Source: Pseudomonadota bacterium
GTDB lineage: Bacteria > Desulfobacterota > Desulfobacteria > Desulfobacterales > RPRI01
Direction of reading: 5' to 3'
Length of the DNA: 64,000 nucleotides
Assembly (NCBI GenBank): GCA_018817425.1
Contig: JAHITX010000023.1
Coordinates: 1 to 64,000 of the forward strand
In this document: one piece after another, positions 1-64,000 of the stretch
Layout of the letters: every line of letters starts with the position of its first letter
Numbering within the stretch: position 1 is the first letter of the stretch
Program-made: the position numbers and the translations under genes
The notes under the pieces: generated by a model
Told to the model about the DNA's origin: nothing
Database searches by the model: none
What the model saw: only the letters and a program-made list of their open reading frames with translations

Positions 1-147
1 GTCTTTATATTGGGCGCAGTTGCTCTTGTCGATTACCTTAGCGAGTTCTTCGGCAGCAGACATAGAAACGCCACCTAAAAACATTATCAATGCCAGAAAC
101 AACGGCAATATGAAATACTTTATGCAACTTATTGTTTTTTTACTCAC
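1..147 (-). CDS. DUF1329 family protein, N-terminal fragment (runs off the left edge)
   Basis: Only the first 49 codons are inside the window. The GTG start at 147 has an AAGGAGG ribosome-binding site 5 to 6 bases upstream. A basic start and hydrophobic stretch of about 22 residues form a Sec-type signal peptide, followed by an AAEELAKVIDKSN segment. The DUF1329 protein at 14627-15952 has the same layout (GTG start, AAGGAGG site, signal peptide, then AAGEIAKTIDKSN), so this is its paralogue. DUF1329 proteins are envelope proteins usually encoded beside DUF1302 outer-membrane proteins, and the upstream gene at 215-1732 is exactly that. Substrate unknown. Confidence 0.85.
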   Translation of the reverse strand, partial: MSKKTISCIKYFILPLFLALIMFLGGVSMSAAEELAKVIDKSNCAQYKD

Positions 148-214
148 TTTTTCCTCCTTTATAGCTTTCCCTATTATAGAAGAACTTGCTGTATGGTTTT
201 ACTTTCTTTCATCA

Positions 215-1732
215 TTACCAGTTGTATCCAAGTTTTACGGTAAACTCGCTTGTAGGAACCAATCCGGAATAACCGGTCTTGGCCGTTTTGTCTCCCAAAA
301 AGGCGTGAAGACCAAAGTTGGCATAAAGATTGTTGCTTATCTGCCAGTTTACAACAGGGTGAATCATCCAGGATGCTCCTCCTGCTCCCGGCCGACCGGG
401 GTTGCATGATACAGCAATCAGAGGACCAACCCTGCCTTCGTACCAGCTCCACATCATGCTAAAGGCGAAGATATCAAGATCCTTCATACTACTACCCGTT
501 TTTAAAACACCAGATCTATCTAAAACAGCCTTATCCCATTCATTGATCTTTTCGTGTATCCACTCGAATCCGAAACTTGTTCTCTCATGATCGGTGATAA
601 ATGGTATCTTATACTTCTTGTCAAGCATCAATGTATACCGGGTAGTGGGCTTGATAGCAAAGGTATCGAAACCTCCGGCTATTTCTCGGCTTGCTTCCAT
701 GCCGTTGCGCTTACTAATTACATCACCTGTATGATGGCCAATCTCACCTCTGATAACAAGGTCCAGTTCTGTAAGATTATAACTGAAATACATGCCGTAA
801 ACATGCTGTACATTGTGGGTACCATACATTGTTGTGTCTGCAGGATTATACACGAAGCCGGAATCATTATTTATGTCCCGGAAGTACGCAGCTGAAACAC
901 TTAATCTGGCCCCTATGTCCGCAGTTACTTTTGCACCGTACTCACTTTCATTCGTAGGTACATGTTGTTTGACATTCCTTCCTCTAAAGGCGGTAAAAGG
1001 TAATATTTTAACATAAGGTGCGTTTATGCCTACAGACGGTTGACCGGCAACACTGTCAAGAGGCCCGAATTGTGACGGGCGGATATCGGGAATCCAGAGA
1101 AAATCAAAATTAATATTCAAACCCTTCATTTCCGGAAGGCCGTAGTTTAAACGCGCCATATAGATAGGTATTTTTACATCATCAGGATTCTGAAAAAACA
1201 TCTGATAGGATTGATCCTTGGGGTTGATTACATCCAGAATAGTGGTATTGCCCGAGGCCTCGCCCCAGGATACTAGCTGCCTCCCCGGCCTGAAAAAAGC
1301 ACTGCCCAAAGACCCGCTATATACAAAGTCAACAAAAGCCTCGCGTAAATCAGACTCAAATTTGATATCCCTCTTGCCGTAGTCAAAGCGCGACAGCCCC
1401 ATATTGTCACGGATGTTGTCATCATATTCATTAGCCCGCAAATCAAATATAGAGTCATAAGCCCCGCGAAAGGTCAAATGAACTTTAGAGACTGAGAAAG
1501 GTCCAATCTCCATACTATCAGGATAAACGTCAACATCGAATTTCAAGGTATTTCTCTGCTGAACCCCTTCTGCTTCTTCGAAAAAACCGTTTTGGATTCC
1601 TGTTGTATCACGCAGAACAAAGTTAGATTCGAAATAACCATGAAAGGTAGTTTCCGCCATTACCTCTGCTGAAAACATCAGTAGAATTGACGCTATTGCA
1701 ATAAAATAAAAATATCTTCTTTTCCTATGCAT
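215..1732 (-). CDS. DUF1302 family outer-membrane protein (copy 1)
   Basis: The 505-residue protein starts with a basic signal peptide cleaved near AEVMA-ETT, then has alternating amphipathic strands and ends in an aromatic residue (GYNW), as expected for an outer-membrane beta-barrel. Typical family blocks are the start FHGYFESN, QQRNTLKFDV, FRGAYDSIFDLR and FFRPGRQLVSWGE. It is clearly homologous along its length to the product of 16018-17544. The start is supported by AAAGGAG 9 bases upstream. It is followed 67 bases later by a DUF1329 gene, repeating the gene order at 14627-17544. In other proteobacteria this pair accompanies MMPL and YCF48 genes in clusters for hydrophobic compounds such as steroids. 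A role in crossing the outer membrane is inferred. Confidence 0.85.
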   Translation of the reverse strand: MHRKRRYFYFIAIASILLMFSAEVMAETTFHGYFESNFVLRDTTGIQNGFFEEAEGVQQRNTLKFDVDVYPDSMEIGPFSVSKVHLTFRGAYDSIFDLRANEYDDNIRDNMGLSRFDYGKRDIKFESDLREAFVDFVYSGSLGSAFFRPGRQLVSWGEASGNTTILDVINPKDQSYQMFFQNPDDVKIPIYMARLNYGLPEMKGLNINFDFLWIPDIRPSQFGPLDSVAGQPSVGINAPYVKILPFTAFRGRNVKQHVPTNESEYGAKVTADIGARLSVSAAYFRDINNDSGFVYNPADTTMYGTHNVQHVYGMYFSYNLTELDLVIRGEIGHHTGDVISKRNGMEASREIAGGFDTFAIKPTTRYTLMLDKKYKIPFITDHERTSFGFEWIHEKINEWDKAVLDRSGVLKTGSSMKDLDIFAFSMMWSWYEGRVGPLIAVSCNPGRPGAGGASWMIHPVVNWQISNNLYANFGLHAFLGDKTAKTGYSGLVPTSEFTVKLGYNW

Positions 1733-2172
1733 TTAATTGCTCTCCTTTTCTGTAAGTACTGTTCTAAAATAACAAGCTTACAAATATTTATCCCATTTAC
1801 TCCCTATGCTTTTTTCAGTATTCTAAATTGCCCCCCTTTCTTGTTGTATGATGTGTTCCAAATAATAAGCTAACAACATATATTAACCCCCCTCTATGCA
1901 GCATAGCTAAGGTGAACGTATTCTTTGCTCTTAAAAGGCTTTAAATTATGAGTTCTTTAAAAATCTGTGATCACACACTTGTCTCAGCATTAAGTGCTAT
2001 ATGCAGGGGCAACTCGAGAAGGAAATAAATTAATCAGATATACCGTTATCTATGTATCGATTCAGTTTATAATGCTATACGCAAAGACTGTTCTATTTGA
2101 ATTTATAGTAAAATTTATTGTATGCCCGATTCCATATGATCGGAACCACCGGATTTATGTGGAGCTTCACTT
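1733..2172. other. Intergenic region upstream of the DUF1302 copy 1 gene
   Basis: No gene was found in these 440 bases. The part next to the DUF1302 gene (about 1740-1800) resembles the leader of DUF1302 copy 2 (about 17550-17610): both have a CTCCTTTT block followed by ATAACAA, TTACAAATA and CCCATT. The leader was therefore duplicated with the gene. A near-perfect palindrome, CTATGC-A-GCATAG, lies at 1894-1906, about 160 bases upstream of the start codon, and could be an operator (speculative). Confidence 0.4.
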
Positions 2173-4155
2173 TCATAACAGCCTGCCCACCCGATGCCCG
2201 TCTCTTATGGCATCCCCTATACCGGAAAGGGATCCATGCGGGAAAGCACTGTCACCCACAATGTAAAGCTCACTGACTTTTCCCCGTAATGCCTTGTACA
2301 ACGAATCGTTTCGCTCTTTGCCGGTTATCAACACCACGGTGTCAATACCCTCTATTACCCTTTCCTGATGTGTAAAGACATTGATGACCTTCAGGCTATT
2401 TCCGGAAATCTCCCGGATGAGGGTTTGGGGAGTCAAGGTAACTTTAGGCAAGATACGGGAATAGACCCATGGAAGATGATTGGTAATAAGCAGATCCGCA
2501 CCCACGTAAAAGAATGAGGTCAGAATTTCGACCTGCTTGCCTTGGTCGGCCAGCCATTCGGCCAGACCCGGCCCAACAATATAGCGTGTCTCGTCCTGGA
2601 TTACTATTTTACTCCCGGCTTCCTTCCTCCCACTCAAGATCTCTTCCGGTGTTGTTACATTTTCCTGTTCCCAACCGGCAATAGGAGCAAACGTACCGGG
2701 GCTGAAACCATTTCTGTAATAAGAGGCGCCGGTAGCAAGAACCACGGCATCGGGTTTTGCTGCCAGAATTTCGTCAGCGGTTATTTCGTGGCCAAGTTTT
2801 ATGTCTACCCCTAATTTGGATACCTGCCCACGGAGCCATCGTCCAATTCCTTCTATTTCATTCCGGCCCGGAAGCTTGGCAGCAAGATTCACCTGCCCTC
2901 CTAAGGTGTTTTCCTTCTCATACACTGACACCGCATGGCCCTGCATAGCAGCCACCCGAGCCGCCTCCATTCCGGCAACGCCGCCCCCTACGATAAGAAC
3001 TCTTTTTTGCATCTTTGCCGCTTTAAGGGTTCCTACACCTAGCGCCATCTCCTCCCCAAGGGTTGGATTGACAGTACACTGAAGGGGGGCTCCGACAAAG
3101 AGCCTGCCTACACAATTCTCATTGTCTCCCAAGCATGGCCGAATATCTTCAAAGCGTCCTTCCCGAGCCTTGTTGGGAAGCTCCGGATCGGCAATGGTTG
3201 CCCGTGTCATTCCCACCAGATCAGCTTGTCCATTGGCAAGCACCTTCTCGGCATAGAGGGGATCAGTGATCCGGCCAACGGCAATAACCGGAAGATCGTT
3301 TAATGCTTCTTTGATGGCTGTAGCTCCATATAGCATATAGCCCACGGGAGCGTACAAGGGCGCAACTGCTATATGAAGCTGATGCGGTTCGATGCCTATA
3401 TCTATGCTCAAATAATCTACTTGTCTGGTTTCCTCTATCATTTGGGCTATGCGCTTCATATCCTCTATGGTGTTCCCTCCGGGAAACATTTCATCGGCAT
3501 TCAAACGCACACCAAGGGCCATGCCATTGTTCATTTCTGCTCGTACGCACTCGATTAATTCCCTTAAAAACAAAAAGCGATTTTCAAGTGAACCGCCATA
3601 TCTATCGGTACGATGATTCCAAAGGGGCGAAAGAAACTGATTTGCGGCCAAACCATGACAGGCATGAATCTCGACCCCATCAATGCCTGTCTGATTGATA
3701 TTGCGGACACAATTACCATAGCATTCAACCCATCCTGTAATTTCTTCTATTGTGAGTTCCGCGGCTGTGATATTGTTTCCCAAGCCGGGAACGGCTGATG
3801 GACCTTTACCGCTTCCCCATACTCCAATATTGACTAGCTCACAAAAAACCTTAGACCCATGCACATGTATAGCATCGGCAATCCTGGCAAGACCGGGAAT
3901 GCACTGCTTATCGTAACCCAAAATTGGTCGAAACCCATGAAGGTAAGGCTCAGGCATCACTAAAGGCGCTTCTATCTCTATCAACCCCACCCCGCCTTTG
4001 GCCTTTTCAGCATGAAAATAGATATGCCTTTCGCTGGGCAATCCTTCCGTAGTTGCGAAATTAGTGCTCACAGGAGTGCTGACGATCCGGTTAGGAATAA
4101 CTACAGGCCCTAAAGAAATTGGGGTGAACAGGTATTTAAATATCTCTTCAGCCAT
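2173..4155 (-). CDS. OYE/2,4-dienoyl-CoA reductase family flavin/Fe-S enzyme with an Asp in the cluster motif (OYE1)
   Basis: The 660-residue protein has the FadH/trimethylamine dehydrogenase architecture: FMN TIM barrel (about 1-335), iron-sulfur loop (341-360), then FAD/NAD-binding domains starting with VLIVGGGVAGMEAA near 384. The family reduces activated C=C bonds, and arylcarboxyl-CoA reductases such as 2-naphthoyl-CoA reductase belong to it. The cluster loop reads C341-LG-D344-NEN-C348, then C360. The second ligand is Asp (codon GAC), whereas family members and the paralogue at 60134 have Cys there. The barrel keeps HACHG but has Leu where the catalytic Tyr of HGY usually sits. The gene is single and divergent from regulator R1. 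Substrate unknown. Confidence 0.85.
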   Translation of the reverse strand: MAEEIFKYLFTPISLGPVVIPNRIVSTPVSTNFATTEGLPSERHIYFHAEKAKGGVGLIEIEAPLVMPEPYLHGFRPILGYDKQCIPGLARIADAIHVHGSKVFCELVNIGVWGSGKGPSAVPGLGNNITAAELTIEEITGWVECYGNCVRNINQTGIDGVEIHACHGLAANQFLSPLWNHRTDRYGGSLENRFLFLRELIECVRAEMNNGMALGVRLNADEMFPGGNTIEDMKRIAQMIEETRQVDYLSIDIGIEPHQLHIAVAPLYAPVGYMLYGATAIKEALNDLPVIAVGRITDPLYAEKVLANGQADLVGMTRATIADPELPNKAREGRFEDIRPCLGDNENCVGRLFVGAPLQCTVNPTLGEEMALGVGTLKAAKMQKRVLIVGGGVAGMEAARVAAMQGHAVSVYEKENTLGGQVNLAAKLPGRNEIEGIGRWLRGQVSKLGVDIKLGHEITADEILAAKPDAVVLATGASYYRNGFSPGTFAPIAGWEQENVTTPEEILSGRKEAGSKIVIQDETRYIVGPGLAEWLADQGKQVEILTSFFYVGADLLITNHLPWVYSRILPKVTLTPQTLIREISGNSLKVINVFTHQERVIEGIDTVVLITGKERNDSLYKALRGKVSELYIVGDSAFPHGSLSGIGDAIRDGHRVGRLL

Positions 4156-4247
4156 AATTATAGGTCCTTTATATTTAATTCACTTTTATACTTTTTCTGA
4201 TTGAATAATTACATTCAGCGAGATTTTCTGAGTTTGTGTTTCCCAAG

Positions 4248-4274
4248 TTGACACAGGGATTTTTTTAGTATAAT
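4248..4274 (+). promoter_or_regulatory. Candidate promoter of regulator R1
   Basis: TTGACA (4248-4253) and TATAAT (4269-4274) are consensus hexamers but only 15 bases apart, so the fit is imperfect. The block TTGACACA-purines-T tract-GTATA is also found about 130 bases upstream of regulator R2 (17895), which argues that it is a conserved control region. It lies in the 230-base divergent gap between the OYE1 and R1 genes. Confidence 0.45.
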
Positions 4275-4385
4275 TTTAGTATTACTTGATAAATAAAATA
4301 TATTTCGAATAATTATTTATTAGATTCATGTCATGTATGTGAGCTTCTTAACATCAATTGCATTTTATATTTTGGTATAAAGATT

Positions 4386-6002
4386 ATGTCACATAGAATT
4401 GTAAAACCACGAAATAACGTTTCGCCTGAAGATGTCAAACTTTTCAAATCCCTTGGATCTATAATCCAAGAATACCGGTTATGGCGGGGGATGAGCCAGG
4501 AAGTATTCGCAGAATCAATTAAAATCAGTGTTCGGCAATTACAGAATTGGGAAGCCAAACGTAGCCATGCCAGAATGGAGAATCTCCACGATATTTCCGA
4601 GTTTACAGGAATCCCGATGCAGGCTTTGGTGTCTCTTAATTCGGATCTGCCTGTCTGGTATTTCATACGGAAACGTCGTTTTACATATTCTTTGATCGAA
4701 ACAGAACAGTTTACCTCTCAGAAATTATTCAGGCCAAATGAAAAGCCGGAAGATCATTCTTTCCTTAATATAATCCCAATTAAAAAAGAAAAACACCTTG
4801 ATATGATTCTTTCATGTCACCGGGATCTTTACGGTACGGAAAAAACATTGCAAAAAGATGTAATTCTGGCAGCAGCAAGGCAATTTCCTGACATAAATGT
4901 CATTATCGTTGATTATTTTGGCCATTATGTAGGTCATCGAATCTGCTGGCCTTTAAAAATGGATGTATATCGGGAACTTATAAAACAAAAGACCATCGAG
5001 AACTATATAACAAGTGAAATGATTAGTGACATCATAAAGCTGGGTGAAGGGGTTTTTTTTAATTATTCTACCTTTTCTGCTAATGTAAACACATTATACA
5101 AAATGATTTTAGATGGTGTAGGATTCCTTTCCAAAATAAAACAAAAAGAAAAATACTTTCTTGCCACTCATACAGTCACAAAAGAAACATCGATCATACA
5201 AAACAATATGCAAATGAATTATGTGCGTAATTATCCTAATCCAAACGATGATGAAGTTTGCCCGGTAATCTATGAGACAACATTGGATTTTCAACTGAGA
5301 CCTGACGGGCCTTTTGGATGGATGTTGCATCCAACCAAAAAGAAAGCATCGACAAATAAACTGATTAACGGAATCAAACAGAAACAATCGCCGGCCAATT
5401 CTTTTCAAAACTCGGAGAAAATCTACCAATCAAGCGAAATCACCCGAAAAGCAGAAAACTGTTTGCCTTTAATAGTTGATGCTTTGCCTTTAATAGTTGA
5501 TAAAAAAAAGAATGATAAACATTCTGAAAAAGCGGGAAACTTTAATTTAAAAACAGAAACCTGCAAAAACCCCGAATGCACTTTTTATGGTAAAACTAAA
5601 CAAGGAAATATAGTTTCAAACGGGACATACCGGACACAAAAAGGAACGCCGGGCCGTAGATTCTTGTGCAAGGAATGCGGCAAATCATTTTGCAGCAGAA
5701 CAGGGACCATCTTTTATGATATCCGCTCTCCGGAAGAAAAGGTTTTAAAAGCTCTTAAACTTTTAGCCAAAGGAATGACATTGCAGTACGTAGTAAAATT
5801 TATGGGAGTTAAATTCCATACGATCGGTCGCTGGCTCGAACTGGCCGCTTTACAAAAAGAAAAAATAAATGTCTTACTGATCAATGAACCTGATATTTCC
5901 ATGACTGAGTTAGATACATTATGGAACTTTGTCAAAAAAAAATCTAATCGCCATAGGCCATCAATTTACAGGGGAAAAAACAAATCTTATGCAACTGAAT
6001 AG
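4386..6002 (+). CDS. Regulator R1: XRE HTH, possible GNAT-like domain, IS1-type zinc ribbon and HTH
   Basis: This 538-residue protein is one of three full-length paralogues here (also 18027-19652 and 52543-54015). Visible parts: XRE-type helix-turn-helix (about 20-83, with MSQEVFAESI and VRQLQNWE); a middle domain (about 136-285) with ILSCHRDLYG, YVGHRICWPL and EGVFF blocks that looks like a GNAT fold but lacks a clear acyl-CoA loop; a variable linker with two IVD motifs (363-365, 370-372); a zinc ribbon C393-x4-C398...C428-x2-C431; a second HTH (about 450-490); and an end, ELDTLWNFVKKK, matching the start of an IS1-type DDE domain. The catalytic domain itself is absent. It is divergent from OYE1, so local control of that gene is inferred. 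No obvious Shine-Dalgarno sequence; the start is set by alignment with R2. Confidence 0.8.
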   Translation: MSHRIVKPRNNVSPEDVKLFKSLGSIIQEYRLWRGMSQEVFAESIKISVRQLQNWEAKRSHARMENLHDISEFTGIPMQALVSLNSDLPVWYFIRKRRFTYSLIETEQFTSQKLFRPNEKPEDHSFLNIIPIKKEKHLDMILSCHRDLYGTEKTLQKDVILAAARQFPDINVIIVDYFGHYVGHRICWPLKMDVYRELIKQKTIENYITSEMISDIIKLGEGVFFNYSTFSANVNTLYKMILDGVGFLSKIKQKEKYFLATHTVTKETSIIQNNMQMNYVRNYPNPNDDEVCPVIYETTLDFQLRPDGPFGWMLHPTKKKASTNKLINGIKQKQSPANSFQNSEKIYQSSEITRKAENCLPLIVDALPLIVDKKKNDKHSEKAGNFNLKTETCKNPECTFYGKTKQGNIVSNGTYRTQKGTPGRRFLCKECGKSFCSRTGTIFYDIRSPEEKVLKALKLLAKGMTLQYVVKFMGVKFHTIGRWLELAALQKEKINVLLINEPDISMTELDTLWNFVKKKSNRHRPSIYRGKNKSYATE

Positions 6003-6191
6003 AAAACGGAGGCATTTGAAGACCCACCCCCCTTTTTGGCCGATTACTTCGTCAGGCTCAAATTTCGCACGAATTGACATGTAATGAAGCATAAGCACTA
6101 ACCTTCAGCGCTACCCCTTAAATACTTATTATATTGCGGTGGTCAAAATTCTTGCTTTCCTTCTCATTTGATTTCTCCTCCTTTATATTTG

Positions 6192-7058
6192 CTACATTCC
6201 TAAAGCCTGCATCACTATTTTTGAAATAGAAACTATTTCGATTTTCCCCTGGGATGCCTGCCTCAATATGAATTCGCCATCACCGCAGGGAACTAAAATG
6301 GCCTTTAATTTCTTTTTTTCGGCTTCTTCCAAAATGTGGTCAGGCTGTTGTTTGCAGCAATATTTGTTGGGTAAATCTATGAGTGCCAATCCTTTTATAT
6401 TACCTAATACCTTGCGATACCTTGGCCAATCGAGATTTGTATTATACGGGAACTGCCTGTGACAGCCTTCATAATATCCCATTTCCGTAGGAGCAATCTC
6501 AAGCTTTTTTTCTTCAAGCTTGTCCATGATTACGTCCCAAACCCACCTATGGGAACCGATATCTTCAGGAAAGGTGTTTCTCACCAAAGCGGCGCATACA
6601 TGACACATGTAGACCATGTCTTTTGCTCCTAACTGCTTGCCCAAGTCCCAATTAATTTGCATTAATCCTTTACATTGTTTTTTTACTTTTTGACGTTCAT
6701 CTTCTGTAATATCTACAAATTCAATACTATCCTCAAGCACCGGGGCACCGCAGCATAACTCTTTTTCTAATGAGTAGTTATATTCAATTCCAAGCAGATC
6801 CAGAATATTGAACATGTTGAGTACCTGAGATGGTATCCAGAAAGGAACATAACAGCCGAATGTCAAAAAGTTTTTCGCATCTTTTTTAGGCTCGGGAACA
6901 CCTATGGCTTTTAACAGTCCTGCTCTTAACATCCAGGCAGGAGCATGATTCCCGGTTTGTTTAATATCCTCCAACTGTCCTTGTAGTGTTCTCCCATCTG
7001 CAAAGTACGCGATCAACTCTTGAAAAAATGCGGTATAAGAAACATTTCTCTCTTTCAT
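6192..7058 (-). CDS. HdrB-like cysteine-rich (CCG domain) redox protein 1
   Basis: The 288-residue protein has a complete first CCG-type motif (C69, C102-C103, C152-x2-C155) and an incomplete second one (C199, C234-C235, C258, with no partner for C258). CCG domains in heterodisulfide reductase HdrB carry noncubane [4Fe-4S] clusters for thiol/disulfide or electron transfer. The equal-length paralogue at 27312-28178 shares most blocks (FGCYVPF, CCGAP, CH-CAALV, EGCH, CCKQ-PD, VPCGDG). No HdrA or HdrC gene is present, so it probably serves a different oxidoreductase. It is last in the operon, 6 bases after the SDR gene, whose final codons contain its AAGGAGATAA ribosome-binding site. Its exact partner is unknown. 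Confidence 0.75.
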   Translation of the reverse strand: MKERNVSYTAFFQELIAYFADGRTLQGQLEDIKQTGNHAPAWMLRAGLLKAIGVPEPKKDAKNFLTFGCYVPFWIPSQVLNMFNILDLLGIEYNYSLEKELCCGAPVLEDSIEFVDITEDERQKVKKQCKGLMQINWDLGKQLGAKDMVYMCHVCAALVRNTFPEDIGSHRWVWDVIMDKLEEKKLEIAPTEMGYYEGCHRQFPYNTNLDWPRYRKVLGNIKGLALIDLPNKYCCKQQPDHILEEAEKKKLKAILVPCGDGEFILRQASQGKIEIVSISKIVMQALGM

Positions 7059-7064
7059 TGTGTG

Positions 7065-7844
7065 TTATCTCCTTTTCATAAAGTATTTCTTGCTGCTATC
7101 CCACTTAGAATCGTGCTGCCTGTCCATATCTATCGGCATTGCAATGCCTGTAATATGTGAAGCCGAATCTGAGCATAACCACACGACTGCTGCTGCATAT
7201 TTCTCAGGCGTTCTAAATCGTTTCAAATTAATCTGAAGCTTAGGATGTGTTGATATGCATGCTTTATTCTTTTTTGTAGGAATAGAGCCGGGATATATGG
7301 CATTTACGCGGATACCAGTCATGGCATATTTCAACGCTGCTGTTTTTGTCAGCCCAAGAATCCCATGTTCAGTTGTTGAGTAAGCGGACATAGGTGGCAC
7401 AAAAACCAATTCAGCGTCAGATAATTTATTGACAATAGCTCCGACCCCTTGCTTAAGCATTTGCAAAATCTCATACTTCATACACAACCAGACACTATTC
7501 GTGCAGATAATACTATCCCAGGTTTCCTTGCCGTAATCAGCCGTCAAAGTAAGAGGCTGCCCAATGCAGGTATTATTAAATGCAAAGTCAATCCGGCCGT
7601 ACCTCTCAATCACCTTTAGAATTAATGCCTCAGTCTCACTTTCCTGATAAAGATCTGCTTTGATAAAGACCGACTTTCCTCCAGCTTCTCTGATTATCCG
7701 AACCGTTTCTTCCCCTCCTTTGACTATAATGTCTGATACTACAACATTCGCCCTTTCCTTGGCGAATTCCAAAGCTGTAGCCCGACCGATTCCTGCGCCT
7801 CCACCTGTCACCAATGCTACTTTGTCTTTAAATTGCCCGTCCAT
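7065..7844 (-). CDS. SDR-family protein lacking the catalytic lysine (SDR1)
   Basis: The 259-residue protein has the classical SDR fold: nucleotide loop TGGGAGIG (13-20), NNTC in place of NNAG (90-93), Ser142 and Tyr155. The Tyr-x3-Lys motif reads Y155-STT-E159; codon GAA is clear at this position. Lys normally orients the nicotinamide ribose and lowers the Tyr pKa, so ordinary dehydrogenase activity is doubtful. It could be a specialised enzyme, a partner subunit or a binding protein. The gene is intact and tightly packed (7 bases after the MoaD-like gene, 6 before the HdrB-like gene), which argues against simple decay. The extended basic C-terminus (KKYFMKRR) is unusual for the family. Confidence 0.85.
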   Translation of the reverse strand: MDGQFKDKVALVTGGGAGIGRATALEFAKERANVVVSDIIVKGGEETVRIIREAGGKSVFIKADLYQESETEALILKVIERYGRIDFAFNNTCIGQPLTLTADYGKETWDSIICTNSVWLCMKYEILQMLKQGVGAIVNKLSDAELVFVPPMSAYSTTEHGILGLTKTAALKYAMTGIRVNAIYPGSIPTKKNKACISTHPKLQINLKRFRTPEKYAAAVVWLCSDSASHITGIAMPIDMDRQHDSKWDSSKKYFMKRR

Positions 7845-7851
7845 GGCAATA

Positions 7852-8094
7852 CTATCCGCCTGCCAACGGCTTTAGTATGAGGACACAATCTCCATCGCAT
7901 AGAACTTTCTCTTTTGCTACAGCTCTTTGCTTGATCATGAAGCACGTTCCGTCATCAATTGCAATATTGCCTATCTGCTCGTTCAGAGATAGTGCCAGAT
8001 CGTCCACAGTTGCGCCTTGGGGTAACTCAACCGAATACGCCTCTTTACCGCCCATGGTCTTTCCGGACAAATATAACTTGACCGTAATAATCAT
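7852..8094 (-). CDS. MoaD/ThiS-like ubiquitin-fold protein
   Basis: This 80-residue protein starts at MIITVKLY, chosen over an upstream in-frame ATG because GGGGGTG lies at the right distance. It has the beta-grasp pattern of MoaD/ThiS and ends PLAGG, the diglycine tail that is adenylated and thiocarboxylated in sulfur carriers. In a gene run with an aldehyde:ferredoxin oxidoreductase it most likely supplies sulfur for tungsto- or molybdopterin synthesis (inference). Another possibility is sulfur transfer to a pathway intermediate. No MoaE or E1-like activating enzyme is encoded in the window. Confidence 0.75.
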   Translation of the reverse strand: MIITVKLYLSGKTMGGKEAYSVELPQGATVDDLALSLNEQIGNIAIDDGTCFMIKQRAVAKEKVLCDGDCVLILKPLAGG

Positions 8095-8154
8095 AGAACA
8101 CCCCCACATATTCAGCGATATTTCTTTGGAGATGTTTCAGCTATTTGGGCAGTG

Positions 8155-8964
8155 CTATACCGCTGAAAGCATCTGCGTTTCGGCAATTGCCATGAACCCA
8201 TTGTCAATCTGCAAGTCCATGCCATTGATAAAGCTTGCCATATTGCTATTCAGAAAAACCAGGGGGTGCCCCATCTCTTCTGCTGTGGCATACCGGCCGA
8301 TCGCGTAGCTCTTTATCATTTCTTCCCCGTGAGCGGCAATAAAGGCCGATAGTAATGGAGTTGCTGTTGAAGCAGGGCTCAGGCTGTTGATACGGATTCC
8401 TTTTTCTATCAATTCGCCCGCTTTCATCCTCACATAGGCGTTGATACACTCTTTCGATACGGTATATCCTCCACCAGGAATTGCTGCGAGTCTGGCAGGA
8501 TCAGCTTTTAGCCAAGCCTGCGCTTCATCAAAGCCGGGTGTGGCCAACAATTCACGGTATTTCGACAGATTCGCCCGCCAATTTGCGCCACCCAGTGACG
8601 AAATGATTGCAATCGCGCCTCCAGCCTCCAGCCTCGGCAGAAGGCTTTCTATGAGATGCCGGTGTCCTACAAAGTTTACCATGACAGTATCCAGGTCAGA
8701 AAATGGAGGACCCGGCAAGCCGGCGCAGCAAAAGATGCTATCCACTTTCCTGGGAAGCTGTTGCAATGCCTCGTCAATTGATGCTTTCTTTCCAAGATCC
8801 ACGGGAATGTACTTTTTCGTTTTGACCGGTACTTCTTTGACATCAAGAGCATAGATCTCCGCCCCCAGCTCCAGCAACATCTCGGTAGCTGCCAACCCCA
8901 TTCCGGAGGCAGCGCCGTCGATCACCACTTGTTTTCCTTTATAGCCCCAGTAGCTTTCTTTCAT
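8155..8964 (-). CDS. SDR-family dehydrogenase resembling 3-alpha-hydroxysteroid dehydrogenase (SDR2)
   Basis: The 269-residue protein has an NAD(P)-binding loop DGAASGMG near the N-terminus, a CCAG block, catalytic Ser in ISSLGG and an intact Y-TVS-K motif. It also has the long insertion between Ser and Tyr (about 45 residues, rich in Ala and Leu) seen in bacterial 3-alpha-hydroxysteroid dehydrogenase/carbonyl reductase proteins, and an N-terminus that passes directly into the Rossmann loop. This suggests oxidation of a secondary alcohol on a ring or a large hydrophobic molecule; steroid specificity is not shown. AAAGGATA precedes the start, and the gene is 45 bases downstream of the aldehyde oxidoreductase gene. 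Confidence 0.8.
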   Translation of the reverse strand: MKESYWGYKGKQVVIDGAASGMGLAATEMLLELGAEIYALDVKEVPVKTKKYIPVDLGKKASIDEALQQLPRKVDSIFCCAGLPGPPFSDLDTVMVNFVGHRHLIESLLPRLEAGGAIAIISSLGGANWRANLSKYRELLATPGFDEAQAWLKADPARLAAIPGGGYTVSKECINAYVRMKAGELIEKGIRINSLSPASTATPLLSAFIAAHGEEMIKSYAIGRYATAEEMGHPLVFLNSNMASFINGMDLQIDNGFMAIAETQMLSAV

Positions 8965-9009
8965 ATTAAATATCCTTTGAATTTAGGTTGATTGTTGTTT
9001 AACGCATAG

Positions 9010-10866
9010 TCATGCATATAGATCCCGCGCAACGTCATCCATACCCTCCATAGCCTCCAGCGCGCTTTGCTCAGGTTTTCCGGTTTCACGATTCCAACCC
9101 AGTGCCGCAAAGAACTTTTCTCCCATCATCTTATGGTCAACTGCTACACCGGCGGTGGGCCCTTCTTTCAAAGGCGGCTCTCCCACAATTCGGGCAGGCA
9201 TTTGAATGCCTGCAGGTACCAGACCCTCACGCAGGTTAAAGGCATGCCTCATAGTCAAAATGCGCAGACCGGTTTGGTACATGTCCTGATCGCTAAAGGG
9301 CATTCCGGTGATAGCCGCTATATAAGACGGCAGAGAGCCGAATGGAGATGCAAACATAAAGAACATGCAGAAACCTGAAGCATTGAGTACCTCCATATAA
9401 CAAGTGCCTCCCACGTCAGCTTGACCAAAAGAAGGATCGGAAGGCGGAATCCCTGACAATCCGCCACCACCTTTACAATGGCGACCCGGTGTCGGATCGT
9501 ATTGGAAGGTCCGGGCCACAACAGGCTGTAGTCTGGGATCGTGCATGCCGGGCTCTATACCTGAAAAAGTTATAAGGTACTCGGTCCCCTTGCCACAGAT
9601 TTTAGCAGCGCCTGCCGACCCACGGGCCAGTACTTTACCGCATCCATCCTGATCGGCGATCTTTTGTGTGATTTCCACCACGGCCTCGGCGTTTCCCCAT
9701 CTTAAATCAATGCCGTCCAGGTCCTCTTTGGTGAGCACCCCATTCTCATAGCATTCCATTGCCCAGGCTATGGTAGAACCAGCCGATATAGTATCCAGGC
9801 CGTACCGATTGCAAATTTCATTGCACTTAAGGATTGCTTCCACATCGTCAACCAAAAGAAGCGTGCCAAAGGCGGCTGCTGTTTCGTATTCCGGCCGTTC
9901 GGTCTCTCCCAAAGGCCACTTGCCCGAATCCACACGATATACTGCCCCACACTTGAGCGGGCAATTTGCGCAGCCATATTTGGCAGTCTTATACTTGGTG
10001 TCAAACGACTGCGAACCGATTTTCTGCGCCTTCTCCTCTCCGAAATCAACAATACCGACACCTGCCCAGTTTTTCACCGGCGAGTCCCCGGACAGGGCTG
10101 AAGCCGTGGTAGTCGCTCCTGTACCCAGCGTCTTGAAACCGGTCACATACCAGCCAATAGGATCATCAGGAGGATTTTTTATAATCGCCATGCAGGCCTT
10201 GTTCAGTTCATTTACTTTTGCCCGATCAGACACCGGAATCTTACCGGTCCCACGGACGGCGATGGCTTTAAGATTCTTTGATCCCATCACGGCACCAGCA
10301 CCGCCACGGGCCGCAGCTCTGTGCCCGTCGTTTATAATACAGGATATCAGCGACAGCTTTTCACCCGCAAGCCCGATAACTGCTGCCCGCAGCTTGCTCT
10401 CGCCCGTCTCCTTTTCAAGAGCCTTTTGGGTATCTTTAGAATCGAGACCCCAGAGGCGACTTGCGTCGCGGAGTTTGGCCTGTCCATCTTTAATCCACAG
10501 GTATACCGGTATTTGAGATATTCCTGAGATAAACACAGCATCATAACCGGCCTTCTTTAACTCCGGACCAAAGTAACCGCCGGAGTTGGCGTCATTAAAG
10601 CCGCCGGTAACCGGCGATTTACATACAACTGTGTAGCGTCCTCCTAGGACCGCCCCAGTCCCGGTCACAGGACCGGTTACGAATCCCAGAATGTTATCCG
10701 GGCCCAAAGGATCGGTACGGGGTTTCATCCTGTCATATAAAACCCTGGCACCGATTCCATATCCCCCAAAGAAATACATAGCAAGGTGATCGTCAAGTAT
10801 CTCTTCGGTGATGGTGCCTGCGGTTAGATCGACAAAGAGAATTTTGCCTACATATCCACTAAACAT
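9010..10866 (-). CDS. Aldehyde:ferredoxin oxidoreductase family protein (AOR1)
   Basis: The 618-residue tungstopterin enzyme oxidises aldehydes to acids with ferredoxin, or works in reverse. It has the usual order: N-terminal GYVGKILFVDL, pterin-binding blocks KSPVTGGF and RGGAGAVMGSKNLKAIA (about 187-204), and the cluster motif C299-x2-C302-x3-C306 with a later Cys in ASGFCM. The start at MFSGYVGK is preceded by TAGGAGG; a longer frame upstream has no family similarity and overlaps the YCF48 gene. It lies between transport genes (71 bases after YCF48) and an SDR, consistent with oxidising an alcohol to an acid in two steps. It is only distantly similar to AOR2 (21677-23557). Confidence 0.9.
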   Translation of the reverse strand: MFSGYVGKILFVDLTAGTITEEILDDHLAMYFFGGYGIGARVLYDRMKPRTDPLGPDNILGFVTGPVTGTGAVLGGRYTVVCKSPVTGGFNDANSGGYFGPELKKAGYDAVFISGISQIPVYLWIKDGQAKLRDASRLWGLDSKDTQKALEKETGESKLRAAVIGLAGEKLSLISCIINDGHRAAARGGAGAVMGSKNLKAIAVRGTGKIPVSDRAKVNELNKACMAIIKNPPDDPIGWYVTGFKTLGTGATTTASALSGDSPVKNWAGVGIVDFGEEKAQKIGSQSFDTKYKTAKYGCANCPLKCGAVYRVDSGKWPLGETERPEYETAAAFGTLLLVDDVEAILKCNEICNRYGLDTISAGSTIAWAMECYENGVLTKEDLDGIDLRWGNAEAVVEITQKIADQDGCGKVLARGSAGAAKICGKGTEYLITFSGIEPGMHDPRLQPVVARTFQYDPTPGRHCKGGGGLSGIPPSDPSFGQADVGGTCYMEVLNASGFCMFFMFASPFGSLPSYIAAITGMPFSDQDMYQTGLRILTMRHAFNLREGLVPAGIQMPARIVGEPPLKEGPTAGVAVDHKMMGEKFFAALGWNRETGKPEQSALEAMEGMDDVARDLYA

Positions 10867-10937
10867 AAGGGTACCTCCTATTTTCTGGCATATAAAAGTA
10901 CAAAAACTTACTTTTTCTACAAAAGCGATACCGGGAC

Positions 10938-11948
10938 TTATTTTGCCTGAGATCCGACAACCGGTATAGCACCCATAACTTTTATCTGGTTGCCCTCTGT
11001 TATAATAGCCGCAGAACGTGTGCCCACAATAAAACCTCTGTTGCCGCCAAGAAGAGCAGTGCCGGAAAACCAATTAAGTTTTACCTCCAATGGCACGGGA
11101 ATGGAGCTCCAGGTCTTGCCGCTATCGTTGGTTGTGACAATCGTACCACGATCTCCGGCAGCGATTCCGTAATTCTCGCCCAATTTAACATCATAAAGGG
11201 CCTGCCCCTCTGTCGATTCGCCGGTATTGGCTTTAATAGGCTGCCAGGTATGACCTCCGTCATCTGTTATCAGCATGATGCTGCTCAAACCAACGGCTAC
11301 CCCGTGCTGCTTTGAAGAAAAGGATATCCCAAAAAGGGTCGTTTCCGTGCCTGACTTTTGGGGAGACCAGTTCTTACCACCGTCTTCCGTATGCAGTATC
11401 GACCCGAATTCCCCGGCCATCCAGCCTTCCTCTTCCCCCTTAAAATCGATAGCGTATATGATAACATCCTCCGGGTAGCTCCTGTCCTCCCAGGTCTTGC
11501 CGCTGTCTTCCGTATAGAAAACAGCTCCCCAATCCCCTGATGCCCAGCACTTTTGAGGGCTTACGGCCTTAACCGCAAGCAGTTGCTTTCTTTTGGGAGC
11601 CTTCTGCTCCTCCCAGGTTTTGCCGCCATCAACAGTATGAAATATTGTCCCGGATTTCCCTACAACCCAGCCTGTTTTGGAATCGCAGAAAGAAATGGAC
11701 AAAAGAAGAATTTCCGTTGCTATGGTTTGCCTTTCCCAGTTCATTCCTCCATCTGTAGTATGATACACAGAGCCCCTGGCGCCTGCGGCCCATCCTTCCT
11801 TGTCACCGATAAAACATACTGAATAAAGGTGATCGCCATAGACTTGCTTTTCTTCCGCAGCATAAACCGAACTGCCGGTGAGAACCAGCAACACTGATAA
11901 AAATACTAATATAACAAAAGGGATTCTTTTCTGTTTCATCTTTTTCAT
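10938..11948 (-). CDS. YCF48/BNR-repeat beta-propeller protein, exported
   Basis: The start chosen is MKKMKQKR, with GAGGGTGGCG upstream. A hydrophobic signal segment follows and is cleaved near VYAAEE. The rest is about six copies of a repeat of the form GW-AG--G-I--T-DGG--W, the YCF48/HCF136 type of propeller. Such proteins act as assembly or scaffolding factors at membranes. In proteobacterial hydrophobic-compound clusters they are encoded beside RND/MMPL transporters together with DUF1302 and DUF1329, as here (27 bases after the MMPL stop). A role in holding the envelope transport complex together is inferred. Confidence 0.8.
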   Translation of the reverse strand: MKKMKQKRIPFVILVFLSVLLVLTGSSVYAAEEKQVYGDHLYSVCFIGDKEGWAAGARGSVYHTTDGGMNWERQTIATEILLLSISFCDSKTGWVVGKSGTIFHTVDGGKTWEEQKAPKRKQLLAVKAVSPQKCWASGDWGAVFYTEDSGKTWEDRSYPEDVIIYAIDFKGEEEGWMAGEFGSILHTEDGGKNWSPQKSGTETTLFGISFSSKQHGVAVGLSSIMLITDDGGHTWQPIKANTGESTEGQALYDVKLGENYGIAAGDRGTIVTTNDSGKTWSSIPVPLEVKLNWFSGTALLGGNRGFIVGTRSAAIITEGNQIKVMGAIPVVGSQAK

Positions 11949-11975
11949 CGCCACCCTCTTCATGATTATTTTATT

Positions 11976-14387
11976 CTAAGCTCTGTATTTATGTAAAATC
12001 TTTTCCGGACCTATGATGGAAACCAACGCAGGCAAAACCGTGAGAGCCCCCACCATGTTGGCAACCAGAAGAAAGGCCAGCAACATTGCCATTTCCGCCT
12101 GAAATTTGAAGCTGGCAAAAACAAAAAATATGACCGATACAACCAGTGTGGTGGAAGTAAAGATGATGGCTTTTCCCGTTGTTGTAATAGCCATATAGCG
12201 GGCCTTCCTGTAGTCGCCGTTGCTGAACTGATATTCTTCCGCCAGCCGGCTTAAGATATAAATGCCGTAGTCTACACCTATGCCTACACCCACCGATGCC
12301 ACCGGCAGCGAATTGATATTCAAATCAATTCCCATCGTCAGCATCAAAAGATCGCTCAACACCTGTGAAACCAAAAGCGGTATAAAAAGCACTACCGCCC
12401 CCCACCAGGTTCTGTAAGCAATTGTGCAGAACAGGAAAGTGGCGCCAAATATAAGGCCCATGTTAATCCAGTAGGACCATTCCACCTCCTCATTTACGGC
12501 AGCAAGAATTCCCAGGATGCCGCCCGCCAGATGGAAGGTCACCTGCTTGGCCGGATTATTCCTGATATATTCTTTAAGAGACGCAAGGGCATTTTTTAGT
12601 GACGTATTGTTATAATCACGGAAGTAAAGTGTTACCGTAGCATTGGTATTTTCTTCGGCTACGTAACGGTCCATCTCGCTGCCGCTTGTAGACCCGGCTA
12701 TCAAACGCAATACCTGTTCCACATCCCCCGATTTTTCAGGCAACATAGCCCACTTGGGATTTCCTTCGTGAAACATCCTGAAAACAGTTTTAATCATGTC
12801 GCTGATGGTAACTGCACCTCCAACGGAGGGTATGTGATTGGTGGCGTATCTTCCCATATCATCGATGAGTCTTACTGTTTCTTCATCTGCGATCGCTCCT
12901 TCCTTTTTGCCTTCGGCGACAACAATAAGCTGGCTGGAGCCGATAAATTCCTTATTTATAAGATCGCCTGCAATATTATAGGGATGATCATCATACAAGA
13001 TAGCCTTGCCGGCGCTAGTATCACCTACCTTAAGATACTTTTGTGTAACATAACCGCCTCCAAAGATAATTAAAATAACCAGTGCCAGGACAATCCATTT
13101 TCTGCTTCCCTGGGACAGAGCGATCAGCAATTCACCCAACTTCACATAAATTTTATCACCGGGACGAGTTGTGATACTTTTAATTTTTTCTCTGGCCTCA
13201 TCTATACTCAGACCTGCCAGCTGACCTTTCTTTAAATGTTTTGCCCGCGGCGGAGGTAAAAGCGAAACCAGCACGGGGTGCATGACAATTGAGCTGACAT
13301 AGATAGAGATGATCCAGAAACTACCGTAGATGGCCAGATTACGCATAAGCGGGATACTGGCCACGGCGATGGTTAATACCCCCAGGCCATCAGTGATCAG
13401 TCCCAAAATGCCGGGCTTGTATAAATAGCCGTAGGCGTTGATAATAGCTTCCTTCTGTTCCCCAACGGCAGCATATTCCTCATGGTACCGTTCCATGGAC
13501 TGGACGGAATGGCTCAAGGCCCTGGCTGATAAAAGCAGTGGCACCACCAATACCAGAGGGTCAACACTTATATTCAGGGCAGAGGCAAACCCCAGGCCCC
13601 ATAAAGCGCTAACCAGTGCTGAAATCATGGGAATAAAAACCCCCATAAAACTTCTAAAATACCACCAGAGCAAAATAAGCATAACTACCCCGGTTACTAT
13701 GAAAACATTGTATAGCTGGGGGGTATAGTGAGCTATCCATGCATAAAGCATTGGGTAACCGGTAATGTAAAGGGTGTTGTTATCATCGTCTGCTTCCGAC
13801 TTGATCTTCTTTATTTCCTTGAAAAGATTACCAAGATCCAGACCCTCTTCCCAAAACCCTGCGGATATCAAAGCTGCTTTATCATCGAGGGAGACATACA
13901 TACCACGCACCCCCTCGTTGCTATAGACCTTTTCCTTTAAAATTTTCATTTCCTCCGGAGTCTCTAACACACCTTTTACTATGGGCTCGATATTGATTCC
14001 CCCGGCACCTACGCCGTAGTTCTTGAGCCTAGGATGAGTCAGTGAGATAATCTGCAGATTATCCACCCCTTTGACTGCCATGATTTGTTTGGTGATCCGG
14101 TCCACCTTTTTAATAGTTTCAACATTGTAGATGTCACCGTTTTTCACCACTAATGCCAAGGTCATTACATTCGCCGTACCGAACATGCTGCGATATTGCT
14201 TATAAAGCTGGATATACTCATGTTTTGGAGGATAGAGATCAAAAAAATCAGTGTGGACTCTTAGGCTGAAGCACTTGTAACCGAAAAACAGGGTTCCTAA
14301 AACAATCAGCGTCAGCATCAGGATAGGACGACCTACATGAAATTCGACCAACTTTAACCAAATTGTCTTTTTATGTTCGCTTGTCAT
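11976..14387 (-). CDS. MMPL/RND-superfamily membrane transporter
   Basis: The 803-residue protein has one N-terminal membrane helix (about 25-45), a periplasmic loop to about 210, a bundle of helices (about 215-390), a second single helix, a second periplasmic loop and a final helix bundle, which is the duplicated RND plan. PxVVPLLLSARALSHSVQ and GVGIGVDYGIYILSRL are the conserved charged/glycine helices typical of MMPL and Patched-like carriers. It has no partner membrane-fusion protein; DUF1302, DUF1329 and YCF48 are its neighbours instead. Members of this branch move lipids or other hydrophobic molecules. Start at ATG 14387 with GAGGAGT upstream. Direction of transport cannot be told from sequence. 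Confidence 0.85.
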   Translation of the reverse strand: MTSEHKKTIWLKLVEFHVGRPILMLTLIVLGTLFFGYKCFSLRVHTDFFDLYPPKHEYIQLYKQYRSMFGTANVMTLALVVKNGDIYNVETIKKVDRITKQIMAVKGVDNLQIISLTHPRLKNYGVGAGGINIEPIVKGVLETPEEMKILKEKVYSNEGVRGMYVSLDDKAALISAGFWEEGLDLGNLFKEIKKIKSEADDDNNTLYITGYPMLYAWIAHYTPQLYNVFIVTGVVMLILLWWYFRSFMGVFIPMISALVSALWGLGFASALNISVDPLVLVVPLLLSARALSHSVQSMERYHEEYAAVGEQKEAIINAYGYLYKPGILGLITDGLGVLTIAVASIPLMRNLAIYGSFWIISIYVSSIVMHPVLVSLLPPPRAKHLKKGQLAGLSIDEAREKIKSITTRPGDKIYVKLGELLIALSQGSRKWIVLALVILIIFGGGYVTQKYLKVGDTSAGKAILYDDHPYNIAGDLINKEFIGSSQLIVVAEGKKEGAIADEETVRLIDDMGRYATNHIPSVGGAVTISDMIKTVFRMFHEGNPKWAMLPEKSGDVEQVLRLIAGSTSGSEMDRYVAEENTNATVTLYFRDYNNTSLKNALASLKEYIRNNPAKQVTFHLAGGILGILAAVNEEVEWSYWINMGLIFGATFLFCTIAYRTWWGAVVLFIPLLVSQVLSDLLMLTMGIDLNINSLPVASVGVGIGVDYGIYILSRLAEEYQFSNGDYRKARYMAITTTGKAIIFTSTTLVVSVIFFVFASFKFQAEMAMLLAFLLVANMVGALTVLPALVSIIGPEKILHKYRA

Positions 14388-14409
14388 CAATTACTCCTCA
14401 CATACTCCT

Positions 14410-14426
14410 CACAATTTTAAATTGTG
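14410..14426. promoter_or_regulatory. 17-base palindrome upstream of the MMPL gene
   Basis: CACAATTT-T-AAATTGTG is a perfect inverted repeat 23 bases upstream of the MMPL start codon. It could be an operator or an RNA hairpin affecting translation; nothing shows which. Confidence 0.3.
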
Positions 14427-14517
14427 TCTTCAACTTTAATGTTCTCAAATAGAGCCAAGCCCTTTAAGTGCCTCGCATTAACGGGAAAAAATGTTTTGTA
14501 ATTATTGTTCATCGTTT

Positions 14518-14568
14518 GGGGACTAATTCCATATATTTTATAGCCTTGAAACAATGAAATCAGTCCCC
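14518..14568. promoter_or_regulatory. Long stem-loop between the DUF1329 and MMPL genes
   Basis: GGGGACTAATT (14518-14528) pairs with AATCAGTCCCC (14558-14568) with one mismatch, separated by an AT-rich loop. It lies inside the 239-base gap in the minus-strand run. It has no T tract, so processing or attenuation is more likely than a simple terminator (inference). Confidence 0.35.
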
Positions 14569-14626
14569 GCAAAAAATCGCCCCATATTAATCCTATCCTA
14601 AAAGCATCAGGGCATTAACCTGCCAT

Positions 14627-15952
14627 TTATTTGGATAGGGCCATTAAATTACTTTTCGTATAAAAAGACATCGGCATCCTGGAAAGAGGCAAATACATCG
14701 CGAATTTATCGCCCGGCGCATTAGGGTGAACAGTTACTGTGGCATGGCGGGCCTTTTCATCAATTTGTGTCTGGTCATTCATTACCCCTGCGTTATTATC
14801 ACCATCCGGGGCTTCGTTATAGTCTCCCATATTAAATGTCCACGAGCGGAATTCCCCGGCTTTGGTATCTATTTCCTTCATCCAGATCTCATTGGTTTCC
14901 TTATCCACCCAATTCCTGTGCAACCCCCAGGCATAATAAGGATCTCTTGGCATCTGCTCAATAACCCAGCACTTTCTGGGAACCCAGATTGCGCTGGTAA
15001 CCGCCCACTTGACGCCAGTCCAGCCGGGAGTGTCATAACCATATTTATTCGTAGTTGCGTGCAGGAAAAGCGTTCCATCAGGATCTTTCTTGGCCATGGT
15101 CTTATCAGGGCCGGCAAAAGGAACAAGAATCGTCTGCTCACCCGCAAGTTTCCATGTCATCGTTCTGTTCTTCCCGCCCCACAAGAAAGTCAGGTCCTGC
15201 CATCCATCTGATCCCATCCAGGGGTCGGACCTGCTCACTCCTGAGGTTTGCCGAATCCGCCGGATGACAGGTACATATGACATCTGAACCATATCGCGTT
15301 TATCCATATAATCCCAGTCCAGCTGATTGGTGTTTCGCATACTGTAAGGTTCTTTGATTATGCCGAATTCAGCGTAAGACCAATGCTCAGGATTTTCGCT
15401 CTCCGGCACCGCCTGCCACGTCGGCCGCCCCTGTATGCCCATAAGACGTGAATCTGACAGTATATAGCGATGGATGCCCTTTTCGTTATTTACCCATTGA
15501 ATGCGTTGCTGATAATGAAACCCTCCTATCCTGCCTTTATTAAAATAGACGTTCCACATGATCTTGTCAGCAACCTTGGGATCCTTTGAATCAATATTGG
15601 GAAAAGGAAATCCATAAATATGATACAAAGGAATCTCACCTGTTTTATCAACTAAATCACCCTCGGCGTTTATTTGAAATTTCCCGGCGTTTTTCTGACC
15701 CGCCTCCAAAAACGTATTCCAGTGCTTATACTCAAAGTTCAGTTTCCCGGTGGTGAGAATGTAGTCGCCCCTTTCTACAGCCCGGTAAAGGGCAGGCATG
15801 AGTATGTCCTCATATTGCGAGACGTTGCTTTTATCTATTGTCTTGGCAATTTCCCCGGCCGCCCGGACAGGACCGGCCCCAAACAGCATAATCAACACTG
15901 CAAATAGAGACCAGATCCAACATCCTGAAAATCTTATTGTTTTAGTTCTCAC
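14627..15952 (-). CDS. DUF1329 family envelope protein (copy 2)
   Basis: The 441-residue protein begins at a GTG (15952) with AAGGAGGG 4 bases upstream, the same arrangement as the partial copy at 1-147. A longer in-frame ATG start would overlap the DUF1302 stop and add non-homologous residues. It has a signal peptide to about residue 31 (PVRA-AGE), then a soluble domain with many Trp and Tyr residues (for example YKHWNTFLEAG, GGFHYQQRIQWVN, DLTFLWGGKNR). DUF1329 folds have been likened to lipoprotein carriers such as LolB, which fits periplasmic carriage of a hydrophobic substrate between the DUF1302 barrel and the MMPL protein (inference). 65 bases after DUF1302. Confidence 0.85.
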   Translation of the reverse strand: MRTKTIRFSGCWIWSLFAVLIMLFGAGPVRAAGEIAKTIDKSNVSQYEDILMPALYRAVERGDYILTTGKLNFEYKHWNTFLEAGQKNAGKFQINAEGDLVDKTGEIPLYHIYGFPFPNIDSKDPKVADKIMWNVYFNKGRIGGFHYQQRIQWVNNEKGIHRYILSDSRLMGIQGRPTWQAVPESENPEHWSYAEFGIIKEPYSMRNTNQLDWDYMDKRDMVQMSYVPVIRRIRQTSGVSRSDPWMGSDGWQDLTFLWGGKNRTMTWKLAGEQTILVPFAGPDKTMAKKDPDGTLFLHATTNKYGYDTPGWTGVKWAVTSAIWVPRKCWVIEQMPRDPYYAWGLHRNWVDKETNEIWMKEIDTKAGEFRSWTFNMGDYNEAPDGDNNAGVMNDQTQIDEKARHATVTVHPNAPGDKFAMYLPLSRMPMSFYTKSNLMALSK

Positions 15953-16017
15953 TTTTCCCTCCTTATAGCTATCGTAAGAATTAAATAAGCCGCTTGTTAT
16001 TTTCTTCCTGCTCATGC

Positions 16018-17544
16018 TCACCATTCGTAACCCATTTTTAAAGTCAACTCACTCGTACCTACAAGTCCGGCAAAGCCTGACTTGGCCGTCTTATCTCCAA
16101 AAAATGCATGTAAACCCAGATTGGCATAAAGATGAGGAGATATTTGCCAGCCTACAGTCGGATGGATGTAACCCGAGCCTCCTCCTGCCCCCGGCCTTCC
16201 GGGAGTATAGGCGGCAGCAAACACGGGAGCGATTCTACCCTGCCACCAGCTCCAACTCATGGTAAATCCAATTATGTCCATATCTCTTACCGGGCTTCCA
16301 GTTTTAGCAGCTTCAGGCGCATTTAAAGCAGACTCCCAACTGTTAATCTTCTGGTGAATCCACTCCAGGGAGAAACCAATCGGCTCATGACTGGTAATCC
16401 ATCGAACATAAACATTCTTGTCAACCGCTACCATAAACAGGGTGACCGGTTTTAAGCGAAAGTTGACCGCGTCCCCGTTAGGATAAAAATCGAATCCCGT
16501 ACCTCCTGCTATCAGGACCGGCTGAGCGTCATGCTGAGCAATCTCGCCTCTGAGGACCAGGTCCAACGGCGAGATCTGGTAGCTGAAATAAGCGCCGTAA
16601 ACGTTCTGGACCGGATGAGTGAGCAAGGCTGTAGAAAACCCATTCGTATATAATACGCCAGGATCATTGTTTACGTCCCGGTAGTAAGCCGCAGATACGC
16701 TGAGCAGCCCAATGTCCGCGGTTACCTTTGCTCCATACTCCTGTTTGTTGGTAGGCACATCCTGTCTGACATTCAATCCTTTTAGGCCGGCAAAAGGTAA
16801 TATGGAAATATAAGGCGCATTCATGCCTGCCGTCGGATTACCGGCGATACTGTCCAGTGGTGCAAATTGCGAGGGACGGATGTCCGGAACCCACAACAAA
16901 TCAAGATTCAGTCTTAAACCCCCTATAGGTGGAGCGCTGTAGTTTAACCTTGCCATCCAGAGAGGAATCGCAACGTCATCAGGGTTCTGAAAAAACAGCT
17001 GATAGGACTGATCCTTGGGACAAATAACATCCAAAAGGGTGGCGTTAGGTGAAGATTCACCCCAGGAGACAAGCTGCCTCCCAGGCCGGAAGAAAGCACT
17101 GCCCAGTGATCCACCATAAGTAAAGTCAATAAATACCTCGCGCAAATCAGACTCAAATCTGATATCTCTTAAACCATAATCAAATCTTGAAGCGCCTATA
17201 TTCTCCGTGATGTCACCATATTTGTTGGCCCGAAGATCGAATATCGAGTCATAAGCTCCCCGAAAGGTTATTTGGAACTTCTGCAACGCGAAATTACTCC
17301 ATTTTAAATCAGGGTCAATTGAAACATCGAACTTTAAGGTATTTCTCTGCTGAACTCCGTTCAGATGGTCCAGGAAACCATACTGAATACCGTTCTGATC
17401 ACGCATAACCATGTTTGATTCAAAATAACCGTGGAAACCAACTGAACTCTCCGCACTAACCCCAGTGGCAAAAAGCCCCACCATGGCTACAACAAGAAAA
17501 AAATACAACCACCTGCTTTTTCTATTTCCTCCTCTACTACTCAT
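16018..17544 (-). CDS. DUF1302 family outer-membrane protein (copy 2)
   Basis: The 508-residue protein starts at MSSRGGNRK, with AAAAGGAG upstream; a longer frame adds 17 residues without support. The signal peptide ends near TGVSA-ESS and the C-terminus is GYEW. It shares with copy 1 the blocks FHGYFESN, GVQQRNTLKFDV, SIFDLRAN, SDLRE-F-DF and FFRPGRQLVSWGE, and the same pattern of putative beta strands. It is the first gene of the long minus-strand run ending at 6192, divergent from regulator R2. The two copies differ most in surface-loop-like stretches, which could reflect different substrates. Confidence 0.85.
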   Translation of the reverse strand: MSSRGGNRKSRWLYFFLVVAMVGLFATGVSAESSVGFHGYFESNMVMRDQNGIQYGFLDHLNGVQQRNTLKFDVSIDPDLKWSNFALQKFQITFRGAYDSIFDLRANKYGDITENIGASRFDYGLRDIRFESDLREVFIDFTYGGSLGSAFFRPGRQLVSWGESSPNATLLDVICPKDQSYQLFFQNPDDVAIPLWMARLNYSAPPIGGLRLNLDLLWVPDIRPSQFAPLDSIAGNPTAGMNAPYISILPFAGLKGLNVRQDVPTNKQEYGAKVTADIGLLSVSAAYYRDVNNDPGVLYTNGFSTALLTHPVQNVYGAYFSYQISPLDLVLRGEIAQHDAQPVLIAGGTGFDFYPNGDAVNFRLKPVTLFMVAVDKNVYVRWITSHEPIGFSLEWIHQKINSWESALNAPEAAKTGSPVRDMDIIGFTMSWSWWQGRIAPVFAAAYTPGRPGAGGGSGYIHPTVGWQISPHLYANLGLHAFFGDKTAKSGFAGLVGTSELTLKMGYEW

Positions 17545-18026
17545 AACCTTGTCTCCTTTTGAATAGTGTTTTGATAACAACTTTACAAATACCAACTCCC
17601 ATTCTTTTTTTTATACCCCTCCTTTTTTATAGTATTTGACAGCACTAAAGAAATTTCTGCTACCATCGCATCATCATATAATGCGCGATCGGAGATAATC
17701 TGATGCTGCCTCAACGCCGGCAATGGGCGTTTTTCCTCAAAGTTGAATAAAGAAATATTGATTTTTTTAATTCAATGAACAAAAACAATATGTATTGTAC
17801 ACTCAGTTTATGGTAACAATCGTATATGTAGATAAAGAAATCTTGCAGGTAATAGTAGAATTAGTCTTTTTACTTATTTAATTATAAGCCTAACTTGACA
17901 CAAAAACTTTCTTTTGGTATATGTCAAAAAAATATAAAAATATCGAAATAATAATTGTATTCCATCTATTCAGCGCTTCCTGCTTTTTAAGCATCAACGG
18001 TACTTTGTGTCCTCATAGGATAAATT
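17545..18026. other. Divergent control region between DUF1302 copy 2 and regulator R2
   Basis: No gene was found in these 482 bases. The left part is the DUF1302 leader, similar to the one near 1740-1800. The right part holds the R2 promoter (17895-17923) and a leader with the core CATCAA (17992-17997) that also occurs upstream of R1 (4352-4357) and of the decayed copy (45297-45302) at about the same distance from the start codon. Confidence 0.5.
17895..17923 (+). promoter_or_regulatory. Candidate sigma-70 promoter of regulator R2
   Basis: TTGACA (17895-17900) and TATATG (17918-17923) are separated by 17 bases. TGTCAA follows at 17922-17927, making an inverted repeat with the -35 hexamer, a possible operator. 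About 100 bases upstream of the R2 start codon; a related block precedes R1. Confidence 0.5.
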
Positions 18027-19652
18027 ATGTCATCTAAGATTTCATTACAACGAAATGAACTTTCGTCTGAAAAAGTCATGCTATACAAATCCCTCGGATC
18101 TCTTAGTAAAGCATACCGGCAATGGCGTAAAATGAGCCAGGAAGTATTTGCAGAATCAATAAAAATAAGTGTTCGTGAATTACAGAATTGGGAAGCCAAT
18201 CGTCGACGTGCCCAAATTGAGAATCTCCATGATATTGCCGAATTTACCGGAATCCCCATGCAGGTGCTGATTGCTCTTAATGCAGATCAGCCTGTCTGGT
18301 ATTCACTGCGTAAGAGGTTGTTTATGTACTCTTCTATAGAAGAAGCACAGTTTTCCTCTCATGAGTTATTCAGGCATCGCGAAACATCTGATGATAACAA
18401 TCTTTTAAAGAAAGTCTCTATTACTAAAGACAAGCACATCGAAATGATTCTATCATGCCATCAAGATCTTTATGGTTCCAAGAAGCCATTGGAAAGTTCA
18501 ATTATTAAAGCTGCTATCAGTATAGTGCCCAACCTGAGTAACATGATATTTGACTCCTGGAACCATTTTGTGGGTCATCAGATATGCTTGCCTATAAAGC
18601 TGGAAGCATATCAAGCGCTTAAGAAACAAAAGACCATCGAAAATTATCTGACCCGTGAAATGATAAGTGATATTACTACACTGGACGAAGGAGTTTTCTT
18701 CTACTATTCTACATTCGGAGCCAATCTAAGCGCAGCATCACGACTAATTATAGTTGGTGCTCGTAGTCTTTCTGACATAAAACAGAAAGATGGCTACCTG
18801 ATCGCCAGCCATACGATCACAAAAGAAGCCGCGACTGTTCAGGAAAATGCGGGAATGAAGTTTGTTGGGAACTATGAGTGCATGCTTGATAATCTTCACT
18901 CTACCATATACGAGATTGGATTGAAATATTATCTGAGACCCAATGGGCCGGTAGGATGGATCATTGATCAGTTTAAGGAAGAAGTTTTGGTTAAAAAAAA
19001 GAAAAAACAAAACCAAAAGAAAATGTCACCGGTTCTTTCTGCTCAGGACCAGGACAAATCCAGCCATCCCGGAAAAAATTTTACACCAGCAAATATGTCA
19101 GAAAAAAATAATCACGCAATCGTTGATAAATTTGTTACAATCGTTGATGAAAATAAACGCAAAATCCAAGATGGTAAAACGCAATACATTAATTTAACAA
19201 TGGTAGCCTGTAAAAATCCAAAATGTACTCTTTATGGTAAAACAGAAAAAGGTAATATCGTTTTTAACGGAACATACCGGACAAAGCAAGGATCGCCAGG
19301 TCGGAGATTTCTATGCAAAAAATGCAGTAAATCATTTTGCCACAGAACAGGGACCATCTTTTATGACCTCCGTTCTCCTGAAGAAAAGGTTATAAAGTCT
19401 CTTAGTCTTTTGCTAAAAGGAATGCCTTTACAAGGTGTAGCAGACTCTTTGGGTACTACTAACAGCACGGTTCGACGATGGTTAGGCATTGCAACCAGAC
19501 AGAGTAAAAAATTAGATGCTCTGCTTATTAAGGAATACAATGTGTCTCCTATAGAGTTAGCTGCTTTATGGACTTTTGTTAAAACAAATTCTCTTCGCCC
19601 AAGAGCATTTCAAAGCAGGGCGAAAAATAAATCCTATTCAACAACAAAATAG
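18027..19652 (+). CDS. Regulator R2: XRE HTH, possible GNAT-like domain, IS1-type zinc ribbon and HTH
   Basis: The 541-residue paralogue of R1 has the same domain order: XRE HTH (about 20-83), possible GNAT-like middle domain (about 136-285, with ILSCHQDLYG, FVGHQICLPI, EGVFFYYSTF), a linker with IVD at 365-367 and 372-374, zinc ribbon C395-x4-C400...C430-x2-C433, HTH (about 452-492). The ending ELAALWTFVK has Ala512 where IS1-type transposases have the first DDE aspartate, so the end is not a catalytic remnant under selection for transposition. AGGAT lies near the start codon. It is divergent from the DUF1302-to-HdrB operon, and transcriptional control of that operon is inferred from position and the two DNA-binding domains. 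Confidence 0.8.
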   Translation: MSSKISLQRNELSSEKVMLYKSLGSLSKAYRQWRKMSQEVFAESIKISVRELQNWEANRRRAQIENLHDIAEFTGIPMQVLIALNADQPVWYSLRKRLFMYSSIEEAQFSSHELFRHRETSDDNNLLKKVSITKDKHIEMILSCHQDLYGSKKPLESSIIKAAISIVPNLSNMIFDSWNHFVGHQICLPIKLEAYQALKKQKTIENYLTREMISDITTLDEGVFFYYSTFGANLSAASRLIIVGARSLSDIKQKDGYLIASHTITKEAATVQENAGMKFVGNYECMLDNLHSTIYEIGLKYYLRPNGPVGWIIDQFKEEVLVKKKKKQNQKKMSPVLSAQDQDKSSHPGKNFTPANMSEKNNHAIVDKFVTIVDENKRKIQDGKTQYINLTMVACKNPKCTLYGKTEKGNIVFNGTYRTKQGSPGRRFLCKKCSKSFCHRTGTIFYDLRSPEEKVIKSLSLLLKGMPLQGVADSLGTTNSTVRRWLGIATRQSKKLDALLIKEYNVSPIELAALWTFVKTNSLRPRAFQSRAKNKSYSTTK

Positions 19653-19724
19653 GGTTGAGCACCTTAAATAAATGCCCCCACCTTTTTTATATAATATCCG
19701 GTCAGCAGCCACTGCAATTCCATC

Positions 19725-20060
19725 CTATCTGTTGCAGGATAAATCAACTGCCTCTCGGCTGTCTATCCTTAATACCCGATCAGGTTGGCTCCTATCATTC
19801 TTATTAATTTGTGCCGGGCGACCACTGCGTTCCTTTTCTATAAGACCTCTTACGCCTTCATTATTTAGTCTCTGTATCCACTGCACCGCAGTCCAGCGAC
19901 TTACTTCGAAAAGTTCAGCTATCTGGCTACTGGTCCATCCATTCAGAACCAACAAACCAGCTGTAATACGAATACCCAGCCAGGTTTTTAGATCCTGTTG
20001 AGCCATTTCAAGAAGAGCTTTCTTTGTCACTGATTGATTGCTTATAGTTAATGCTTTCAT
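19725..20060 (-). mobile_element. IS630-family transposase fragment (N-terminal HTH only)
   Basis: The 111-codon frame holds the IS630-type DNA-binding region: a first HTH with GWTSSQIAELFEVSRWTAVQWIQR, then LNNEGVRGLIEKERSGRPAQI. A full protein would be about three times longer and contain a DDE domain. Here the frame ends in unrelated residues, and no DDE motif is visible downstream. No terminal inverted repeats are evident. It marks an old insertion between regulator R2 and the next operon. Confidence 0.7.
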
Positions 20061-20209
20061 TAAATTCTCCCGCTATCAAATTGCGTATTGTAAAAGTTGT
20101 ATTTACTTTACTATGTTTATTCTCTTTGATATGAATATATATGAGTGCTTACCGTATATGCACTCATACACAAACAGAGCAAAAACATAATAATGGTGTT
20201 AATATTTTG

Positions 20210-20785
20210 TCATACAACCTTTTTTGCTGTTTCTTCTGCCAATTTCATTAAATCTTCACGGACTTCAGCATCGCCTACATTCATAACCTCGCATGCCCGG
20301 ATTACCTGGTTATCACCAAATCCGTGCCAGTCGAAAAAAAACGCATATCTTTCAAAAACATCTTCAAACCGTTTTTCTTCGGGATGCCCCTGGGTTTGTA
20401 TAAAAACCATTTTTTTACCGGGCTTAAGACGGCTACGGTAAGGATTACTTCCAAAATCCGGCACAAAATAGGAAAAAGTTCTATCAATAAATGCTTTGAC
20501 CTGGCTTGAGACTTCACCATAATAAATCGGGGTAGCAATTACCAGAATATCACAATTCTGAACCTCATCCAGCACTTCTGCCAGATCATCTTTAAGGACA
20601 CATTTATCCAACTTTGTTTTGCAGGTCATGCATGCCTGACAACCACGGTATTGAAGCTTGTTTAAGGAAAAGGATTTTACTTTGGCACCCAGTTTCTCAG
20701 CAGTTTCATTGAATCGCCTGGCAATAACATTACTGTTTCCCTTGGGTCTGGGACTTCCGAACAGACAAACTATTTTTTTTGACAT
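20210..20785 (-). CDS. Iron-sulfur flavoprotein / NADPH-dependent FMN reductase family
   Basis: The 191-residue flavodoxin-like protein has the FMN phosphate loop GSPRPKGNSN near the N-terminus and TPIYYGEVSSQVKAFIDR. A compact cysteine motif, C-x2-C-x2-C-x6-C (GCQACMTCKTKLDKC), matches the [4Fe-4S] site of iron-sulfur flavoproteins of the Isf type, which pass electrons from ferredoxin to small acceptors. TAGGAG precedes the start. As the last gene of the 24-kb minus-strand run it probably feeds or drains electrons for the neighbouring ferredoxin-linked enzymes (inference). Confidence 0.85.
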   Translation of the reverse strand: MSKKIVCLFGSPRPKGNSNVIARRFNETAEKLGAKVKSFSLNKLQYRGCQACMTCKTKLDKCVLKDDLAEVLDEVQNCDILVIATPIYYGEVSSQVKAFIDRTFSYFVPDFGSNPYRSRLKPGKKMVFIQTQGHPEEKRFEDVFERYAFFFDWHGFGDNQVIRACEVMNVGDAEVREDLMKLAEETAKKVV

Positions 20786-20837
20786 TTTTTCTCCTATCTA
20801 TCGATATATAATTATAATATTTGAATGCGTTCCTATA

Positions 20838-21665
20838 TCAGTTATTTCCATGTTTAGCAGGGCCGATAAGGGCGCTTTCAGAGCTGGATGGCACATGGGC
20901 AAATATTCCGCCATCCACCGCAATAATCTCACCTGTAATAAAAGAAGCATCATCTGAAACAAGAAATGCAACTATATTTGCGATATCTTCGGGCATACCC
21001 AGTCTTGGGGTAAGGGTATACTTTAACATCATTTCTTCCACTTCGGGAGTGATAGTGGCTTTGGCCGTTGCCGTGAGCATCAGCCCAGGGCAGATGGCGT
21101 TACAGCGTATACCCTGTTTTCCGTATTGAGTTGCAGCATACTTGGTAAGGGAAATAACCGCTGCTTTAGATACTCCATAAGCTGTACGAGCCATGTCACC
21201 GGCCACACCGGCCCCGGAGGATGTATTTACTATCGTACCACCACCACGTTTAATCATTTGAGGTATGGCATACTTGCAGGCCAGCATGGTTCCCCTGACT
21301 GTGATTTCCATAGTCTTGTCCCAGGTCGCAGCCTCCATATTTACTATATCTCTATCACCAGGACCTGGCAGAGCTGCGGCATTGTTGTGCAATATGTCCA
21401 GACCGCCGAACTCACGAACTGCCGTCTCAACCATAGCCTTGATAGTGTCTTCATTACGAAGATCCACATGGCAGGCCACTGCTTCTCCTCCTTCACTCTT
21501 AATTTTGGCGACCAATCTTGCAACCGGTTCATCAACAATATCCGCGGCCACCACTTTAGCGCCTTCTTTCGCCAACAGCATAGCTGTCGCACCTCCAATA
21601 CTGTTGCCACCATCAACCAAATAAGCGCCAGTAACAATTGCTACTTTACCACTTAGTTTTCCCAT
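20838..21665 (-). CDS. SDR-family dehydrogenase with an enlarged nucleotide loop (SDR3)
   Basis: The 275-residue protein keeps the SDR catalytic residues (NNAAALP in place of NNAG, Ser in NTSSGAG, and Y-GVS-K). The glycine-rich loop is unusual: TGAYLVDGGNSIGG instead of the compact TGxxxGIG, an insertion of about four residues that may alter cofactor binding. The C-terminus carries an extra tail (HVPSSSESALIG). 12 bases downstream of AOR2, suggesting they act on the same compound as alcohol and aldehyde dehydrogenases. Substrate unknown. Confidence 0.85.
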   Translation of the reverse strand: MGKLSGKVAIVTGAYLVDGGNSIGGATAMLLAKEGAKVVAADIVDEPVARLVAKIKSEGGEAVACHVDLRNEDTIKAMVETAVREFGGLDILHNNAAALPGPGDRDIVNMEAATWDKTMEITVRGTMLACKYAIPQMIKRGGGTIVNTSSGAGVAGDMARTAYGVSKAAVISLTKYAATQYGKQGIRCNAICPGLMLTATAKATITPEVEEMMLKYTLTPRLGMPEDIANIVAFLVSDDASFITGEIIAVDGGIFAHVPSSSESALIGPAKHGNN

Positions 21666-21676
21666 TGTTTTCTCCC

Positions 21677-23557
21677 TTATACAAAACCATTGTCATTGTT
21701 TAGCTGCTTTACAGCGCCATCTGCAGGATCCCAGCCTCTTTCATTATAATATTCGGTCAGCAGCGCATTAAAACTCTCTTTGCTTACAGGATCATGTTCT
21801 TCGCAGTTAGAAACCAGACGCTCCGAAACAAAGCGCCGAGCTATAAAGCTATCATCTTTTCTTGTGCGGCCTTCACGAAGATCAAACATCCTTCTTATAT
21901 CCCAAACACGTCCCGCAGCCTGCAAAAGCTTTTCCCCGTTCATCTTAATCCCTGTGAGAGCTTCATAAAGACCGGCCCAGACTCTTAATTCAACCTGCTG
22001 ATGCATTGGCATCTGGCACTGGCCAAGGCATTCAAACATTGTAGCATTATCTTCCGCCCATTTGGCGAAACGCGCCAGCCCGTAACCTTTTATATCCGTG
22101 ACGGCTTGATCTGCCTGATCCGGTGGCATTCCTAAATGCTTTATTAAAAACTCTTTGGTCATCGCTTTGCCCGCCCACCCAGGTGCGTGAAATCTGTCTC
22201 CCGAAGCATTAATCATGTCGCTGAACAAATCCGGCGACATTGCCCGTCGCGGATCATAATAAATCGCGTGCCCTCTTGTATGCACTGCATATTTTTCCGA
22301 GTTTTTCCCTATAAGCTGAGGTCCTTTGTTTAACCCTTGTGCGAGTATCTTTCCCAATCCTTGCCCGAAAGCCATCTGTCGGAGCAGTTCCTGGACCCCA
22401 TCTGCTGCTCCCCAGTCTAACTCAAGGCCATCGGTATCGGTTTTATCTATGATTTTTTCCCGGTAAAGCTCGATGGCAAAACTAATAGCTGCACCGGCAG
22501 ATAGATAATCCATACCTAAACGGTTGCATAACTCATCGCATCTTATGGCGTCTTCCCACCCTTCGACCGCACAGTGGGCGGCAAATCCGTGAAAACCGCC
22601 AACAAGACAGGAAACAGCCATGCTGCCCCCTGCCTTGTCTCCTTTCAGCAGTCGAATAAGATGTTTGCAGCCGATAGGACAACCCATGCAGGAAATATCT
22701 CCTATTTTTATTTCGCTCATAAATCTGTCGAGTGGAAACTTGTAAGGCAGATCGGGAGGAACAATCTCACTATAATTTTTGTATTCATGAGGACCGAATT
22801 GCGAGATAGGCGGACCCATAGCACGGAGAGTTCCCCATTCTCTAAAAACATTGATGGTTTCTTTTTGACTTTCAATAGACTGCTGATAAGCTTTATCCAT
22901 TAATTCGGAAAATCTTTCCGGGTCAGCCACGGAAATAGATTTAGAACCGGAGATAGCGATAGCCTTGAGATTTTTTGATCCCATAACCGCTCCCATACCC
23001 GATTGGGCATAGGCTGAATACTTGTTTACAATGATGCTGGCCTGGACGGCCATGTTTTCTCCGGCAGGCCCTATACTTGCAACTACATATTGCTTGCCCA
23101 GTTTCTGCCACAGCGCTTCAGTAGTTTCCCATGTATCTTTTCCCCAGAGATCGCTCGCATCGCATATTTCCACATCATCATCTATTTTCAGATAAACAGG
23201 GCGATCCGCCTTGCCGGTTATCATTAAATTATCATAACCGGTAAATTTTAACATCCCCAGATGTCCGGTGCCGGAAATTCCGAGAAACCCCGAGACAGGA
23301 GTTTTAGCGACAACAGTAGTTTTGCAGGCTCCCGGAATTAATGTGCCGACAAAAGGACCCGCACCGAAAATGAGGACATTTTCCGGCCCCAGAGCATCTT
23401 TTTGGGGAGAGGCATTGTCATATGCCAACTTGAAACTTATACCAAGACCCCCGATAAAACGAGAGATCCAGTTGACGGGAATCGGCTCACTGCAAATCTC
23501 TTTTTCTTTCAGATTTACTTTCAGGATTTTTCCGGCATAGCCGCCTAATTTCCCCAT
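21677..23557 (-). CDS. Aldehyde:ferredoxin oxidoreductase family protein (AOR2)
   Basis: The 626-residue enzyme has the start GGYAGKILKVNL, pterin-binding KTPVSGF, GMGAVMGSKNLKAIAISG (about 187-204) and cluster motif C290-x2-C293-x3-C297, with a C-terminal Cys in FECLGQC. AAAGGAGGG lies 5 bases before the start. It is followed by SDR3 and preceded (25 bases) by a small dicluster ferredoxin, a common partner for this family. It oxidises an aldehyde, or reduces an acid, with ferredoxin. The divergence from AOR1 suggests a different substrate. Confidence 0.9.
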   Translation of the reverse strand: MGKLGGYAGKILKVNLKEKEICSEPIPVNWISRFIGGLGISFKLAYDNASPQKDALGPENVLIFGAGPFVGTLIPGACKTTVVAKTPVSGFLGISGTGHLGMLKFTGYDNLMITGKADRPVYLKIDDDVEICDASDLWGKDTWETTEALWQKLGKQYVVASIGPAGENMAVQASIIVNKYSAYAQSGMGAVMGSKNLKAIAISGSKSISVADPERFSELMDKAYQQSIESQKETINVFREWGTLRAMGPPISQFGPHEYKNYSEIVPPDLPYKFPLDRFMSEIKIGDISCMGCPIGCKHLIRLLKGDKAGGSMAVSCLVGGFHGFAAHCAVEGWEDAIRCDELCNRLGMDYLSAGAAISFAIELYREKIIDKTDTDGLELDWGAADGVQELLRQMAFGQGLGKILAQGLNKGPQLIGKNSEKYAVHTRGHAIYYDPRRAMSPDLFSDMINASGDRFHAPGWAGKAMTKEFLIKHLGMPPDQADQAVTDIKGYGLARFAKWAEDNATMFECLGQCQMPMHQQVELRVWAGLYEALTGIKMNGEKLLQAAGRVWDIRRMFDLREGRTRKDDSFIARRFVSERLVSNCEEHDPVSKESFNALLTEYYNERGWDPADGAVKQLNNDNGFV

Positions 23558-23581
23558 AAAACCCTCCTTTAGGAACCATCA

Positions 23582-23812
23582 TTACCAAGATAAAGCGCCA
23601 AAATCGCAATGCTCCACACAAATACCGCAACTAATACAGTCTTCCCTAAATTCTACTTTAAACCAGGCATTGCTCTCATCCGGCTTAACTACGATCTGCG
23701 CTTGCTCCAGACTAAAAAATCTTTCTCTTGTGTTGTAAAATGAACACGCCAGACAGCAGCGAAGGCAGCCCGAGCAGTTTTCTGCTTTTATATTTATTTG
23801 TGATTCAGCCAT
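23582..23812 (-). CDS. Small 4Fe-4S dicluster ferredoxin
   Basis: The 76-residue protein starts at MAESQINI, since AAAGGA lies upstream and an upstream in-frame start overlaps the kinase gene. Two cysteine clusters are visible: C13-x2-C16-x3-C20-x2-C23 near the N-terminus and C-x2-C-x2-C-x3-C (CISCGICVEHC) near the C-terminus. It is probably the electron carrier or small subunit of AOR2, which starts 24 bases downstream. Confidence 0.85.
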   Translation of the reverse strand: MAESQINIKAENCSGCLRCCLACSFYNTRERFFSLEQAQIVVKPDESNAWFKVEFREDCISCGICVEHCDFGALSW

Positions 23813-23846
23813 AAAGAATCCTTTATCGACATATTTATATATAACA

Positions 23847-24908
23847 CTACAAGTCCAAAAGATTTCGCAATTTTTCATAATGGGTCATGGTAATAAAGCC
23901 TTTTGCTCTTTTCGATCTGGCAATATATCTTGCATCCTGTTCCATCCGGGTAAAAAAGATAGCCATGCGCCAGGTAGCAAAAACCTCGTAGTAAAAGAGA
24001 TTCTCGACTTTTCTGTTTGTTACCTTCTCATAGTGGGCAATGGTCTCCTTCATATCGGGAAGTCCCGGCAAGCGGGGAAAAGGCGAATCGGGACGACCCA
24101 CACTGGTGGCCCAATCCATATGGACGAACCAACCCAGATCAGTTTCCGGGTCGCCGAGAAGAACCATTTCCCAGTCTATAACCGCGGCTACTTCACCTTC
24201 GTTGATGATCATATTACCCAGCCGGGCATCACCCCAGCATAACGAAATATATTTTGGCTCAAAACAATTCTTCAAAAGCCAGTCTCTGGTTGCTTTAAGC
24301 ACCGGTGGCATCGGCTCATTATTAAGCGCATAGATCTCATCATAATAAGCAATCTGCCGCTCCATAAAGTCTGTACCTGCCCGTGGAACGCCCAAAAAGT
24401 TCAAGCCCGCTTTCTCCCAGTCGAGGGTATGAATATTTGCTATCGTTTCCACGGCATTCCACCAAATACGGGCTTTTTCTTCCTCTGACGCCTCAAAAAG
24501 CGGGCCGGCAACATGGTAGGGAGGAAACTCTCCCGGAACCCATCCCTCAACCCGCTCCATAATGTAGAAAGGGCCACCCAGCAACGACTCATCCTCTTCC
24601 AGCCAACGGACACGGGGAACAGGCACTACTGTATCCCATAATCTTTCGAGCAGCATATACTGCTTTTTCATATCATAATGATACTTGGGAAACACCGAAA
24701 TGTCCTTGGGAGGCCAACGAATTACCAGGTTTTCCAGCTTCGTCTTCCCCGCTTGCCACCACTTTAGATCGATAAAAAAAGTCTCATTCATACCATCGCC
24801 AGGTCTTTTCAACGGTGAAAGTATAAGTTCGCTATCACTGGGCAGTTTGCTCTTAAACCAAGCCAGGAGATTAACCCGCATAGCCTCCAGATCTAATTCT
24901 TCCTTCAT
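23847..24908 (-). CDS. Aminoglycoside-phosphotransferase-fold kinase
   Basis: The 353-residue protein starts at MKEELDLEA, with AAAGGAGAC upstream. It has the APH fold marks: a catalytic loop with WGDARLGN (Asp as catalytic base, Asn as metal ligand) and the DFG-equivalent IDWEMVLLGDPETDLGW. In catabolic clusters such proteins phosphorylate hydroxyl groups of small molecules and are often wrongly labelled antibiotic kinases. Between AOR2/ferredoxin and a molybdopterin enzyme, phosphorylation of a pathway alcohol or phenol is possible (inference). Substrate unknown. Confidence 0.8.
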   Translation of the reverse strand: MKEELDLEAMRVNLLAWFKSKLPSDSELILSPLKRPGDGMNETFFIDLKWWQAGKTKLENLVIRWPPKDISVFPKYHYDMKKQYMLLERLWDTVVPVPRVRWLEEDESLLGGPFYIMERVEGWVPGEFPPYHVAGPLFEASEEEKARIWWNAVETIANIHTLDWEKAGLNFLGVPRAGTDFMERQIAYYDEIYALNNEPMPPVLKATRDWLLKNCFEPKYISLCWGDARLGNMIINEGEVAAVIDWEMVLLGDPETDLGWFVHMDWATSVGRPDSPFPRLPGLPDMKETIAHYEKVTNRKVENLFYYEVFATWRMAIFFTRMEQDARYIARSKRAKGFITMTHYEKLRNLLDL

Positions 24909-25006
24909 TATCGTCTCCTTTGAAATAATTGTTTTGTGCATTCACATCATAAAGTATTTCATTGTGTCTTTATCAGATTGCCACCGGATGACTTTGATTT
25001 GTCGAT

Positions 25007-27220
25007 TCACTGTTCCTTTTTCACCTCAACAAGCACATCGAATAATGCGGCATTGGGCTGGAAAATCGCTGCCTGGGCCGGGTTAATTATCCCATGTGTC
25101 AACTGGTTGTGGTGGCCCTCCATATAATGTTCAGGCCACCAACCCTGCTGTATATCAACAACACCGGGCTTTACATTCGGGTTAAGTTTAGCTTTCAGTT
25201 TTACTTTTCCACGATCATTAAAGACTTTGACCACATCTCCATCTATAATTTTTCTAGGTTCAGCATCTTTTGGATTAATATAAAGAAACGGTTCGGGATC
25301 ATGCTTTGTAAGAGCTTCAACATTTCCCATTGCCGAGCTTTTTCGGTATTTTGGATGTGAAGTTATAAAACTTAACGGATAGATTTTTGCTTTTTCGCTC
25401 CTGGCGCTTTCTATAGGCTCTATATAAACAGGCAACTGTTGGCCGAAGGATTTTAGCCTTTCAACATAGAATTCAATCCTGCCTGTCGGTGTTTTTAATT
25501 CCTGTATTTTTTCTGTCGGCTTTGCTTTTAACGGACCTTTCTTCAATTTTTCAAGATTAACACCTTCCATGGAAGGATGATCTGAAGCAAGAAACTCCTC
25601 CACATATTGTTCCTCAGTCTTATTAAAGTATTCACTAAACCCCATTCTCCGGCCCAGCTCGGCAGCAATCTGAAAATCGGATTTAGATTCATAAAGCGGT
25701 TCGATGACTTTCTGCTGGAGTTGTAAATATGGAGTGTAGACGGGATAACTATCAAGCAGATCAACATATTCATAGAATGAGGCCTCAGGAAGAACATAGT
25801 CTGCATATTTAGCCGTGACCGTCATGGCAAGATCAACAACCACGATCAGTTCCAGACAAGGCAGAAGATCATTAACAATCCTGTTCATGTCCGGCATTTG
25901 ATTGATAAAGTTCTCACTTGCAATCCATAGGGCTTTTACCGGAAAGGGATCACCTTTGGTAATGGCATCATCGAGCTTCATAATCGGCAGATGATAATAC
26001 TTCTCACCCGGCATCATAACGGCAGGCGAATTCAATACAAAACGGGAAAGTTCGTTCAGGTTGATATTTCCTGTTAGTGCTGCCAGCGTATTAATCGCCC
26101 GCCAGGAAAGATCTCCATAAAAGCTTCTTTGCGAACCCAGCCCCAAACGGATAGCAGCAGGCTTTTTTGTTGCGTAATCAACAGCCAGACGCTGTATTGT
26201 TTCAGCCGGAATGTCCGTGATTTCCGATGCTTTTTCCGGCGTATAGAGCTTAGTCATATCAGCCAGCAAGACAAAAGCCGGCTTGCAGGCGATGCCGTCA
26301 ATGGTGTAGCTTCCGCTTAGGGCAGGTATTTGTGCCATATCATCTGGCTGAGCCTTGCCGGCAGCCTTATCAAAGACCATAAATCGATCAGCTTTACCAT
26401 CTTTGATCAGGTCACTTTCCCTAAGAAACATCCCGTTATCATCTCTTACCAGTAAAGGTCCTACAGTATGATCAGTGATAAACAGTTTCTCTTCAAGCCC
26501 CTGTTCAATAATCACATGTATCATTGCAAGGGCCAGGGCGCCGTCTGTTCCTGGTCTGATTGAGATATGCTCATCACAGCGGGAAGCAGTCCTGGAATAG
26601 CGGGGATCAATACAAACCAGTTTACAGCCGTTTTCTTTGTCTCTCATTATCGTTCGCATGGTGCGCCAACTGGTATTTGCCGGATTGATGCCCCAAACGA
26701 AGCTGAATTTAGGATCTTTGTTGGGAACAAGATACCGCCCTCCAAGTGCCCCAAAAGTTGCCAGGTTGCCACAAAGGCCGGCGGAATCGCCAAAGCCGAC
26801 AATATCAAGCCATGTGCTGTTTGTGAGGCTTGCTACCCTTGAATAACCGGCCCATTTCATGTTCCCTGTTGCACTTGGGTCCGCATTCCAAACAATTGAA
26901 CTAGGGCCATACCGCTGAATCAGTTCTTTTAGTTTATCCGCAATGCCATCCATCGCCTCTTCCCAGGACACCCGCTCCCATTTGCCTTCCCCTCGTTTTC
27001 CGATGCGTTTTAATGGGTAGCGAAGTCTGTCCTTATGATAGATCCATTGCGGTGTGGCAAGCCCAGTTGTGCAACAGCCACGATCAAAACTGTCGGGAAA
27101 GTCAGCGGGAGTCACCTTTGTAATCCTTCCGTCCTTAAGGTGCGCCATGATTCCGCACATAGCACCGTCTCTTAAGGCACATACAGTACGAACTGTTTTT
27201 GTATTATTTGTCTCAGACAT
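25007..27220 (-). CDS. Molybdopterin oxidoreductase with C-x3-D-x3-C cluster motif (Mop1)
   Basis: The 737-residue DMSO-reductase-family catalytic subunit starts at MSETNNTK with GGAGG upstream. The N-terminal cluster site reads C14-ALR-D18-GAM-C22...C50: the second ligand of the usual C-x3-C-x3-C is Asp (codon GAC). The conserved Lys of the C-x-K-G motif is Thr52. Mo/W-bis-MGD blocks follow: YPLKRIGKRGEGKWERVSWEEA, FVWGINPANTSW, IDPRYSRTASR, IRPGTDGALALA, and a C-terminal dinucleotide-binding domain. A Cys in DSAGLC may bind the metal. It is encoded beside an HdrB-like protein, not a separate Fe-S subunit. No twin-arginine signal, so cytoplasmic. Reaction unknown; hydroxylation, dehydroxylation or hydration are family possibilities. 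Confidence 0.85.
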   Translation of the reverse strand: MSETNNTKTVRTVCALRDGAMCGIMAHLKDGRITKVTPADFPDSFDRGCCTTGLATPQWIYHKDRLRYPLKRIGKRGEGKWERVSWEEAMDGIADKLKELIQRYGPSSIVWNADPSATGNMKWAGYSRVASLTNSTWLDIVGFGDSAGLCGNLATFGALGGRYLVPNKDPKFSFVWGINPANTSWRTMRTIMRDKENGCKLVCIDPRYSRTASRCDEHISIRPGTDGALALAMIHVIIEQGLEEKLFITDHTVGPLLVRDDNGMFLRESDLIKDGKADRFMVFDKAAGKAQPDDMAQIPALSGSYTIDGIACKPAFVLLADMTKLYTPEKASEITDIPAETIQRLAVDYATKKPAAIRLGLGSQRSFYGDLSWRAINTLAALTGNINLNELSRFVLNSPAVMMPGEKYYHLPIMKLDDAITKGDPFPVKALWIASENFINQMPDMNRIVNDLLPCLELIVVVDLAMTVTAKYADYVLPEASFYEYVDLLDSYPVYTPYLQLQQKVIEPLYESKSDFQIAAELGRRMGFSEYFNKTEEQYVEEFLASDHPSMEGVNLEKLKKGPLKAKPTEKIQELKTPTGRIEFYVERLKSFGQQLPVYIEPIESARSEKAKIYPLSFITSHPKYRKSSAMGNVEALTKHDPEPFLYINPKDAEPRKIIDGDVVKVFNDRGKVKLKAKLNPNVKPGVVDIQQGWWPEHYMEGHHNQLTHGIINPAQAAIFQPNAALFDVLVEVKKEQ

Positions 27221-27311
27221 TATCTGCCTCCATGGTAACAATGGGAATAAAAATATAACGGGGGTTGCTTATTATGTTCCATATTTCTATCCCCATTATT
27301 TTAATTGAGCA

Positions 27312-28178
27312 CTATCCTCCCAAAATCTGTAACAATACTTCCGAAAAATTTTTGACTTCCATTTTATCCTGAAATGCCTGCTTAAGAAAATAATGACCAT
27401 CGCCGCAGGGAACCAGAATAGTCTTCAAATTCTTTTTTTCAGCATCTTCTAAAATGCGGTCAGGATGCTGTTTGCAGCAAAAACGTTTATCCAGGTCTAC
27501 AATCGTCAATCCTTTTATGCTACCCAGCACCTTACGATATCTCGGCCAATCAAGACTGCCGAAATATGGGAAATGCTTGTGGCATCCCTCAAAATAACCT
27601 ATCACCGTTGGTTCGATCTCAAGGTTTTTCTCTTCAAGCTTGTCCATAATCGGATCATAAACCCATCGATGAATGTCGGCATCTTCCGGAAATACCATTT
27701 TCACAAGAGCAGCGCACGCATGACAAACGTAGACCATGTTTTTTGCTCCCGCCTGCTTTCCCATGTCCCAATTAAATTGCATATATTCTTTACATCTTGC
27801 CTGTATTTTTTGCCTTTCTTCTTCTGTAACTTCCTCAAATTCTACACAGTCCTGAAACGGAGGAGCGCCGCAACAGATCTCCTTGTCTGGTGAGTAGTTA
27901 TATTCAATTCCAAGTAGATCTAAAAGCTTGAGCGTGTCGCCAAACTTTGATAAGCTCATAAATGGAACATAACAACCGAATGTTATGAAGTTTTCCGAAT
28001 TCTTCTTGGGTTCAGGAACACCAAGGGCTTTTAGTAATCCAGCCCTTAAAAACCAAACCGGGGCATGATTTCTTGTTTCATCGATGCATTGTAACTGCTT
28101 TTCGAAAGTTCTCCCTGCGGCAAGGTTGGCCATTAAATTTTGATAATTTTCAGTATAAGCAACTTTTCTTTTTTTCAA
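27312..28178 (-). CDS. HdrB-like cysteine-rich (CCG domain) redox protein 2
   Basis: The start is a TTG (28178) with AAAAGGAGGAG 6 bases upstream. This gives 288 residues and exact N-terminal alignment with the paralogue at 6192-7058 (KKRKVAYTENYQ against KERNVSYTAFFQ); an upstream frame lacks homology. Cysteine pattern as in the paralogue: FGCY, ICCGAP, CHACAALV, EGCH, FCCKQHPD and VPCGDG, with the last CxxC incomplete. It lies between Mop1 (91 bases downstream) and a DapB-like dehydrogenase. An electron link between ferredoxin or thiol pools and the molybdopterin enzymes is inferred. Confidence 0.75.
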   Translation of the reverse strand: MKKRKVAYTENYQNLMANLAAGRTFEKQLQCIDETRNHAPVWFLRAGLLKALGVPEPKKNSENFITFGCYVPFMSLSKFGDTLKLLDLLGIEYNYSPDKEICCGAPPFQDCVEFEEVTEEERQKIQARCKEYMQFNWDMGKQAGAKNMVYVCHACAALVKMVFPEDADIHRWVYDPIMDKLEEKNLEIEPTVIGYFEGCHKHFPYFGSLDWPRYRKVLGSIKGLTIVDLDKRFCCKQHPDRILEDAEKKNLKTILVPCGDGHYFLKQAFQDKMEVKNFSEVLLQILGG

Positions 28179-28210
28179 AGTAATCTCCTCCTTTTGAATG
28201 CTGATTAAAA

Positions 28211-29269
28211 TTAACGGTGGAAAGCTTCTCCTCCCCACACAGGAGGTGTCTGTGCCAAAGTGAGAATGCCGGGTTTAGCTTCGATGACATAAGGAACTGC
28301 GTGTACCGCATGCATGGCTGTCGCCAAACAGGCCTGGTCCGAATGAATTTCGCCGTGAATACCTATTTCAATTGTTGCAGAAATCGAAGGAAGCCCTTCG
28401 ATAATAATTGTCCAGTAACCATCGCCAACAGGCCACTGAGGAGCAAGTTCCGGGTCCATTCGCGTATAGTGCTGCATGATAATTCGTGGTTTTCCTTCCG
28501 ATATGATCCGTGTACCGAAATTCATTGCTCCCACGGTTCCTTTCCGAATCAAACCCGCTGCCACATTTAGATCCTTGTCGGCGAGAACGACATTGCGAAA
28601 GTTTTCTATTTTATCAATCTTAAGGCCGACGGTGTCAGCCACCAGCATTGCCGAATGTTTCCATACGTGGCCGACAATTTCAAGGTTGCTGAATAAGGGA
28701 GCAGGGTCATCAGGAGCATAACCAAACCCCATAAGGTCAAACATCTGGAACTTACTCGGGTATTTGTCATAATGAAATGTTTCGTAAAAAATTAATTGAT
28801 CAATACGGTTTGACAGCCTTGTCAGCAACAGTGCCATGGATTCAGCACCAAAGCCTGGAGCCACGCCAAGTCCATGAAAGGTGCTGCGTCCTTGTATGCA
28901 TGCATCCAAAATCCGTTGTTCAAATTCAGACCCCATGGCTTTGGGATAAATAAATTCAACCGATGTTGTAATAACATTTTTACCCGATGAAAGAAGATCA
29001 CAGACATCGCCCAGTGCAGCCAAATTATCGTTTTCCGCTCCCGCAAGGAAAAGCACACAATCTGCGTCCATATTAAAGATGGTTTCCCGGCTATTCGTTG
29101 TCTTAACACCCAGGTTGCGAGTGCCGCATATTTCACCCAGGTCTTTTCCAACTTTTTCCAGATTGTATACAAAGCCGCCGACAATTTCATATGCAGACCT
29201 TTCCGCCATTGCCCTGGCAGCCATCTTAGCCATGTGCCCGGTTGCCCATTGGATCACTCGATATGCCAT
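28211..29269 (-). CDS. DapB-like NAD(P)-binding dehydrogenase
   Basis: The 352-residue protein has an N-terminal Rossmann fold starting VIQWATGHMAKMAARAM and a C-terminal dihydrodipicolinate-reductase-like domain (GLGVAPGFGAESMALLL). Relatives include 2,4-diaminopentanoate dehydrogenase-like proteins and many unassigned proteins encoded in steroid and terpenoid catabolic clusters of actinobacteria. AAAGGAGG precedes the start. Its neighbours are two molybdopterin enzymes and an HdrB-like protein. Reduction or oxidation of a keto or imine group is plausible; the true substrate is not known. Confidence 0.7.
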   Translation of the reverse strand: MAYRVIQWATGHMAKMAARAMAERSAYEIVGGFVYNLEKVGKDLGEICGTRNLGVKTTNSRETIFNMDADCVLFLAGAENDNLAALGDVCDLLSSGKNVITTSVEFIYPKAMGSEFEQRILDACIQGRSTFHGLGVAPGFGAESMALLLTRLSNRIDQLIFYETFHYDKYPSKFQMFDLMGFGYAPDDPAPLFSNLEIVGHVWKHSAMLVADTVGLKIDKIENFRNVVLADKDLNVAAGLIRKGTVGAMNFGTRIISEGKPRIIMQHYTRMDPELAPQWPVGDGYWTIIIEGLPSISATIEIGIHGEIHSDQACLATAMHAVHAVPYVIEAKPGILTLAQTPPVWGGEAFHR

Positions 29270-29389
29270 AATCCGCCTCCTTTTGTTGGTTACTTCTTTA
29301 ATATTTATTTTCTCAAAGACCTAAAAATCCCTTTTATCCAAATTCACGGCAACTCCGGTGACCACAGGTTTTGCTGTCGTATATCATTT

Positions 29390-31606
29390 CTATATCTTTT
29401 CAACTTCCACGAGAACATCACAATAAGCGGCATTGGGTTCGAAAATCATAGCTTGCGCCAAATTTATCATATCATGGGTCAATTCGTTTATATGGCCTTC
29501 TATATACTGTTCAGGCCACCAGCCTTCATCGATATTGACCACACCCGGCTTGATATTTTCACTCAGCGCTGCTTTTAATTTAACCTGTCCAAGGTTATTA
29601 AAAACACGAACAATATCTCCATCCTTTATGTTGCGATGCTTAGCATCTGAAGGATTGATCTGAAGATTTGGTTCGGGATCTTTTTTCATCAGAACAGGAT
29701 AATTACCCATCATTGTGTGAACCCGATACCGGGGATGGGATGTCAGAAGAGAAAGCGGGTATTCTTTTGCCTTTTTGCTGTAAACGCTTTCTACCGGTTC
29801 TATGTAACACGGCAATTCCTGTCCGGCTGTTTTCAGCCTCTCCAAATAGAATTCAACTCTACCCGTGGGAGTTCTTAGTTTCTGAGCTTTATCAATTATT
29901 CTTTCCGGCACGGGCCCAGCCTTCAACCTCTCAAGAGAGATGCCTTCCAATAACGGATGAGGCGCAGTAAGAATTTCATCCAGATATTGCTCTTCCGATT
30001 TATTAAAGTACTCTCCCAAATCCATTTTTTTGGCCAGCTCGGCAGCTATCATAAAATCAGGTTTCGTCTCATACAAAGGCTCTATTACTTTTTGCTGTAA
30101 ATGCATATGGTTTGTCCAGCTCAACAGACCATAGTGAAAATCAGTACATTCAAAGGAAGAACTTACGGGAAAAACATAATCTGCATATCTGGCCGTTTCT
30201 GTCATAAAAAGGTCGGAAACGACTATAAGCTCCAGTTGAGGAAATAACTTTTCTATGATCCTTTTCCTGTTAGGAGACTGACTGACAAAGTTATTGGATG
30301 CAAACCAGAGCGCTTTTATGGGAAAAGGTTTCTGAGAAGCGATCTGCTCGAAAACCGACATTACAGGTATAGTGGTACAACGCCCGGCCGGGATTGAGAA
30401 AGTACTGCTTATTTCAATAAAGGAGGATGGTATATGCGGATTTATATTGCCGCTGATAGCTGCCAGTGTGTTAAGCGCCCGGCATGTCAAATCACCATAA
30501 AAAGTCCGCTGCAATCCCCAACCCCGATGGATAGAAGCCGGTTTTTGGATAGCATATTCAATAGCCAGATTCCTGATAATATCAACCGGAATCTCAGTAA
30601 TTTCAGATACCCTATCCGGTGTATATTCCTTAACCATGTCGGACAGCAACTGAAATGCCGACCGGCATTCAATACCTTCCGGAAAGCAACTTCCGGTTAA
30701 CGCAGGTTTTACCCCAGGAGAATCAGCAACCTGAATTTCTCCGGTGTTTGCATCAAGCACCATAAACAGCTGCGGGCTTCCATCTTCTCTAACATCATGT
30801 TCCCGTAGCAGCATACCGTTATCACTTCTTACCAGCAAAGGACCTACAGTTCTTTCGGTTATAAATTGTTTATCATGCAGTCCCTGCTCCAGAATTATGT
30901 TGATCATCGCCAATACCAGGGCAGTATCGGTTCCGGGCCTTATTGGGATATACCAGTCGGCAGCTCTTGAAGCTGTAGTTGTGCGGCGTGGATCAATAAC
31001 AACAACTTTGCAGCCTTTCTTTTTTGATTCCATTATTCTGCGCATACGCCGCCAATCGGTTACATCGGGATTATAGCCCCAAACGATTGTAAAGTTTGGA
31101 TCCTTTACACGGCTAAGATGGGCTTCGCCAAACAAACAGCCAAAGGTGGCAATATCGGCGCAAGGTGCGGCCGAGTCACCTAAGCCGGCCAGGCTCACTC
31201 TGCTTCCCTTAAGCAGACTTGCCAGCCGCAAATAGCCACCCGCTTTGAGTGTTTCAGGATATCCTTTAACGGCCCATGCAATTGACCGGGATTCGTATCT
31301 TTGTACAATCTGCCGAAACTTGCCTGCAATATCATCCATGGCTTCATCCCAGGCAATTCGTTCCCACTTGCCTTCTCCCCGTTTTCCCACGCGTTTTAAC
31401 GGGTAACGAAGACGGTCCTTGTGATAAATCAGTTCGGCGGCAGCAAGTCCTTTTCTACAAGCGCCCCGATCAGCCGGATCAGGCATATGAGCCGGGATGA
31501 TTTTGGTAATAACCCCGTTTTCAACTTCCACAGACAATCCGCATGCAAATACATCCAATACAGTACAGACTGTGCGAACCACCTTTGTTTCACTCACTTC
31601 ATTCAT
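29390..31606 (-). CDS. Molybdopterin oxidoreductase with C-x3-D-x3-C cluster motif (Mop2)
   Basis: The 738-residue protein starts at ATG 31606 (GAGGG upstream); a TTG five codons earlier is less likely. It is a close paralogue of Mop1: both have the 4-residue-shifted cluster site C14-TVL-D18-VFA-C22...C50 with Asp (codon GAT) as the second ligand. Unlike Mop1 it keeps the Lys of C-R-K-G (Lys52). Other blocks: RYPLKRVGKRGEGKWERIAW, VWGYNPDVTDW, IDPRRTTTASR, IRPGTDTALVLA. Cys in DSAAPC is a candidate metal ligand. It sits between the MFS carrier and the DapB-like gene. Substrate unknown, but probably related to that of Mop1. Confidence 0.85.
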   Translation of the reverse strand: MNEVSETKVVRTVCTVLDVFACGLSVEVENGVITKIIPAHMPDPADRGACRKGLAAAELIYHKDRLRYPLKRVGKRGEGKWERIAWDEAMDDIAGKFRQIVQRYESRSIAWAVKGYPETLKAGGYLRLASLLKGSRVSLAGLGDSAAPCADIATFGCLFGEAHLSRVKDPNFTIVWGYNPDVTDWRRMRRIMESKKKGCKVVVIDPRRTTTASRAADWYIPIRPGTDTALVLAMINIILEQGLHDKQFITERTVGPLLVRSDNGMLLREHDVREDGSPQLFMVLDANTGEIQVADSPGVKPALTGSCFPEGIECRSAFQLLSDMVKEYTPDRVSEITEIPVDIIRNLAIEYAIQKPASIHRGWGLQRTFYGDLTCRALNTLAAISGNINPHIPSSFIEISSTFSIPAGRCTTIPVMSVFEQIASQKPFPIKALWFASNNFVSQSPNRKRIIEKLFPQLELIVVSDLFMTETARYADYVFPVSSSFECTDFHYGLLSWTNHMHLQQKVIEPLYETKPDFMIAAELAKKMDLGEYFNKSEEQYLDEILTAPHPLLEGISLERLKAGPVPERIIDKAQKLRTPTGRVEFYLERLKTAGQELPCYIEPVESVYSKKAKEYPLSLLTSHPRYRVHTMMGNYPVLMKKDPEPNLQINPSDAKHRNIKDGDIVRVFNNLGQVKLKAALSENIKPGVVNIDEGWWPEQYIEGHINELTHDMINLAQAMIFEPNAAYCDVLVEVEKI

Positions 31607-31650
31607 GACAAAATCCCTCAAAAAATGAGACAGTCATCAGATTATAAACC

Positions 31651-32925
31651 TCAGGCTGTCAAAGCTTTCGGAGGTTTGGTAAAAAATATAACAATACTGG
31701 AAATGAATGCCAAAGCCGCTGAACCAACAAACACGGTATAATAACTTCCCTGGGCATCATATACCAGTCCGGCTAAATACGGGGCGGAAGCTCCGAAAAG
31801 CTGAACGATAGGAAAGAGTATTCCCATAATCCCGGCAAATGAATTAGAGCCAAAATAATTACCGATTAATGTTGGCCAGCAGATCGATGCCGCACCAACT
31901 CCAACTCCGACAAAAATGGAGAACAGATAGATATTGGACACACTTCTGGCATCAAGAAAGCAAAGTATACCTACAGTTTCGAGCAAAAGCCCCACAGCCC
32001 AGATATAACGCGGCTCAAACCGGTCTGCCAAAACTCCGCCGAGCATCCTTCCACCAAGACTGAAAAGCATGTAATAACTCATAGCCATAGCTGATATACC
32101 GGCCGGGTGCCCCATATCCCGTAAATAAATGACGGCGTGGGCAATAAAGATCATCATCGGCCCAACAAAGGCTAAAGAAGAGATAAATAGCATCCAGAAG
32201 GTAAGAGTTTTTATCGCATCCATCGCTTTCCATTCTTCAGTGCTGCAAAATACTTTTCCTGCTCCGGCTTTTTTAACACCGTCAGTCTGGGCAGGTTCCT
32301 CATGCTCATCTACGCCATCCTGGAGTAATCCCATATCGGAGGGCTTGTTCTTAACAAAGAAAAACATCAAAATGAAGGAGAGCACCAGCAAGCCTGTAAT
32401 GAAAAACCAGGCAACCCGCCAATCACCGTTAACCGAAGAAATGATCTTATTTAATAAGGGTGGAGCAATTAATCCCCCCAGACTGCCTATTGTAACGGCA
32501 ATGGACATAGCTAGCGCCTTTTTTTTCCTGAACCAAAAGGTAACTCCGGCCTGTACCGGTATCAAGCCGCCGAATCCGCAGCCGATCCCCAAAATCACAC
32601 CAAAAACGGCTATATAATGCCAGCCTTTGGTAACCACCGTGGCCATTAAGAAAGAACCGAAAATCAGCAGCAGACAACCGAAAATCAATGTTAACCTGAT
32701 CCCTTTTTTACCGATACTATAACCAATAATCGGTGATATTAGACCACTTAAGAGCCCACAAACGGTAAATCCGAGTCCCAGAGTACCTCGCCCTAAATGA
32801 AGGGATTCAGCCATGTAAGTATTCATAACACTGGCCCCGATGAACGGGAAACCCGCATCTATCAAATAAATAATCCCCAAAACGGGAACCAGAATCCAAC
32901 CGTAAAATATCTTATCTTTGGCCAA
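31651..32925 (-). CDS. MFS transporter, oxalate/formate-antiporter-like
   Basis: The 424-residue protein has 12 predicted membrane helices. The start chosen is TTG 32925 (LAKDKIFYGW), with GAAGGAGG 6 bases upstream; the longer frame begins inside that ribosome-binding site. It has a cytoplasmic loop with charged residues about halfway (SDMGLLQDGVDEHEEP) and the glycine-rich GVGVGAASICWPT helix. It resembles the OFA subfamily that exchanges small organic acids. It probably imports the substrate or exports a product acid of the redox pathway. 18 bases downstream of the exported FAD protein gene. Confidence 0.8.
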   Translation of the reverse strand: MAKDKIFYGWILVPVLGIIYLIDAGFPFIGASVMNTYMAESLHLGRGTLGLGFTVCGLLSGLISPIIGYSIGKKGIRLTLIFGCLLLIFGSFLMATVVTKGWHYIAVFGVILGIGCGFGGLIPVQAGVTFWFRKKKALAMSIAVTIGSLGGLIAPPLLNKIISSVNGDWRVAWFFITGLLVLSFILMFFFVKNKPSDMGLLQDGVDEHEEPAQTDGVKKAGAGKVFCSTEEWKAMDAIKTLTFWMLFISSLAFVGPMMIFIAHAVIYLRDMGHPAGISAMAMSYYMLFSLGGRMLGGVLADRFEPRYIWAVGLLLETVGILCFLDARSVSNIYLFSIFVGVGVGAASICWPTLIGNYFGSNSFAGIMGILFPIVQLFGASAPYLAGLVYDAQGSYYTVFVGSAALAFISSIVIFFTKPPKALTA

Positions 32926-32943
32926 AGTATTCCTCCTTCTCAA

Positions 32944-34476
32944 TTACTTTTTAATTTGCTTCTGCAGGATAAGCTTACTGGCTTGCATAGCTGAGTTGGC
33001 GCCGATATCGGCAAACGTTCCATCAACTTCAACAGTATTTCCCACAAAATAGAGTCCTTCAACTCCGGGTGCCTCTATAGGGCTGCGGCGCATAGGCAGC
33101 CAGGTATTACCTGTCCCCCACACTTTTGGCCACTGGTAATTTTCCCATTCAATAATTTCGTCAAGATCCGAGTAGTAGCGGCGCATGTAATCCATCAGGG
33201 CGTCCGCATCGGCTTTTGAAGATGCAAAATTGCCGGGAACCTTTGTGGTTCCGTTAAGACACAATAAATGCTTGCCCTTTGGTGCGGCTTTTTTGGAACT
33301 GAGCGATGGAATACTCCAGCCAATGGTTTTATCAAAAAGAACCTGATTATAGCCTACGTACTGATCGATTTTTCCCGTGGCTCTTATGGTTGGCAGACGA
33401 CTGATGCCGATGTTTTTACACCAGAAATCACCTACGTACCCAGTCTCCAGCTTCCGCGCGTTTTTAACCATATCTGCCGGAAAATTACTTTCATCGATAA
33501 CACTGAGGATATCCCAGAAGGGTTCGGCATAAACAACTACAGGTGCTTCAAATTCCTGAACGACATTAATTTTATCCCGTGCCACAACACCGGTAATCTT
33601 TTTATCCTGTGTTGTTATCTCTACGGTTTCAAGGCCTGTCTTGATTTCTCCTCCGTGCTTTCTTATAACCCTGGCGTAGGCTTCAGCCAATCCTTGCAGA
33701 CCTCCAACCTTGGAATCATTGATCCTGTATAGCCGTTGCGGATTTCTAAACATCTGAATCCAGCGACCAGTTGAGGTTTCCTCAAGCGGCAAAGCAAGAT
33801 GTACTATAGCCAGCCAGTAAATGGCTTTATCAAACGCCTCATCCCTGTCCTTAACAGTGGCCAGCCAATTTCTCATCGGAACGTCTATCCATTTTTCCGG
33901 ATCTTCCGCTGCCAATCTATTTAATATCCCCGTGACCTTAGTTGTCTGTTCGGGAGTAAGTTTAAGCACTTCGGTAAAAAATTTCTTTCCTCCCTCAGCA
34001 TCCGCATCCATTCGCACAACTTTTCCATCAGAAACATTGTGCATCAGCACGAGGGGATCGATCGGACCAACCCAGGAAACATCGGCTCCGGCTTCTTTTG
34101 CTGCTTTAAGACCATACTGTCCTTTCTCTGTAATTATTACAAAGTTGTCTTCGAAATCACTGGATTCACGTGGCCCCCATTCGAGCCAGTATCCGTTATA
34201 GTTAACAGCTCCTAAGCGTCCTCCTATCTGATCCGCTTTTTCTACTACCAAAACCTTGAGTCCGTTTTTTGCCAGAATCGCTCCGGAAATAAGACCGCTA
34301 TATCCTGCACCAACCACAATAGCATCATATTTGACTACCTTTGCACCCAGCTTGGCAGCCGGCGATTTCATCTTTTTAGTTTCGGCCAAAACCGTACCGG
34401 AACTAAAAAGCAAAACAGCTATCACAATAAATGACCACCCCAGCCAATCTAAAGCTCTTATTCTTTTTGCTTTCAT
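32944..34476 (-). CDS. FAD-dependent oxidoreductase (phytoene-desaturase/amine-oxidase type) with a signal peptide
   Basis: The 510-residue protein begins with a basic segment and one hydrophobic stretch ending VLAETKK (about residue 31), a Sec-type signal or membrane anchor. The FAD-binding motif DAIVVGAGYSGLISG follows at about 51, with VVEKADQIGGRLG. The C-terminal motif GLYFVGNTVEVDGTFADIGANSAMQAS binds the FAD pyrophosphate. Homologues of this fold are cytoplasmic as a rule, and flavoproteins usually go through Tat, but no twin arginine is present here. Possible roles are desaturation of an isoprenoid or oxidation of a ring in the periplasm. AAAGGAGAA precedes the start. Confidence 0.75.
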   Translation of the reverse strand: MKAKRIRALDWLGWSFIVIAVLLFSSGTVLAETKKMKSPAAKLGAKVVKYDAIVVGAGYSGLISGAILAKNGLKVLVVEKADQIGGRLGAVNYNGYWLEWGPRESSDFEDNFVIITEKGQYGLKAAKEAGADVSWVGPIDPLVLMHNVSDGKVVRMDADAEGGKKFFTEVLKLTPEQTTKVTGILNRLAAEDPEKWIDVPMRNWLATVKDRDEAFDKAIYWLAIVHLALPLEETSTGRWIQMFRNPQRLYRINDSKVGGLQGLAEAYARVIRKHGGEIKTGLETVEITTQDKKITGVVARDKINVVQEFEAPVVVYAEPFWDILSVIDESNFPADMVKNARKLETGYVGDFWCKNIGISRLPTIRATGKIDQYVGYNQVLFDKTIGWSIPSLSSKKAAPKGKHLLCLNGTTKVPGNFASSKADADALMDYMRRYYSDLDEIIEWENYQWPKVWGTGNTWLPMRRSPIEAPGVEGLYFVGNTVEVDGTFADIGANSAMQASKLILQKQIKK

Positions 34477-34504
34477 TCTTTTCTCCTTTTAGAAAAATAC
34501 TTTA

Positions 34505-36799
34505 TCAGGCCTTACTTTCCTGCTTCTTTTCCTTTTCCCTGATGGCCCGCAAAACTCTTTCCGGTGTAATAGGATATTCCCTGATCGGATAACCGATCGC
34601 ATTGCTAACGGCATTGGCAATAGCTACTGTGCAGACTATGGGTCCCTCTCCTCCCTCTTTGGCTCCAAAGGGACCGTAAGGATCATTCGTTTCAACCATA
34701 ATACATTCAACTTCAGGCACCTCAAACGGGCGCGATAACCTGTAATCGAGAGGCGAGGGATTAAGTATGAGACCCTTCTCCATGATACATTCTTCTGTCA
34801 GGATCTGCCCCATGCCACCGAATATCTGCGAATCCAATTGCCCTTCCATGCCCAGGGGATTGATGACACGCCCCACATCATGGGCGACAGTCATCTTGAC
34901 CAGCTTTACGATCCCTGTCTCAGGATTTACTTCCACCTCGGCAATCTGGGCGCCAAAGGAAAAAGCCAGGGATGAGACCCAGATTTCCCTTGATTTCGTT
35001 GGCGAGTTATAGAAGCCTCTTCCCATAACATGCCTGCCTTCATCGGAATGAAGCAGGCAAGACACCACGCTTTGAAAGGATATACACTTAGCCGGTGCCT
35101 TGGAAGAAAATACTTTTCTGTCACAAAAGACAATCTCCGAAGCAGCTACGCCAAGTTCTTTTGCGGCCCCCTCCGCAAGCTGTTTTCCGGCATCAAGACA
35201 GGCCGCCTTAACGGCGTTTCCCACGGCAAACGTACCTCTTTGGCTGCTTCCCGTAACATCATATGGAACCAAATCCGTATCCCCGGCGATCACAGTGACG
35301 TCTCCTGCCGCTATCCCCAAGGTCTCTGCGGCAATCATGGCCATGGTCGTATGGGACCCCTGGCCCATATCGGAAAATCCGATATCAAGAAATACTTTGC
35401 CATCCTCTCCGATCCTGATAATTGCGCTGCCGGTGTCATGATCTTTCATCCCTGACTTGCCACCGGAAAAGATTCCCCCGCAGCCAATGCCGATTCCCTT
35501 ATAGGGAGGTAGTTGGCCATATTTATGCTTCCATCCCGAGCTTTTGGAAACTTTCTCCATACATTCCTTCAGGCCGCAGCTTCCGTAATAAACACCTGCT
35601 ATGGTAGTATCTCCTGTTTCCCAGGCATTTTTGTATCTTAACTCCAGCGGATCAATTCCAATATCTTTGGCAATCAGGTCAAGCTCGGACTCTGCGACAA
35701 AATTCAATTGGCGGATTTCTCCCCCATGATGCCCCATATTCGGGGGATTATTTGTGTAGACTATCTTTCCTTTGCGTCGCATCGCCTCAAAACGGTAATC
35801 CATTGCCAGTACGTTGGAAAAGCCCCGAAAGACGCCGGTTAATATTGGGTTCCAATACGCGCCGCAATCAAACAAAGAAACTACTTCTATGGCCTTTAGT
35901 TTCCCGTCTTTCATCACCCCTATTTTCACAGTGTACTTGTGTTCACCGCTATCCCTGGGCATAAAAAACTCCTCATCCGCTGTACAAAAAATATTTACAG
36001 GTCTGGATGATTTTTTTGAAAGAAGCGCAGCAATATAATGATGATTTCTGGGGCCACCCCTGCTGGAAAATGAACCTCCCGTGTTAAGATTGAAAATTCT
36101 TACATCACTCATTGAAAGACCCATGAGTCCGGCCAATCCCTTCTGCACAAAAAGCGGCGATTGATTGGGCGTCCAGATGCTCAGTTTTCCCGGCAGACAA
36201 TGATCGGCTATCACCACGTGATGCTCGGCATAACAATTGTGGTTATGATTCAGTTTATACTCTCCCACCCGCACATGCTCAGCTTCTGAAAAAGCCTTAT
36301 CCACATCGCCAACATTGATCTCAAATTTATCCGCATAATTGTTCTTAAGCCCTTTATGAATTACCGGCGACCGTTCGTCCAAGGCCTCATCCAGCGAAAA
36401 GGCAGCCCCCTGTTTTTCGTATTCCACACTGATCAGCTCCGCCGCTTCTTCTGCAGTATCTTTGTCAACAGCAGCCACTGCGGCAACTTCATCGCCTATG
36501 TAATTGACAAATTCCCGGCAAAACAGTTCTTCATCCGGACCTACCATAAGGCCCGGAAAGTCTTTGTGAGTGATTACTGCTTTTACACCCGGCAACCTTT
36601 CGGCCTTTGTAGTATCAATGCTGATAATCCTTGCCCTTGCCACAGGACTTCTGACTATCTTTCCATAAAGCATTCCCGGTAAATAAATATCATCGGTAAA
36701 CTGTGAACGGCCTGTGGTTTTAAGCGGCCCATCGAGCTTGGGCTGCCTTTTTCCTATAACACTGTAGTTATTTTCCTTAAGCGATACGATATTCTTCAA
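34505..36799 (-). CDS. Xanthine dehydrogenase family molybdenum subunit, HcrA-like (copy 1)
   Basis: Start taken at TTG 36799 (GGAGG 8 bases upstream), giving 764 residues; an ATG at 36814 is the alternative. It has the large-subunit plan: SVIGKRQPKLDGPLKTTGRSQFTDDI at the N-terminus, then molybdopterin-cytosine-dinucleotide blocks (GGSFSSRGG, DMGQGSHT, TGSSQRGTF) and the active-site Glu in KEGGEGP near the C-terminus. It is highly similar to copy 2 (37532-39781). Only one HcrB/HcrC pair is present, so the two large subunits may be alternatives. In 4-hydroxybenzoyl-CoA reductase this subunit performs reductive dehydroxylation; here the substrate is unknown. Confidence 0.85.
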   Translation of the reverse strand: MKNIVSLKENNYSVIGKRQPKLDGPLKTTGRSQFTDDIYLPGMLYGKIVRSPVARARIISIDTTKAERLPGVKAVITHKDFPGLMVGPDEELFCREFVNYIGDEVAAVAAVDKDTAEEAAELISVEYEKQGAAFSLDEALDERSPVIHKGLKNNYADKFEINVGDVDKAFSEAEHVRVGEYKLNHNHNCYAEHHVVIADHCLPGKLSIWTPNQSPLFVQKGLAGLMGLSMSDVRIFNLNTGGSFSSRGGPRNHHYIAALLSKKSSRPVNIFCTADEEFFMPRDSGEHKYTVKIGVMKDGKLKAIEVVSLFDCGAYWNPILTGVFRGFSNVLAMDYRFEAMRRKGKIVYTNNPPNMGHHGGEIRQLNFVAESELDLIAKDIGIDPLELRYKNAWETGDTTIAGVYYGSCGLKECMEKVSKSSGWKHKYGQLPPYKGIGIGCGGIFSGGKSGMKDHDTGSAIIRIGEDGKVFLDIGFSDMGQGSHTTMAMIAAETLGIAAGDVTVIAGDTDLVPYDVTGSSQRGTFAVGNAVKAACLDAGKQLAEGAAKELGVAASEIVFCDRKVFSSKAPAKCISFQSVVSCLLHSDEGRHVMGRGFYNSPTKSREIWVSSLAFSFGAQIAEVEVNPETGIVKLVKMTVAHDVGRVINPLGMEGQLDSQIFGGMGQILTEECIMEKGLILNPSPLDYRLSRPFEVPEVECIMVETNDPYGPFGAKEGGEGPIVCTVAIANAVSNAIGYPIREYPITPERVLRAIREKEKKQESKA

Positions 36800-36953
36800 A
36801 ACCTTATCCTCCATTTTCTGCGTAAATTCCAACAAACAAAAAACGCATTAAATCAGGTTTAGATGAAGCTTTAACGCATCCAATATACGGAAGCGGTTTT
36901 CGGTTTTTATCTGGATTAATATTTTCAACTACTAAACAGTCATGCCTGGCGTA

Positions 36954-37427
36954 GGGCCATAGAGGCATGAGCGCTAAGTTAATCGAGCCAGTTTCAAAAC
37001 GCCCTATTTTGGTCGATCTTAAGCGTTGGGCTCAAATTTCAATCCTCGAAATACTAAAAGTATTACTGTGGTTAAAATTTTCTCCCGCCTTGAGCTTGAC
37101 CAAACTGAAACGTTTTGAAAGTGGCTCTAATCTATTAAGTTTATCTAAAAAAACGAATATCGAATATCGAACAAGGAATTTCGAATTATGAATATTTTTT
37201 ATTCTTACTCATTGCGGTTTTAATACTTCTAACAAATATTGATTATTCTCACAGCAAAAATCTATCAAACGATCCTCGATATCAAATCGTTTACCTCTTC
37301 CTTCGACATTCATTCCCCCTTAAAAAAGGGGGATTAAGGGGGTTGTTTCCTTGTTCTATATTCGATATTCAAATTACTTTCATATAGTTGTTATTTATTA
37401 ATTAACTTAGCGTTTATGGGCCATAGA
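36954..37427. mobile_element. MITE-like non-coding element with terminal inverted repeats
   Basis: The outer borders are a 10-base direct repeat GGGCCATAGA (36954-36963 and 37418-37427), a possible target duplication. Just inside are 12-base inverted ends CGCTAAGTTAAT (36972-36983) and ATTAACTTAGCG (37401-37412). A nested inverted repeat, GAGCC-(A/C or G/T variants)-TTTCAAAACG, lies at 36985-37001 and 37111-37127. The left ends continue with imperfect pairing. There is no transposase, as for miniature elements moved in trans. It separates two paralogous HcrA-like genes. Confidence 0.55.
37294..37412 (-). repeat. Repeat copy A, carrying a CCCCCTT/AAGGGGG hairpin
   Basis: The reverse complement of this stretch is nearly identical to 55723-55834, apart from an 8-base length difference and a few substitutions. 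It contains AACCCCCTTAATCCCCC and a 7-bp hairpin CCCCCTT-TTTT-AAGGGGG. Its right end is the terminal inverted repeat of the MITE-like element. Confidence 0.85.
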
Positions 37428-37531
37428 ATGTAGCATTAACATGAGTTGCCATTAGCACATAAATGTCTGATTGAAATAGTGTTGATAAAGCTGCCTGAAT
37501 TCAGGCAGGTTCAGGTTTACTGTTAAACAAA

Positions 37532-39781
37532 TTATTTCTTCGACTTTTCTTTAATGGCATGCAGAACTCTTTCAGGGGTAATAGGATATTCCCGCACCGG
37601 AATGCCGATAGCATTGTTTACGGCATTTGCTATAGCCATTGTGCAGACTATGGGGCCTTCACCAACTTCTTTCGCACCATAGGGGCCGTAAGGATCATTT
37701 GTTTCAATAATATCATACTCAAGTTCCGGGACTTCAAAGGAACGACCAATCCGGTAATCAAGCCAGGATGGGTTAAGAACTTTACCTTTTTCCATTATGC
37801 ATTCTTCCGACAGAATCTGACCCATGCCGCTGAAAACCTGCCCGTCTATCTGTCCTTCAATCGCCAGGGGATTAATTGCCCGGCCCACATCATGGGCATG
37901 GGTAACCTTAAGCAGAATAACAATTCCGGTATCAGGATCAACTTCGACCTCGGCAACTTGCGCGCCGAAAGAATAGGCAAGTGTTGATACCCATGGCTCT
38001 TTTGTAGGTGAAGACGTATGGTAAAAGCCTTTTCCCATGATATGTTTTCCGTCTTTAGAATGCAAAGTTTCAGAAACTATATCCTTAAAGAGTAGAGCCT
38101 GTTCCGGTGCTTTAGCGGGAAAAATTTTCCGGTCACAAAAAATCAGTTGTGACGGCTTAACGCCAAGCTTCTTTGCTGCACTTGACGCAAGTTGTTTTTT
38201 TGCATCAAGGCAGGCAAGCCTTACCGCATTTCCGGTAAAAAACGTGCCTCGCTGGCCAAATGCCCCAATATCAAACGGTGCGGAATTCGTATCTCCTGCC
38301 ACTACTTCAACATCTTCGATTGTGACTCCCAGTGTTTCCGCTGCTATCATGGCCATTGCCGTATGGGAACCTTGCCCCATATCGGGCAGACCGACAAAAA
38401 GAGAAAGCTTTCCGTCTTCACCGATTTTTATCAAAGCGCCGGATTTATCCGGGCCGCCGCTGTTCATGGCTCCGCAGCCGATGCCTATTCCTCTGTATGG
38501 CGGCAGCTTTCCGAACTTTTTCTTCCACGATGCTTTTTTAGCAGCTTTTTTAATTGATTCCTTTAAACCGCAGCTTGCATAATGGATATTGGTAAGGGTT
38601 GTATCACCTTTTGCAACGGCATTTTTTAATTTGAGTTCCATCGGATCCATGCCGATTTCTTTTGCAATAAGATCAAGCTCTGTTTCCTGAGCAAGTTTTA
38701 GCTGCAAAAAAGCAGCTCCATGAGGATACATATTTGGAGGATTGTTTGTATAAACCGCTCTTTCGTTCCACCGCATTGCTTCCATATGATAAACCTGCGG
38801 GATTAAATGATACTTGCAACGGAGCAGAACATTAAATGCAAAATTCCAATAAGCGCCGCAATCAAAAAGATAGGTTGCTTCAGTTGCTTTGATGGTTCCG
38901 TCTTTCATTACTCCTGTTTTGATAATATACTTAAAATATCCGCCACCGGGATAAACAACAAACTCTTCATCGGCATCACATCTGATTTTGACCGGACGGG
39001 ATGCTTTTTGGGAAAGAATCGCTGCTATAAAACTTTGCTGTCTTGGTCCTATACGGCCGGAAAAGGCCCCTCCGGTATTAAGGTTAAAAACGCGCACATT
39101 GCTTTCCGAAATGCCCAGTACCCCTCCCATACTTTTCTGTACGTAAAGAGGTGACTGATTCGGAGTCCAGATGCTCAGTTTTCCAGGCAGGGAATAGTCG
39201 GCAATTACGACATGATGTTCTGCAAAACAATTGTGATTCGGGTTAAAAATACATTCACCGATTCTCACATGGTCTGCTTCGGCAAATGCCTTATCAACAT
39301 TGCCAAAATCAATATTGTATTCATCCAGGCTGTTATTTTTACACTCATCATGAATAACCGGCGCATCCTTTGCGGTTGCATCTTCAAAAGAAAAGACAGC
39401 TGTAAGCGGTTCATACTCAACTTTTATCAATTCCGCCGCTTCTGCCGCCGTGTCTTCATCAATCGCAGCCACCGCAGCCACTTCATCGCCTATAAAATTA
39501 ACTCTGTCACTGCAGAGCAGTAGACGATCAGGACTTACCTTAACTCCAGGGCAGTCCTTGTTTGTGATGACAGCTTTTACACCCGACAAACTTTCGGCCC
39601 TTGTTGTATTAATGTTTATAATCCTGCCTCTTGCAATAGGGCTTCTGACTATCTTCCCATAAAGCATTCCCGACAACTCAATATCATCAGTAAATTGTGA
39701 CCGGCCTTTGGTCTTAAGCGGTCCGTCAAGCTTGGGTTGCCTTTTTCCTATAACGCTAAAGTCTTTTTCTTTATGAGGCAT
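37532..39781 (-). CDS. Xanthine dehydrogenase family molybdenum subunit, HcrA-like (copy 2)
   Basis: The 749-residue protein aligns with copy 1 over its whole length (same start SVIGKRQPKLDGPLKTKGRSQ, GGAFSGRIG, DMGQGSHT, FGQRGTF, KEVGEGP near the end). The ATG overlaps the last base of the HcrC stop (TAATG), implying translational coupling, so copy 2 is the one directly paired with the HcrB/HcrC subunits. The Glu in GE near the C-terminus is the expected catalytic base. It probably forms a heterotrimer with the next two genes for dehydroxylation or hydroxylation of an aromatic or related CoA ester (inference). Confidence 0.85.
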   Translation of the reverse strand: MPHKEKDFSVIGKRQPKLDGPLKTKGRSQFTDDIELSGMLYGKIVRSPIARGRIININTTRAESLSGVKAVITNKDCPGVKVSPDRLLLCSDRVNFIGDEVAAVAAIDEDTAAEAAELIKVEYEPLTAVFSFEDATAKDAPVIHDECKNNSLDEYNIDFGNVDKAFAEADHVRIGECIFNPNHNCFAEHHVVIADYSLPGKLSIWTPNQSPLYVQKSMGGVLGISESNVRVFNLNTGGAFSGRIGPRQQSFIAAILSQKASRPVKIRCDADEEFVVYPGGGYFKYIIKTGVMKDGTIKATEATYLFDCGAYWNFAFNVLLRCKYHLIPQVYHMEAMRWNERAVYTNNPPNMYPHGAAFLQLKLAQETELDLIAKEIGMDPMELKLKNAVAKGDTTLTNIHYASCGLKESIKKAAKKASWKKKFGKLPPYRGIGIGCGAMNSGGPDKSGALIKIGEDGKLSLFVGLPDMGQGSHTAMAMIAAETLGVTIEDVEVVAGDTNSAPFDIGAFGQRGTFFTGNAVRLACLDAKKQLASSAAKKLGVKPSQLIFCDRKIFPAKAPEQALLFKDIVSETLHSKDGKHIMGKGFYHTSSPTKEPWVSTLAYSFGAQVAEVEVDPDTGIVILLKVTHAHDVGRAINPLAIEGQIDGQVFSGMGQILSEECIMEKGKVLNPSWLDYRIGRSFEVPELEYDIIETNDPYGPYGAKEVGEGPIVCTMAIANAVNNAIGIPVREYPITPERVLHAIKEKSKK

Positions 39782-40257
39782 TATTTTACCTCCCTGTTTG
39801 ATCCGGCAACTTTTTTTACTGCCTCAACTGTCTTGATATGGCCTGTACAACGGCAATAAGTTCCGGCTAAAGCCTCTTTGATATCGGTATCATCCGGATT
39901 GGGGTTTTCATCGAGAAGGGCTTTGGCGGACATTATAACACCAGGGGTGCAAAAGCCGCACTGCACAGCGCCGTTGTCGATAAAAGACTGCTGCAAAGGA
40001 TGCAAACCTTCAGAGCTTGCCAGAGATTCAATAGTTGAAATGAAATGTCCCTCGCAGTCCATAGCCAGAGTGAGGCATGACAGAATAGCTTTGCCGTCCA
40101 TTATTACAGTACAAACGCCGCATGCGCCTTGTTCACAAGCCCTTTTCGTCCCTGTCAGTCTCAAATCATCCCGCAGTACATCAAGTAAGGTACGCCATGG
40201 ATTAACCGCAATTTCATGCATTTCACCATTTACATTAAGCGTTATTATACTTTTCAA
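39781..40257 (-). CDS. 2Fe-2S subunit, xanthine dehydrogenase family (HcrC-like)
   Basis: The 158-residue protein has the plant-type cluster C41-x4-C46-x2-C49...C61 and the second cluster C100-x2-C103...C135-x-C137, the standard small subunit. The start is a TTG with AAGGAGGTACAAAACA upstream that overlaps the end of the HcrB gene by four bases, a coupled pair. It carries electrons between the FAD/4Fe-4S subunit and the molybdenum subunit. Confidence 0.9.
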   Translation of the reverse strand: MKSIITLNVNGEMHEIAVNPWRTLLDVLRDDLRLTGTKRACEQGACGVCTVIMDGKAILSCLTLAMDCEGHFISTIESLASSEGLHPLQQSFIDNGAVQCGFCTPGVIMSAKALLDENPNPDDTDIKEALAGTYCRCTGHIKTVEAVKKVAGSNREVK

Positions 40258-41258
40258 TGTTTTGTACCTCCTTTTCCCTGCATCAGTTTCAGTTCCGACA
40301 AAGCCTGTTTTACAAGCACCTCAACGATATGCCGCTTATACCCGGCCGATGTAAATAGATTGGTAACAGCTCCGGTTTCCCCGCGGGCAACTTCTGCCGC
40401 CTTGTCAATGGCTGCTTTACTAAATCCCGATTCCATTATAATCTGTGCAGCTTTGTTAAGAATCAGGGGAGCGGAATTTATGGAGTTTATGACAAGAGAT
40501 AGATTTATTTCCTTGCCATTACTTTTGACTGATGCACCGATACTGCCTATCGCAAAATCAAGCCCTATACGATGCTGTATCTTTATAAACGTTGTGCGAG
40601 CCTTTTGGGTTTCGCTGGGAATAACAATACTAGTCAGCATCTCACCTTTTTCAAGTACGGTATGGTGTCTGCCATCATCCTTGAAATAATCTTTAAGAGA
40701 AAGCCACCTTTCACTATTTTTCTTTTGAAGGCAGACTCTGGCATCAAGAGCTATCAGCATCGGTACCGTATCTGAGCTGTTAATCGCATGGCAGCGCTTT
40801 GAACCGCTTATGGCATGGCACACTTTTCCTCCTGTCCTGTAACAGACTTCTATCGCATGACGCCATTGCTTTGTCTGGTTATAGTACCAGCAGCGAGGTG
40901 CAAGACAAAGGTTTCCTCCTATGGTGGCCATATTTCTTATGTGCTTGGAACCAACAGAGTTTATAGCATGATGTAGGGAGGGAAATTTTGTTAATACAAG
41001 TGGGTGCCTGAGCAAATCCGACAGATTTGTACAGGCTCCTATCTGAAGATCTCCTTTATCATCTTCAGAAACAAAGTTAAGCTCTTCTACAGATCGGATG
41101 CTTAAGACCTTTTGAGGAGAAATCACACCCTGTTTAAGCCTGACCAGAAAGTCTGTTCCGCCTGACATAACGCGGGTCTCATGGCCTGATCCTTCCAATA
41201 ACTCCAGGCATTCATGCAGTGAAGATGGTTTCAGATACTCAAACCTCGGAAGACGCAT
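40254..41258 (-). CDS. FAD subunit with extra 4Fe-4S loop (HcrB-like)
   Basis: The 334-residue protein has FAD blocks GGTDFLVRLK (33-42) and ATIGGNLCLAPR (111-122). An insertion of about 40 residues holds cysteines C123-x15-C139-x7-C147-x8-C156. This loop and spacing are characteristic of the beta subunit of 4-hydroxybenzoyl-CoA reductase, where it binds a [4Fe-4S] cluster that lets low-potential electrons flow to the substrate. Ordinary xanthine dehydrogenases lack it. This is the best evidence that the complex is a reductase working in the dehydroxylating direction. AAGGGAGG precedes the start. Confidence 0.9.
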   Translation of the reverse strand: MRLPRFEYLKPSSLHECLELLEGSGHETRVMSGGTDFLVRLKQGVISPQKVLSIRSVEELNFVSEDDKGDLQIGACTNLSDLLRHPLVLTKFPSLHHAINSVGSKHIRNMATIGGNLCLAPRCWYYNQTKQWRHAIEVCYRTGGKVCHAISGSKRCHAINSSDTVPMLIALDARVCLQKKNSERWLSLKDYFKDDGRHHTVLEKGEMLTSIVIPSETQKARTTFIKIQHRIGLDFAIGSIGASVKSNGKEINLSLVINSINSAPLILNKAAQIIMESGFSKAAIDKAAEVARGETGAVTNLFTSAGYKRHIVEVLVKQALSELKLMQGKGGTKH

Positions 41259-41327
41259 TTTTTACCTCCCTTTGGAAAAACATGTTATATCAGTAAAAAA
41301 TCAGACGGATTCACTCGTTTAGTAATT

Positions 41328-42737
41328 TCAATTAGAATCTGATGCCATCTTTTTATTAGCTTTTAGAACTTCGGCAAATGATTCAATCCTGGTTTTGATT
41401 TGACCTGCACTATAGTTTCTGGTGTCATAGCCGTCCATTTCAACCAACAGTATTGGAAGCCCGGTTTTTTTCTCAAGATAATCTTTCCCCATAAATGTTG
41501 GACTGCAAAAGGGTCGGCATGATATGGGATGCATCATTATTATGCCGTCCACTTTTTGATCATTAGCTACCCATTCCCAATAGCGCAAAACACCTTCAGC
41601 AGAACTCATCTGCGGTTTTCTGAAGCAGAACTCAGCAAGGGCCTTCCAGTGATCATCGGGATAGCTTGAGGGTTGAGCCTCATACGGGTGTACATCGTCC
41701 ACAAACATCCTCGGTATGGCGATCCCCAGTGATTCAATGGCCCGCATCGGTTTCTGATCCACAAGAACCCGCGTCTGGCAATAGACTCTGGGCGCTCCCT
41801 TGGGTACAACACCGATTCCGGCATTGATTCTCTTTTTTGTTTCCCTGATGAGCGTGTTAATACCCTTGATTACCTCCTTGGGATAACGGGTTCCTGCGCC
41901 CTGAATCAATTTGCCCAATCCCACATCCCCCTGGCTGATGGGTTGCGGATCAGCTTTGCTAACCATGTCAATTAACGTCTTATGCCCATAGGTTATCTGT
42001 GCTACTTCTCCCAATGCGGTCTTGTAGATTTCAGCAGTAATATCGAGCCCTGTTGCTTCTTTAACACGGGCGACTGAGGTCTTTATACTATTTGCGTTGT
42101 ATTCAATGGCGCGCTCATCCATATTCGGCCAGCTTCCCCATTCCCAGTCATTGGTTCCATCCAGATAGGTTACATCATAACCGTATAACCTCCTACAGAG
42201 TTCTTCAACCTCAGCGCCCTGGTCACAACACCACCCACAATTCACTACAATGGTTGGTACAGGCAATATCTTTCTTTCATAAAAGGCGGTATAAGCCTGA
42301 TATTCGGAACAGTGGGCTCTTCCTGCGGTCTGGCCGATAAGTTCTCCCAGATCAAGAAGCTCATCAAGAGTATCAAAGATGTTGCCGAGCGTCATCCACA
42401 AATACTGCTTTGCCACACTGCCGTATACATTGGTTCCTCGGGCCGCCACGATGATTGCCTGCGCCAAAGGACTCAAACCTGGCCAATTGTAATACACTCT
42501 CTTTTCGTATTCTTCACCCGACAATACGGCATCCATGAGCTCCATCATCAGGACTCTAAGCAGCATGCGTATACCTTCTAAAGAGCAATCAAAATTTGCC
42601 TGAACATTTTTTTCGGCCTTTGCAATCATTTCCTTTGTATCTGATCCGATGATTTTTAAGGTTTTTTCTATCCTGGATTTCTGTTCATTGATTTCTTCCT
42701 GGCTGAACCCGCATAGTTTAAATAAATTTGTATACAT
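41328..42737 (-). CDS. 2-hydroxyacyl-CoA dehydratase / benzoyl-CoA reductase family subunit
   Basis: The 469-residue protein belongs to the HgdA/HgdB/BcrB/BcrC superfamily. Visible blocks: VNCGWCCDQ in the middle, GIIMMHPISCRPFCSP and GLPILLVEMDGYDTRNYSAGQIKTRIESF at the end, the usual [4Fe-4S] dehydratase core. It pairs with the next gene upstream. The family eliminates water from 2-hydroxyacyl-CoA or reduces aromatic rings, and normally needs an ATP-dependent activator (HgdC or BcrA/D). No activator gene is in the window. CAGGAGATT precedes the start. Confidence 0.8.
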   Translation of the reverse strand: MYTNLFKLCGFSQEEINEQKSRIEKTLKIIGSDTKEMIAKAEKNVQANFDCSLEGIRMLLRVLMMELMDAVLSGEEYEKRVYYNWPGLSPLAQAIIVAARGTNVYGSVAKQYLWMTLGNIFDTLDELLDLGELIGQTAGRAHCSEYQAYTAFYERKILPVPTIVVNCGWCCDQGAEVEELCRRLYGYDVTYLDGTNDWEWGSWPNMDERAIEYNANSIKTSVARVKEATGLDITAEIYKTALGEVAQITYGHKTLIDMVSKADPQPISQGDVGLGKLIQGAGTRYPKEVIKGINTLIRETKKRINAGIGVVPKGAPRVYCQTRVLVDQKPMRAIESLGIAIPRMFVDDVHPYEAQPSSYPDDHWKALAEFCFRKPQMSSAEGVLRYWEWVANDQKVDGIIMMHPISCRPFCSPTFMGKDYLEKKTGLPILLVEMDGYDTRNYSAGQIKTRIESFAEVLKANKKMASDSN

Positions 42738-42782
42738 ACTAAATCTCCTGATCTTGATATGATATTTTTTAAACTGAAATAT

Positions 42783-43925
42783 CTAGTTGCCCTTCATGAT
42801 TTCAACTAATGTCTCAATTCTTGTCCGTGCAGGACCCTTTTCTGCCGGGGCATAATCGGATTCAATCTTGACCATCGGAATTCCTGCTTCCTCTTCTAAC
42901 ATTTTACTAAAATAATGGGCCTGGATATCAAATCCGTCACGGTACATCATCTGATACCAGAGAACTCCACCGCAGGAAAACTCCTTTGCCTTTGTAATAA
43001 GCCGTTCCATGCGATCTCCCCAGGGGCGATCCCAGGGGGCAAGTATCCGTTTGTCAAAATATGTATCGGACAAGTTTTGTATCGGGTCCGCCCCATTAAT
43101 TTCCACATTATCCAGATAAGGACGGTATCCTTCCGTGACCTCTTCATAAACAATATCAGCTTCAGTATTTTCAATAATATCATGCACAAGATTATCACCG
43201 TTCGCCAAAGAAGATGCAATCATCATAACCCGTTTTCGATCTTTGTTCGAAACAGGCTTTTTTATTACTTCATCGCGAACAGCTTCAAGAATTTCTATGA
43301 AAAAGTCTTTATCAGCAAAAGTGGATGCATGCTGAAGCATTGTGAAATCTCTGCTGCTGATGGCAGCCTGGTTTATTTTTCGCGTAAAGCTGATTTCTTT
43401 TAAAAGGCTTCTTATTGTGTTTCCGGTTTTGATCTCATCAAAAAGCTTTTCATCAGTAATTTTGTTTCCGGTGAGATCTTCAAGCTTTTTCTTCAGTAAT
43501 TCCAAACCACCTTTAAAATACACACGCGCCGCCTCTCCTTTGTTATGGGGAACGCCATATCGGATGACATCTGTATCGCCGTAGTAGTTCCAGGAATCGG
43601 CAATTATCTTGTGGTTACAGTCTGTGTGGGGAACGATCAGAACATCCGGCAAATTATATACCAGATCGCCACCCATCAGGTATGCAATCTGGGTTTTGCA
43701 AAAAGTACAAAAAAACCTTGGATTGTACTTTAAACTTTCGATTACGGAATCAGCATCGCCACCTTTTAAAAGGCAAACCGGAATTGCACCAGCTGCATGG
43801 ACAAGTTCTTCAGGCATGAAACCGCCGGGTGTGTAACCGATAATTTTGATACCATCGTTTTTTTGTTTCCTTAATGTCGATGCTCTGTCCGACAAATGAT
43901 CTTTCAGCCGTTTCATTGCTCCCAT
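42783..43925 (-). CDS. 2-hydroxyacyl-CoA dehydratase / benzoyl-CoA reductase family subunit, partner
   Basis: The 380-residue protein has the family start (KIIGYTPGGFMPEELVHAAGAIPV), PRFFCTFCKTQ and PHTDCNHK, and the end GIPMVKIESDY...RTRIETLVEIM. The conserved Cys normally found in the third block (GVI---kFCd) appears as Arg in WYQMMYRDGFD, so one cluster ligand may be missing. First gene of the 24-kb run; AAGGAG 8 bases before the start. It may form a heterodimer with the 469-residue protein 45 bases downstream. Exact reaction unknown. Confidence 0.8.
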   Translation of the reverse strand: MGAMKRLKDHLSDRASTLRKQKNDGIKIIGYTPGGFMPEELVHAAGAIPVCLLKGGDADSVIESLKYNPRFFCTFCKTQIAYLMGGDLVYNLPDVLIVPHTDCNHKIIADSWNYYGDTDVIRYGVPHNKGEAARVYFKGGLELLKKKLEDLTGNKITDEKLFDEIKTGNTIRSLLKEISFTRKINQAAISSRDFTMLQHASTFADKDFFIEILEAVRDEVIKKPVSNKDRKRVMMIASSLANGDNLVHDIIENTEADIVYEEVTEGYRPYLDNVEINGADPIQNLSDTYFDKRILAPWDRPWGDRMERLITKAKEFSCGGVLWYQMMYRDGFDIQAHYFSKMLEEEAGIPMVKIESDYAPAEKGPARTRIETLVEIMKGN

Positions 43926-43996
43926 GTTTCTTACTCCTTATATCAGTATATTTTTTGTTATTACGGCGAACACGTATATATGAATTATCTATCAGG

Positions 43997-44011
43997 TTTT
44001 GAAAGTGGCTC
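43997..44011. repeat. Partial copy of the MITE inner inverted repeat
   Basis: TTTTGAAAGTGGCTC is identical to 37113-37127 and lies between the dehydratase-like operon and the PAS-LuxR gene. Too short to interpret alone. Confidence 0.5.
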
Positions 44012-44025
44012 GAAAGGTATTAAAA

Positions 44026-45063
44026 TTACAGTATGTTTTGTTCCAAAGACATTAAGTAACTTCTTAAATTAATTTTTTTGTTCTTAATGCCGATTTTCTT
44101 TCTTATATTATCCCGATGGAAATCAATTGTGCTCATAGCCAGGCATAAGATATTTGCTATTTCCTTAGTGGTTTTGCCCAGTCTTATAAGGCTTGCGACC
44201 TGAATTTCGGTTGGAGTTAAATCCAGTTGTGAAGCAGATACATAGGGAACAAGCGGGGTAAGAATATCATTCAGGTTAGCTTCAATTATATGTATAAGAT
44301 TCTCCTGATAATCATCTAGAGTAGTATTGTTCAGTCTTTCAAGGTATGGAACAACAAGTTGCCTGATATTAAAAATAAGTTTTTCTTCCAGCTTTGTTTT
44401 ATCCATTTCACGTTTTTTCAAAAGAACTTCCAGCGCCGTGTTGTTCTTCTCAAGTTCGGTCGTACGTTGTTGAACTATTTTTTCCAGATCATCCTTCATT
44501 TTTCTTTCTTGTTCTTCCACATTTTTTATATCGGTAATATCTCTTATATTTCCAACAATTGCTGTTGGTCCTCCATTTTCATCCAATATCACCGATCTGG
44601 TGTTGCTTACCCATCGATAACCTTTTGTCTTATGCTTCATACGAAAGATTATCGTCCGGTTCGTGTCGATTTCATTTGAATTAAGATCTAAATTTCTAAA
44701 AAACTCACGGACATTTTCCTTTTCTTCAGGATGAAGAAAATTCAAATTTTCAGACTTTTGCAGGTGCATTATTTCTTCAGACGTATATCCGAGCAAATGT
44801 ATGGAAGATGGACTTAGGTATTCGAATTGGTGTGTTTCAAAATTTATACAATAAATTACATCATATGAATTATCAAGAACCCTCTTAAAACGCTTTTCGC
44901 TCTCAATCAGGGACTTTTCAATATTTGCTTTTTCCTTGATAATTTCTTGGAGTTTATGGTTGGTCTCCAAAAGATCATCGGTATGAACCTTTATAAACTC
45001 TTCATCCAACTCAAAATGCTTTATTATTGTATCAGTATTTTCTAAACACTTTCTGTATTTCAT
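44026..45063 (-). CDS. PAS-domain LuxR-type transcriptional regulator
   Basis: The 345-residue protein has an N-terminal coiled region, a PAS domain (about 58-175, with [28 protein letters not shown] and [12 protein letters not shown]), a coiled coil rich in E and K (about 180-230) and a C-terminal LuxR HTH ([38 protein letters not shown]). It is soluble, with no membrane helix, so it senses an internal signal. The start at ATG 45063 has no good Shine-Dalgarno sequence. It lies between the dehydratase-like operon and the decayed fourth regulator, so it may have taken over control of that operon (inference). Confidence 0.8.
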
Positions 45064-45331
45064 AGTATGTACCGGCAAAACGTTAAAGAATATGGATAAC
45101 TTTTTCGCCGCTTCCTTCGCAGCCTGATGTTGTGTAGCTATGGATCATTGGATCGAGGGTATGCTTTCGTAATCAAGCAGGAATTCTTAAACAAAATCGG
45201 GAAAACCTCCCAAGAATACCATGAGATTGACAACTGGATCTTTTAACAGTAAAAATTAATAATTATAGATCTCTTCAGTGGCTCCTGATTTCTTGGCATC
45301 AACCACATTATATATATCTAAGGAAAATGTT

Positions 45332-45798
45332 ATGTCATCTAAGTTTTCTTGACCACGAAAGAAGCTTTCGTCTAATAATGCCAAACTTTACAAATTTTCA
45401 GGGGCTTTTCTCAAAGAGTACCGGCAATGGCGGGAGGTAAGCCAGAAAAAACTAGCAGAATCAATCCGCATCAGCGTTCGTGAATTGCAAAATTGGGAGG
45501 CCAAGCATCGCAGTGCATGAATTGAGCATCTTTACGACCTATCGGAATTAAACGGACATCCGTAATTTCTGCCAGGAACCCGAAAAAATTAAGTTACCCG
45601 GAAAAAGGTCAACAGCCATCAAAGTTAACAGGCAAACGACTGCCCGTAATAGTTGATTTTAATCCTTTAATCGTTGATAAAGCCAGGCAGGAAAAACAAC
45701 ATGGTCATAAGAAATGTATTAAATGCCCTCAAATTTTTGGTTACGAAGAGATGGCATTTAAGCTTCCCTTCTCATTTGACGAATCGGATAATTTCTGA
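45332..45798 (+). pseudogene. Decayed fourth copy of the R-type regulator
   Basis: From ATG 45332 the translation starts MSSKFS, meets a stop (TGA) at codon 7, continues as KEYRQWREVSQKKLAES and VRELQNWEAKH, then stops again (TGA, then TAA at 45563). These are recognisably the XRE helix-turn-helix of R1-R3. In another frame, from 45640, comes LPVIVDFNPLIVDK, the double IVD linker motif, then C-IK-C (the zinc-ribbon position) and divergent sequence to 45798. The middle domain and the IS1-like HTH are missing. An internal deletion plus stops and a frame change make this a pseudogene. The upstream leader (CATCAA at 45297-45302) is conserved. The flanks 45064-45331 and 45799-45894 hold no other gene. 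Confidence 0.85.
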
Positions 45799-45894
45799 AA
45801 GAAGTAAGTTGCCTGTTTTGGTTTAGAGTGTTTACATAGTGCTCAAAAGGGGAGAATTAATAAATTAGACATAATATTATCGTAGGATTTGGTT

Positions 45895-47172
45895 ATGAAA
45901 AAAGTAATATGGTTTTGCATTGCATTAATGTTTACGATCAGTCTGATGTCCTGCACAAGATTTTTTATATTAAAGAAGGAAGTGGCTCGACTTGATAAAT
46001 CCTATTATTTGGGAGGTAAGCTTGGCCATGAGTTCCAAACGAACATGAGTGTATGGGTGTTTGTCTGGGAAAAACATGAAGATGGCGTAATTGACATAAC
46101 TGAAGCGGAAAAACTGGATGCAAACAAAACGTTTGTCATTATGCTGCCCCCCGGGGAGCGATATTATGTTGGCGCCCTGGAAGATGCAAATAACAACGAA
46201 GAATATGATCCGGGTGAACGGATATGGTTCAACGGAGAGCCCAGTCCGGTAGAATTTAGAAACGGAAGGAGTAATACACTCATTATTCGGCTTTCAGGCA
46301 AAATCAAACCAACGAAAGAAGATATCCGTGCTTTTGCCAGAGCACGGAAGGGTCGCAGCTATATAGAGCTAAAGGGCTCAGGACAAGTTCCCATTTTCAT
46401 CGGCAAACAGGCCGAGCTAAACGATCCCATATTTTCTGCACAAATGGGAGAAAAAGGTCTATGGGAACCGGCCTCTTTTCTTAATGAAATCGGACTTGGT
46501 GTTTACTTTCTATCCGAATATGATCCTGATAAAATTCCGGTTCTTTTCGTTCACGGGGCAGGCGGATCTCCCCAGGATTGGAAACACATATTAAAAGGGT
46601 TTGATGATCATAAGTATCAAAAGTGGTTCTACCATTATCCCGGCGGAATTAGACTGAACCAGACAGCCGATGCCCTGAATATAATCATAGAGACCCTTTA
46701 TAAAAAATACCGGTTCAAGGAACTATATATTGTAGCTCACAGTATGGGCGGCCTTGTTTCCCGCTCGTTCATCATCAAGAATCGGATTGAGGCAGGAAAC
46801 AGCTATATTACCAAATTTGTGTCCATTGCTACTCCCTGGGCCGGGCATGAAGCTGCAGCTCTGGGGGTAAAGCGTGCTCCGGCAGTTATTCCTTCCTGGA
46901 TTGATATGCAGTTGAACAGTCAGTTTATCAATGAGCTTATGGAGCAAAAAATAGAAGACAAATTAGACTACTATCTTTTATTTACTTTTAAAGGGGCAAA
47001 ATCGGCTTTTCTTCCTGCAAGCAATGATGGTACTGTTAGTCTGGCCAGTCAGCTTACACCAAAAGCACAGCAGGAAGCAAAAAGACTGTTTGGTTTTAAC
47101 TGTAACCACACATCGGTTCTTCATAACGATGATGTGATAACAACTCTTAAGAGCATTATGAAGAATCCCTGA
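45895..47172 (+). CDS. Alpha/beta-hydrolase lipoprotein, lipase/PGAP1-like
   Basis: The 425-residue protein starts at MKKVIWFC with a lipoprotein signal ending LMSC (lipobox), so it is anchored to a membrane. An N-terminal domain of about 190 residues of unknown type is followed by a hydrolase domain: oxyanion block VLFVHGAGGSPQDW, nucleophile elbow AHSMGG, acid in NDGTVSL and His in NHTSV. It probably cleaves an ester in the periplasm or at the outer membrane. It could release the substrate for uptake, or work on the cell's own lipids. AGGAT is weak as a ribosome-binding site. Confidence 0.8.
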   Translation: MKKVIWFCIALMFTISLMSCTRFFILKKEVARLDKSYYLGGKLGHEFQTNMSVWVFVWEKHEDGVIDITEAEKLDANKTFVIMLPPGERYYVGALEDANNNEEYDPGERIWFNGEPSPVEFRNGRSNTLIIRLSGKIKPTKEDIRAFARARKGRSYIELKGSGQVPIFIGKQAELNDPIFSAQMGEKGLWEPASFLNEIGLGVYFLSEYDPDKIPVLFVHGAGGSPQDWKHILKGFDDHKYQKWFYHYPGGIRLNQTADALNIIIETLYKKYRFKELYIVAHSMGGLVSRSFIIKNRIEAGNSYITKFVSIATPWAGHEAAALGVKRAPAVIPSWIDMQLNSQFINELMEQKIEDKLDYYLLFTFKGAKSAFLPASNDGTVSLASQLTPKAQQEAKRLFGFNCNHTSVLHNDDVITTLKSIMKNP

Positions 47173-47313
47173 TATTATCAAAGGTGTTGTTTTCTGCCCT
47201 GTAGATCTCAACGTATCTATTTGGTATTGAACGACAAAAGCCGCGCCTGCTCTTGAACGTTCAAAGCCACCCACATTTTATCATATAGGTAATAATTAAT
47301 TAATAATTAATTA

Positions 47314-47342
47314 TTGACAAGAACGGTACAATAGTACAAAAT
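47314..47342 (+). promoter_or_regulatory. Candidate promoter of the rubrerythrin-like gene
   Basis: TTGACA (47314-47319), 17 bases, CAAAAT (47337-47342). The -35 hexamer is perfect and the -10 is poor. An AT-rich palindromic stretch lies immediately upstream (47291-47313). Confidence 0.4.
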
Positions 47343-47416
47343 TTTTATGTTATTAAAATGGGTTTGCAAAAAACTTCCGGTTGTATTTTACGCCAAAAGA
47401 AAGGAATGTATAGACA

Positions 47417-47890
47417 ATGAGTTATGATTTTAATGCAGATGATATATTTGAAATAGCTGAACAATTAGAAAAAAACGGTGCAAATTTTTACAGAAAAGCA
47501 GCAGGAAGCACCTCTGATTCTGCCGGCAAAACACTTTTACTTAAGCTTGCCGATATGGAAGATAATCATGAAAAAAGCTTCAAGGAATTAAGAGCTGGTC
47601 TTGGTGAAAAAGAGAAAGCGCCTTTAGTTTTTGATCCTAATGATGAAGCTGTTCTTTATCTTCGTGCAATAGCTGATACAAGAGTGTTTTTTGAAAAACA
47701 GATTGATAATACCTCTCTTAAAGAGATCTACAAATCAGCAATTGAAGCCGAAAAAGACTCAATTGTATTTTATTTGGGTATTAAAGATGCTGTTCCCGTA
47801 AAATTCGGGAAAGATAAAATTGAAGCTATAATTAAAGAAGAAATGAAGCATATCAGGATGCTAAGCGCTGAGCTGCTAAGTCTCAAATAG
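47417..47890 (+). CDS. Rubrerythrin/ferritin-like diiron protein
   Basis: The 157-residue four-helix protein has diiron ligand patterns typical of rubrerythrins without the rubredoxin domain: EQLEKNGANFYRKAA in helix 1, MEDNHEKSF in helix 2, EAEKDSIVFY in helix 3 and EEMKHIRML in helix 4. Such proteins reduce peroxide or store iron in anaerobes. It is next to the hcp locus, which suits defence against oxidative and nitrosative stress. Confidence 0.8.
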   Translation: MSYDFNADDIFEIAEQLEKNGANFYRKAAGSTSDSAGKTLLLKLADMEDNHEKSFKELRAGLGEKEKAPLVFDPNDEAVLYLRAIADTRVFFEKQIDNTSLKEIYKSAIEAEKDSIVFYLGIKDAVPVKFGKDKIEAIIKEEMKHIRMLSAELLSLK

Positions 47891-47982
47891 GAGTTTTTAA
47901 ATTCTTAAATACTAATTTGTTTTCCTGCACCAAACGTCAGTTGTATGATAACGTTCTTATATCATGTATGGTATAAGAGTTT

Positions 47983-48672
47983 TTACTCCATATTTTTTCC
48001 ATATTCTCCAAGGGTTGCAAGTCCGGAACGGTCAAGCAGTTTAATGTTCCGGCCTTCGACCTCAATTAATTTCATATCAGCCATTTTTGCAAAAATTCTT
48101 GACATGGTTTCGGGAATTGTTCCAAGAAGGCTGGCAAGCTGAGTTTTTGAAATATTTAATTTGACAGAGTTGTTTTCTCCCTGTTCTTCGGCAAGGTGTA
48201 ATAAATATGATGCAAGCCGACCCGGAACCTCTTTAAGAGAAAGATTTTCGATCTGGACTGTAAATTGCCTTAGTCTCATGGAAAGAACGGCAAGCATACT
48301 TAAAGAAAGAGAAGGATTTTTTGTTACCAGGTTTATGAAATCCGTTCTCGGAAAAAACAGGCAATGACTTTTTGCAATCGCTTGTGCGTTAGCAGGAAAA
48401 GCCTGGCCGGCAAATACCGGAACTTCTCCAAAAGGTTCTCCGGGACCCAATATGTGAAGGATTTGCTCTTTTCCTTCGGAAGATACTTTGTAGATTTTAA
48501 CAAGACCATCTGCAACAACATAAAAACCGTTTCCAGGATCACCTTCTAAAAAAATAGTTTCACCTTTATTAAAATATTTGCTTACGGCAATATTTTGTAT
48601 ATCATTAAGCTGCTCATCTAAAAGGCCGTTAAAAAGCGGAACAGCAGATATTATTTCAAAAATATTTTTCAT
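47983..48672 (-). CDS. hcpR: Crp/Fnr-family regulator, HcpR-like
   Basis: The 229-residue protein has a cyclic-nucleotide-binding fold (about 10-125, with GETIFLEGDPGNGFYVVADG) and a C-terminal winged HTH (about 145-220, with ISKTQLASLLGTIPETMSRI). It lacks the N-terminal cysteines of Fnr. It is divergent from hcp, the arrangement known for HcpR, which controls hcp in Desulfovibrio and senses nitrosative stress. A palindrome of the HcpR type lies in the intergenic region (48705-48720). AAAGGAGAA precedes the start. Confidence 0.8.
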   Translation of the reverse strand: MKNIFEIISAVPLFNGLLDEQLNDIQNIAVSKYFNKGETIFLEGDPGNGFYVVADGLVKIYKVSSEGKEQILHILGPGEPFGEVPVFAGQAFPANAQAIAKSHCLFFPRTDFINLVTKNPSLSLSMLAVLSMRLRQFTVQIENLSLKEVPGRLASYLLHLAEEQGENNSVKLNISKTQLASLLGTIPETMSRIFAKMADMKLIEVEGRNIKLLDRSGLATLGEYGKNME

Positions 48673-48704
48673 GTATTCTCCTTTTTCAAAAATATTGTCT
48701 TTTT

Positions 48705-48720
48705 CTTGACCTAAGTCAAG
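48705..48720. promoter_or_regulatory. HcpR/Crp-Fnr type operator
   Basis: CTTGAC-CTAA-GTCAAG is a perfect 6-base inverted repeat with a 4-base spacer. It matches the TTGAC-N4-GTCAA form used by HcpR-type regulators and lies between hcpR and hcp, about 33 bases upstream of the hcpR start and 78 bases upstream of hcp. Confidence 0.7.
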
Positions 48721-48798
48721 GTAAAGACATTTTAAAATATGTATTATAAGCTCAAAAGTTAATAAACCATAGCAAATATAAATAAGGAGGAATAAATT

Positions 48799-50427
48799 AT
48801 GTTTTGTAACCAGTGTGAGCAGACATCAAAAGGAGAGGGATGTACTAAAGGGGGCGTATGCGGTAAAAGCTCTGAAGTAGCAGCTTTGCAGGATCTTCTG
48901 ATTTATGCGGTAAGAGGATTATCTTTGTATGCTATCGAAGGATATAAAGCGAATATTAAAGATGATGAAATAAATATATTTACCTGCGAGGCGGTTTTTT
49001 CAACTTTAACAAATGTGGATTTTGACCCTGCAAGATTTCAAAAACTTATTGATCAATGTGTTGTTCTCCGCAATTCCCTTAAGGAAAAGCTTGCAAAAGC
49101 CGGGATTAATACCGCTTATGCAGAAGGCCCGGCAGTTTTTGTTCCTGAAAAAACAATCGAGGGACTTATAGCACAGGGAGAAAAAGTCGGGGCAAAAAGT
49201 GATCCTGATATTAACCCTGACATTTTGTCTCTGCAACAGATTTTAACATACGGAATAAAGGGTGTTGCAGCCTACGCCGACCATGCAAGAATATTAGGAC
49301 AAAGCGATGATAAAGTATATCAATTTATTTATGAAGCTCTTGCTGCCGGATTAAATAAAAACCTGGGCGCTGATGAACTCGTAGGACTTGTTTTAAGATG
49401 TGGCGAGGCGAATCTTCTTGCAATGGAGCTTTTGGATACCGCAAATACTGGTGCTTACGGACACCCTGTTCCTACAAAAGTGCCTTTAGGAGCCAAAAAA
49501 GGAAACGCAATACTTGTTTCAGGTCATGATTTAAAGGATCTGGAAGAAATACTGAAACAAACCGAAGGCAAGGGAATAAATGTTTATACCCATGGGGAAA
49601 TGCTTCCCGCCCACGGTTATCCTGGGCTTAAAAAGTATTCACATTTGTATGGACACTACGGAACGGGATGGCAAAACCAGGCAAAAGAATTTGCCGAATT
49701 TCCCGGTACAATACTTATGACAACAAACTGTATTCAAAAGCCGAAAGATGTTTATAAAGACAATATCTTTACTACCGGTCTTGTCGGCTGGCCCGGTGTA
49801 ACACATATAGCTGATAAAAACTTTGCTCAGGTGATAAATAAAGCTCTTGGCATGCCCGGTTTTGAAAAAGACAATGACGGCAAAAGCGTTATGGTTGGAT
49901 TTGCCCGCAATGCGGTTATGGGAGTTGCAGGACAGGTTATCGAAGCTGTTAAGGCAAAGGCGATAAGACATTTCTTTCTTGTTGCAGGCTGCGACGGAGC
50001 AAAACCGGGACGTAATTACTATACCGAGTTTGTCGAAAAAGTCCCTAAGGATTGTGTAGTCTTAACTCTTGCCTGTGGCAAGTTCCGCTTTTTTGACAAG
50101 GATCTTGGAGATATCGGCGGCATACCAAGGCTTCTTGATGTTGGGCAGTGCAATGATGCATATTCTGCCGTTCAGATTGCAGTTGCTTTATCAAAAGCCT
50201 TCGATTGCGGTGTAAACGATCTTCCGCTTTCTATGGTACTGTCCTGGTATGAGCAGAAAGCAGTTGCGATTCTGTTGACCCTGCTTTATCTTGGAATAAA
50301 AGATATCAGGCTTGGGCCAAGTCTTCCGGCTTTTATAACACCTAATATTTTAAATGTGCTGGTGGACAAATTTAATATCATGCCTATAAAAACTCCTGAT
50401 GAGGATTTAAAGGCAATATTGGGATAA
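48799..50427 (+). CDS. hcp: Hydroxylamine reductase / hybrid cluster protein
   Basis: The 542-residue protein has the N-terminal cluster motif C-x2-C-x8-C-x5-C (CNQCEQTSKGEGCTKGGVC), then the hybrid Fe-S-O cluster residues including HGEMLPAHGYP, TTNCIQKP, GCDGA and the C-terminal LAFIT-like end. Class I spacing, as in sulfate reducers. Known to reduce hydroxylamine and to scavenge NO by S-nitrosation chemistry. AAGGAGG lies 8 bases upstream. It begins a small operon with the HD-domain protein and the ferredoxin-domain protein. Confidence 0.95.
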   Translation: MFCNQCEQTSKGEGCTKGGVCGKSSEVAALQDLLIYAVRGLSLYAIEGYKANIKDDEINIFTCEAVFSTLTNVDFDPARFQKLIDQCVVLRNSLKEKLAKAGINTAYAEGPAVFVPEKTIEGLIAQGEKVGAKSDPDINPDILSLQQILTYGIKGVAAYADHARILGQSDDKVYQFIYEALAAGLNKNLGADELVGLVLRCGEANLLAMELLDTANTGAYGHPVPTKVPLGAKKGNAILVSGHDLKDLEEILKQTEGKGINVYTHGEMLPAHGYPGLKKYSHLYGHYGTGWQNQAKEFAEFPGTILMTTNCIQKPKDVYKDNIFTTGLVGWPGVTHIADKNFAQVINKALGMPGFEKDNDGKSVMVGFARNAVMGVAGQVIEAVKAKAIRHFFLVAGCDGAKPGRNYYTEFVEKVPKDCVVLTLACGKFRFFDKDLGDIGGIPRLLDVGQCNDAYSAVQIAVALSKAFDCGVNDLPLSMVLSWYEQKAVAILLTLLYLGIKDIRLGPSLPAFITPNILNVLVDKFNIMPIKTPDEDLKAILG

Positions 50428-50447
50428 CGATAGTAAATAAGGATTGC

Positions 50448-50469
50448 GGCGGGGTGTAAAACCCCCGCC
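50448..50469. repeat. GC-rich palindrome between hcp and the HD-domain gene
   Basis: GGCGGGG pairs with CCCCGCC across an 8-base AT-rich loop. No T tract follows, so it looks like a REP-type palindrome rather than a terminator. A similar GGGCGG/CCGCCC palindrome is at 54882-54903. Confidence 0.5.
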
Positions 50470-50507
50470 CTATGTACAATTTGAAATATAACTTTTTGGA
50501 GGAATAT

Positions 50508-51233
50508 ATGAAATGTCCAGGGCAGGACAGCCGGTATTGGAAACAGGGGGCCATATTTGATGAAACCTGTCCCAAATGCGGTAGTAAAGTTGAATTTTTT
50601 AAAGATGACACAGCAAGAAAATGCGGAAACTGCGGCCACAGATTTATTAACCCTAAAATGGATTTTGGATGTGCGTCTTATTGCGAATATGCAGAACAAT
50701 GCCTTGGAACACTTCCCGATGAGCTTCTTGCCAAAAAAGAAGATTTATTAAAAGACAGGGTTGCTATAGAAATGAAGCGATATTTTAAAACCGATTTTAA
50801 AAGAATTGGTCATGCTTCAAAGGTTGCCCGGTATGCCGAAAGAATCGGCAAACTTGAGAAAGGAAATCTTGCTGTAATTTTGGCAGCTGCTTATCTTCAC
50901 GATATAGGAATAACCGAGGCTGAACGTAAATATAACAGTACAGCCCCAAAATATCAGGAAGAGCTTGGGCCGCCTATTGCAAGGGAAATTCTTATAAAGC
51001 TTGGTGCAAATGAGAAATTAATCGATGAGGTATGCGATATAGTAGGCCATCATCATCACCCCCGGCCTGATGATAATATTAATTATAAAGTTGTTTACGA
51101 TGCTGATGTAATCGTCAATGTTGAGGACAATCATAAGGAAAAACCTGCTGATAAAGATTACATAACTAAAATAATCGAAAAATCTTTTTTGACCGAAAAC
51201 GGCAAAAACATTGCACGTGAGGTCTTATTATAA
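50508..51233 (+). CDS. HD-domain phosphohydrolase-like protein with N-terminal zinc ribbon
   Basis: The 241-residue protein starts at MKCPGQD (TGGAGG 5 bases upstream). The N-terminal 60 residues are a zinc ribbon with CPKCGSK and CGNCGHRF, followed by a further Cys pair (CASYCEYAEQC). The HD domain follows with GHASKVARYAERIG, LHDIG and GHHHH, metal-binding His/Asp residues of the HDIG type. Such proteins are found beside hcp in anaerobes. The catalytic substrate is unknown. Confidence 0.75.
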   Translation: MKCPGQDSRYWKQGAIFDETCPKCGSKVEFFKDDTARKCGNCGHRFINPKMDFGCASYCEYAEQCLGTLPDELLAKKEDLLKDRVAIEMKRYFKTDFKRIGHASKVARYAERIGKLEKGNLAVILAAAYLHDIGITEAERKYNSTAPKYQEELGPPIAREILIKLGANEKLIDEVCDIVGHHHHPRPDDNINYKVVYDADVIVNVEDNHKEKPADKDYITKIIEKSFLTENGKNIAREVLL

Positions 51234-51255
51234 TAGGCATAAATGAGGATCAGTT

Positions 51256-51993
51256 ATGAAAGTTACCCGAAAAATAATAGAAATAGATGACGAGCTTTGT
51301 GACGGCTGTGGCCAATGCGTTCCATCCTGCGCGGAAGGTGCGCTTCAGATAGTTGACGGAAAAGTAAAAGTAATATCAGACAACTTATGTGACGGACTCG
51401 GAGCCTGTCTCGGAGAATGTCCGACCGGTGCTTTAAAGGTTATAGAGCGAGATGCGGAAGAGTTTGATGAAGAGGCTGTTGAAAAACAACTTCACGAGAA
51501 TAAGAAAAAAATAGCAGAAGAACCTGCTTTAGCGTGTGGTTGTCCATCTTCTACAGTTCAAATCCTGTCCTGTCCTGATGCCGGCAGTTCTTCTTCGCAA
51601 GCGCAAAATGAAGAATCTACTCTTGGCCACTGGCCAGTACAAATTAAACTGGTTCCGCCAAAAGCACCTTTTTTGAAAGGAGCGGATTTACTTGTTCTGG
51701 CAGATTGTGTGCCTGTATCTTTTCCAACCCTTCACAGGGATTTTCTAAAAGGAAAAGCGGTAATGATGGGATGCCCCAAGTTTGATGATGCTGAAGAATA
51801 CATAGACAAATTTGCGCAGGTTTTCAAAGAAGCCGGAATGAAAAGTGTAACAACGGTAATCATGGAAGTTCCATGCTGTTCCGGTTTGCCAATGATAGTG
51901 AAAAAAGGAATGGATCAATCGGGTGTTAAAATACCTATGGAAAAAATCGTGATAAGCACAAAAGGAAAAATCATAAGCCGTATAAAAGAATAA
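51256..51993 (+). CDS. 4Fe-4S ferredoxin-domain protein of the hcp operon
   Basis: The 245-residue protein has two N-terminal ferredoxin motifs. The first is complete (CDGCGQCVPSC). The second, CDGLGACLGEC, has Leu at the second Cys position, so its cluster would have only three Cys ligands, as in many relatives. A C-terminal domain carries isolated cysteines (CGCPSS, SCPD, GCPK, PCCSG). It probably hands electrons to Hcp. GAGGA precedes the start, 22 bases after the HD gene. Confidence 0.8.
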   Translation: MKVTRKIIEIDDELCDGCGQCVPSCAEGALQIVDGKVKVISDNLCDGLGACLGECPTGALKVIERDAEEFDEEAVEKQLHENKKKIAEEPALACGCPSSTVQILSCPDAGSSSSQAQNEESTLGHWPVQIKLVPPKAPFLKGADLLVLADCVPVSFPTLHRDFLKGKAVMMGCPKFDDAEEYIDKFAQVFKEAGMKSVTTVIMEVPCCSGLPMIVKKGMDQSGVKIPMEKIVISTKGKIISRIKE

Positions 51994-52011
51994 ATAATTG
52001 CTTTAATACGT

Positions 52012-52431
52012 TTACGAGTCTGTTTCCGGTGGTACCGGGACAGGAACCTTGAAAAACTGAATTCCTTCTTCTTTTAACGTTTTTTCTTCCTGATTGGTGC
52101 TGACACCTCTTATATTTCGTGGTTCTGATACACCATAATGAATTTTTAAAGCTTCCGTGGCAAAATTTGTTCCGACATTGTCAAAATTTTTTTCTACAAA
52201 TTCGGAAAGCTTTTCAGTCATTTTTTCAAGTACTGCCTGTTTATCAGGTATATTCTGTCCATTTCCTGATGATTTAATGCCAAACGTAGTTGGAACTTTC
52301 ATTATAGAAGTATTATTACAGACCGGGCATGCTATCAGTTTCTTTTTGTTCTGGTTGTTAAATGTCCTGATGTCTTCAAACCAGCCTTCAAAAACATGCC
52401 CTTGTTCACATTGCAAATCATATACTATCAT
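52012..52431 (-). CDS. DUF1178 family protein
   Basis: The 139-residue protein has the DUF1178 start MIVYDLQCEQGHVFEGWF, a C-PVC zinc pair (ACPVCN) and a polar C-terminal part. The function of the family is not known. It is convergent with the hcp operon (18 bases apart) and independent of the catabolic genes. Confidence 0.8.
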   Translation of the reverse strand: MIVYDLQCEQGHVFEGWFEDIRTFNNQNKKKLIACPVCNNTSIMKVPTTFGIKSSGNGQNIPDKQAVLEKMTEKLSEFVEKNFDNVGTNFATEALKIHYGVSEPRNIRGVSTNQEEKTLKEEGIQFFKVPVPVPPETDS

Positions 52432-52542
52432 AGATTAACCCTAAAAAAGCGTTTATTTGTTGAAGAGTCCCGCTGCTACAGTTTAAATGCATTTCTCTAT
52501 AATATAATTATTATGTGGTCGAAATCAATAGTTTCATTCTCC

Positions 52543-54015
52543 TTACCGATCTTTTTTTGTTTCATGCCAGATAGCTGCTCTTTTTCGAAGGGCATTTTTT
52601 TTGGCAAAAGCCCATAAAGCGTTTAAACCTGCCTGGGATACTTTAATTTGTTTTTTTAAAAGAGAATCTATTTTATTGCTGTTTTCCGAAGCAATCGTGA
52701 GCCAATGTCTGACGGTATCACGTTTTACATTCAATACATCCGCCACTTCTCTAATAGGCATTCCTTTGGCTAACAGTTTAAGGGCCAGAAGAATCTGATC
52801 TTCGGATATTTTAAGGTCATAGAAAACGGAATCTGATCTGCTACAGAAAGATTTTTTGCATTCTTTGCAAATAAATTTAAAAGACATCGAGCCGTCTTTT
52901 GTCCGGTATGTTCCGTTTGAAACTATGTTGCCTTTGTTTTTCTTTCCTTTCAATGTACACACCGGATTAGGACATACCTTACCTGCTTTTTTATCAACTA
53001 TTATCGGGCCATTATCAAGCGAATCAGCAACAAAGAAGTTGCCCTGATCTTTGATTGGCACATCAGCAGAACTTTCAATAATTTCAAAGTTTTCATACCG
53101 TTTAAGTAATGCATCCAGGCCTATCTCATATAAATCAGGAATAATTTCAGGAATGGGCTTGTCTTTTGTTTCGTAAGAAATTGATATTTTCTCCATTCCA
53201 AGCTTTTCACAAGACAAATTCAACTCTTGTGTACCTGCCCAGGCAGCACTTACGAATCTGTCTTTTTGATTAATCTTATTATAAAACTGTGCAGGATTTA
53301 TAAAAAGCAAATGGCCGACATTCCAGCTTGCTGCAAACAAAGAATAAAGGAAAAAAACTCCTTCATTAAGGGAGGCAACAGCGCTGATTTTTTCGGCTGT
53401 AAGGTAATTTTCTATTGGTGTATGTTTTTTAAGCTCTTGATATACATTAATTTTCAAGGGCAAACATACATGATGTCCCACATAATGTCCCCAGGAGTCA
53501 AAAGCAATCAAATTCAATTCAGGAGCAGCTATAGTTGCCGCTTTGATAACATCTTTTCCCAAAGATTTCTTTGCACTATATAAATCACGATGGCATGAAA
53601 GAATAGCTTGAATGTGCTTATCTGTCGAAATTCTGACAGGTTTTATAACAATTCCGTCATCAATTTCTTTTCGGTTTTTAAATAAATCATCCAGTGAAAA
53701 GTTAATAGTTTCTGCTGATGAATAGGCAAATCTTCTTTCGCCTAAAGAATACCACAAAGGCTGGCCGGCATTCAGCGCGACGCACACCTGCATAGGAATG
53801 CCGGATGCTTCGGAAAGGTCGTGAAGATTTTCGATGCGGGCCCGGCAGTGACCCATTTCCCAATTTTGCAATTCCCTTAAGCTGATTCCAACAAGCTCTG
53901 AGAATTTCTCCTGGGTCAGCGCACGCCAACTCCGATAATCTTTAATAAGATGCCCAAGCGATTTATAAAACTTGATATTATCGGACGCAATGTTTTTTCG
54001 TAGCAAGTTGCCCAT
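52543..54015 (-). CDS. Regulator R3: XRE HTH, possible GNAT-like domain, IS1-type zinc ribbon and HTH
   Basis: The 490-residue protein is shorter than R1 and R2, mainly in the linker and zinc-ribbon approach. Domain order: XRE HTH (about 18-81), possible GNAT-like middle domain (about 132-280, with ILSCHRDLYS, YVGHHVCLPL, EGVFFLYSLF), a single clear IVD (339-341, with VAD further upstream at 329-331), zinc ribbon C348-x4-C353...C383-x2-C386, HTH (about 405-445), and an IS1-like end GLNALWAFAKK, where Asn465 replaces the DDE aspartate. No Shine-Dalgarno sequence; the start is set by homology. It is divergent from the SDR-to-OYE operon at 54123 and probably controls it (inference). Confidence 0.8.
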   Translation of the reverse strand: MGNLLRKNIASDNIKFYKSLGHLIKDYRSWRALTQEKFSELVGISLRELQNWEMGHCRARIENLHDLSEASGIPMQVCVALNAGQPLWYSLGERRFAYSSAETINFSLDDLFKNRKEIDDGIVIKPVRISTDKHIQAILSCHRDLYSAKKSLGKDVIKAATIAAPELNLIAFDSWGHYVGHHVCLPLKINVYQELKKHTPIENYLTAEKISAVASLNEGVFFLYSLFAASWNVGHLLFINPAQFYNKINQKDRFVSAAWAGTQELNLSCEKLGMEKISISYETKDKPIPEIIPDLYEIGLDALLKRYENFEIIESSADVPIKDQGNFFVADSLDNGPIIVDKKAGKVCPNPVCTLKGKKNKGNIVSNGTYRTKDGSMSFKFICKECKKSFCSRSDSVFYDLKISEDQILLALKLLAKGMPIREVADVLNVKRDTVRHWLTIASENSNKIDSLLKKQIKVSQAGLNALWAFAKKNALRKRAAIWHETKKDR

Positions 54016-54062
54016 AAATACTGCATTTTGTATTTAATAATAAATAAATTGTCACTGTATGA

Positions 54063-54091
54063 TTTTTAATCAGATCAGGTAACTTTGTCAA
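54063..54091 (-). promoter_or_regulatory. Candidate promoter of regulator R3
   Basis: On the minus strand TTGACA (54091-54086) and TAAAAA (54068-54063) are 17 bases apart. The 107-base gap to the divergent SDR gene is short, so the regulator and the operon probably share control sites. Confidence 0.4.
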
Positions 54092-54122
54092 TCAGTTATA
54101 TTCTAACTATGAGGGTTGCATT

Positions 54123-54860
54123 ATGAGACGATTGGACAATAAAATTTCTATTGTTACCGGTGCCGGTTCGGGCATTGGAAGGGCAATTACGTTAAGATTT
54201 GCCTCCGAAGGTTCAAAGGTAATGGCGGTCGATATTGACGGCAGCGAAAAAAAAGTTTCAGTAGAAGCACAAGGAGAAGTATTTCCTTTTAAATGTGATG
54301 TAAGCAGACCCGATCAGGTTTCCAATATGATAAATGAATGTCGTAAAAATTTTGGTAAACTTGATATTATATGCAATAATGCCGGAATAAACGTCGCTCC
54401 AAAACGCCTTCATGAATACAGTATTGAAGAGTGGGATAAAGTAATGAACGTTAATTTACGTGGTGCATTCTTCGTTATGAAAAATTCAATTAAACTAATG
54501 CTGGAAAGCGGCGGTGGTTCCATCATTAATACAAGTTCAATCGGCGCTTTTCGGGCAAGCCCTATGGTATCGGCTTATCTTGCCTCAAAAGGAGCAATTA
54601 ATATGCTTACACGTGCAACGGCTCTCGAATATGTAAATGACGGCATCCGTGTAAACGCAGTCTGTCCGGGTGCTGTCAAAACGCCCATATTCGATGATGC
54701 TCCGCCGGGATTTTTAGAAACTCTTGTATCACAAATACCCATGGGAAGATTATGCGAACCGGACGAAGTAGCATCTCTGACACTCTTTCTTGCATCGGAT
54801 GAAGCATCTCATATAACAGGAGCTACATATATTATAGATGGAGGAAGAAGCGCCGGTTGA
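54123..54860 (+). CDS. SDR-family dehydrogenase (SDR4)
   Basis: The 245-residue classical SDR has the loop TGAGSGIGR, NNAG, Ser in NTSSIG and Y-LAS-K, with VCPGAVKTP following. GAGGGTTG lies 8 bases before the start. First gene of the + strand run and divergent from regulator R3. It is a likely alcohol or ketone oxidoreductase of the pathway; substrate unknown. Confidence 0.85.
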   Translation: MRRLDNKISIVTGAGSGIGRAITLRFASEGSKVMAVDIDGSEKKVSVEAQGEVFPFKCDVSRPDQVSNMINECRKNFGKLDIICNNAGINVAPKRLHEYSIEEWDKVMNVNLRGAFFVMKNSIKLMLESGGGSIINTSSIGAFRASPMVSAYLASKGAINMLTRATALEYVNDGIRVNAVCPGAVKTPIFDDAPPGFLETLVSQIPMGRLCEPDEVASLTLFLASDEASHITGATYIIDGGRSAG

Positions 54861-54881
54861 TTAACAGAAATCGGCTTTGTA

Positions 54882-54903
54882 GGGGCGGCTTCCAAACCCG
54901 CCC
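54882..54903. repeat. REP-like palindrome between two SDR genes
   Basis: GGGCGG (54883-54888) pairs with CCGCCC (54898-54903) across a loop with TTCCAAA. It resembles the 50448-50469 palindrome. Probably a small interspersed repeat. Confidence 0.45.
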
Positions 54904-54951
54904 AAAGGAATCATAAACCAGAAAGCCGGATTTAAGAGTAAGGAGCATAAA

Positions 54952-55704
54952 ATGAAATTAAAAGACAAAACTGCGATCATCACCGGTGGAGGCTCAGGTA
55001 TAGGAAAAGCTATTGCGATAGCGATGGCAAAAGAAGGTGCAAATATCGTTATTACAGACCTTGTTGAAGAAAGGCTTACGGCAACAGAGCGGGATATTAA
55101 AGCATACGGGCGGGATGTACTTGCCTTAAAATCTGATGTATCCGTTATAGCAGATATAAAAAATATGGTTAATAAAACCATAGAAAGATTTTCAAAGATA
55201 GATATTCTTGTAAACAATGCCGGTGTTTATACACCGGGTCCGTTTCTTGAAAAAGACGAAGCCGCTTTTGAGCAGGTGGTGGCTATAAATCAAAAGGGAG
55301 TTTTTTTCTGTACCCAGCTTGTAGCAAGAGAAATGGTTAAAAGAAAATATGGTAAAATTATCGGGATATGCTCATCCACAGCAAGAATAGGAGTGCCGAT
55401 GTATTCGGATTATGTGGGAACCAAAGGCGCTATGCTTGCTATGACACGGGCTATGGCGGCTGAACTCAGCCCTCTCGGGATAAATGTGAATGCTATCGCA
55501 TGTGGCTTAACTCCTGAAACCAGCACCTTCCGAACGACCAATTTTCCTCAGGAAGACATTAACTTTATGATTAACATGACACCGATGCGCAGAACCGGCA
55601 CAGTTGATGATTACACAGCGATTGCCATACTTCTGGCTTCGGATGAAGCTTCATTTATTACAGGTCAGACTATTTCTGTTGACGGCGGTGTAAGTATGCC
55701 GTGA
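54952..55704 (+). CDS. SDR-family dehydrogenase (SDR5)
   Basis: The 250-residue protein has TGGGSGIGK, NNAG, catalytic Ser in CSSTAR and Y-VGT-K. It resembles beta-ketoacyl-ACP reductase-type SDRs. AAGGAG lies 7 bases upstream. It is followed by repeat copy B and the molybdopterin enzyme gene. It may oxidise a hydroxyl intermediate passed to or from Mop3 (inference). Confidence 0.85.
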   Translation: MKLKDKTAIITGGGSGIGKAIAIAMAKEGANIVITDLVEERLTATERDIKAYGRDVLALKSDVSVIADIKNMVNKTIERFSKIDILVNNAGVYTPGPFLEKDEAAFEQVVAINQKGVFFCTQLVAREMVKRKYGKIIGICSSTARIGVPMYSDYVGTKGAMLAMTRAMAAELSPLGINVNAIACGLTPETSTFRTTNFPQEDINFMINMTPMRRTGTVDDYTAIAILLASDEASFITGQTISVDGGVSMP

Positions 55705-55722
55705 GTTGTAATGCCCCAAAAG

Positions 55723-55834
55723 CGCTAAGTTAATTAATCTATAACAACTATATGAAAGTAATTTGAATTTCGAACAAGGAAACAACCCCCTTAATCCCCC
55801 TTTTTTAAGGGGGAATGAATGTCGAAGGAAGGAG
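55723..55834 (+). repeat. Repeat copy B, which ends in the ribosome-binding site of the next gene
   Basis: Near-identical to the reverse complement of 37294-37412. It contains the CCCCCTT-TTTT-AAGGGGG hairpin. Its last bases GGAAGGAG (55827-55834) are the ribosome-binding site of the molybdopterin gene starting at 55842. It lacks the second MITE end. Confidence 0.85.
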
Positions 55835-55841
55835 AAGCATT

Positions 55842-57923
55842 ATGACTAGCCAAAAAAAAATCAAAACATTATGCGGAATGTGTCCCTGGGCTTGCGGAAT
55901 AGTTGTTTCGGTTGAAAATGAAAAGGTCGTCAAGATAGAAGGAGATACAGATCATCCCTGGAATCATGGAAAACTTTGTCCCAAAGCGGCAGGGATCATA
56001 GATTATGTATACTCCCCCGATCGCATAAAATATCCAATGAAGAAAGTTGACGGAGAATTTAAAAGAATTTCATGGGATGAAGCATTTGATATTATGGCTA
56101 CTGAGTTAAACAAAATAAAGGAGAATTACGGTGCAAAATCCTGGGCGGTATTGGAAGGTATGTCATTTGTATGCCAGGGATTTACTTCAATGACCTTGCT
56201 CCAAAGATTTTGTGATGCTTACGGGAGCCCTAATTTCATAACTCCGGAAAGCATGTGCTACCTGTCACGTATTACGGCCAATATGCTTACTCTTGGTAAA
56301 TTTCCTGCCGCTGATCCTGAAAACAGCAAATGCATTATTTTATGGGGGCATAATCCTGCTGAATCCAATTTTATAACCGCCGAGCAGATTATGAATGCTA
56401 AGAAGAAGGGCGCAAAACTAATTGTGATTGATCCCCGCAAGACTTCTTTCGCAAAAAAAGCTGACATCCATGCTCAAATAAGACCCGGTACTGATTGTGC
56501 TTTAGCGCTTTCTATGTTAAATGTAATCATTTCAGATAATTTATATGATACACAGTTTGTTGAAAAATGGACAACCGGTTTTGATGAATTAGCTGAGCAT
56601 ATAAAAGCTTATCCTCCGGGAAAAACCGAACAAATAACTTTGGTTCCCGAAAAGATCATTAGAAGCATGGCACATCTTTTTGCAGCCAATAAACCTGCTT
56701 GTATTGTAGAAGGAATTAATACGCTACAGCAGGTTCCAACAGGATTTCAAAGCCAGAGAGCAATACTGATCCTGCAATCAATTACTGCAAATATTGATAT
56801 TACCGGAGGCCTGCTCGCTGTTGATCTTGGCGGACCTGAGATTCCTTCTGTTGCAAATTGTTCACCGCTTAGATTAGCAGACACTCCCAAGGAGCCATCT
56901 ATGGGACAGGAGCAATTTCCGATTCTGGTTCAGGGCGGCTGGACGGCACAGGGAATGTTGTTGCCGGATATGATATTAACCGGTAAACCTTATCCCATTA
57001 AAGGTCTTGCAGTAGTAGGGTCAAACCCGCTTTTAACCTGGCCGAATACCAACAAGATGAGAAGCGCTTTGGAAAAACTGGATTTTTTAGCTGTTATACT
57101 GACAACAATGAATGAAACAGCCGAGCTGGCAGATCTTATTCTGCCTGAAGCAAGCTTTTTGGAAAGAAGTGAAATCTGGGAAATTCTCTCAATCTCCTTT
57201 GCAAAACCGTTTATAAATTTGCGCAATAAAGCAATTGATTTTTATGAGAGTATGCCTAATCCGGAAATCTGGATCAAACTGGCTAAACGTATGGGATATG
57301 AAAAGTACTTCCCATGGAAAGATATGAATGAATTGCTTGAATACAGCTACGGGCCCACGGAGCTGGATCTTAAAGCATTATTCGGCAAAACCAATTGCAT
57401 ACCCTTTGGAGAAATAAAGTATAAACAGTATGAGAAAGAAGGGTTTAAAACGCCTTCGGGTAAGATTGAAATAGTTTCTTCCGTTATGAAACAACTCGGG
57501 TTGGAACCTTTGCCGGTTTACAATGAACCGACAGAATCTCCTTTCGGTTCTCCCGAGCTTGCAAAAGAATACCCGGTAATTCTTACTACAGGATCCAGAA
57601 CACTCCAATATACGCACTCATCTTTCAGGGAGATTGAAAAATTTAAGAAAAAAATGCCCGAACCTAATGGAGAAATTCACCCGGAAACCGCAAAGCTTTA
57701 TGGTATCAACGATGGTGAGTTGATGATAGTAGAAACTAAAAGGGGTAAAATTGAGATCAAGGCAAAAACTACGGAAGATATTCTTCCGAACACTTTAAGT
57801 ATTCCTCATGGCTGGGCCAAACATAATGTGAATGCACTTACGGATGAAAAATCCGTAGATCCTGTTACCGGTTACCCGGCTCTTAAAGCACTGCTTTGTA
57901 AAATCAGCCCCAAAAAAGAATAA
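55842..57923 (+). CDS. Molybdopterin oxidoreductase with canonical 4Fe-4S motif (Mop3)
   Basis: The 693-residue protein starts at MTSQKKIK, with GGAAGGAG 7 bases upstream. Its N-terminal cluster is canonical: C11-x2-C14-x3-C18...C45 (LCPKAAG retains the Lys). DMSO-reductase-family blocks: WGHNPAESNF, VIDPRKTSFAKKA, IRPGTDCALALSM, and a Cys in PESMCYLSR as candidate metal ligand. It is followed by a FAD oxidoreductase gene instead of Fe-S and membrane subunits. Unlike Mop1 and Mop2 it has not lost a cluster cysteine, so it serves as the control for that change. Confidence 0.9.
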   Translation: MTSQKKIKTLCGMCPWACGIVVSVENEKVVKIEGDTDHPWNHGKLCPKAAGIIDYVYSPDRIKYPMKKVDGEFKRISWDEAFDIMATELNKIKENYGAKSWAVLEGMSFVCQGFTSMTLLQRFCDAYGSPNFITPESMCYLSRITANMLTLGKFPAADPENSKCIILWGHNPAESNFITAEQIMNAKKKGAKLIVIDPRKTSFAKKADIHAQIRPGTDCALALSMLNVIISDNLYDTQFVEKWTTGFDELAEHIKAYPPGKTEQITLVPEKIIRSMAHLFAANKPACIVEGINTLQQVPTGFQSQRAILILQSITANIDITGGLLAVDLGGPEIPSVANCSPLRLADTPKEPSMGQEQFPILVQGGWTAQGMLLPDMILTGKPYPIKGLAVVGSNPLLTWPNTNKMRSALEKLDFLAVILTTMNETAELADLILPEASFLERSEIWEILSISFAKPFINLRNKAIDFYESMPNPEIWIKLAKRMGYEKYFPWKDMNELLEYSYGPTELDLKALFGKTNCIPFGEIKYKQYEKEGFKTPSGKIEIVSSVMKQLGLEPLPVYNEPTESPFGSPELAKEYPVILTTGSRTLQYTHSSFREIEKFKKKMPEPNGEIHPETAKLYGINDGELMIVETKRGKIEIKAKTTEDILPNTLSIPHGWAKHNVNALTDEKSVDPVTGYPALKALLCKISPKKE

Positions 57924-57945
57924 ATGCCGTAAATTTATATGCATG

Positions 57946-57965
57946 ATGGCTTCTAAAAAAGCCAT
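57946..57965. terminator. Weak hairpin after the Mop3 gene
   Basis: ATGGCTT pairs with AAGCCAT across a 6-base loop, followed by TATTTTG. A weak or partial terminator in the 70-base gap before the FAD gene. It may lower downstream expression. Confidence 0.4.
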
Positions 57966-57993
57966 TATTTTGTAAAAACAGGAGGAATCAGGA

Positions 57994-59661
57994 ATGAGTA
58001 AAAATAGTATTGGTAAAGAAGAAAAAGATTGTGTTTCTGTTAGTTCACCCCCGCCCGGACTTACGGGAATGATATATTCTGCTAAAACAGGCGAAAAATC
58101 TAAAAAACCGGTTTCTTCCAAGACAGATCCGATACTGCCTGTTAAAGAACCTGATAATTGGGATGACGAAGCTGATCTGGTAGTTGTCGGTGGAGGCGGA
58201 GCCGGACTGGCTGCTGCTCTTCGTGCGGCGCAAAAAGGTGCTTCGGTAATTCTGGTTGAAATGGGAGCTGAAACCGGCGGTGCCACCCAGCATGCCACAG
58301 GAGCAATATGTTTTGGAAGCAAAGCCCAAAAGCGCATTAAAGGATTAGAGCTACCGCCTTTGGAAGCTATTTATGGTATGGCTCTGGCCGGTTCCAATTA
58401 TTCAATAAATCCTCATTTGCTTCGCACCATATTATATAAGGGCGCTGAAACCATGGATTGGATAGAGGATCTTGGAATTGAATGGGAAGTAATGACTCTT
58501 TGGAATGTGCCCAATTGTCATGTACCTAAAGGAACGTTGGATAAACATTGGCTAATGGCGCAAAAAGACGTAACCAACTTGCTTGAAAAGCTGGGCAGGG
58601 AAAAGGGTGTAAAATACCTGCTGAAAACGCATGCTTGTGCTCTGGTGAAAAAAGATAACCGGATTGTAGGACTTAAAGTAAGAAGAGGCAAAGAATATAT
58701 GTATCTGAAAGCCAAAAAAGGCGTTATTCTTGCCGCAGGCGGTTTGTCCAACAACCGTGAATTGCTTAAAATCTATATTCCTCAAGCTTACATAGGCTGT
58801 GGGGCATCCATGGATATGCCGTCTGCAATGGGTGGTGTATTCCGTATGGGGCTTGGTGCAGGTGCGGATATTGCCGGGGTAAACTCCATTTCAATTTTTG
58901 ACGGAGGAATACCTTACTTTGAAAAAACAGGCTCTTTTTACCGCTATCTTTACTCAGGAGATGTGCAGTTATCAAGACAGCCATGGCTTTTTATAAATAA
59001 ATGCTGTGAAAGATTTATTAATGAAGACCCAGCTTCCCTGCAATTAGGTTTTATCAGTAAGGGGTCAGCCGTAATGTCCCAGCCCGGTGGTCGCGCTTAT
59101 GTGATCTTTGACAGTGATTATGAAAAAAATATAAATATTTTTAAAGGAGACTTTTGTGAACATCCGCTTACGCCGGATCTTCCAGGAATGGATAAATGGA
59201 ATGAAAGCATATGTCCGAAAGACTGGCGAATAGCCGTAAAAAAAGCTATTGATCTGGAAATAATAAAAACAGACCCGTCCATAGAAGGGCTTGCACAAAA
59301 GCTGGAACTCGACCCGGCCAGGTTTGAAGAAAGAGTCGTTAGCTACAATAAGATGTGTGAAGCAGGTGTTGATCATGAATTCGGAAAAAAAACCGAATTT
59401 CTTATTCCGATTAAGAATCCCCCGTTTTATGGCATAAAGGTAGGTTCAAATATAGGAGCCAGTCAATGTGGCCTGCGGGTTAATGAACATTTTCAGGTGT
59501 TGGATATAAATTGCGCAGTGATACCAGGGCTATATGCCGCTTTCCATTCTGCAGGAGGAGCAATAGGCGAAAATATGATGGGTGGATCGGTACTTGCCGA
59601 TTGTCATCTGGCTTATACATCCGGATATGTTGCCGGTGAACAGGCATCCACCAAAGATTAA
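57994..59661 (+). CDS. FAD-dependent oxidoreductase, fumarate-reductase/3-ketosteroid-dehydrogenase type
   Basis: The 555-residue protein has an unusual 55-residue N-terminal extension (Ser, Pro and Lys rich) before the FAD motif DLVVVGGGGAGLAAALRAA (about 61). Other blocks: VEMGAETGGATQHATG, ILAAGG, and a C-terminal GLYAAFHSAGGAIGENMMGGSVLADC. The FAD_binding_2 family includes fumarate and urocanate reductases and 3-ketosteroid 1-dehydrogenases, which add or remove hydrogen beside a carbonyl. AGGAGGAA precedes the start. It probably works with the OYE-type reductases downstream. Confidence 0.8.
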   Translation: MSKNSIGKEEKDCVSVSSPPPGLTGMIYSAKTGEKSKKPVSSKTDPILPVKEPDNWDDEADLVVVGGGGAGLAAALRAAQKGASVILVEMGAETGGATQHATGAICFGSKAQKRIKGLELPPLEAIYGMALAGSNYSINPHLLRTILYKGAETMDWIEDLGIEWEVMTLWNVPNCHVPKGTLDKHWLMAQKDVTNLLEKLGREKGVKYLLKTHACALVKKDNRIVGLKVRRGKEYMYLKAKKGVILAAGGLSNNRELLKIYIPQAYIGCGASMDMPSAMGGVFRMGLGAGADIAGVNSISIFDGGIPYFEKTGSFYRYLYSGDVQLSRQPWLFINKCCERFINEDPASLQLGFISKGSAVMSQPGGRAYVIFDSDYEKNINIFKGDFCEHPLTPDLPGMDKWNESICPKDWRIAVKKAIDLEIIKTDPSIEGLAQKLELDPARFEERVVSYNKMCEAGVDHEFGKKTEFLIPIKNPPFYGIKVGSNIGASQCGLRVNEHFQVLDINCAVIPGLYAAFHSAGGAIGENMMGGSVLADCHLAYTSGYVAGEQASTKD

Positions 59662-59667
59662 AAAAAT

Positions 59668-59702
59668 ATTTAGCCTCCGGGCGCATGGACCGGAGGCTAA
59701 AT
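59668..59702. terminator. Strong stem-loop after the FAD oxidoreductase gene
   Basis: ATTTAGCCTCCGG..loop..CCGGAGGCTAAAT makes a 13-bp stem with a 9-base loop. A T tract starts 16 bases after it on the + strand, and a T tract directly adjoins on the minus strand. It probably ends the SDR-Mop3-FAD transcript. The rest of 59662-60133, apart from the promoter and operator listed next, contains nothing recognisable. Confidence 0.6.
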
Positions 59703-59897
59703 GTAAAAGTAAACAGATTTTTTTTTATTGGGGTATATGAACACATATCCAGTTGAAAAGTTTGCCAAAATAATGTTATGATACCGGTAATAAATATTTG
59801 GTTATGAAACTTTGTTCACACCATAAAAACGTTTTTTTCAGCTTTCATCAAATTTATTCCTCCAAATCTTCAAATAGCTCTTGATACTTTTTTTCCC

Positions 59898-59926
59898 TTG
59901 ACGTAAATTAATACCTGGTGTATGAA
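59898..59926 (+). promoter_or_regulatory. Candidate promoter of the OYE2-OYE3 genes
   Basis: TTGACG (59898-59903), 17 bases, TATGAA (59921-59926). It lies about 200 bases upstream of the OYE2 start, after the strong stem-loop, so the two OYE genes can be a separate transcript with a long leader. Confidence 0.45.
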
Positions 59927-59929
59927 GAA

Positions 59930-59943
59930 CGAACGCTTGTTCG
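59930..59943. promoter_or_regulatory. TetR-like operator overlapping the transcription start
   Basis: CGAAC-GCTT-GTTCG is a perfect palindrome placed just after the -10 box. This form is common among TetR-family sites. No TetR-family gene is in the window, so the regulator would be encoded elsewhere. Confidence 0.45.
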
Positions 59944-60133
59944 CTTTTTATATGCTGCAAAACCCGGATCTTCTGTAGATATGGTCGCCTTTAACCGGTT
60001 CCTTTGGCAGATCATGGTATTTAGGGTTTTTTTAAGATTTAGTCATCCTAATTGTGTTTTTATAAAGGTGACCATTTTTTCTGTTTTCTAATACAACATT
60101 GAATTAATATTAACAAAAGGAGGAGTAGCAATT

Positions 60134-62110
60134 ATGTTTGAAAATTTATGTAAGCCCATTACAATTGGAAATCATGTAGTAAAAAACAGAATGAAATATG
60201 CCGCAACGGTTGATAATTTCTGTGATACTAAAAATGGTAATGTTATTGATCGTGAAATAGAATACCTAAGAGAAAGAGCCAAGGGCGGTTTTGGTATCGT
60301 CGTTTCTCAGGGTGGATATACCCATATTCTGGGTAAAGGCTATGTAGGCCAGATGGGCCTGGTAGAAGAAAGCCATCTTGCCGGCCTTAAGGTGTTGGCC
60401 GATGCAATTAATGCTGAAGGTGCTATGTCAATAGGACAGATTATGCATACCGGTAGATATGGTCATGCCCATGAATATGGCATCCATGAAGCAATCGCCG
60501 GAGGCAAGACAGTCGGTCCCGAGCCTGTCGGACCAACAGCAATGTCAAGCCCGATAAAACGTTATTCGCCTTGCCGTGAGATGACTAATGAAGAAATTGA
60601 AGAGCAGATTCAAGCTCATATCGTTGCTGCCAGAATGTTTAAGCAAACCGGATGGCACGGTGTTGAAGTATGTGCAATAGTTGGATATCTTATTGCTGAT
60701 TTCTTGAGCAGATGGACAAATAAAAGAACTGATAAGTGGGGCGGATCACTGGAAAACAGGGCAAGATTCCTCATTGAGATTTTAAAAGGAATCAGAGCCG
60801 AAGTTGGAGATGATTATCCGCTTGTTATGAGGCTCAACGCCACAGACCTTATCGAAGGCGGAAATACCAATGAAGAATATATAGAAATTGCCAAAATGTG
60901 CGAAGCTGCTGTAAGAATCGACCTCTTCAGTATTACTGTAGGCTGGCATGAATCCCCGGGTGCAGCAATTACTGCTGAAAAAAGACCTGGTGACTGGCTG
61001 CATCTTGCAGATGAATGGAAAAAAGCCAAAATTAAATCGCCTATTTGTATGGCTTATCGTATGAATCAACCCGATGTAGCTGAAAAAGCCGTAGCAGATG
61101 GAAGAATAGATATTTGGGAAATGTGCCGTCCCGGTATTGCCGATCCTTATCTTCCCAAAAAAGTTATCGAAGGACGTCCTGAAGATATTAATACCTGTAC
61201 CGCATGTAACCAGGGCTGCTTTTACTACGTATTCATTGATGCCGTTATGGGTTGTATGATAAATCCAAGAGTAGGAAACGAATGGGATCCTGCATACGCT
61301 ATTAATCCTGTTGCAAAGAAAAAGAAAGTACTTATTGTTGGTGCCGGTCCTTCCGGTATGGAATGTGCTCGACTTGCCGCAATCAGAGGCCATGATGTAA
61401 CAATAGTAGAAAAAAGCGATTCTATTGGTGGAGAAGTAAAATTGGGTGTAAAATCACCTCTGCTTTATGATTGGGCTGAAACAATTCGTTATTACAAAGC
61501 ACAGATTGAGAAACTTGGAATCAAGTTAAAACTTAATACCGAAGCTACAGCAGATTCCATTAAGGCAGAAGCTCCGGAAGTTCTTGTAATTGCTACAGGC
61601 GGCAAACCTTCCAGACCTAAAATAGACGGAATCGACAATAAAATAGTTACAAACGTATTTGACGTTCTTGAAGGAAAAGTTAAATTAGGTGATAAGGTCG
61701 TATTTATAGGTGGCAATGAAATATCTATTCAAACGGCAGAATATGTTGCTGAGCAGGGTAAAGAAGTTACTGTTCTGGAAAAAGGTAAGCACATTTGTTT
61801 TGATGTTAACATCTTCAATATTCTTCAACACAGAAGGCTTATGGCCAAACTTAATATGAAGAGTATGACCAATGTCACAGTTAATGAAATTACCGACGAC
61901 GGTGTTGAAATTTCTACAGCAGGCGGAAAAGATGTAAGTATTGAAGCTGACACTGTAGTTGTAGCCGAAGGCATGGATTCAGAAGATACACTTGCAAAAG
62001 CCGTTGGTACAACAATAGCCCCGGAAGTATACACCATTGGCGATTGTGCTGGAGTACGTAAACTTTATGAAGCAATTCATGACGGCTATAAAATGGGTGT
62101 AAAGATTTAA
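60134..62110 (+). CDS. OYE/2,4-dienoyl-CoA reductase family flavin/Fe-S enzyme (OYE2)
   Basis: The 658-residue protein has an FMN barrel, cluster C355-x2-C358-x3-C362-x11-C374 (intact, compared with OYE1) and FAD/NAD domains starting VLIVGAGPSGMECA near 399. The catalytic region differs from FadH: the usual HGAHGY is CAIVGY, so both His are lost but Tyr185 is kept. OYE-type arylcarboxyl-CoA reductases of naphthalene-degrading anaerobes have this architecture. AGGAGGAG precedes the start. It is probably co-transcribed with OYE3. Confidence 0.9.
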   Translation: MFENLCKPITIGNHVVKNRMKYAATVDNFCDTKNGNVIDREIEYLRERAKGGFGIVVSQGGYTHILGKGYVGQMGLVEESHLAGLKVLADAINAEGAMSIGQIMHTGRYGHAHEYGIHEAIAGGKTVGPEPVGPTAMSSPIKRYSPCREMTNEEIEEQIQAHIVAARMFKQTGWHGVEVCAIVGYLIADFLSRWTNKRTDKWGGSLENRARFLIEILKGIRAEVGDDYPLVMRLNATDLIEGGNTNEEYIEIAKMCEAAVRIDLFSITVGWHESPGAAITAEKRPGDWLHLADEWKKAKIKSPICMAYRMNQPDVAEKAVADGRIDIWEMCRPGIADPYLPKKVIEGRPEDINTCTACNQGCFYYVFIDAVMGCMINPRVGNEWDPAYAINPVAKKKKVLIVGAGPSGMECARLAAIRGHDVTIVEKSDSIGGEVKLGVKSPLLYDWAETIRYYKAQIEKLGIKLKLNTEATADSIKAEAPEVLVIATGGKPSRPKIDGIDNKIVTNVFDVLEGKVKLGDKVVFIGGNEISIQTAEYVAEQGKEVTVLEKGKHICFDVNIFNILQHRRLMAKLNMKSMTNVTVNEITDDGVEISTAGGKDVSIEADTVVVAEGMDSEDTLAKAVGTTIAPEVYTIGDCAGVRKLYEAIHDGYKMGVKI

Positions 62111-62215
62111 TTACGCCATGTGTATTGAAGCTGCCTTTATGATACATGGCCAACGTTTTAATATCAGGTCATTTAAACAGCTTCTTATATTCAATCATGT
62201 TATATATTATCTCCT

Positions 62216-62246
62216 TTCCGGCCGTATATACGTATAAGACCGGGAA
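62216..62246. other. Hairpin in the OYE2-OYE3 gap
   Basis: TTCCGG and CCGGGAA can pair around an inner palindrome TATACGTATA. Not followed by a T tract. It may stabilise or separate the two messages. Speculative. Confidence 0.25.
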
Positions 62247-62276
62247 GGAGAATTCTATTTTAAAAGGAGGATTGAA

Positions 62277-64000
62277 ATGACTCTTAAAAATGTATTCAGT
62301 CCAATAAATATAAACGGCATCGAGATACAAAACAGAGTTCGGATGTCTCCGATGGCGCTTGGTTATGCGGAAGACGGGCGATCAACTAAACGTTTTGCCC
62401 AGTTTTTTGAAGAAAGAGCCAAAGGCGGTGTCGGTATTATAGATTGGGCATTATGGCCATACAGAACTGAACATGGTTATTTCCCATGGACCCATGATGA
62501 TAAATTTATCCCCGGCCTTGCGATGACAGTTGATGCCGTCCATAAACACGGTACCAAAATTGTCGGGCAGTTCGGAACAGGGTATGGTTGGGCTTTTGGT
62601 GATGGTCCTGTAGAAATAATAGGCCCTTCAGGAGTAAATCTTCTTGGCAGACCCAGCACACCGTTTAGGGTTGGTACTCCGACAAATGCGAAAAGACTTC
62701 TTGAAAGACCTTTAACCATCCAGGAAATCCAAATAATTATTGAAACATACGGACAATGCGCAAAGAGACTGAGAACGGCCGGTTTTGACGGTGTTGAGCT
62801 GATGCTTGGCGCAGGTTATACGCTTGCCCGCTTTATTTCAACCGAAACAAACAAGAGAACCGATGAGTATGGCGGAGATCTTGATGGCAGAATGAGAATT
62901 ATTCGTGAAATCATTGAAAGCATAAAAAATCACGCAGGCAGTGATTTTCCGATCTTAGCAAAAATCTCGGGAGCCCAGTTTACTAAACACGGCTATACCC
63001 TGGAAGAATGCGCAACCGAAATCGTTCCCAGACTTGTAGGCATGGGAATTTGCGCAGTAGATGTTGTTGTAGGTTGGCATGAAGCTCCTGTCGGAATGCT
63101 CAGCAATTCGGTAAGACCAGGACAGTATTTATATCTTGGTGAAGCTGTAAAGAAAAATGTTAAGATACCTGTAATCTGCGGAGACAGAACCAATGATTTA
63201 AGAGATGCGGACAAAGCAATAGGTGAAGGCAAGATCGATATTATGACATTAGGCCGCCAGTTGCTTTCCGATCCTGCAACATGCAATAAAGCAAAAGAAG
63301 GCCGTTTTGAAGATATCCGTCCGTGTATGTGCTGTGCATGGTGTCTTGAAACTGTTGATACTCCGTGCATTTGCAGCGTAAATCCCAGATTAGGCATTGA
63401 ATATCAGTACAGTGAAGAACCGCCTAAAGCAAAAAAGGCTAAAAAGATTCTTATAGTAGGTGGTGGACCTGGCGGTATGGAAGCTGCCCTTGTTGCCAAA
63501 CAAAGAGGCCATGATGTTACGTTGATGGAAAAACAGGATAAGGTTGGCGGTATGCTCGCAGTAGCCGCTGTTGCACCGCATAAAGAAGACACTCAATATC
63601 TTGTTGATTATTATCGTACACAAATCGCAAAAAGCGGCATAGAACTTAAAACAGGCAAGGCAGCGACTTTAAGCGATGTATTTGAAATGAATCCTGATGA
63701 AGTTATTATCTCAACCGGGACAAAACCTTTTATACCAAAAGTTCCGGGCATGGCAAAATCTAACGTAATATTAGGTACTGACGTGCTCATGGGTAAAAAA
63801 GAAGTCGGAGATATGACGGTTATTATCGGCGGTGGTATGGTTGGATGCGAAGTTGCAGAATTTCTGCTTCAAAAGGGTAAGAAAATGGTTATGCTGGAAA
63901 TGCTTCCGCGTGTTGCCAGTGATGTGCCCCGCGCATTGAGATTTGATTTGATGATGCGATTGAAAAAAGCAAAACTTCAGATGGAAACCGATCTTATGGT
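62277..64000 (+). CDS. OYE/2,4-dienoyl-CoA reductase family flavin/Fe-S enzyme (OYE3), truncated by the window
   Basis: Open from ATG 62277 (AAAAGGAGG 6 bases upstream) to the window edge, about 574 codons. The barrel is complete, the cluster region has C349-x2-C352-x2-C355 with two further Cys (363, 365) and a variant spacing, and FAD domain ILIVGGGPGGMEAA follows. The catalytic region is MLGAGY: histidines lost, Tyr181 kept, as in OYE2. It is a paralogue of OYE2 and OYE1, each with a different active-site signature, which suggests successive reductions of different double bonds. Confidence 0.9.
   Translation, partial: MTLKNVFSPININGIEIQNRVRMSPMALGYAEDGRSTKRFAQFFEERAKGGVGIIDWALWPYRTEHGYFPWTHDDKFIPGLAMTVDAVHKHGTKIVGQFGTGYGWAFGDGPVEIIGPSGVNLLGRPSTPFRVGTPTNAKRLLERPLTIQEIQIIIETYGQCAKRLRTAGFDGVELMLGAGYTLARFISTETNKRTDEYGGDLDGRMRIIREIIESIKNHAGSDFPILAKISGAQFTKHGYTLEECATEIVPRLVGMGICAVDVVVGWHEAPVGMLSNSVRPGQYLYLGEAVKKNVKIPVICGDRTNDLRDADKAIGEGKIDIMTLGRQLLSDPATCNKAKEGRFEDIRPCMCCAWCLETVDTPCICSVNPRLGIEYQYSEEPPKAKKAKKILIVGGGPGGMEAALVAKQRGHDVTLMEKQDKVGGMLAVAAVAPHKEDTQYLVDYYRTQIAKSGIELKTGKAATLSDVFEMNPDEVIISTGTKPFIPKVPGMAKSNVILGTDVLMGKKEVGDMTVIIGGGMVGCEVAEFLLQKGKKMVMLEMLPRVASDVPRALRFDLMMRLKKAKLQMETDLM

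Follow-up and report, generated by a model that had tools for sequence, protein, structure and literature searches.

Three genes, R1, R2 and R3, in the 64,000-nucleotide stretch of DNA analysed here (the window) belong to a lineage-specific family of putative local regulators that appears to have arisen by fusion of an XRE-GNAT gene with the left inverted repeat (IRL) and the insA gene of an IS1 element. Sequence comparison gives good support to an origin of these regulators from InsA plus IRL. It is most likely, on the strength of covariation between protein and DNA, that the InsA part of each protein binds gene-specific repeat units that lie within its own gene, and we hypothesise, by analogy with IS1, that this binding is autorepressive. 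Taken as a whole, we consider this the probable explanation for the family.

The reading frames of R1, R2 and R3 are open throughout, and share the layout of the wider family, in which an XRE helix-turn-helix (HTH) is followed by a GNAT fold, a disordered linker and an InsA-type zinc ribbon with its HTH. The genes and the parts of R1 discussed below are as follows.

4386..6002, + strand: R1, 538 aa, in the order XRE HTH, GNAT fold, disordered linker, InsA part
18027..19652, + strand: R2, 541 aa, architecture as R1
52543..54015, - strand: R3, 490 aa, architecture as R1
4749..5291, + strand: GNAT-fold domain of R1 (aa 122-302), from an AlphaFold2 model and structure comparison
5562..5999, + strand: InsA part of R1 (zinc ribbon, HTH, diverged ORF1 tail), 56% identical in alignment to the ORF1 of the IS1 in genome G168
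5811..5819, + strand: R1 codons 476-478 (K-F-H), where the InsA recognition helix starts; 476 and 478 show the strongest covariation with the in-gene unit among 344 columns
5913..5915, + strand: R1 Asp510, which aligns with the Asp of the IS1 LDxxW motif that opens the DDE domain
5934..5942, + strand: A9 tract of R1, where IS1 has its AAAAAAC frameshift site, from sequence and alignment

In R1 the XRE HTH spans approximately aa 20-85, the linker aa 317-387 and the InsA part aa 393-538. All three proteins match Pfam HTH_3 with 35-47 bits, above its curated cut-off of 23. The NCBIfam IS1 transposase model NF033558 matches R1 over profile positions 6-114 of 199 (E 8e-12) and R3 over positions 8-111 (E 9e-9), both below the curated cut-off; R2 is not among the matches, although it has 59% identity with an IS1 ORF1. 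For R1, an AlphaFold2 model (built from 35 sequences; mean pLDDT 74, pTM 0.54) predicts disorder across linker residues 317-387 and a helix, 506-522, around the former catalytic Asp. Its GNAT domain resembles Naa50 (6z00_A; VIA-align Z 13.4, rmsd 3.1 over 148 aligned residues) and the GNAT-like domain of CurA (Z 12.8). The loop with which GNAT enzymes hold the pyrophosphate of CoA reads R/Q-x-x-G-x-G/A and follows strand 4; because no such motif was seen by eye in the family consensus after strand 222-231 (YSxFxA...), the modelled domain may function as a sensor and not as an enzyme.

A preliminary description of this DNA had proposed that R1-R3 stop where the DDE domain of IS1 opens, that the rest of this domain is missing from all three, and that they represent the exapted DNA-binding half of a transposase. 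The end points were verified from the reading frames and from the C-terminal tails (R1 ELDTLWNFVKKK, R2 ELAALWTFVK, R3 GLNALWAFAKK), and no catalytic domain follows any of them. At E 0.001, the second half of the IS1 model matches this genome only at a decayed fragment on another contig, C60, which among the matches listed is also the only one to extend past profile position 128 of 199. The further statement that the catalytic Asp is lost in two of the three proteins holds for R2 and R3 and does not carry over to the family: 28 of the 40 InsA-bearing genes that reach this column keep Asp (28 of 39 without C116), the others having Asn (6), Ala (4) or Glu (2), while three of the full 43 end before the column and were left out of the count.

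What explains the shared end point is the structure of IS1 itself. A search of 297 genomes of the phylum with an intact IS1 transposase (L040) as query identified two-ORF IS1 elements. ORF1 of the G168 element (L131) reaches VELDALWSFVKKNSLRQRAILWRAK and stops 12 residues further on, as does that of the G084 element (L133), and the regulators end close to this natural ORF1 end in what are the nearest IS1s found. All four IS1 ORF1s examined carry AAAAAAC near their end, which is the frameshift motif of E. coli IS1 (PMC12428005). A -1 shift at this site enters ORF2 in three of them, with products of 253, 237 and 238 aa; in the L135 element the -1 frame is open for 85 aa only. The zero-frame tail beyond the site is specific to InsA and absent from the -1 product, and 31 of the 43 regulators, including R2 and R3, retain it in recognisable form (L[RHS]xRA, LRQRA-type). 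It has diverged in R1, and this form is missing from R1 and 11 others. Because so many regulators keep the zero-frame tail, the captured piece is, judged by its sequence, InsA, the IS1 repressor, and not a chopped transposase. The idea of an exapted DNA-binding half of IS1 was borne out, and that of a truncated transposase was not, since InsA has the same natural end. Among the 38 regulators that reach the frameshift position, the A-run is at least six long in 10 (nine in R1, eight in R3, and eight others) and two to five long in 28, and no second ORF was seen in any; none follows the A9 tract of R1. A full-length version running from an XRE to a DDE domain, singled out in the preliminary description as contrary evidence, was found in none of the genomes searched.

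Terminal inverted repeats had been another suggested line of enquiry. None flanks the family genes, where no candidate was better than the units of other genes; the left end alone is present, inside the gene, where it is translated as the linker. The relevant features, which include a decayed fourth copy of the gene, are listed here.

5463..5480, + strand: R1 unit copy 1 (TTGCCTTTAATAGTTGAT, encoding LPLIVD), resembling the IRL of the L131 IS1
5484..5501, + strand: R1 unit copy 2, identical (TTGCCTTTAATAGTTGAT), 21 nt downstream; from sequence
19110..19127, + strand: R2 unit copy 1 (AATCACGCAATCGTTGAT); from sequence
19131..19148, + strand: R2 unit copy 2 (TTTGTTACAATCGTTGAT); from sequence
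52993..53010, - strand: single IRL-like unit of R3 (GGCCCGATAATAGTTGAT); from sequence
45332..45720, + strand: decayed fourth copy in the window, with an XRE start containing stop codons, GNAT missing and the linker kept
45640..45678, + strand: two IRL-like units of the decayed copy (45640-45657 and 45661-45678), 21 nt apart; from sequence

The linker contains direct repeats with GTTGAT ends. The IRL of the G168 IS1 reads GGTAGTGACCCTTTAATAGTTGATAAA, and the unit GACCCTTTAATAGTTGAT (DPLIVD), found in C79b and L084, is identical to it at 18 of 18 nt. Translated IRL-like units are present in 38 of the 43 InsA-bearing genes; an in-frame GTTG unit is missing from L074, L076, L079, L085 and L086, and the tandem repeats at this site end GATGAT or ATTGAT in L076 and L079 and CTTGAT/CTTGGT in L086. 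By our count, 22 of 43 genes have an exact tandem repeat of at least 9 nt with a period of 18-27 at the linker site, and the spacing from unit to unit varies (18, 21, 24 or 27 nt). Repeats of at least 10 nt that end GTTG[AG] occur 12 times in the 468 kb examined, always within family genes. Most units have drifted away from the IS1 repeat. Even so, a matrix built solely from regulator units (70 units, 38 genes) ranks the IRL and the right inverted repeat (IRR) of the G168 element first and second of approximately 7,260 positions at that locus. In the G084 element its top site lies approximately 50 nt ahead of ORF1, and in the L141 element the first match is just ahead of ORF1, the ends being undefined in L141 and L132; the ends of L129 rank second and third, and those of L130 and L135 fall outside the top four. 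The IS1s of G046 and G057 were considered as sources and set aside, as their ends are only loosely unit-like and are not in the matrix top four. Because of the 18 of 18 identity to the IRL and the ranking of the G168 ends, we identify the linker as a translated IS1 left inverted repeat, often duplicated in tandem.

The genome from which the window comes (5.12 Mb, 99% complete) has 15 copies of the family and some remnants. The full family is present in three of ten genomes of the genus, this one included, at 15, at least 16 and at least 24 copies, numbers which are our counts of listed places, with not every candidate scored. The other seven have no member bar one XRE-only match (G004), one of these genomes being just 63% complete. 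A scan with two peptide patterns taken from the XRE part placed 36 of 37 loci in two MAGs, JAHIFE01 (KR11) and DYJH01 (labelled Desulfonema limicola FI88_41_9), the remaining locus being a weak XRE match. So many dispersed copies, with IS1-like ends in most of those that bear InsA, might suggest non-autonomous IS1 elements still mobilised in trans by an IS1 transposase. We regard this as extremely improbable: no inverted copy of the unit within 700 nt downstream exceeds chance or beats the units of other genes, the outer GGTAG of the IS1 end is missing from the R1 and C79b linkers, the XRE-GNAT part lies outside the IS1 end, and the 11 other aligned copies in the genome are 41-53% identical to R1, which makes them old paralogues. 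Solo IRL sites are likewise lacking. All three matches (16-mers) with at most one mismatch in the genome fall in family genes, C79b and R1 only, and at two mismatches there are eight (two in R3 and the decayed copy, six elsewhere) versus seven for a reversed-pattern control.

Several family members depart from the common architecture. L030 (4280-5263), L097 (369-1364) and L098 (534-1475) end after the GNAT fold, and these copies without InsA may be either pre-fusion forms or later losses. L031 (5579-8164; C116 of the window's own genome) encodes an 861-aa paralogue in which GNAT and part of the linker are duplicated internally, and in L099 (4004-5548) a different domain replaces the C-terminal InsA part behind XRE and GNAT. 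Beside R2, at approximately 19725-20061 on the - strand, lies a short ORF that by eye resembles a transposase HTH alone, of IS630 type; a similar segment is fused ahead of a family member in C134 (L034 5329-6777).

The alignment and phylogeny of the zinc-ribbon and HTH part, also called for at the outset, group the regulators with the G168 and G084 IS1 ORF1s. Nine listed InsA parts from the window's genome are 52-64% identical to the G168 ORF1, and a tree built on 58 InsA parts places all 42 of its regulators together with the two ORF1s (94/87), apart from 14 other IS1 rows. This is compatible with, and does not prove, a single IS1 capture, the tree leaving a regulator-only clade undecided. 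Since the genes with a single unit (R3, C79b, L084 and L089) form a supported clade (99/95), the single in-gene unit may be the older state. No pre-fusion XRE-GNAT gene was found in 394 other genomes of the phylum at E 0.001, and a sequence search of the PDB with the G168 ORF1 returned only two short zinc-finger matches, to human PRDM9.

The units are constrained in their DNA sequence. At the V[DG] sites of the linker, Val is encoded by GTT in 66 of 67 cases; elsewhere in the same genes GTT makes up 464 of 1168 Val codons. Copies of the unit match at 6.42 of 9 nt within a gene versus 4.01 of 9 between genes (31 genes; 0 of 20,000 permutations), a comparison diluted by C79b, L084 and L089, whose second listed unit is an upstream GTTG site and not a tandem copy. 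Where the residue is the same, codons agree at 50 of 57 positions within genes versus 275 of 670 between genes, silent positions included. The raw unit distance correlates with every part of the protein (r 0.15-0.40). In partial Mantel tests that allow for XRE and GNAT, unit divergence tracks the InsA HTH (r 0.31; 0 of 2000 permutations; 37 genes) above the zinc ribbon (r 0.19) and the tail (r 0.02); linkage alone predicts the reverse order of zinc ribbon and HTH, because the zinc ribbon is nearer to the linker. XRE and GNAT were rejected as readers of the unit, with r 0.04 and 0.07 once the InsA parts are allowed for. Of 344 columns, the one that covaries most strongly with the unit is R1 position 476, followed by 478, both where the recognition helix starts (top value, 0 of 2000 permutations; both top columns within 473-487 in 0.25%), with the Mantel and column permutations removing shared ancestry only in part. 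Four of the top ten columns are in the HTH region and the rest elsewhere in the protein, ranks 5-9 being a mixture in or next to the GNAT and XRE parts. The internally duplicated C116 was dropped from the tree, the Mantel tests and the column covariation, and the five genes without a unit from the unit statistics. For the InsA part, dN/dS is approximately 0.11-0.24 in 11 pairs chosen by eye, which indicates purifying selection on the coding sequence.

These results bear on whether the InsA part and linker are an inherited, DNA-inert tail, with regulation left to XRE-GNAT and the repeats acting as peptide linkers spread by slippage. Slippage can produce tandem repeats of 18-27 nt, the linker is predicted to be disordered, and a few copies that may still function (C58, L097 and L098) have no InsA part. 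The near-invariant GTT codon, a covariation with the recognition helix that exceeds that with XRE or GNAT, and the purifying selection on InsA all argue the other way, making an inert tail unlikely. A catalytic function that is lost, a coding sequence apparently under purifying selection and a conserved, non-mobile context are what an exapted transposon-derived regulator would be expected to present.

How InsA would act from within the gene is a separate matter. In E. coli, the InsA of IS1 is a repressor of the promoter from which it is expressed, which overlaps the IRL, and it binds the inverted repeats (PMC12428005), so that repression of its own gene by the InsA part would be the simplest carry-over. 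The same binding evidence would also apply if InsA acted from the in-gene units as an activator, anchored a loop to a promoter bound by XRE, or blocked read-through from the convergent gene. The position of the R1 units, approximately 1.1 kb past the ATG, and a convergent downstream neighbour in 28 of 41 cases lend weight to such roles; the known action of InsA is repression, and we consider them doubtful. Action of InsA at the promoter is not demonstrable, because no units were found near promoters and the 700 nt on either side of a gene show no enrichment of its units (upstream P 0.62, downstream P 0.78). Against binding and autorepression through these units stand their variable spacing, which is unusual for the operator of a rigid dimer, the five of 43 genes that lack one, and the presence of an exact tandem repeat in only 22 of 43.

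Family genes usually lie divergent to their upstream neighbour, as in the window.

2173..4155, - strand: gene divergent to R1, OYE-like flavoprotein reductase, named by eye
16018..17595, - strand: gene divergent to R2, DUF1302-type outer membrane protein, named by eye
54123..54860, + strand: gene divergent to R3, short-chain dehydrogenase, named by eye
4248..4253, + strand: probable -35 box of R1, TTGACA, 138 nt ahead of the ATG

The upstream neighbour is divergent for 36 of 39 family genes versus 12 of 113 other ORFs of at least 250 aa at the same loci, on mechanical ORF calls (49 family genes, 39 with an upstream ORF in the DNA examined). An exact TTGACA occurs in 37 of 46 family upstream regions, an unusually uniform -35-like box and the sole upstream motif found. 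A DUF1329 gene lies within 3 kb of eight of the 15 copies in the window's genome, where 0.7 are expected (P 7e-8; 26 of 29 rows used, with two on C112 merged and the weak C128 and C61 excluded). DUF1329 is greatly expanded in this genome (29 rows), with many beside regulators. Among the neighbours that could be named by eye are DUF1302-type outer membrane proteins, aldehyde oxidoreductases, short-chain dehydrogenases and molybdenum hydroxylases, because of which the neighbourhood suggests catabolism of hydrophobic compounds. Such a setting weighs against a defence in which the InsA parts occupy the inverted repeats of resident IS1s and silence or block them. InsA supplied from a separate locus nearly abolished transposition of E. 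coli IS1 (PMC12428005), and an IS1 match above the model cut-off was found in none of the ten genus genomes. However, such matches are also missing from the seven genomes that lack the family, of which G004 has one short fragment, most units have diverged from the IS1 repeat and track the HTH of their own gene, and the genes stand divergent to neighbours that are often catabolic. We therefore hold a role in anti-IS1 defence to be very unlikely.

The computational comparisons show the origin from InsA plus IRL, the constraint on the nucleotides of the units, their covariation with the recognition helix and the divergent position beside catabolic genes; DNA binding, autorepression, the sensor role and the XRE target are what we infer from them. 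In the resulting scheme, a gene encoding an XRE domain and a GNAT fold was joined to the left end and insA (ORF1) of a two-ORF IS1, and the fusion has neither the catalytic ORF2 nor a right inverted repeat. The left inverted repeat became a coding linker (DPLIVD), which was duplicated in tandem in many copies and whose nucleotides remain constrained. The HTH of each InsA part would most likely bind the repeats of its own gene as IS1 InsA binds the IRL, and so repress or tune its expression. Recognition helix and repeat have diverged jointly across the copies, of which a genome has 15 to 24 or more, and this would prevent paralogues from binding each other's sites. The XRE domain would have as its target the promoter region that the gene shares with the operon divergent to it, and the GNAT fold would be the sensor. 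More tentatively, with the odds slightly on the other side, a single IS1 capture may have yielded a series of orthogonal repressor-operator pairs, in which the operator lies in the coding sequence of the repressor and co-diversifies with its recognition helix without cross-talk. If true, the 15 to 24 or more paralogues in a cell would constitute a natural orthogonal set. Visible here side by side are the protein, the DNA site that it presumably binds and a living element closely related to the ancestral one; the many diverged copies amount to a built-in covariation experiment on the recognition code of an IS1 HTH, and a transposon end has seemingly been kept as a binding site while being translated, so that one set of bases is both a candidate operator and the code for a peptide linker.

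Regulators exapted from transposons are known as a class. Transposase DNA-binding domains domesticated as regulators are well known in eukaryotes and, to our knowledge, are less documented in bacteria. In literature searched by title and abstract opening, with coverage that excludes most subscription journals, we found neither an InsA fusion regulator nor a captured InsA whose own inverted repeat serves as a translated, duplicated and co-diversifying site. Among known regulators, PRK08154 (NF006015), a regulator of anaerobic benzoate catabolism, shares the N-terminal XRE HTH and, by its name, the link to anaerobic catabolism, but its match is confined to the XRE part (22-26 bits versus a cut-off of 204) and we know of no InsA part in it. 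TldR proteins are derived from TnpB, with catalysis lost. As RNA-guided transcription factors they too are transposon proteins exapted as bacterial regulators; they use a guide RNA, whereas the regulators described here appear to use a protein HTH and sites in their own gene. The G168 IS1 (L131) is close in sequence, with an ORF1 near to the InsA parts and an IRL identical over 18 nt to the unit of two regulators. The G168 and G084 elements differ in keeping ORF2 and in lacking the XRE and GNAT parts; both inverted repeats are present in L131, and a matching right end was not found for the G084 IS1 (L133). With InsA of E. coli IS1 (PMC12428005), the regulators share the zinc finger and HTH; where InsA has AAAAAAC near its end, they have an A-run of variable length. 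They differ in that InsA is fused behind an XRE domain and a GNAT fold, in that ORF2 and the IRR are absent, in that the IRL-like site lies inside the ORF, where it is translated and often duplicated, and in the presence of many diverged copies per genome.
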